Shown here: positions 1-24,731 of the stretch, in pieces
Position numbering within the stretch: the first letter of the stretch is position 1
Layout: every line of letters begins with the position of its first letter
Origin: a virus
DNA length: 24,731 bases
Reading direction: 5' to 3' (one strand)
Virus record (IMG/VR): IMGVR_UViG_3300032820_000112
Coordinates: 1 to 24,731 of that record
The notes under the pieces: model-generated
Database searches by the model: none
What the model was told of the DNA's origin: nothing
Seen by the model: only the letters and a program-made list of their open reading frames with translations
Translations under genes and position numbers: made by a program

Positions 1-1206
1 AAGCTCAAGTCCCAATTATCCAAGTCATATCCTCCGCAAATAGAACGAATGAAAACGCCGGAATACTGGGTTGCGGGGGATACCCATTACAAGACCAAAA
101 CGGAGGCGAAGGCCGCAGGGAACAAAGTGATAGTGAAGGGCCCTCTGCGAACCAAGACCGTGCCGTTCAATCCTGACAGCCGCTTGCAGATCGCTCAGTT
201 CCTGATGGATAAGCATGGATGGGAACCCAAAGCCTACACCCCCAGTGGTCAGCCCCAGGTTGATGAGAGCATCTTAACGTCCCTCGATATTCCAGAGGCT
301 GCAATGCTTACTACATACCTGACGATATCTAAACGAATCGGACAATTAGCGGAAGGAAAGGAAGCCTGGCTGAGAGTTGAGAAGGAGGGACGTATTCACG
401 GAAGGGTCAATTCAAATGGCACTGTTACGGGCCGTTGCACTCATTCTCGTCCCAATCTATCCGCGACCCCCGCCTCCTCTGCGGAGTATGGCGTGGAGTG
501 TCGGAGCCTGTTCATAGCAGGACCGAAGAAGGTATTGGTCGGTGTAGACCTGAGCGGCCTGGAGCTTAGATGCCTTGCGCACTACATGGCCCGATACGAT
601 GGCGGTGCATATGCGAGGGCGATTACCCAAGGCGATATTCACACCGTTAACCAACAGGCGGCAGGTCTAGCTACGCGAGATGAGGCAAAGACCCTTATTT
701 ACTGCCTGATCTATGGGGGTGGCCCTCAGAAGGTGGGCTCTATCGTGAATGGGGGAGTCCGTGAAGGTAGGAACTTGACAAACAGATTCCTAGATCGTAT
801 GCCAGCATTACGAACCTTGCGCCGTCAAGTCCAGAGGGTAGCCAAGTCTAGGAAGTACTTGCTGGCTCTCGATGGCCGTCCGATTCCTGTCCGATCTGCA
901 CACAGTTCTCTTAATGCCCTCTTGCAATCATGCGGGAGCATCCTTACCAAAAAAGCTACGACACTGATTCATCGTCAAATATCTATTTGGGCTCAAGGGA
1001 ATGACATCTTAGATAAAGCTCATCACCACATAAAACAAGTAGCACATATCCACGATGAAATTCAGTTTGAATGTAATGAGTTTATGGGTGATACGGTTGG
1101 GGTTGCTGCGGTAGATTCTATTGAGAGGGCTGGAAAATTCTTCGATTTACGTTGCCCTCTTGATGGCCAGTATAAGGTAGGTAAGACTTGGGCCGATACG
1201 CATTGA
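1..1206 (+). CDS. gp5: T7-like DNA polymerase (family A), C-terminal part; 5' end outside window
   Basis: This is the polymerase domain of a T7 gp5-type replicative DNA polymerase, which copies the phage genome. The frame is open from base 1, so the gene starts upstream and the ATG at 49 is probably internal. About 401 codons are present against roughly 700 in T7 gp5; the 3'-5' exonuclease domain would lie outside. Motif A reads VGVDLSGLELRCLAHYMARY, with the metal-binding Asp codon at 547. Motif B (O helix) reads RDEAKTLIYCLIYGGG, with the conserved Arg, Lys and Tyr codons at 676, 688 and 700, spaced as in T7 R518/K522/Y526. Motif C is VAHIHDEIQFEC, with the catalytic Asp codon at 1054. The residue equivalent to E. 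coli Pol I 762 is Tyr. The stop lies 7 bases before the next gene. Identity is certain by family motifs; the upstream extent is unknown. Confidence 0.96.
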   Translation, partial: KLKSQLSKSYPPQIERMKTPEYWVAGDTHYKTKTEAKAAGNKVIVKGPLRTKTVPFNPDSRLQIAQFLMDKHGWEPKAYTPSGQPQVDESILTSLDIPEAAMLTTYLTISKRIGQLAEGKEAWLRVEKEGRIHGRVNSNGTVTGRCTHSRPNLSATPASSAEYGVECRSLFIAGPKKVLVGVDLSGLELRCLAHYMARYDGGAYARAITQGDIHTVNQQAAGLATRDEAKTLIYCLIYGGGPQKVGSIVNGGVREGRNLTNRFLDRMPALRTLRRQVQRVAKSRKYLLALDGRPIPVRSAHSSLNALLQSCGSILTKKATTLIHRQISIWAQGNDILDKAHHHIKQVAHIHDEIQFECNEFMGDTVGVAAVDSIERAGKFFDLRCPLDGQYKVGKTWADTH

Positions 1207-1213
1207 GAATGTC

Positions 1214-1615
1214 ATGATGCACCGGACACACAAAAAGGGGGCGGTCAGTGAGTACCAAGCAGCGACATGGTTTTCGTCGCAGGGTTGGGAAGTGTATTGG
1301 AGTAATTTAGGTCAGTCCGCAGTGGATTTTATGATCACCAGGGATCATGAGATATATACGATCCAAGTGAAAACAGCAGTTAAGGTTCCCAAGGACGGTG
1401 ATCCCAAGTATCTGAAAGTAAACCTTACTCATGGGAATCGGAAAGGTAAACTCTATAAGGATAATACCTTTAATCTATTGGTTGTTTGTTATGAGGACGG
1501 ACGAATATGGGTTGTACCCATCGAAGATTTACCAAAAGATTCTCCCCAGTTTTCTATTTGGACTCATACGAAAGAAACAGGATATGAAAAATGGCTAGTG
1601 AAAACAGCAACATAA
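1214..1615 (+). CDS. PD-(D/E)XK endonuclease, Holliday-junction-resolvase-like
   Basis: A 133-residue protein resembling the PD-(D/E)XK endonuclease family of Pfam 'PDDEXK_5' type. The visible active-site pattern is Glu13 in the first helix (GAVSEYQAA), Asp38 (SAVDFMI) and Gln51-x-Lys53 (YTIQVKTA), the usual E...D...(E/Q)xK order. The C-terminal half has an alternating beta pattern (FNLLVVCYEDGRIWVVPI), typical of this fold. In T7 the junction resolvase is gene 3, an unrelated position and sequence, so this protein may supply the resolving or debranching activity next to the polymerase and exonuclease (inference). Two adjacent ATGs (1214, 1217) are possible starts; only a weak GAGA lies upstream, suggesting coupling to the polymerase gene. 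The 3' end overlaps the next gene by 25 bases. Family assignment is fairly sure; substrate is not. Confidence 0.75.
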   Translation: MMHRTHKKGAVSEYQAATWFSSQGWEVYWSNLGQSAVDFMITRDHEIYTIQVKTAVKVPKDGDPKYLKVNLTHGNRKGKLYKDNTFNLLVVCYEDGRIWVVPIEDLPKDSPQFSIWTHTKETGYEKWLVKTAT

Positions 1616-1827
1616 CTTTTATAACTACCTCTGCCCTGCTAGAGGAACTCCAAGGCCGAATGGATGCCATGATATTTATTGGCCAAGCGTCCCGCACGGA
1701 GGATGAAGAGGAACTGACAGCCGTGTTCAAGGGTACGTTCCATTCAGTTTTGGGGCTGTGTGAAGTAGCCAAGATGATGATTACTTCTGGGAATGGAAAA
1801 AATGAAGAAATTGAAGAAGATAATTAA
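1591..1827 (+). CDS. Small acidic protein of unknown function
   Basis: A 78-residue protein I do not recognise. It has Ser/Thr-rich residues at the N terminus, an amphipathic helix-like stretch (SALLEELQGRMDAMIFIGQA), a central acidic patch (EDEEEL) and a very acidic tail. No membrane segment or catalytic motif is visible. The ATG at 1591 has an AGGA about 9 bases upstream, inside the end of the nuclease gene. The gene overlaps both neighbours, by 25 bases on the left and up to 35 on the right. Its position between polymerase and exonuclease corresponds to T7 genes 5.5-5.9, a region of small accessory proteins, but no sequence similarity to those is apparent. The ordered spacing and ribosome site support a real gene. 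Confidence 0.6.
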   Translation: MASENSNITFITTSALLEELQGRMDAMIFIGQASRTEDEEELTAVFKGTFHSVLGLCEVAKMMITSGNGKNEEIEEDN

Positions 1828-2605
1828 GACCTTTGTTGATGGCGATATCCTTGTTTATCAGATTGCTTCCGCTACGGAAGTCCCAGTGGACTGGGGGGAT
1901 AACTGGTGGGGTCTTTATGCGGACCTAAAAGAAGCCAAACAACTACTAGACGATAAATTTAAGAGATTGCTGGAAACCGTTGCTGTAGATTATTGTCTTC
2001 ATGATGACGGGTATTGGCATGATATTCCAAGATTAGATGTTAAGGTAGTTCTTTCCGATTCTGGAAGTAACTGGAGGACATCCATCCTCCCTTCATATAA
2101 GCACAATCGGGAAGGTAAACGGAAACCAATCTTGTGGGGTGAATTGAGGAAGTACCTTATCGACCGATACAAAGCGATCATCTGGCCACGCCTGGAAGCA
2201 GATGATGTTATTGGAATACTTGCGACTCGTAACTCTATTGTGGTTTCGGATGACAAGGATTTTAAGACCATACCTTGTTTGCTGTATCGACCTTTAGACG
2301 GGAGATACCAAAGGATCACGAAATCTGCGGCCCGCAGGGCGCATCTGACCCAAACTCTAGTCGGGGACTCTGCTGATGGGTACAAGGGATGTCCGGGGGT
2401 TGGGGCGGTTAAGGCTGATCGGATTCTTCAGAAGGGGACATGGGGGGAAGTCCTTGAGGCATATGAGAAAGTAGGATTACAGTTTGACGATGCGATGGCC
2501 CAGGCCAGAGTAGCTCATATTCTAAATGTGAGGCAAGAATACAAGAAAAGAGGGGCCAGCGTTCGATTGTGGCATCCACATATCATTTCCACGACCTTTA
2601 TATAG
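1793..2605 (+). CDS. gp6: T7 gp6-like 5'-3' exonuclease (FEN/PIN-like)
   Basis: A 5'-3' exonuclease of the T7 gp6/flap-nuclease fold, expected to remove RNA primers and degrade host DNA. The 270-residue length compares with 300 in T7. Metal-ligand motifs are in the expected order: FVDGD with Asp16 and Asp18, LEADDVIG with Glu135, Asp137 and Asp138, SDDKDF with Asp153, Asp154 and Asp156, and GDSADGYKGCPGVG with Asp192 and Asp195, followed by the helix-hairpin-helix DNA-binding turn. The region VVLSDSGSNWRTSILPSYKHNR is the usual arch-side motif. Two starts are possible. The ATG at 1802 sits 8 bases after GGGAA and may be the true one, whereas for 1793 that GGGA is immediately adjacent. The gene overlaps the small upstream gene. 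Its stop codon overlaps the Shine-Dalgarno of the next gene. Confidence 0.93.
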   Translation: MEKMKKLKKIIKTFVDGDILVYQIASATEVPVDWGDNWWGLYADLKEAKQLLDDKFKRLLETVAVDYCLHDDGYWHDIPRLDVKVVLSDSGSNWRTSILPSYKHNREGKRKPILWGELRKYLIDRYKAIIWPRLEADDVIGILATRNSIVVSDDKDFKTIPCLLYRPLDGRYQRITKSAARRAHLTQTLVGDSADGYKGCPGVGAVKADRILQKGTWGEVLEAYEKVGLQFDDAMAQARVAHILNVRQEYKKRGASVRLWHPHIISTTFI

Positions 2606-2614
2606 GAGCTACGG

Positions 2615-2968
2615 ATGAAAACCGATATGGATCGTGAAGGATATCAGAGGTTCCATGAGCAATTGTGTAAGGATGCCCTGGATTTGAGCATGAGGAAGAA
2701 TCACGACTACTCAGGTGGCGAGGATGGGACAGACCCATTCTTGAATTTCAAGACCGTAGAGTTTCTGGGTATTGGAGTAACAACAGAGCAGGGATTCATG
2801 GTCCGTCTAGCTGACAAGATTCGCCGGTTGGCTGGTTTTGTGAAGACAGGGGAGTTCAAAGTCGAAGATGAGTCGTTTCGTGATACCGTGATTGACTCCA
2901 TCAACTATTTATGCTTATTGGCAGCGTACAAATACGCTAAAGATGAGGCGAATAAGAAGGGCCAATAG
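2615..2968 (+). CDS. Nucleotide modification associated domain 1 (DUF1599-like) protein
   Basis: A 117-residue all-helical protein matching the pattern of the DUF1599 / 'nucleotide modification associated domain 1' family. Characteristic blocks are ALDLSMRKNHDYSGGEDGTDPFLNF near the N terminus, then a central block with FMVRLADKIRRL, and near the C terminus VEDESFRDTVIDSINYLCLL. The Asp/Glu/Lys residues in the last two blocks recall metal- and nucleotide-binding helices of MazG-like NTP pyrophosphatases (family-level inference). Such proteins are found in phages with modified DNA bases, but direct biochemistry is thin. AGGAG at 2604-2608 lies 6 bases before the ATG and overlaps the exonuclease stop. 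The stop is directly followed by the next ATG, implying one operon with the replication genes. It may act with the methyltransferase at 22479. Confidence 0.75.
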   Translation: MKTDMDREGYQRFHEQLCKDALDLSMRKNHDYSGGEDGTDPFLNFKTVEFLGIGVTTEQGFMVRLADKIRRLAGFVKTGEFKVEDESFRDTVIDSINYLCLLAAYKYAKDEANKKGQ

Positions 2969-3160
2969 ATGGACATTCCTATGGAAACTCCGTTACCTAC
3001 GTTGAGCGAAGAACTTATCAAGAGGTTAGATGCTCTATATCCTGTGGTACAGCCCACACCAGGGGACACTAACGACGCTATTTTCTATCGGGCGGGCCAG
3101 AGGAGTGTTGTGGAGTTCCTTCTAGAACAGAAAAGGCGACAAAATGAAACGATCCGCTAA
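2969..3160 (+). CDS. Small conserved-looking phage protein, function unknown
   Basis: A 63-residue protein with no assigned function. It begins with a Pro/acidic stretch and ends in a helix containing FYRAGQRSVVEFLLEQKRR. A short block of the type AGQRSVVxFLLEQ appears in my memory of small proteins from T7-like phages of aquatic bacteria, but I cannot confirm this without a search. There is no signal peptide or membrane segment. AAGG at 2957-2960 sits 8 bases before the ATG, which directly follows the stop of the upstream gene. An internal ATG at codon 5 is a weaker alternative. It is the last gene of the DNA-metabolism block; the head genes begin 14 bases downstream. Confidence 0.65.
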   Translation: MDIPMETPLPTLSEELIKRLDALYPVVQPTPGDTNDAIFYRAGQRSVVEFLLEQKRRQNETIR

Positions 3161-3174
3161 TTAAGGATATTTAT

Positions 3175-3612
3175 ATGAACCAGTTTCTTAGCAAATTAGA
3201 GGATCGAATATTAGAAGGGATGCTTCATGTCCTGAAGGCACTAGGCCCCTTTCCTGATAAAAAGGATAAGAGTTCTGTAACCCTGTATGTTTGGGATTTA
3301 GGTCTGTCCATTGTTATTGCCTCTATTATTGCGAGTGGGTCTATGGCAGTCTCATCTATCCAGCAGAGAAGAGCGCAGAAAAAGATGGCCAAAAAGCAGA
3401 TGGCCCAACAGGCTAAAGAAACCAAGATGTTGGCGGAAGCTGAGAAAAGCACCAGAACGCCCCAAGCCCCAAAGAATCAGCAATTGACCATTCAGGCCAC
3501 GCCTAAGAGCGCAAAGCGAACACAATCCAGTCTAGCGATTGGTCGCAGGAAAGGGGGCAAGGGGAGTCTTCGGACGGGCAAAGCCGGTAACTATGGAGCC
3601 CGTGTAGCATGA
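3175..3612 (+). CDS. gp6.7/gp7.3-like small virion or tail-assembly protein with a membrane segment
   Basis: A 145-residue protein just upstream of the portal gene, where T7 has 6.7 and 7.3, both small virion proteins. One hydrophobic segment (about residues 42-62, VWDLGLSIVIASIIASGSMA) is followed by a strongly basic, Gln-rich helix (QQRRAQKKMAKKQMAQQAKE). The C-terminal tail (SLAIGRRKGGKGSLRTGKAG) is basic and Gly-rich, similar in style to the end of T7 gp7.3. The hydrophobic segment could insert into the host envelope during DNA ejection (inference). AAGGA at 3163-3167 lies 7 bases before the ATG. The stop overlaps the portal start as ATGA, so the two are probably translationally coupled. 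Assignment rests on position and composition and is moderate. Confidence 0.6.
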   Translation: MNQFLSKLEDRILEGMLHVLKALGPFPDKKDKSSVTLYVWDLGLSIVIASIIASGSMAVSSIQQRRAQKKMAKKQMAQQAKETKMLAEAEKSTRTPQAPKNQQLTIQATPKSAKRTQSSLAIGRRKGGKGSLRTGKAGNYGARVA

Positions 3613-5195
3613 TTTCAGCCCAAGCCCTATACCAAAAACTAGAGACTGAGAGATATAGTTATCTCCAAAGAGCCAGAGATTCAGCCAGGCTGACTCTACC
3701 CTCTCTCTTCGTAGATGAGGGCCATAACCATACATCTGAATTACCGACACCCTACCAAAGCGTCGGCGCACGGGGAGTCAACAATCTGGGGTCCGCCCTC
3801 CTCCTCTCTTTATTGCCACCCAATGCACCATTCTTCCGTCTTATGATGGACCCGGCAACTGTGATGAGGATTGAGGCTGCTGAAGACCCAGAGTTAGAGC
3901 AGACAAAAACTGAGATCGTCATGTCGGAAATCGAGCATGTGATCATGTCAGAGATCGAAACCAAGGGGTATCGAATCCAGACATTTGAAGGCTTGAAGCA
4001 CTTGATAGTAGCGGGAAATGTCCTGATGCATATGCCCGAAGATGGGGGTATGCGGGTCATCCATTTGGACAGGTATGTGATCCAGAGATGCCCAATGGGA
4101 CGGGTTCGTAAAATCATTATTAAGGAAACGCTTCAATCGGACATGCTGCCCGAATCCGTCCAGGCGGCAATTGCATCTAATTCCGAATACAGCACTGGGG
4201 ATGACGTTGAGCTATACACCTGTGTTCGGTACATCAATTCGTCAAATAAATCTGGCGAACTCACCGGACCACCTGATAAGGCAGTGGTTTTCCAAGAGGT
4301 ATTGGGGACTATAGTTCCCGATTCTGAGGGCGAATTTAGGGCGGCTGAAAGCCCGTATATTGTTCTACGCATGAATCGTGCAGAAGGGGAGAATTACGGA
4401 AGGGGATATGTTGAGCAATATTTAGGGGACTTAAAAAGTCTAGAGTCCCTCATGATGGCGGTTGTAGAAGCTGCCGCAGCCGCCAGTAAATGTCTATTTA
4501 TGGTAGCCCCCAATGGGGTTACTAGAGCCAGAGTACTGGCGGAGGCCCCAAATGGTGCTATCGTGGAAGGCTCGGCAAATGACGTATCAGTTCTCCAGCT
4601 TAATAAAGGTCAAGACTTTGCGATTGCTTCGCAAACGATACAAACGATTAGCGATAGGCTTGCGTATGCGTTCTTGCTGACTGATAACGCTATTCGACAG
4701 GCTGAAAGGGTGACCGCAGCGGAAGTCCGCCTGGTAACCCAATCCATCGAACGTCAATTAGGCGGAATCTATTCCGTCCTTTCCCAAGAATTTCAACTAC
4801 CCCTCGTCACTTACCTGATGAAAAGCATGGGCAAGGAAGGCAAGATTCCCAAAACATCTACCGCAAAAGGCGAATCAGTGGTTCACCCGGTTATTGTTAC
4901 GGGCATTGAGGCCCTGGGCCGTGGTAATGATCTGAATAAGATGGATGAGTTCATCGCTGGTGTAGGGCAGCTTCTTGGCCCAGAAGTGCTGGGGCAGTAT
5001 ATTAACTTCAGGGAATATATGGATCGTAGAGCCCTGGCCTTGGGAATTGATACCGCTGGGTTAATCAAGAGCGAAGAAGAAATTCAGATGGAGCAGCAGC
5101 AACAGCAGCAAGCAGCGATGATGCAGCAGATGGGCCCAGAAGCCTTGTCTGGAATGGCCGCTCCACAACAAGCCCAAATGGCCGAAATGGCATAG
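3609..5195 (+). CDS. gp8: Portal (head-to-tail connector) protein, T7 gp8-like
   Basis: This is the dodecameric portal at the capsid vertex, through which DNA is packaged and ejected. The 528 residues match the 536 of T7 gp8. Recognisable blocks include the N-terminal YSYLQRARDSARLTLPSLF, then TPYQSVGARGVNNLGSALLL near residue 50, PPNAPFFRL, and the C-terminal half motif TAEVRLVTQSIERQLGGIYSVL, which is typical of T7-like connectors. The last 35 residues are Gln/Met/Ala-rich with a run of six Gln from residue 496. The start overlaps the previous stop (ATGA), with GGAG at 3595-3598 about 10 bases upstream. It is followed after 9 bases by the scaffold gene. Identity is secure. Confidence 0.95.
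   Translation: MISAQALYQKLETERYSYLQRARDSARLTLPSLFVDEGHNHTSELPTPYQSVGARGVNNLGSALLLSLLPPNAPFFRLMMDPATVMRIEAAEDPELEQTKTEIVMSEIEHVIMSEIETKGYRIQTFEGLKHLIVAGNVLMHMPEDGGMRVIHLDRYVIQRCPMGRVRKIIIKETLQSDMLPESVQAAIASNSEYSTGDDVELYTCVRYINSSNKSGELTGPPDKAVVFQEVLGTIVPDSEGEFRAAESPYIVLRMNRAEGENYGRGYVEQYLGDLKSLESLMMAVVEAAAAASKCLFMVAPNGVTRARVLAEAPNGAIVEGSANDVSVLQLNKGQDFAIASQTIQTISDRLAYAFLLTDNAIRQAERVTAAEVRLVTQSIERQLGGIYSVLSQEFQLPLVTYLMKSMGKEGKIPKTSTAKGESVVHPVIVTGIEALGRGNDLNKMDEFIAGVGQLLGPEVLGQYINFREYMDRRALALGIDTAGLIKSEEEIQMEQQQQQQAAMMQQMGPEALSGMAAPQQAQMAEMA
5094..5111 (+). repeat. CAG/CAA run encoding six Gln in the portal C terminus
   Basis: The codons cag cag cag caa cag cag (5094-5111) encode Gln496-Gln501 of the portal, followed by a further Gln/Met/Ala-rich tail. 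Such tails are common at the ends of T7-like portals. The triplet run could be a slippage site but stays in frame here. Confidence 0.7.
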
Positions 5196-5204
5196 GAGAC
5201 ACAT

Positions 5205-5954
5205 ATGGCTGAAGTCAACATTACCGCTGAAGAAACTGGCCCAGAAGCCCCCGCTGAAGTGGAAGCGGCTCCCCAGAGAGAGTCTGAAGAGACTCTGACA
5301 ATTGACAACAAGTTCCATGTTCCTGATAAGTTTGTAAATGAAGATGGAACGGTTAATGTGGAGGGATTGGCAAAATCCTATGCAGAATTGGAAAAGCAAC
5401 AATCTGGAACTCCACAAGAGAAACCAGAAGTTCCGACTGAAATCAAAGAGGAACCCTTTACGGAAGACGAAATTTCGACCATGCGGGAGGAAATGGATGC
5501 GGAAGGGAAGTTGTCCGAAAAGACCTTAGAAATCCTTCGATCCAGAGGGATGCCAGCACACATGGCTGCGTCATATATTGAAGGGCAGAAACTTTTAGCG
5601 GAGCAAATGAATGAGAAGATCATGGCCCCGGTTGGTGGCGAGGATAATTATCGCCAGCTTCTAGAATGGGCCACTGAAAATATGTCGCAAGCAGATATTG
5701 ATTCCTATGATAAGATCATCGTTGAAGGTGATCTGAATCAGAAGGTGCTGGCAGTAGAGGGCCTGGCCGCGCGACGTACCCGTGATAACCCCTCGCCGCC
5801 AAAGGCCATAATGGGGAACACTAGCTCCGTTCAAACCTCCAATGCTTTCGGATCGTGGGATCAGGTTAAACGGGCTATGCGTGACTCTCGTTACCAGACT
5901 GACGAAACTTATCGTAATAGTGTTACGGAGCGTATAGGAATATCTAACCTCTAA
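5205..5954 (+). CDS. gp9: Capsid assembly scaffolding protein, T7 gp9-like
   Basis: This is the scaffold that guides prohead assembly and is released during maturation. At 249 residues it is shorter than the 307 of T7 gp9. The N-terminal 30 residues are highly acidic (ETGPEAPAEVEAAPQRESEE). A conserved-type block follows (PDKFVNEDGTVNVEGLAKSY), ending in YAELEKQ, which is the usual start of gp9-like scaffolds. The middle is helical and acidic (FTEDEISTMREEMDAEGKLS). The C terminus (SWDQVKRAMRDSRYQTDETY, then RNSVTERIGISNL) matches the capsid-binding tail pattern of such scaffolds, which ends near a Tyr/Arg-rich helix. AGGAG at 5194-5198 lies 6 bases before the ATG. It sits between portal and capsid as in T7, but three small genes separate it from the capsid. 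Confidence 0.92.
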   Translation: MAEVNITAEETGPEAPAEVEAAPQRESEETLTIDNKFHVPDKFVNEDGTVNVEGLAKSYAELEKQQSGTPQEKPEVPTEIKEEPFTEDEISTMREEMDAEGKLSEKTLEILRSRGMPAHMAASYIEGQKLLAEQMNEKIMAPVGGEDNYRQLLEWATENMSQADIDSYDKIIVEGDLNQKVLAVEGLAARRTRDNPSPPKAIMGNTSSVQTSNAFGSWDQVKRAMRDSRYQTDETYRNSVTERIGISNL

Positions 5955-5964
5955 TAAGGGATGA

Positions 5965-6156
5965 ATGATGCCGAAACCAGGATACAAAACAACTGAATTT
6001 TGGTTGGCTGTAGGCGCAGCAACTTTGGGAGCCGTCATTGCTTCAGGCATAGTCCCAACTGAAGGCCCGTGGGTCCAAGTAGCCGCAGTTGTAGAAATGG
6101 CCTTGGTAGCGATGGGCTACACAGGGGCTCGTATGAATATCAAGAAGGCATCCTAA
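5965..6156 (+). CDS. Small two-helix membrane protein, holin-like
   Basis: A 63-residue hydrophobic protein. After a short polar N terminus (PKPGYKTTEFW), two probable membrane segments follow: LAVGAAATLGAVIAS-type residues 14-28, and VQVAAVVEMALVAMGYTGA around residues 37-55. The tail is basic (RMNIKKAS). Two hydrophobic helices with a charged end resemble a class II holin, and small proteins with a similar KTTEFW-type N terminus occur in other phages (from memory). AAGGG at 5956-5960 fits the second ATG (5968, 7-base gap) better than the first (5965). The stop overlaps the next ATG (TAATG). The location between scaffold and capsid is unusual for lysis genes in T7. A second holin candidate lies at 22021. 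Confidence 0.65.
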   Translation: MMPKPGYKTTEFWLAVGAATLGAVIASGIVPTEGPWVQVAAVVEMALVAMGYTGARMNIKKAS

Positions 6157-6320
6157 TGTATAGCGTAATATTTGCCGCTATAATTGAACTGTTCAAAGCC
6201 TTAGTACCATTTATAAGTCAAAAACTAGATGAACCGTACACTGCTACTGACGCTCCTTCTGTTCCTAAGCACATTCGTGATGCTTGGCTGCGGAGGTCGT
6301 CGAGTAATAATGGTTCCTGA
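6156..6320 (+). CDS. 54-residue protein with hydrophobic N terminus, unknown
   Basis: A short reading frame of 54 codons starting MYSVIFAAIIELFKALVPFI. The first 22 residues are hydrophobic and helical, and could form a membrane anchor or amphipathic helix. The rest is polar (KLDEPYTATDAPSVPKHIRD) and ends in a Ser/Asn-rich tail. AAGAAGG at 6142-6148 sits 7 bases before the ATG, and the upstream stop overlaps it (TAATG), so translation is likely. The 3' 92 bases overlap the lipoprotein gene at 6229 in another frame. An inner-membrane protein with an overlapping lipoprotein recalls Rz/Rz1 spanins. However, the soluble part is far too short for a normal Rz, so that reading is weak. Confidence 0.55.
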   Translation: MYSVIFAAIIELFKALVPFISQKLDEPYTATDAPSVPKHIRDAWLRRSSSNNGS

Positions 6321-6468
6321 ATCTACTGGCCTAGTCCGCCTGGGCCATGATGTAAAAGGTCATGTATATCATTGGAATGGCTCCGAATGGGAGCTATCCT
6401 CCAATGCCGTATCCCTGCCGGAAGGCTGGTATGCGGGTTCCCTTCCGTCGCTAGATTCAACAGAATAG
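6229..6468 (+). CDS. Small outer-membrane-type lipoprotein
   Basis: A 79-residue predicted lipoprotein. The N terminus (MNRTLLLTLLLFLSTFVMLG followed by Cys21) has a basic start, a leucine-rich core and a lipobox-like VMLGC. The -3 residue is Met, slightly off consensus. Gly at +2 gives no inner-membrane retention signal, so the outer membrane is expected. The mature part carries a block with VPESTGLVRLGHDVKGHVYH, followed by a Trp-containing stretch and LPEGWYAGSLP. I recall this style from small phage lipoproteins near holins, but cannot verify it here. No good Shine-Dalgarno precedes the ATG, which lies inside the 6156 gene, so coupling to that gene is likely. Possible roles are superinfection exclusion or outer-membrane disruption at lysis (inference). 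Confidence 0.7.
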   Translation: MNRTLLLTLLLFLSTFVMLGCGGRRVIMVPESTGLVRLGHDVKGHVYHWNGSEWELSSNAVSLPEGWYAGSLPSLDSTE

Positions 6469-6470
6469 AG

Positions 6471-6541
6471 TCTAGCCCACTGCGGTGGACAACTGGCCGC
6501 TAGAGCGTCTGGATTAGCGACACCTGTGTCTCTTCTAATCC
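6471..6541 (+). promoter_or_regulatory. Structured leader with two hairpins upstream of the capsid gene
   Basis: Two inverted repeats occupy most of this 97-base gap. The first pairs TCTAGC (6471-6476) with GCTAGA (6499-6504), with an inner CCAC/GTGG stem. The second pairs GGATTAG (6511-6517) with CTAATCC (6535-6541), with an inner GACAC/GTGTC stem. Neither is followed by a T run, so a terminator is unlikely. Candidate roles are an RNA processing site, as T7 has between operons, or a 5' stabilising leader for capsid mRNA (inference). A phage promoter could also lie here, but no consensus is recognisable. Confidence 0.45.
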
Positions 6542-6552
6542 TTAAACTCTCT

Positions 6553-6558
6553 AGGAGG
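6553..6558 (+). promoter_or_regulatory. Strong Shine-Dalgarno (AGGAGG) of the capsid gene
   Basis: AGGAGG with a 7-base gap to the capsid ATG at 6566 is the best match to the 16S anti-Shine-Dalgarno in the window. It fits the need for very high capsid synthesis and fixes the start codon. Confidence 0.85.
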
Positions 6559-6565
6559 CCATCTA

Positions 6566-7597
6566 ATGGCTTATGTTGCTACTACCCCGTCCCGATTGGG
6601 ACAAATCAAATTGGCGGGCGGCACTGATGCCCTGTTTCTCAAGGTTTTCAGTGGAGAAATTATTACCGTCTTTGATGAAGTTAATGTGATGCTGCCGACG
6701 ACGACTGTGCGGACGATTACGTCCGGCAAATCGGCCCAATTCCCAGCAGTGGGAACGGCGACTGCATCGTACCATGTCCCCGGTCAGGATATCTTGGCCG
6801 ATGACGCAGCCGCGCCGGAATACCTGTCCACCATCTCCAAGAACGAGATGATCGTTACGATTAATGATCTCTTGATTTCTTCGGTCTTCATCGACTCGCT
6901 TGATGAGGCCAAGAATCACTATGACATTCGTGGCGAATACTCCAAGCAAATGGCGCGAGCCCTGTCTGCGGAAGCTGATAAGACCCTGATTCAGTTGGGA
7001 ATTATTGGAGCCCGTGTGACTGAAGACCGCTTTGGTGCTACGGGCGCAACTTCTCGTATTGGCGGAACATTCGACCTTGAGGTTGGTTCGGCTGCGGCAG
7101 TAACTTCTGCCGGTCTTATTAAAGGTGCATTTGCGGCTGCCCAGCGATTTGATGTCATGGACGTTCCTGCTTCTGATCGTTACATTGCCCTCACTCCAGA
7201 TGCTTATTACAAGCTGATTGCAACTGATGGCACGGCTGGTGGTCTTATCCTTAATCGTGACTTCGGTAACGATGGGAATGGCTCACTGGCAAGCGGAACC
7301 GTGGGAACTGTCGCGGGATTTAAGATTCTTAAGACGAACCACATTCCGGCTGCGGATGTAACCAAAGCGGCTGGCGATAAGTCCACGCTTGGGGACGGTG
7401 CGTTGGACTTTACGGGCGATACAATTACTCCTGTGGCACTTTGCTACCACAAGAGTGGGCTCGCCACAGTCAAGCTCCGTGACCTCAAAGTTGAGGCGGA
7501 ACGCCGAATCGAAAGACAAGGCCATTTGGTTGTGGCCGGTTACGCGATGGGTCATGACATCCTTCGTCACGAATGTCTGTTTGAACTCGCGTTCTAA
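6566..7597 (+). CDS. gp10: Major capsid protein, T7 gp10A-like
   Basis: This is the major head protein (HK97-like fold) forming the icosahedral shell. At 343 residues it is almost the same length as T7 gp10A (344). The N terminus reads LGQIKLAGGTDALFLKVFSG, with VFDEVNVMLP downstream. It continues with RTITSGKSAQFPAVGTATA, then YHVPGQDI, and a central TISKNEMIVTINDLLISSVF. Near the middle is YDIRGEYSKQMARALSAEAD. All are hallmark blocks of T7-like capsids. The C terminus (ATVKLRDLKVEAERRIERQG) is also typical. The start is set by a strong AGGAGG. No slippery sequence for a gp10B-type frameshift is visible near the stop. A strong terminator follows within 70 bases, so capsid mRNA is probably produced in excess over the tail genes. 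Confidence 0.96.
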   Translation: MAYVATTPSRLGQIKLAGGTDALFLKVFSGEIITVFDEVNVMLPTTTVRTITSGKSAQFPAVGTATASYHVPGQDILADDAAAPEYLSTISKNEMIVTINDLLISSVFIDSLDEAKNHYDIRGEYSKQMARALSAEADKTLIQLGIIGARVTEDRFGATGATSRIGGTFDLEVGSAAAVTSAGLIKGAFAAAQRFDVMDVPASDRYIALTPDAYYKLIATDGTAGGLILNRDFGNDGNGSLASGTVGTVAGFKILKTNHIPAADVTKAAGDKSTLGDGALDFTGDTITPVALCYHKSGLATVKLRDLKVEAERRIERQGHLVVAGYAMGHDILRHECLFELAF

Positions 7598-7625
7598 TGT
7601 CCTGAACTGTTCTTCTTCCTTTCAG

Positions 7626-7666
7626 TGGGAGGCCCCCCTCACGGGGGGCTTCTCATTTTTTTTTTT
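7626..7666 (+). terminator. Strong intrinsic terminator after the capsid gene
   Basis: A perfect 7-bp G/C stem pairs GCCCCCC (7632-7638) with GGGGGGC (7643-7649) across a TCAC loop. Further A-U, G-C and G-U pairs extend it outward on both sides (about 7626 with 7655). Eleven T residues follow (7656-7666). This is the same place as Tphi in T7, just downstream of gene 10. It should reduce, not abolish, transcription into the tail genes. Confidence 0.92.
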
Positions 7667-7686
7667 ACCTAAAGGATACTATTGTT

Positions 7687-7887
7687 ATGAGGATCGTCGC
7701 TTTCTGTCTTATCGTGATGCTCTGCGGCATCGGAGGATGCTCTACCGCAACAGGGTTCATTAACGGCGCAAGAACGGCTGGTAGTGGGTTGCTAGAGGGA
7801 GCAGGCCAAGCGGGGAATGGTATTCTTTTGGATGCTGAACTAGCCGTCCAACTGGCTAAAGAAGCCGCAACCAAAGAAGAGGAGTAA
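7687..7887 (+). CDS. Very small Gly/Ala-rich lipoprotein
   Basis: A 66-residue predicted lipoprotein. The signal peptide (MRIVAFCLIVMLCGIGGC) ends in lipobox IGGC with Cys18; Ser at +2 suggests outer-membrane sorting. The mature part is rich in Gly and Ala (TAGSGLLEGAGQAGNGILLD) and ends in a charged helix (AVQLAKEAATKEEE). The composition loosely recalls entericidin-type toxic lipoproteins, but there is no firm relationship. AAAGGA at about 7671-7676 lies 10 bases before the ATG. It is the first gene after the capsid terminator and precedes gp11. Possible roles are membrane stress, exclusion of competing phages or a spanin-like function (all inference). Confidence 0.65.
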   Translation: MRIVAFCLIVMLCGIGGCSTATGFINGARTAGSGLLEGAGQAGNGILLDAELAVQLAKEAATKEEE

Positions 7888-7909
7888 TCCTTACTAACAG
7901 GAGTATGCT

Positions 7910-8518
7910 ATGGCCGTTTCAAGAACGACTGAACTTCAAGCAATAAACACGATGCTTTCGGCCATCGGTGAGGCTCCAATTAACACGTTAGAACCCACAA
8001 CCGAAACAGCAGATGTTTCGATGGCCAAGAATGTCTTGGAGGAAGTGTCCAGGGAAACCCAAACCATCGGGTGGCACTTCAACAGGGAAACAGATGTAAC
8101 CCTGTCACCTACCGTTGACGATGTGATTCTCATCCCCACCACGGCAGCTTACATTGATGTGGAGTCCATCAACTCCGGCATTACCCAGTACGTCCAGCGG
8201 GGCGAGAAACTGTACAACAAGACGGACCATACCTACGAAATCACCAGTAGCCTGAAATGCACGATTGTTTACATGCTGCCCTGGGATGACCTGCCGCAAG
8301 TGGCTCGTCATTACATCATGATCAAGGCAGCGAGAAGGCTGCAAGATCGAGTAGTGGGGGCCAGCGACCAGCACACTTACAACCAGCTAGATGAGTACCA
8401 GGCCCTTGTAGCCCTAAAGGCTAATGAGGCTCAGGACGGAGACTTCACGATCTTTGATAATAACGATGTGTACCGAATCATAAACCGATCCAATGTTGTG
8501 GATAGGGTGGTGACCTAA
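7910..8518 (+). CDS. gp11: Tail tubular protein A (adaptor/gatekeeper), T7 gp11-like
   Basis: This ring protein joins the portal to the tail nozzle. At 202 residues it is close to the 196 of T7 gp11. The opening (TTELQAINTMLSAIGEAPIN) is the signature of this family. It continues with AKNVLEEVSRETQTIGWHFN, then a beta region with ILIPTTAAYIDVES, and near the C terminus ARHYIMIKAARRLQDRVVGA. AGGAG at 7899-7903 sits 6 bases before the ATG. The stop overlaps the gp12 start by one base (TAATG), giving translational coupling of the two tail-tube proteins in near-equal or fixed ratio. Confidence 0.95.
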   Translation: MAVSRTTELQAINTMLSAIGEAPINTLEPTTETADVSMAKNVLEEVSRETQTIGWHFNRETDVTLSPTVDDVILIPTTAAYIDVESINSGITQYVQRGEKLYNKTDHTYEITSSLKCTIVYMLPWDDLPQVARHYIMIKAARRLQDRVVGASDQHTYNQLDEYQALVALKANEAQDGDFTIFDNNDVYRIINRSNVVDRVVT

Positions 8519-11500
8519 TGGCCAAAGCCTCCTCACTGATTTCTAAGAGCATCCCAAATCTGCTGGGGGGAGTCAGTCAGCAGCCCGATGCGGTACGGTT
8601 TGATAACCAGTGTAGCTCTCAGGACAACGCTTTTCCTTCAGTGCTGGACGGGCTAACCAAGCGGCCACCTACAGAACATATAGCCCAGCTAATCAGTAAC
8701 GATCCTGCACTCAAAAATCCTGAAGACTACTTCTCCCACATCATCAATCTCAGTGCTGATGAACAATACGTCATGCTGGTGGAGGCAGACCACCTACCGG
8801 GATCACGCACGTTCGTCAAGGCAAACACAGATCATCTAGCCGTGACTTCACACGCTGATCTCCAGCGAGCCGCTGATGTAGATTTTTGGTTGAGCGGTTG
8901 GTTTAATCTCACATCCCTAAATGATTACCAGGTGCTTGTCTCAAAGATGGGGGCATCAAGTTCGACCCACGATACTGAATACTCCATCATGCAGGGTGCA
9001 GGTGATTACCTATCCTTCAGGATTGGGAACGGGGTAGATTATCACTGCATCTTAGATTCGCCAGCCGATTCCCTGACAGCGGGTGGGTGGAATTTCTTCC
9101 TTGCGTGGATAATTGATGACACAATGTATCTGCGGCTAAATGCAGGAACCACATACACCGAAGTTATCACTCTCGATCCTGCGGGCCATACTAATTCCGA
9201 TCCCGTAAACTTTGGCAACACGGGGCAAGGGAATGGGGGGACATCCCATCTCGATGGCTCCTTGTCTCGCATGGCATTAGGGAAACCGCCAGCCGCTTTC
9301 GATGCGACTAAGCTCCACAGCTTACTGTATAACAGCGGAAAGGGAGTCACTTTTGCGGATATATCAGATACCGATAAGACGACTTATGGTCTAACATCTG
9401 GTAAAGGATTCTGGTTTGCCCTTGACGAAGAATCAGGTGATTCTGCTGATTCAATTGGGTCGCATGTTGGAACTAGCAGCTACTTACCGGATTCAAATCC
9501 TGGTCCCACGATTGTGGTCAAAAAGTTGTCTGATGGTTCAGCCGTAACCACGCATTCCTCCGTAGCTCTGCGTGAATACTTGCGGATGGCCCAAAGTTCT
9601 TCAACGGCAGAAAAGGACTTAAGGGCCATAACCATCGCTGACTATACGTTTCTGGTGAATCGGTCCAAGGAAGTTGCATTCACCAGCGATACGGATACTG
9701 CCAGAAATCCTGAAGGATTGCTGTATGTGAAAACGGGGGATTATGGCACGATCTACACTGCCACAATAACGATAGGTGGAGTGGAATATAAAACCGAAGT
9801 AACCACACCATCTGGAGTGCAGGTAAAAGAATATGAAACTTCTGGTGGACAGATAGGGAACCTTAAAGCTAATACATTCGATGCTAGAGAGGCGATAGAC
9901 ACGGCCAATATTGGAAAGGCCCTCACGACCGGAACTGCTTACGGCTTCAACTCCTTTAGATACCCCACCAACGCCACAACAGGTGAAGGTGAACCAGACG
10001 GGGGCACTATTACCGAATATATAGATGGGGCCCCATTAGGGGCCGGTGAAATTATATTTAGAGCAGATGCAACTAACGACCATATCGCCTTTGCCACATC
10101 TGGTAGTGGCGACACCATAACTGATAGTAATGAAGCCGGTGAACCCGATTTCTTAAATGCAGGCTTAGAGGCAGGGGATAAAATATTTTGTTCTGGTTCT
10201 GCGGAAAGCGGCAATAATAGCAGGGTATTTGAAGTAGATACGGTAACAGCTACAGTAATAACTATAACGGAATCCGGCGTAGTAACTGCTGCTGCGGATG
10301 AAAAAAACGTCACTATATATAAACTCCCCAGTGAAGCCGTCGCTGGTTCAACTAGTAGCACATTGGTGGGTATCCGTAATGCTGTAGGAATAACCAGAAG
10401 ACGGGAAGGTTCAGTAGCGTGGTTTAAGAGCGATGACGCTACAGACTTCTCGTTAACCGCATCTGATGGCCTGGCTAATACGGCTCTTGTATCCGCTAAA
10501 GCCGAAATCGCCCAACTCACTGACTTACCCACCTTTGCACCCCATGACTTCTTCATGAAAGTCTTGGGGAATGCTGATGAAACGCTTGATGATTACTACA
10601 TTAAATTCAAGGCTGATGACGGTGTATTCTCTACCGGCTCCTGGGAAGAAACCCGTCTGCCTGGAGTAAAGTACAAGCTCGATCCCGCAACAATGCCACA
10701 TGCGCTCATAAAGGAATCGGATGGCACTTTCCGATTCACTCAGTTAGATGAGACTGAACTTGTAGTTGGGCCCACCACTTATCCCGCCGCCCCCATCTGG
10801 GGTGAAAGGATGGCTGGGGACTTGGATACCAACCCGAACCCCACGTTTATCGGACGAACCATAAATGATATGTTTGTATTCAAGAATCGTCTTGGGCTAT
10901 TAGCAGATGAGAACGTCATCCTCAGTGAGACTTCAGAGTTCTTTAACTTCTTCCGTACAACCGTTCTAGACCTACAAGAAACGGCCTATCTCGATGTTGC
11001 GTCTACCCACAGCAGAGTATCAATTCTTACATCCGCTGTGCCATTATCCAAGCAACTGATTTTATTCAGCGACTCTACCCAGTTCATCTTAGGATCGGGT
11101 AATGCCCCCTTGGGCCCAGAGACTGTGGCCATTACAAAAACAACATCCTATGATTCGGTTTTAGACTTACAGCCCATCAGCCTGGGGTCATCCATTTACT
11201 TTGGGTTCTCCCGTGGTAACTTTTCTGGCCTTCGCCAATATCTCCGATCAAGTGATACTGAAACGATATTCGATGCTGAAGACATCTCAGCCCAAGCACC
11301 CCAGTACATCGAGGGCTCCTTGCGGCAAATGACGGGTTCCACCCATGAAGATGTGATATTCCTGTCTACAGACATAAACAGGAATGTGATCTATTGCTAC
11401 AAGTTTCACGACCGGCCAGACTCTGGTCGAGTCCAATCCTCATGGAGTCGCTTTGTTTTCCCTCAAGAAGATGATGTCAGTATTGCTGATGTCATCGGGA

Positions 11501-12204
11501 TGGAGTTTGTGGGCTCCTCCTTATATCTAATCATGAAGAGGACTGATGGTATTTACCTGGAGCGGATGCGTCTAGAGTCTGGATTGGTGGATACTGGGGC
11601 AACATACAGAACCCTGCTGGACCGTAGGACTGACGATACCGCTTGCACGTTCTCCGGGCCAGGTAACCTGACTATAACGCTCCCCTATAAAGTTTATGAT
11701 AGTGATGCGTCTTCCGTCGAGATCATAACTAAGGATGGTAATCGAGTATCTGTAGTCGCCCAAACCAATGGAAGTGCAGACATAACGGTCAACGAGGATT
11801 TGTCGGCCATCGACTTCTTTGTCGGTGAAGCCTATACGATGACCTATGAGTTCAGTAATGTTGTTCTGCGTGAAACCACACTAGGCAACGAGACTGCCCT
11901 TATAAGTCAAGGCCGGAAACAGGTACGGTACTTGTCCTTGGATTATCATGACACATCGTTCTTTAAGGTAACTACCAAGCCTGATTACCGCGATACAAGC
12001 ACCTATTCGTTTACGGGTCGCATCCTGGGCGAAGCCAGCCTTGAACTGAACTCAGTGCCCCTGGATTCAGGGGTCTACAAAGTCCCCATATATTCCAAAG
12101 CAGATCAGGTAACTATAAAGATACTGAATGATTCCCCTCTGCCCTGTGCCATTTCAAGTGCGGAATTTGAGATGTTGTTTAGCGCACGCAGTAGTCGATT
12201 CTAA
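8518..12204 (+). CDS. gp12: Enlarged tail tubular protein B (nozzle), T7 gp12-like, with inserted LamG-like and beta-rich domains
   Basis: This is the tail nozzle protein through which DNA leaves and to which fibres attach. At 1228 residues it is far longer than the 794 of T7 gp12. The N terminus (IPNLLGGVSQQPDAVRFDNQ) is the family signature. Core blocks resume at DLRAITIADYTFLVNRSKEV and continue with NRLGLLADENVILSETSEFF, then TQFILGSGNAPLGPETVAIT. Two extra domains interrupt the core. Residues about 100-325 look like a LamG/concanavalin lectin sandwich (DVDFWLSGWFN, YLSFRIGNG, AGGWNFFLAWIIDDTMYLRL, LDGSLSRMALGK). Residues about 505-605 form a small beta domain (AGLEAGDKIFCSGSAESGNN, VFEVDTVTATVITI). 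The inserts may bind sugars or decorate the nozzle (inference). The start overlaps the gp11 stop. gp12 identity is secure; the insert folds are inferred from sequence pattern only. Confidence 0.93.
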   Translation: MAKASSLISKSIPNLLGGVSQQPDAVRFDNQCSSQDNAFPSVLDGLTKRPPTEHIAQLISNDPALKNPEDYFSHIINLSADEQYVMLVEADHLPGSRTFVKANTDHLAVTSHADLQRAADVDFWLSGWFNLTSLNDYQVLVSKMGASSSTHDTEYSIMQGAGDYLSFRIGNGVDYHCILDSPADSLTAGGWNFFLAWIIDDTMYLRLNAGTTYTEVITLDPAGHTNSDPVNFGNTGQGNGGTSHLDGSLSRMALGKPPAAFDATKLHSLLYNSGKGVTFADISDTDKTTYGLTSGKGFWFALDEESGDSADSIGSHVGTSSYLPDSNPGPTIVVKKLSDGSAVTTHSSVALREYLRMAQSSSTAEKDLRAITIADYTFLVNRSKEVAFTSDTDTARNPEGLLYVKTGDYGTIYTATITIGGVEYKTEVTTPSGVQVKEYETSGGQIGNLKANTFDAREAIDTANIGKALTTGTAYGFNSFRYPTNATTGEGEPDGGTITEYIDGAPLGAGEIIFRADATNDHIAFATSGSGDTITDSNEAGEPDFLNAGLEAGDKIFCSGSAESGNNSRVFEVDTVTATVITITESGVVTAAADEKNVTIYKLPSEAVAGSTSSTLVGIRNAVGITRRREGSVAWFKSDDATDFSLTASDGLANTALVSAKAEIAQLTDLPTFAPHDFFMKVLGNADETLDDYYIKFKADDGVFSTGSWEETRLPGVKYKLDPATMPHALIKESDGTFRFTQLDETELVVGPTTYPAAPIWGERMAGDLDTNPNPTFIGRTINDMFVFKNRLGLLADENVILSETSEFFNFFRTTVLDLQETAYLDVASTHSRVSILTSAVPLSKQLILFSDSTQFILGSGNAPLGPETVAITKTTSYDSVLDLQPISLGSSIYFGFSRGNFSGLRQYLRSSDTETIFDAEDISAQAPQYIEGSLRQMTGSTHEDVIFLSTDINRNVIYCYKFHDRPDSGRVQSSWSRFVFPQEDDVSIADVIGMEFVGSSLYLIMKRTDGIYLERMRLESGLVDTGATYRTLLDRRTDDTACTFSGPGNLTITLPYKVYDSDASSVEIITKDGNRVSVVAQTNGSADITVNEDLSAIDFFVGEAYTMTYEFSNVVLRETTLGNETALISQGRKQVRYLSLDYHDTSFFKVTTKPDYRDTSTYSFTGRILGEASLELNSVPLDSGVYKVPIYSKADQVTIKILNDSPLPCAISSAEFEMLFSARSSRF

Positions 12205-12221
12205 GTTAAAGGTACACATAT

Positions 12222-12986
12222 ATGTCCGACATGCTAACCATTAGCCAAACTACGCCTGCATATGACGCGATAGAGAAGCTCGCGGATAAAGCTGGGTCAG
12301 GGGCCCTTCATAAGGCAAGCGTAGAAATGGCGGTAGCTGGTACGCTACTTTCTGGATTTGAACAGTATCTCACTATTTCAAATCAAATAAAGTACCAAAA
12401 AGATGCCTTTGACAGAGAACTAGACTACAGGAAGAAGGACTTCCGTCACCGGATAAAGGCGTTCTACCAAAACGCTGAGTCCTCAAGAAAAGCCCTAGCT
12501 AAGAATTACAATGCCGTCCTACAAAGTATTGATCAATCTAGAGTGTCCTCCCGAAAGGAGATGTTTGGAATCTTTCAGGAAATGAGGGAGCAGCAAGCTA
12601 GAACCCTGACATCAGCCGCAGACCGGGGGGTCTACGGCAACACGATTAGCTTGCTAATGGACAACATTATGGCCAATGAATTACGGAATATTGAGAACAT
12701 AGCGCAGGAACAAAAGTGGTCTGAACAGGCCAAAATGCGTCAAGCGGACTCACTCTATGCTGATGCAGAAACCCAGCGACTGGCCAGTCTTCCTAGGCCC
12801 CTGGCCCCAGCAGAAGTCCCGCAGTTACCGGCCCAGGTCAATCCTGTAATGGTCGGTATGCAAGCGGCTTCTGCCGGAATCGCAGCTTACGCTAAGATTC
12901 CGGTTCCACCAGAAGTGACTGCACCCCAAGGTAGTGGGGATGAGACTGTGACTGTGACTGAGACTGAGACAGGAAAGGGCAAATAA
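12222..12986 (+). CDS. gp14: Internal virion protein, T7 gp14-like
   Basis: A likely internal core protein that leaves the capsid to form the pore in the outer membrane during infection. It has 254 residues versus 196 in T7 gp14. The first third is helical with a mildly hydrophobic patch (MAVAGTLLSGFEQYLTI). A long charged coiled coil follows (DAFDRELDYRKKDFRHRIKA and onward). The conserved-type stretch ARTLTSAADRGVYGNTISLL, followed by NELRNIE, is typical of this position in T7-like phages. The C-terminal third is Pro/Ala-rich and ends in an alternating Thr/Val/Glu tail encoded by a hexanucleotide repeat. AAAGG at 12208-12212 lies 9 bases before the ATG. The stop overlaps the next start (TAATG). 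Assignment combines order and pattern. Confidence 0.82.
   Translation: MSDMLTISQTTPAYDAIEKLADKAGSGALHKASVEMAVAGTLLSGFEQYLTISNQIKYQKDAFDRELDYRKKDFRHRIKAFYQNAESSRKALAKNYNAVLQSIDQSRVSSRKEMFGIFQEMREQQARTLTSAADRGVYGNTISLLMDNIMANELRNIENIAQEQKWSEQAKMRQADSLYADAETQRLASLPRPLAPAEVPQLPAQVNPVMVGMQAASAGIAAYAKIPVPPEVTAPQGSGDETVTVTETETGKGK
12942..12971 (+). repeat. Five tandem 6-bp units (GAGACT/GTGACT)
   Basis: Units GAGACT, GTGACT, GTGACT, GAGACT, GAGACA run head to tail and encode an ETVTVTETET-type tail from residue 241 of the gp14-like protein. Because the unit is 6 bases, gain or loss of a copy keeps the frame and only changes tail length. Confidence 0.85.
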
Positions 12987-15900
12987 TGGCGACTAGAACC
13001 CCACGGCCCGCCCCCCTACAAACTGTTGCCCCTGTACTAAAACCACAAGACTCCTCTCTTGCTGGTATCCAAAGAACCGTAGCAGCCAAGCCGGGTCGGA
13101 GTGCGCCGGTGGGTGGGACGTTCTCACATCTAGGGGAAAGTCTAGGGAAACTGGGGACCAAAGTAAGAACCCAAGAGGAGATCGCGGCTGACAACTGGTT
13201 ACAGATAGCCACTGAGAATAAGACCTATAGACAGCTTAAGGAACAGCAGGAAAAGATCGTCCGCGATATGGTCAAGAGCGGGCAGCTTCCTGAAGGTATA
13301 CACCCTTTCGCAATCTTCCGCCTTAAAGAATCTATAGGCCAGTCTTACAACAGGGACTATGAACGAAATCTGAGAAATGCGGCCCATAGATGGTATAGGC
13401 AAGATTCCAGTCCTACCGATCTAGAAAGGCCGGAGGACTTTGCCCGAAAACTGTGGGAATCACAAGCTCCTACAGACCCTGTTGCCAGGCGGGCAGCTTC
13501 AGAGCAATTGCCCGGCTTGATTCAGGGGTTCCTGGCTCACATTGATGGGGAGCGGAACAAATGGAACATTGCGGCTGATCGTAGAAACCGACAGCAGAGC
13601 CGTAACGACAATTTTAATGCGAATATGAAGGGGATAGCCCCTGAATACCAAGACCCACCCATAGACCCCAGCACTGGTAAGCCTGAAGCTAATGATAAGG
13701 GCCAATACTTCACTCAGAAATGGGCGGCGACATTCGCAAAGAATAATGGCTTGAATATTATCCTCCCTAAGACGAAAAAGGTTCCTGTCTATGCCCTAGA
13801 TGCCTTTGGAAACTTCGATTTGGATGAGGAAGGCAATAAGATAGATACAGGAAAGGAAGAGACAGTTGAATACCAAGAGCCTAAGTATACGGAAAAGCAA
13901 AAGAAACTCTTAGCCCACATGGCCTTCCTAAATAGGAAGGAAGCCGATAAAACTTATCGGTCCACTGGGGCCAGTGGTCATTTAGAAAACGAGAATGACC
14001 TACTAAACTTTGTGCAAATACAGAGCAAAGAAGTAGAAGCACTAGCAGCAGCGGGCCATCACGACGACGCCGCCACCCTATGGGATAATCTGTCTAGGTT
14101 TGTTACTAGAGTGGGCTTAGAGCAGCACGGACCATTGGCTTTAGGTAACAATGTTTCTTTTCTTTCTAAACTAAATATCGCCCTAATGGGGGCGCAAGGT
14201 AAGCTAAACGATGATGCTTTAAGTGGTGCGGGTACAGCGAAGGCTGATAGGGAAATGGAACATCAAACCTCCGTTTCATATTTCAACGTCCAACAATCGG
14301 GCGAAACACCCAACAACAATAATATCCTAGAGGACATGACCAAGCGAGGGGTTATTACACCCGGAACTACCGCCTATGCGGCAGCGGCGGCTGGAACTAT
14401 TCCCAAAAAAGTAGCAGCCCTGAACCGAATCAACTTGCGGCCAACCGAAGAAGACTTTCAAGAAGTTGCATCAGAAATAAGGGGCGCACCATCTCATGAA
14501 GCCGCAGTGGAGAGGGCGAGAGGATACTACCTCAAAACATACAACGACCCTGAAGTGGCTAATATGATGGTAGCTGCTTCTCAGAGCGTTATACGTCAAT
14601 ACCAAACGGAAGAGCAGAAAAATACCACGCTTTTAACTCAAAAGAGTTGGCATGGATATGTCAATCGAACTAATCGTGAGAATAGTATTAAAGCGATGCT
14701 CAAACCCTATTATGAGTCCTTTGACAACAGAGCGGAGCTAAATAAGGATGCGATTGGCGTAACAATACTAAGTGGTTTAGTCCCCTTTCTAGCCAACGAA
14801 TATATAGCCGGTATACACGCTACGATGTCTGCTGTGAGAAATAGGACTAAGACGGGGGCTGATGGTGAAGAGATTCCTGCACCTGGAACATCGGATGAAA
14901 TGTTTAAGGCGGTCGCTAATTACGATGATGACTTTCGTAAGAATCTGCTTCTCATGACGGCTCCCGACGAAAAGGAAACATATATTCCTGATCAAACCTA
15001 CATGGATGCCTTAAATATACCGGCCTCTTTACAAACGGCAATGCTAGAAGCGGCCACTAGATTACAGACACCTATTGAACAGTTATCTTCGGAAGGCGAA
15101 CCGAAGACGAAGGAACGGGTTAAAAGAATTGGGGGTAATGCCGTTAATAATAGTCTAATGGATGTCCTCCCAACTACCTCAATGGATTCGACAAGCGGGG
15201 CCCACGCCCTTCTACAGAATCCGAATGAATGGGGGTCACAGCTACTATCCGCATGGGGGGGATATAATTGGCAAGCGGCGTTTGGACAGAAAAAGTACCA
15301 AGACCACTTGATGAGGTTGAGGGAGGTACTAGGAGAAAACCAGACATGGTACGGCAACATTTGGCGTAATGCTATGAACTGGGGGGTAGGAGGTTCGGAA
15401 GCAGGGGTTGGGATGGGCGGTTTCGGCAAATGGACAATGAGAGGAGATATCCCTAGAAGAAGGAAACTGGTGATGGGGGCAATAGTAGGTATGGCCCAGG
15501 AGTCATCTGGAAGGAATTGGGGGTATGGTCCTGTACCAGTAGCTAATCCTGAATGGACTCCCAATACCCCCCTCTCCGAACTGGGCTTGAGGAATCCCAA
15601 TCAGGTAGCACAAATGGGATACCGAAGAACATATCTGTCCGTAGCGGGATCAACTGTTCAACAAGCTACCAAATTCGTAACAGGACTCGCAGGATCGCTG
15701 GTGGGTAGTGATGCCAATCCTGTAACGATTAGGGATGAATCCACCGGGAAAACTCGTCCTGCCACATGGGGGGATGCATGGAATATGACAGCAGGTGAAG
15801 TGGCAGACCATGCACTGAACAAAACGGGAGCATTTGTAAATGGCATCCCTTTCCATGCGAGGAACTATGTAATATACACAACCTCTGGCGTAGTAAAACT

Positions 15901-16486
15901 GCCCGATGGAATGATCCCATCAGGAATTGATCCTCATGGAAATCTCGTAGTAACGGATAAGGAACGAAAGGCAATAATAGCCTCATCTGCTGTAGACCAA
16001 GACCTTACTTTTGAATATGTTACAGACCTTAGACTTGGGGCCCTGGCGTTACATCGAGATATTGTCACAAAAACAGGGTACAGCATTCACGGAGTTGATT
16101 TAACGAAGGTTAAAAGTCTAACCAACCCCCAACAGACCCTGTTTACTGCCGATCCAGAAGAATGGCTTCAGTCTCTTTCCACCCTGGATAAAGTTCTTGA
16201 AACGGAAGAGATACCCGTTGAGGAACTAAGGACACATCCCAAAACCAAAGACTTGGAAGTCATACAGTCTTATGGTTTCTATGTAGATTTTTTGGCGACC
16301 GTAGCTAAAAAAGGGGGGACACGACTGGTCCCCATCCCTCTTGCGAACTATATCAAACAACAGGGATACGGGGTCGGGACAATCACCGGCATGTTAGTTA
16401 CTGAATTAGCTGCGCCCGTGCGAAGCCTTATAGATATACCAAGACTTCGTAAGGCCGCTGCTATTCCTGAAAAGGATAAAAAATGA
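12986..16486 (+). CDS. gp15: Internal virion protein, T7 gp15-like, enlarged
   Basis: A large internal core protein, by position the counterpart of T7 gp15, which with gp16 forms the periplasmic tube for DNA ejection. It has 1166 residues against 747 in T7. The N-terminal 50 residues are Pro-rich and basic. A helical region follows (about 55-200) with blocks such as DNWLQIATENKTYRQLKEQQ and GQSYNRDYERNLRNAAHRWY, typical of gp15-like chains. The middle is mixed helix and loop with few hydrophobic segments. The region around 800-900 is Gly/Trp-rich (WGVGGSEAGVGMGGFGKW). No complete transglycosylase motif set is seen. Start and stop overlap both neighbours (TAATG, ATGA), so gp14-, gp15- and gp16-like genes form one translational unit. 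Function is assigned mainly by gene order. Confidence 0.75.
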   Translation: MATRTPRPAPLQTVAPVLKPQDSSLAGIQRTVAAKPGRSAPVGGTFSHLGESLGKLGTKVRTQEEIAADNWLQIATENKTYRQLKEQQEKIVRDMVKSGQLPEGIHPFAIFRLKESIGQSYNRDYERNLRNAAHRWYRQDSSPTDLERPEDFARKLWESQAPTDPVARRAASEQLPGLIQGFLAHIDGERNKWNIAADRRNRQQSRNDNFNANMKGIAPEYQDPPIDPSTGKPEANDKGQYFTQKWAATFAKNNGLNIILPKTKKVPVYALDAFGNFDLDEEGNKIDTGKEETVEYQEPKYTEKQKKLLAHMAFLNRKEADKTYRSTGASGHLENENDLLNFVQIQSKEVEALAAAGHHDDAATLWDNLSRFVTRVGLEQHGPLALGNNVSFLSKLNIALMGAQGKLNDDALSGAGTAKADREMEHQTSVSYFNVQQSGETPNNNNILEDMTKRGVITPGTTAYAAAAAGTIPKKVAALNRINLRPTEEDFQEVASEIRGAPSHEAAVERARGYYLKTYNDPEVANMMVAASQSVIRQYQTEEQKNTTLLTQKSWHGYVNRTNRENSIKAMLKPYYESFDNRAELNKDAIGVTILSGLVPFLANEYIAGIHATMSAVRNRTKTGADGEEIPAPGTSDEMFKAVANYDDDFRKNLLLMTAPDEKETYIPDQTYMDALNIPASLQTAMLEAATRLQTPIEQLSSEGEPKTKERVKRIGGNAVNNSLMDVLPTTSMDSTSGAHALLQNPNEWGSQLLSAWGGYNWQAAFGQKKYQDHLMRLREVLGENQTWYGNIWRNAMNWGVGGSEAGVGMGGFGKWTMRGDIPRRRKLVMGAIVGMAQESSGRNWGYGPVPVANPEWTPNTPLSELGLRNPNQVAQMGYRRTYLSVAGSTVQQATKFVTGLAGSLVGSDANPVTIRDESTGKTRPATWGDAWNMTAGEVADHALNKTGAFVNGIPFHARNYVIYTTSGVVKLPDGMIPSGIDPHGNLVVTDKERKAIIASSAVDQDLTFEYVTDLRLGALALHRDIVTKTGYSIHGVDLTKVKSLTNPQQTLFTADPEEWLQSLSTLDKVLETEEIPVEELRTHPKTKDLEVIQSYGFYVDFLATVAKKGGTRLVPIPLANYIKQQGYGVGTITGMLVTELAAPVRSLIDIPRLRKAAAIPEKDKK

Positions 16487-19400
16487 GCCTTGTTTTAGAT
16501 GAAAATATAGACCAAAATTTCGACCCAGATAATCCTGAATCTACAGATATTTCTCAATTCGGTTTAGTCCGTGGCATTCAGGACTTGGGTGTGGGTGGCG
16601 ACCTTCTTCTTGCCCCATTCCGGGGCGTGGCCGAAGCGGGCTCAGAAGTATGGGATTTACTGGATTGGCTGACTGGTGATGATTTTTTGCCGGACGCCCC
16701 CGATGCTCTGGGTTTAGGAAGATCAAAAACAATGGCCGGGGGTCTTCTGGAAGGCGTAACGCAATTTGCTACGATGTTCATCCCTTCCTATGCGGGTATT
16801 GGGCTCGCAGCTAAAGGCTTCAAGGGGGCTAAAATTGCGGGGAGAGTGTCCCAGGCCACAGCCCGAAAACGACAAGTTCTAGAAGTTGCAGAAGGCTTTG
16901 CTAAAGGAACCGCAGCAGGAGCCATAACAGACTTTACGGCATTCGATCCCTTTGAAGAACGATTAGCTGACTTCTTACTAAAATTCCCTGCCCTGGAGTC
17001 GCCCATATTAGAATGGTTGTCAGCTACTGGTAATGAAGAAGAGGGTGAGCTAGGTAATCGCATAAGAACCATGTTTGAGGGCGCAGCAATTGGGGCCGTC
17101 TTTGAGCCCTTCATATGGGCTCTTCGGGCACTAAAAGGCATACGCAAAGGTAAGGCCACAGGGGCTGATCCTGAAGTGACAATCGAGGAGGTTAAAGAAA
17201 GATATTTAGATGATGTAGAAGGTGGCAGAGCAGAAGGGAAGGCAGATGATCTGGCGGTTGATCTGGACGAGCAAATCAATGGTGGGGAAGCGAGAGCAAA
17301 TGAAGTCTTAGATGCTACCGAACCCACCCAGGGTACAGCACGATTGCAAGATGGTCGTGAAATAGGGGGTGAAGGTGATCCCCGCGCAATTGGTGGGGAG
17401 GGGGATGCGAGGCAAATTGGCGGGGAAGGAGAAGCGAGGACTGAAAGAGGGGGAGGAGAACTACCACCTGACGATACGGGCCGAACAGCGGACGCAGATG
17501 ATGTGTCGCCTGAAGGAGTGCCCGAAGGATGGGATGAAGTTCCTACACCTGACCCTGCCCGTGGTGATACACCAGCGGGGAAGCCTAAAGCACTATTTAA
17601 TTGGGAGAACTGGGTCAAGACCCACGCAAAGACTATTAAAACAATTATTCGGGCTGAAGACCCAGAGACACTGGCAGAACTACAGAAACTTGAGGGCTTA
17701 TCCCACCAAGAAATCAAAGCTAAAGTTCATGAAAACAATGCAATGATGCGGGATTTAGGGATAGACCCTTTATCTGAAGAGCAGATCGCCCAATTGGAAA
17801 TGAGTGACCAACTGAGTGAAGCTGCCGCTAAACAGATGCGTCTTAGGGGAATGGTAGGCGACTATAGTGACGTAGTTGCAGAGTTGGCGGACGAAGGTGG
17901 AGGGACACGGGGAACCCTAAATCATATGGTTCGATTTGATTTGGCCCGTAAGAACTCTGAAAACCTACTAAAGATAACTAAACGGAATCAAGAAAAAATA
18001 GGACAACTTCTTTCTGCTCAACGGGAAACCCCACCATCCGTTTTAGAAAAGGGAGACATACTAAATACGCTCCGTGCTTCGGAAGACGATGAGTTCGTTA
18101 CCGAATATGTTACGAGACTTGGCGGGGGAAACATAGACCTGGGAAGACGGATGTTGGAATCTAATATTCGCCGCTACCAAAATGCGGTCAAGCTGGGTAA
18201 TAAGGTTTCTGGAGTCAAGTGGCTGGCAGACAATCCTACTGGAACGCAACGGTTTATAGAATATTGGATGAATGGTATTCTCAGTGGTCCCGTTACTCAT
18301 GCTATTAATGCTACATCTAATGCCCTAAATACCTTCTTCTTGATTGGGGAGAAGGTGGCAGGTGGCGCGCTGAAATTTGATACACATGAAATGCAGCAGG
18401 GAATAGCGATGTTCTCTTATCTCTATAAGCAGAACACGGAAGCCCTAAAAGCTGCTGGTGTAGCATTCAAAACAGAACAAGATATTCTCGATCCGTTATA
18501 CCGAACTATAGAATTTGGGGCGACAGGAAAGCCGGGAGAATCGAAGCGGGCTCTTAGATTCGATAATCCAGTAGGAAACTATATAGGTAAGATCATAAAT
18601 GCGCCGTCACTTTTCTTACTGACTTCTGATGTGTATTTTCGGACGCTAAATTACAGGGCTATGGCCTACGCATCGCTGACAGAAAAAGCCTTCCAGAAAT
18701 TTGGGAATAGTGCTGGGAACGGCGCATGGGTTGAGAAGCAATTCCAGAAGATAATTGCTGACGGCCAATTCTACAGTAACCAAACTGTTTCCCAGAAAGC
18801 CTATACACATGCTGTAGACGTAGCGGATAGTAAACCAGACCTGGCCCCAGCGCAGAGAGAGCAGTTGATACGAGAAGAAGTGAGAAAATATAAGACCGAT
18901 GCGGCTACAAAATTTGATCCAGAACTAGGGGCATTAGCGGATCATTCCATCCAGTATGCAAGACAGGCCACATGGACCCAATCACTGAATGATCCTGAAC
19001 GGCACACCCTAGTAAAGTTCTTTGGAACTTTCCAGAAAATAGCGAATGATTTCCCCCTGTTCCGGCTGATTGTCCCCTTCGTCCGAACCCCCACCAATCT
19101 TGTAGCCCATCTGCTAGATAGGACAGTTGGCGCATGGGCTGAACTAGGGAAAATAGGCTACAGCAATATAAGGTTACTAACCGAACAGAATGAAGCAGTA
19201 ATTAAAACCCTAAAAGCTGGCGGAACAGCAGCGGATGACCTTCATGGTCGATTAGCATCGGGGGCAACTTTCATGTCTATGGGGTACATAGCATATGCAA
19301 ATGGATTTCTAGTCGGTGGTGGCCCTTCCGATCCTGAAGTAGCCCGTGTTTGGAGGGCTGCTGGCAATATTCCCTATTCATTCAAGATCGGTGATAAACG

Positions 19401-20325
19401 AATTGAATTTAGAAGGTTCGATCCTTGGGCCCCCATGTTTGGCATGATGGCTGACATTGGCGAGCTAATGTCCAGACCAGAGATGAGCGAAGAAGATAGG
19501 AGCATCGTTGAAGGCGTGGCCAGTGCAATGACAATAGCTGTTGCCAATAGTTTAGGTAGTCGTTCCGTCCTGACAGGTTTAGCTAGAGTCTCTAATGTAT
19601 TCTCTGACCCAGAGAGGTATGCACAATCATGGTTAGAGCAAAGTGCCACCACCCTGCTGCCCTTCTCTGGGTTAGCTGGGCAAATCATGAAGCCTGAAAT
19701 GGAGAAAGAGATTCGTAGCGTACTCGATGCCATTCGCGTGAAATATGGTATGACCGGAAAAGGATGGTCCCAGCAATTCGGTGAAGAGGTACAGAACAAA
19801 TTCACAGCGTTGGGAGAGCCGATTGACACGAAGAAGATCAGCCCATTTCAACCCGCTCTCAATTACCGAAGCACTGAGAACATTGAGAACAAAGATATTT
19901 ACGAGGAGATGACGAGACTAAAGGGCGGGGAGGGGCATGGCTTTCAGGATTACGGGAGTAAACGGAACGGATTAAAACTCGCCGCTTATAAGAACGATGA
20001 GAACGTATCCGCTGAAACCCGTGCCAATGAACTCATGGGAACAATTCAGGTACAGGGGCAGACGCTGGCGAACGCAATGAGGACAATCATTAATTCTCCT
20101 GAATATCAACGGATAAACGATGACGATTATGCAACAGGCCAGAGTCCTAAAGTAGACATGCTTCGATATGTCCATCGTTTATACAAGGCAGAAGTGTGGG
20201 AACACCTCCTAAGAGAGTTTCCAGAACTGCGAGAAGCGTCTTTTAATATAGACCGGGTTCAGGAATTATCTGCACAAGGCATAGATATCCCAGAAGAACT
20301 TCTGGCTAGTATATCTTTGGCATAA
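16483..20325 (+). CDS. gp16: Large internal virion protein, T7 gp16-like
   Basis: By position and size (1280 residues; T7 gp16 has 1318) this is the largest internal core protein, ejected into the cell with the DNA. The N terminus has weakly hydrophobic helices (GIGLAAKGFKGAKIAGRVSQ region) but not the lytic transglycosylase domain found in T7 gp16. A very acidic, Gly-rich linker spans about residues 215-345 and contains a 9-residue repeat. The C-terminal 900 residues are helical and include two blocks I associate with large phage ejection or polyvalent proteins: NGILSGPVTHAINATSNAL near 597 and LIVPFVRTPTNLVAHLLDR near 863-880. The start overlaps the gp15-like stop as ATGA. Function is assigned by order, size and these blocks. 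Confidence 0.8.
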   Translation: MSLVLDENIDQNFDPDNPESTDISQFGLVRGIQDLGVGGDLLLAPFRGVAEAGSEVWDLLDWLTGDDFLPDAPDALGLGRSKTMAGGLLEGVTQFATMFIPSYAGIGLAAKGFKGAKIAGRVSQATARKRQVLEVAEGFAKGTAAGAITDFTAFDPFEERLADFLLKFPALESPILEWLSATGNEEEGELGNRIRTMFEGAAIGAVFEPFIWALRALKGIRKGKATGADPEVTIEEVKERYLDDVEGGRAEGKADDLAVDLDEQINGGEARANEVLDATEPTQGTARLQDGREIGGEGDPRAIGGEGDARQIGGEGEARTERGGGELPPDDTGRTADADDVSPEGVPEGWDEVPTPDPARGDTPAGKPKALFNWENWVKTHAKTIKTIIRAEDPETLAELQKLEGLSHQEIKAKVHENNAMMRDLGIDPLSEEQIAQLEMSDQLSEAAAKQMRLRGMVGDYSDVVAELADEGGGTRGTLNHMVRFDLARKNSENLLKITKRNQEKIGQLLSAQRETPPSVLEKGDILNTLRASEDDEFVTEYVTRLGGGNIDLGRRMLESNIRRYQNAVKLGNKVSGVKWLADNPTGTQRFIEYWMNGILSGPVTHAINATSNALNTFFLIGEKVAGGALKFDTHEMQQGIAMFSYLYKQNTEALKAAGVAFKTEQDILDPLYRTIEFGATGKPGESKRALRFDNPVGNYIGKIINAPSLFLLTSDVYFRTLNYRAMAYASLTEKAFQKFGNSAGNGAWVEKQFQKIIADGQFYSNQTVSQKAYTHAVDVADSKPDLAPAQREQLIREEVRKYKTDAATKFDPELGALADHSIQYARQATWTQSLNDPERHTLVKFFGTFQKIANDFPLFRLIVPFVRTPTNLVAHLLDRTVGAWAELGKIGYSNIRLLTEQNEAVIKTLKAGGTAADDLHGRLASGATFMSMGYIAYANGFLVGGGPSDPEVARVWRAAGNIPYSFKIGDKRIEFRRFDPWAPMFGMMADIGELMSRPEMSEEDRSIVEGVASAMTIAVANSLGSRSVLTGLARVSNVFSDPERYAQSWLEQSATTLLPFSGLAGQIMKPEMEKEIRSVLDAIRVKYGMTGKGWSQQFGEEVQNKFTALGEPIDTKKISPFQPALNYRSTENIENKDIYEEMTRLKGGEGHGFQDYGSKRNGLKLAAYKNDENVSAETRANELMGTIQVQGQTLANAMRTIINSPEYQRINDDDYATGQSPKVDMLRYVHRLYKAEVWEHLLREFPELREASFNIDRVQELSAQGIDIPEELLASISLA
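17359..17439 (+). repeat. Three tandem 27-bp units encoding a 9-residue IGGEG repeat
   Basis: Residues 293-319 of the gp16-like protein consist of three copies of the pattern x-I-G-G-E-G-(D/E)-(P/A)-R. The nucleotide copies have diverged at silent sites (ggg/ggt/ggc, gaa/gag), so the amino-acid repeat appears older than a recent slippage event or kept by selection. It lies in an acidic linker. Confidence 0.85.
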
Positions 20326-20335
20326 GGTGAAATAA

Positions 20336-21103
20336 ATGGCATTAAGTTATGTAGAATCAACAGCGTCTGGCGGTCAAACAGAATTCGACTTCAACATCCC
20401 CGTTATCCTGACAACTCATGTCAAGGCTTCTCATGATGGAGCAGCCGTTACCGTTTCATCAGTCAATACCGTCACGGAAAAAGTTGTCCTCTCCCCCGCT
20501 GCTACTGTGGGTATGACGGTTAAAATCTGGCGGGAAACACCTGGACGCTTGGCTTCCCCAGATAACGTGATGCTAACGGACTTTCAAGACGGGTCAGTTC
20601 TGACTGAAGCCGATCTGGATGGGGCTTGCCGACAATTGCTGTACATCAGCCAGGAGGCTGGCGACGATGCTTTCCAAGCTCTGAAGATTGGTGCTTCGGG
20701 AAACTTTATTGCCAAAGTTGGGGCCACCAGCAAAAAGATAACGGACCTTGCAGATGGAACCGCTGGCTCCCAAGACGCATGTACAGTCGCACAGTTGGAG
20801 AGTACGGTAGGAGCAGGAACTCTTACTCCTCAAATTGTAAATATCCCTGTCACACAAGATGCCAGTTTCGATACTGATACCACCGTAACAGTATCAGGGG
20901 TAAACCTCATCAGTGATGTCAATGCCAGGGTCATCTGCACGGTTGGTGGGGTTGTCCAAAGACCCGTAACTACCGAATATGCGGCAGGTGACTATGAAGT
21001 CGCTAATGCTGGAGCTAACTTCACCTTGATCCTGAAGGGCGAAGACATAACGAATGGGGCGGGGAAACTCCTCTACCCCGTCAACTTACAGATACCTTAT
21101 TGA
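20336..21103 (+). CDS. gp17: Tail fibre adaptor with T7 gp17 N-terminal domain
   Basis: The first 115 residues match the T7 tail-fibre N-terminal domain that docks the fibre onto the gp11/gp12 tail. Visible blocks are SGGQTEFDFNIPVILTTHVK, then VKIWRETPGRLASPDNVM, DFQDGSVLTEADLDGACRQL and ISQEAGDDAF. A short linker with TSKKITDLADGTAGSQDACT follows, resembling fibre collar sequence. The last 90 residues form a beta-rich domain (DASFDTDTTVTVSGVNLISD) ending at a Pro-Tyr terminus. No coiled coil or receptor-binding tip is present, so this 255-residue protein is probably an adaptor carrying the next gene's product. AAGGTG at 20324-20329 lies 6 bases before the ATG. T7 gp17 is a single 553-residue protein, so the fibre is split here. 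Confidence 0.88.
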   Translation: MALSYVESTASGGQTEFDFNIPVILTTHVKASHDGAAVTVSSVNTVTEKVVLSPAATVGMTVKIWRETPGRLASPDNVMLTDFQDGSVLTEADLDGACRQLLYISQEAGDDAFQALKIGASGNFIAKVGATSKKITDLADGTAGSQDACTVAQLESTVGAGTLTPQIVNIPVTQDASFDTDTTVTVSGVNLISDVNARVICTVGGVVQRPVTTEYAAGDYEVANAGANFTLILKGEDITNGAGKLLYPVNLQIPY

Positions 21104-21118
21104 TGAGGAATATTTAAT

Positions 21119-22021
21119 ATGGCGATTACTAGAGTACAACCCGGTATGGTCGAGGGAACGGCTATTGTTGGGTCGAAAGCCGGAGCAGACAGCGGTGGAA
21201 CATCTGGACAAGTTGTTCAACTTAATGCATCTAATGAAATTGCAACTGGATATCTCGATACGGGTACTACAGATGGTAAGGTCGTCCTGGCTGGGGGTAG
21301 TGACAAGATTGCTACTTCCCTTATTGATACAGGGACCACAGACGGCAAGATTGTACAGATGCAATCCGGGCCTAAATTACCTGCTGTAGATGGCAGTCTA
21401 CTAACTTCAATTATTGAAGCATTCCCTGTGGGTATGCCGCTGCAAATGCAATCGGCCCAAACGGGCCTGAAGTTTGGCGATCCTTTGGATACTGAATGGG
21501 TTTCCGGTGGCGGCGATGGTACAACCGATAAATTTTATCAAAGCAATGTGAGCAATCTTATTGTCACGCTCACCCCCAAGTTGGCCGCTAGTAAATTTAG
21601 AATAGATGTCACATGGAGTGGTGACTTAAATAACGGGACCGCAGAAAAGTCAGACGAAACTCTCAATAGAGACTTAGGATTCTACCTAGAACAGATTGTG
21701 GATGTCGGAGATGCTAACACGCCCAGTAAATTAACTGGCGTTGTAGAAGGCATTAGACATCCCGTAATCTCCCCCATCTCCATAAGCCAATACGATTCAA
21801 GTAATGACACAAATGCTGTGCATCTACTGAACTGCTCCTTCTCTTACATCGCCACACCATCTTACGAGCTAGGAGAGGTAATATCCTATCAATTGGGGGC
21901 GAGTATTATTGACGAGGACAATACAACTCTGTACACCAATCGTCCAGTCTCTTCTACCGTAGATAATGCCCACATGAGATCAGTTTCCTCCATTATCGTA
22001 ACCGAAATACGAGGCGCATAA
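21119..22021 (+). CDS. Distal tail fibre / receptor-binding protein
   Basis: A 300-residue protein with fibre-like architecture. Residues 30-95 hold two full and one partial copy of a 23-residue repeat, ending in the common collar pattern GPKLPAVDGSLL. The C-terminal two-thirds (about 110-300) is a predicted beta sandwich (NVSNLIVTLTPKLAASKFRI, then LLNCSFSYIATPSYELGEVI). It is probably a trimeric knob that contacts the host receptor (inference). GAGGAA at 21105-21110 sits 8 bases before the ATG. The gene follows the adaptor directly and its stop overlaps the holin start (TAATG). Receptor and host cannot be deduced. Alternatively it could be a minor structural decoration protein. Confidence 0.75.
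   Translation: MAITRVQPGMVEGTAIVGSKAGADSGGTSGQVVQLNASNEIATGYLDTGTTDGKVVLAGGSDKIATSLIDTGTTDGKIVQMQSGPKLPAVDGSLLTSIIEAFPVGMPLQMQSAQTGLKFGDPLDTEWVSGGGDGTTDKFYQSNVSNLIVTLTPKLAASKFRIDVTWSGDLNNGTAEKSDETLNRDLGFYLEQIVDVGDANTPSKLTGVVEGIRHPVISPISISQYDSSNDTNAVHLLNCSFSYIATPSYELGEVISYQLGASIIDEDNTTLYTNRPVSSTVDNAHMRSVSSIIVTEIRGA
21206..21403 (+). repeat. 23-residue tandem repeats in the fibre protein
   Basis: Residues 30-52 and 53-75 share GxVV, a central IAT and an identical DTGTTDGK junction. Residues 76-95 begin the same way (GKIVQ) and end in the collar form. Copies differ at many silent positions. Such repeats usually form the shaft or collar of tail fibres, and recombination between them can swap distal domains. 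Confidence 0.8.
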
Positions 22022-22233
22022 TGGAGAACACCAAAGACATACTGTTAGCTCTGGGCAGGCTAGAGGGCAAGGTAGAAAGCCTGATTGCCATGCAACGGTC
22101 TGCCCAGGAGCATATCGAAGGTCTAGACCAGCGGGTTCGTCACCTAGAACTGGGCCGTAGCTACCTTATGGGTGCAGCAGCAGCCATCGGAGCCGCCGTG
22201 TCCTTTCTCGTATCTTGGGTAACTAAAGGATAA
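22021..22233 (+). CDS. Holin (T7 gp17.5 position), one coiled coil and one membrane helix
   Basis: A 70-residue protein in the place of T7 holin gene 17.5 (67 residues), just after the fibre and before the small terminase. Residues 1-46 form a charged helix or coiled coil (LGRLEGKVESLIAMQRSAQE). Residues 47-67 (SYLMGAAAAIGAAVSFLVSW) are a single membrane helix followed by a short basic end (VTKG). This coiled-coil plus one-TM layout is common in small phage holins. The start overlaps the fibre stop (TAATG). It would permeabilise the inner membrane at lysis. Since another small membrane protein (5965) is also holin-like, one of the two may be a regulator or antiholin (inference). Confidence 0.78.
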   Translation: MENTKDILLALGRLEGKVESLIAMQRSAQEHIEGLDQRVRHLELGRSYLMGAAAAIGAAVSFLVSWVTKG

Positions 22234-22236
22234 ATC

Positions 22237-22476
22237 ATGTCCACACCAGGTATCGCACCAGACAGCGTATTAGCAGCACTACATGAAACACTGGCGAAGG
22301 AACTATTGGCCCGCATTGAAACCGGCGAAGCCACAGCCGCTGAGCTTACTGCGGCCTCAAAGTTCCTCAAGGACAACGGGATCGACGCATCCATGCAGCA
22401 CTCCGAGCCAATGCAAGATTTAGCTAAAGTCTTGCCGTTCCAAGACCCGAATGAAATCATACAGAAGATAGGGTAA
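22237..22476 (+). CDS. terS: Small terminase subunit, T7 gp18-like
   Basis: A 79-residue helical protein, close to the 89 of T7 gp18 (DNA maturase A). It recognises concatemeric phage DNA for packaging. The segment ELLARIETGEATAAELTAAS, followed by KFLKDNGID, is the typical core of T7-like small terminases, and the C-terminal LPFQDP region is also usual. AAAGGA at 22225-22230 lies 6 bases before the ATG. It follows the holin by 3 bases and precedes the methyltransferase by 2 bases. In T7 the spanin genes lie between this gene and the large subunit. Confidence 0.9.
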   Translation: MSTPGIAPDSVLAALHETLAKELLARIETGEATAAELTAASKFLKDNGIDASMQHSEPMQDLAKVLPFQDPNEIIQKIG

Positions 22477-22478
22477 AT

Positions 22479-23282
22479 ATGGCTAGGGTACTAGTGGCAT
22501 GTGAATTTTCTGGCGTGGTCCGCGATGCCTTCATCCGACAGGGACACGACGCTGTGTCCTGCGACCTGTTGGACACTGAAGTAGAAGGCCCACACATCAA
22601 GGGTGATGTCCTGAAAGTTCTGGATGGCTGGTGGGACATGATGATTGCCCATCCACCCTGTACCTATCTATGTTCATCGGGGTTGCACTGGAACAAAAGG
22701 CGACCAGAACGGCAGCAGAAAACAGAAGAGGCTTTAGAATTTGTAGAAGCACTGCTCTCCGCACCTATCCCGCTTATCGCATTAGAGAACCCCATCGGCT
22801 GCATAAGCACAAGGATTCGTCCTTACGACCAAAAGATACAACCGTGGCAGTTTGGGCATGATGCCAGTAAAGGCACATGCCTGTGGTTAGATGGCCTTCC
22901 CCCTCTTGAACCCACAGACATATTCCCTCCCCATCAATACCGTCTAGTGAAATTCGCCATGACGCTACCTCTCTGTGACTGCTGTGGTGAAGAGGCGTGG
23001 TGTGATCAGCATGAAACCCACTTTGCTGACTGTGAATGCATTGGCCCTACCCAAGATGGGGTTGAATACAAGACCGTAGACAAATGGCTTTTCGGGACTA
23101 AAGAATCTCTACCAATAAAACCCGTTTGGGCTAACCAAACCCCAAGTGGTCAGAATAAACTGGGACCATCGGCCAACCGTTGGGCGTTGAGATCAATAAC
23201 ATACGCTGGAATTGCTGAAGCTATGGCCAACCAATGGGGAAACCTTCTGACCAAGAAGGAAAACCATGAATACGCAACTTAA
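22479..23282 (+). CDS. Cytosine-C5 DNA methyltransferase-like protein
   Basis: A 267-residue protein resembling phage DNA cytosine methyltransferases. Motif I-like VLVACEFSGVVRDAF opens the protein as an AdoMet-binding strand-loop-helix, followed by HDAVSCDLLD (motif II-like). Motif IV is HPPCTYLC, with the putative catalytic Cys61. Motif VI-like ALENP holds Glu103, which would protonate the cytosine ring. A Cys/His cluster (Cys166, 168, 169, 175, His178, His181, Cys185, Cys187) could bind zinc and may replace part of the target-recognition domain. Length is below that of standard Dcm enzymes (about 330-470), so the recognition region is reduced. It may protect phage DNA from restriction, or act in a modification pathway (inference). 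It sits between the two terminase genes and overlaps the large-subunit start by 17 bases. Confidence 0.82.
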   Translation: MARVLVACEFSGVVRDAFIRQGHDAVSCDLLDTEVEGPHIKGDVLKVLDGWWDMMIAHPPCTYLCSSGLHWNKRRPERQQKTEEALEFVEALLSAPIPLIALENPIGCISTRIRPYDQKIQPWQFGHDASKGTCLWLDGLPPLEPTDIFPPHQYRLVKFAMTLPLCDCCGEEAWCDQHETHFADCECIGPTQDGVEYKTVDKWLFGTKESLPIKPVWANQTPSGQNKLGPSANRWALRSITYAGIAEAMANQWGNLLTKKENHEYAT

Positions 23283-24731
23283 CGACTTCAGGAACTTCCT
23301 GTTCCTGGCATGGGAACACTTGAAGCTCCCCCCTCCTACCCCCATCCAATATGACATAGCACACTACTTGCAGAACGGTCCAAAGAGATGCTGCATCCAA
23401 GCCTTTCGGGGCGTTGGCAAATCTTGGATCACCAGTGCTTTCGTCATCCACCAGTTACTGCTGGACCCCACAAAGAATGTCCTCGTCGTATCCGCCAGTA
23501 AGCAGCGGGCCGATGACTTCAGCACGTTTTCCCTGCGGCTCATCGAAGAGATGCCGATCCTTCAACACCTCATGCCTACGGAGAACCAGCGAAGCTCAAA
23601 GATCGCCTTCGACGTAGGACCAGCCCCCAACGCCCACGCTCCATCCGTGACATCACGGGGCATCACCGGGCAGATTACCGGGGCCAGGGCGGACTTGGTG
23701 GTATCTGATGACGTTGAAAGTCTACAGAACTCACAGACGATCACTGCACGGGACAAACTGACCGAGAGTATCAAGGAGTTCGATGCGGTATTGAAACCAA
23801 ACGGACGCATCTGCTTCTTGGGAACTCCCCAGACCGAACTCTCCATCTACTCAACGCTACCTGGCAGGGGCTACAAGACCCGTATCTGGCCAGCCCGCTA
23901 CCCGGACAAGCGGACCAAGACCAACCTGGGGGACCGCTTGGCCCCCAAGATCGCTGAAGCGATGGAGGCGGACCCTGATCTGGTCCGTAAGCCGACAGAC
24001 CCCGAAAGATTCGATGATCTAGACCTTGCAGAGCGCGAGGCTTCCTATGGACGGCTTGGTTTCACCCTTCAGTTCATGCTGGACACCACGCTGGCGGACA
24101 TGGACAGGTATCCGCTCAAGCTCAGTGACTTGATTGTCATGAACTGCAACCCCAAGAACGCCCCGGACAAGGTGATTTGGGCTGCAAGCCCCGATCTAGT
24201 GGACAAAGACCTGCCGAATGTGGGCTTTAACGGTGATCGGTACTACAGACCAATGGTCACTCAAGGCGAATGGACTGAGTACACGGGCTCAGTGATGGCA
24301 ATTGACCCTGCGGGGCGTGGGGCCGACGAGACTAGTTACTGCGTTATCAAGATGCTCCACTCGCAGCTATTCCTGCTGGAATCAGGAGGATTTGAGGGTG
24401 GCTACACCACCAAGGTTCTGGAGGAACTGGCAAAAGTAGCCAAAAAACAGCAGGTCAACACCATTCTTACAGAATCCAACTTCGGTGACGGCATGTTCAC
24501 TGCCCTGCTGACCCCCATATTGGGCCGAATACACCCCTGTGAGATCGAGGAGGTACGCCACTCGACCCAGAAGGAACGCAGGATCATAGATACCTTGGAG
24601 CCGGTGATGTCCAGCCACTCCCTGATAGTAGATCGGTCAGTGGTCGAACAGGATTATCAAAGCACCCAGAACATGACCCATGAGGCTGGGCTGAAATATC
24701 AGCTATTTTATCAGATGAGCCGAATCACCCA
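23266..24731 (+). CDS. terL: Large terminase subunit (packaging ATPase/nuclease), T7 gp19-like; 3' end outside window
   Basis: This is the packaging motor: an N-terminal ATPase and a C-terminal nuclease that cuts concatemers. The frame is open from the ATG at 23266 to the window edge, giving 488 codons of about 586 in T7 gp19. Walker A is AFRGVGKSW with Lys52. Walker B is LVVSDDVE with Asp148/Asp149. The coupling motif LKPNGRICFLGTPQTE follows. The nuclease domain begins at VMAIDPAGRGADET, with metal-binding Asp347, and continues with LTESNFGDGMF. AAGGA at 23256-23260, about 5 bases upstream, and the overlap with the methyltransferase support this start. The last residues and the metal-binding Asp near the C terminus are missing because the window ends. 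Confidence 0.96.
   Translation, partial: MNTQLNDFRNFLFLAWEHLKLPPPTPIQYDIAHYLQNGPKRCCIQAFRGVGKSWITSAFVIHQLLLDPTKNVLVVSASKQRADDFSTFSLRLIEEMPILQHLMPTENQRSSKIAFDVGPAPNAHAPSVTSRGITGQITGARADLVVSDDVESLQNSQTITARDKLTESIKEFDAVLKPNGRICFLGTPQTELSIYSTLPGRGYKTRIWPARYPDKRTKTNLGDRLAPKIAEAMEADPDLVRKPTDPERFDDLDLAEREASYGRLGFTLQFMLDTTLADMDRYPLKLSDLIVMNCNPKNAPDKVIWAASPDLVDKDLPNVGFNGDRYYRPMVTQGEWTEYTGSVMAIDPAGRGADETSYCVIKMLHSQLFLLESGGFEGGYTTKVLEELAKVAKKQQVNTILTESNFGDGMFTALLTPILGRIHPCEIEEVRHSTQKERRIIDTLEPVMSSHSLIVDRSVVEQDYQSTQNMTHEAGLKYQLFYQMSRIT

Follow-up and report, generated by a model that had tools for sequence, protein, structure and literature searches.

The nozzle gene in the window (the whole stretch analyzed, 24,731 nucleotides of IMG/VR record IMGVR_UViG_3300032820_000112) contains an additional segment that is supported as a LamG/ConA-like beta-sandwich by a gapped alignment, an independent profile and a predicted fold. 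The alignments place this insert in a beta-hairpin turn of the propeller domain and indicate that, compared with stand-alone phage LamG proteins, its order is circularly permuted. The domain type and the protein are both known; what is new is the site, found in one virus, and the permuted order.

The nozzle gene and its core

The nozzle protein gene (gp12, or tail tubular protein B, type) occupies positions 8518–12204 on the plus strand and encodes 1228 aa; the parts of the nozzle described below lie on the same strand. Its product covers the whole Phage_nozzle profile of Pfam (PF25675, E 1.3e-210), scoring 702 bits against a curated cut-off of 27, and thus belongs to this family. It also matches PHROG 457 (E 5.8e-204) and, among PDB sequences, the nozzles of P-SCSP1u (8i4m, E 1.6e-119) and T7 (6r21, E 4e-86). 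The upstream neighbor is a gp11-type adaptor gene (7910–8518; Pfam Tube, E 1.5e-46). The T7 gp12 and P-SCSP1u nozzles occupy the same place after a gp11-type adaptor gene, and they resemble the window protein over the entire nozzle core, colinear on either side of the insert.

Borders and site of the insert

The insert comprises residues 92–329 (8791–9504), approximately 238 residues between the equivalents of T7 gp12 residues 85 and 86, and is recognized by its absence from two relatives, a profile match, a predicted fold and PDB fold matches. A sequence-only reading of this DNA had placed it at 8818–9490; the insert is real, as are the ORF and the peptides quoted for it, but those borders were slightly too narrow. 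Its position between two segments of gp12 core was confirmed by PDB alignments of the nozzle ORF, which stop near residue 89 and restart at 352–363, and by gapped alignment to insert-free relatives. Two of these (IMG/VR sequences L002 and L003), 64–66% identical to the window nozzle outside the insert, read ...YAVVIKAD/GSAVPTIKVSKL... across the join (slash; GSAVPTIKV follows VVIKAD), where the window protein reads ...YVMLVEAD/HLPG...SNPG/PTIVVKKL....

The propeller strand preceding the insert (residues 82–91, QYVMLVEAD, 8761–8790; predicted strand 82–89) aligns with T7 gp12 up to residue 85, and the strand following it (residues 330–337, PTIVVKKL, 9505–9528) aligns with T7 gp12 from residue 86 and with L003. 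In the alignment with T7 and P-SCSP1u, the join falls at 85/86 of both, within the turn YYAVFTGSG/IRVFDL. This turn is tight in those two nozzles, whereas the window protein has 238 extra residues there; T7 gp12 indeed lacks such a domain, as had been claimed. Continuous alignment of the segment with other gp12 cores was not seen, since L002, L003, T7 and P-SCSP1u all gap at this point. In a model of residues 1–1199, strands 71–79 and 82–89 run into the insert, which is itself not folded in that model because the LamG rows, misplaced when added, were left out of its alignment.

In the T7 nozzle, blade 1 contains the first propeller strand, and the chain leaves for the tip from blade 3, where Y146 sits at the opening (PMC6702177). 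Counted from these placements, the turn is most likely the B–C turn of blade 2. The tail-tip location previously proposed for the LamG domain therefore does not hold, since its site is a propeller turn and the nozzle-tip loop (T7 185–210) carries a different, second insert (residues 489–622, 9982–10383). This unrelated insert is common to L002 and L003, whereas T7 gp12 and P-SCSP1u are without a tip insert (T7 207/208).

Sequence relationships of the insert

Searches with the insert alone against Pfam, NCBIfam, PHROGs and PDB sequences gave nothing significant. Jacalin-type lectins, which appeared at E 0.2 in direct searches, were taken as noise. By tblastn, no match was found in phages and those in plasmids were chance matches at E 4, while a pattern search of genome contigs gave 110 matches, none of them confirmed. 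Because no direct match to Pfam Laminin_G_3 (PF13385) exceeded the curated cut-off, the insert is assigned to the ConA-like fold superfamily and not to PF13385.

Stand-alone proteins of approximately 240 aa (L007–L009) were found through the motif D.DFWL..W. Alignment scores between these and the insert were 124 and 120, compared with 36–38 ± 6 for shuffles, and L007 scores above the cut-off of Laminin_G_3 (E 2.7e-10). Because this motif came from the query, an independent profile was built from 12 phage LamG domains chosen solely by a different motif, from the opposite end of the fold (LDEASGTR.DS.G), with the insert excluded. All 10 scanned proteins of this collection pass the Laminin_G_3 cut-off in a Pfam scan, and seven of these supplied seed domains for the profile. 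Positions 43–216 of the profile match the LamG core of the insert (residues 96–277, 8803–9348) with an i-E of 1.2e-18 when two sequences were searched and of 6e-14 when the search covered every ORF of the loci. Homology to known members of the ConA-like/LamG superfamily was thus detected by way of this 12-domain profile; identity to every relative found is low, about 20–28%. Phage Laminin_G_3-type domains (L007, L014, L015, L025, L031 and others) share with the insert the core profile match, the motifs and the LamG fold, but they are stand-alone or arranged in tandem arrays, whereas the insert appears as a single permuted unit inside a nozzle.

Predicted fold

An AlphaFold2 model of residues 86–334 (31-row alignment; pLDDT 80, pTM 0.82) is mainly beta, with two helices close to the end. 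The best solved matches in Foldseek are laminin alpha2 LG5, laminin LG4-5, perlecan LG3, agrin and neurexin, with E from 1.4e-7; NanB sialidase, CBM40 and thrombospondin N-domains rank lower. Phage ConA-like/LamG proteins account for many of the named top matches in the Foldseek viral library. The predicted structure is thus a LamG-type sandwich of the ConA-like superfamily, and not one lacking a beta-sandwich. Together with the independent profile match, these laminin-G top matches bear out the LamG/concanavalin-like fold that had been suggested for this segment. Among solved structures, the closest folds are those of eukaryotic laminin G/LNS domains (laminin alpha2 LG5, 1qu0; agrin; neurexin), at E 1.4e-7 and a TM of 0.68 by target length, but no sequence relation to the insert was detected and, because of the permutation, the strands at the chain ends come in another order.

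Circular permutation and origin

Stand-alone phage LamG proteins start with ..LVGYWKLDEASGNALDSLGSNTLT.., followed by F.ASSEYL...LYNNGLG. The corresponding first segment of the insert is found at its end (GFWFALDEESGDSADSIGS, residues 297–315), behind YNSGKGVTFADISDTDK. Profile positions 43–216 match first along the insert and positions 7–23 afterwards, within a region (residues 271–315, YNSGKG...LDEESGDSADSIGS, 9328–9462) that comprises an inter-domain linker and the permuted first LamG strand and that is continuous with the tandem array L015. When L008 was doubled, its alignment score rose from 120 to 151, in a single continuous alignment with the insert, and the AlphaFold2 insert model retains a strand at residues 297–300.

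The order of the insert is natural in tandem arrays. The L015 array, which reads LGKPPGAI...SLYNGGNGLAYAELTAQQKSDWGLEAYWEFDEASGTRKDSHG, matches the insert end to end with a score of 207 against 37.5 ± 5.7, so the simplest history would be that a single repeat period was taken, out of phase, from an array of this kind. This array follows terminase, portal, scaffold and major head genes in a phage of another kind. The permuted order would provide a concrete example of a tandem-repeat unit that was captured out of phase with the domain still complete.

Distribution of nozzle inserts

Relatives were surveyed in a nozzle sample taken from two IMG/VR scans (best 80 of each, the second seeded with long nozzles), from which near-identical sequences were partly removed, so that the results count sequences and do not give frequencies. 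No insertion of at least 30 aa at this turn was found in the 118 nozzle sequences other than that of the window virus, and none of the 118 gave a credible LamG match (best i-E 0.16). A limited literature search for LamG in connection with tail tubular proteins likewise found none.

Unrelated inserts of at least 30 aa are present at T7 185–210, the nozzle-tip region, in 25 of the 118 sequences, and at T7 107 in two and T7 316 in one. The nozzle-tip loop is an insertion hotspot. Carriers of tip-loop inserts (T7 gp12 185–230) include the window nozzle (9982–10383), L044, L096, L104, L145, L179 and others. Near T7 gp12 107, in the propeller region, L046 (1929–4856) and L059 (1486–4416) contain a 115-aa insert (AGAGSTATITFSGLP...) without a Pfam match. 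An endosialidase-type beta barrel (PF12195, E 9.7e-12) forms part of the tip insert of L096, and CBM5/12-like motifs were detected in L179, near the tip loop, and in L160 (E 2e-4 to 4e-4, below the curated cut-off). These three nozzles thus resemble that of the window in carrying foreign loop modules, some of a sugar-binding type. The insert-bearing nozzles differ from it in their domains and in their sites, which are mostly at T7 185–230, with one at 316 and two at 107.

Possible function of the nozzle LamG domain

In short-tailed phages, receptor binding is, by the textbook view, the task of fibers and spikes. In the hexameric nozzle, the propellers provide the tightest gate and have to be displaced for it to open (PMC6702177). 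An important role in adsorption has been stated for the T7 nozzle, whose extended tail channel is linked to LPS (PMC11784390). Recombinant TTPB from the Vibrio phage OWB both binds the receptor Vp0980 and blocks adsorption (PMC7241545). Because of the OWB and T7 precedents, six LamG domains on the nozzle are most economically interpreted as accessory surface-binding modules. In this reading, the nozzle has gained one complete, circularly permuted LamG/ConA-like sandwich in a propeller hairpin turn, from which the domain would hang while leaving the propeller unbroken, and six copies would ring the hexamer. Their most likely target would be a glycan of the host surface (LPS, capsule or exopolysaccharide) or a surface protein, bound by an accessory receptor-binding module working together with the fibers. 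The sugar-binding surface suggested for the tail in the sequence-only reading is thus a plausible, though putative, function. We give this proposal about an even chance; the outward exposure of the domain, its ligand and its role in adsorption are inferred, as is the blade number. The endosialidase-type barrel and CBM5/12-like motifs inserted in other nozzles support it, and the occurrence of the LamG insert in one virus only counts against it. The tube through which the DNA is ejected would then probably bear six additional modules that grip surfaces, besides the tail fibers.

A further point against this proposal is that LamG folds can also mediate contacts between proteins or play structural parts. 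The domain could instead pack between nozzle subunits or against the fiber bases and stabilize the tail with no external ligand, which we consider rather unlikely. In T7, gp12 monomers contact each other most strongly through propeller loops (PMC6702177), and the L015 array stands just after a major head gene, a place typical of structural or decoration proteins, both consistent with such a role. However, nozzles 64–66% identical to this one manage without the domain, as do all 118 of the other nozzle sequences.

More doubtful still is that the domain is a near-neutral passenger, captured by illegitimate recombination and tolerated in a permissive loop without a selected function. Its presence in a single virus and its apparent excision out of phase from a tandem repeat would fit this history. 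On the other hand, approximately 700 bases have been held in an open frame, and the domain is complete, including the permuted strand. The insert has no GC or GC3 anomaly marking recent transfer; its composition is like that of the genome elsewhere, so that it does not look recent. Its low identity (about 20–28%) to every relative found likewise speaks against a passenger.

A second record, L001 (IMGVR 3300032278_000221), contains the same insert and joins; of 16,642 bases, 3 differ from the window, and all 3 lie outside the insert. It represents the same virus and no second lineage, and the insert is thus known from one virus in two near-identical records. Although this virus is known from metagenome assemblies only, a chimera in which an assembly error fused two genes is hardly credible and was rejected, because L001 has identical joins, base composition is continuous, the frame is open through both joins and the insertion falls exactly in a hairpin turn.

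Together, a lectin-type nozzle domain and the modules in related tip loops suggest that the ejection tube can be re-equipped for surface recognition, an idea made testable by the existence of clean relatives with and without the insert. A bolder extension, which we regard as improbable, is that the nozzle is a second receptor-binding apparatus: ligand engagement by LamG domains on the gate propellers could help to trigger channel opening independently of the fibers, and acquired loop modules may be a general means for aquatic podophages to change surface recognition.

Other genes in the window

Downstream of the nozzle gene, a 1166-aa ORF (12986–16486) occupies the place of an internal virion protein and gave no match in a PHROG search. 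In the tail fiber gene region (20336–22021), the fiber is short (255 aa), with the T7 fiber N-terminal domain at residues 3–158. It is followed by a 300-aa ORF without a family match, possibly a distal fiber part. A DNA methyltransferase-like gene (22479–23282; PHROG 757, E 6.5e-59) is located between the small terminase gene and, at 23266, a gene resembling that of the large terminase.
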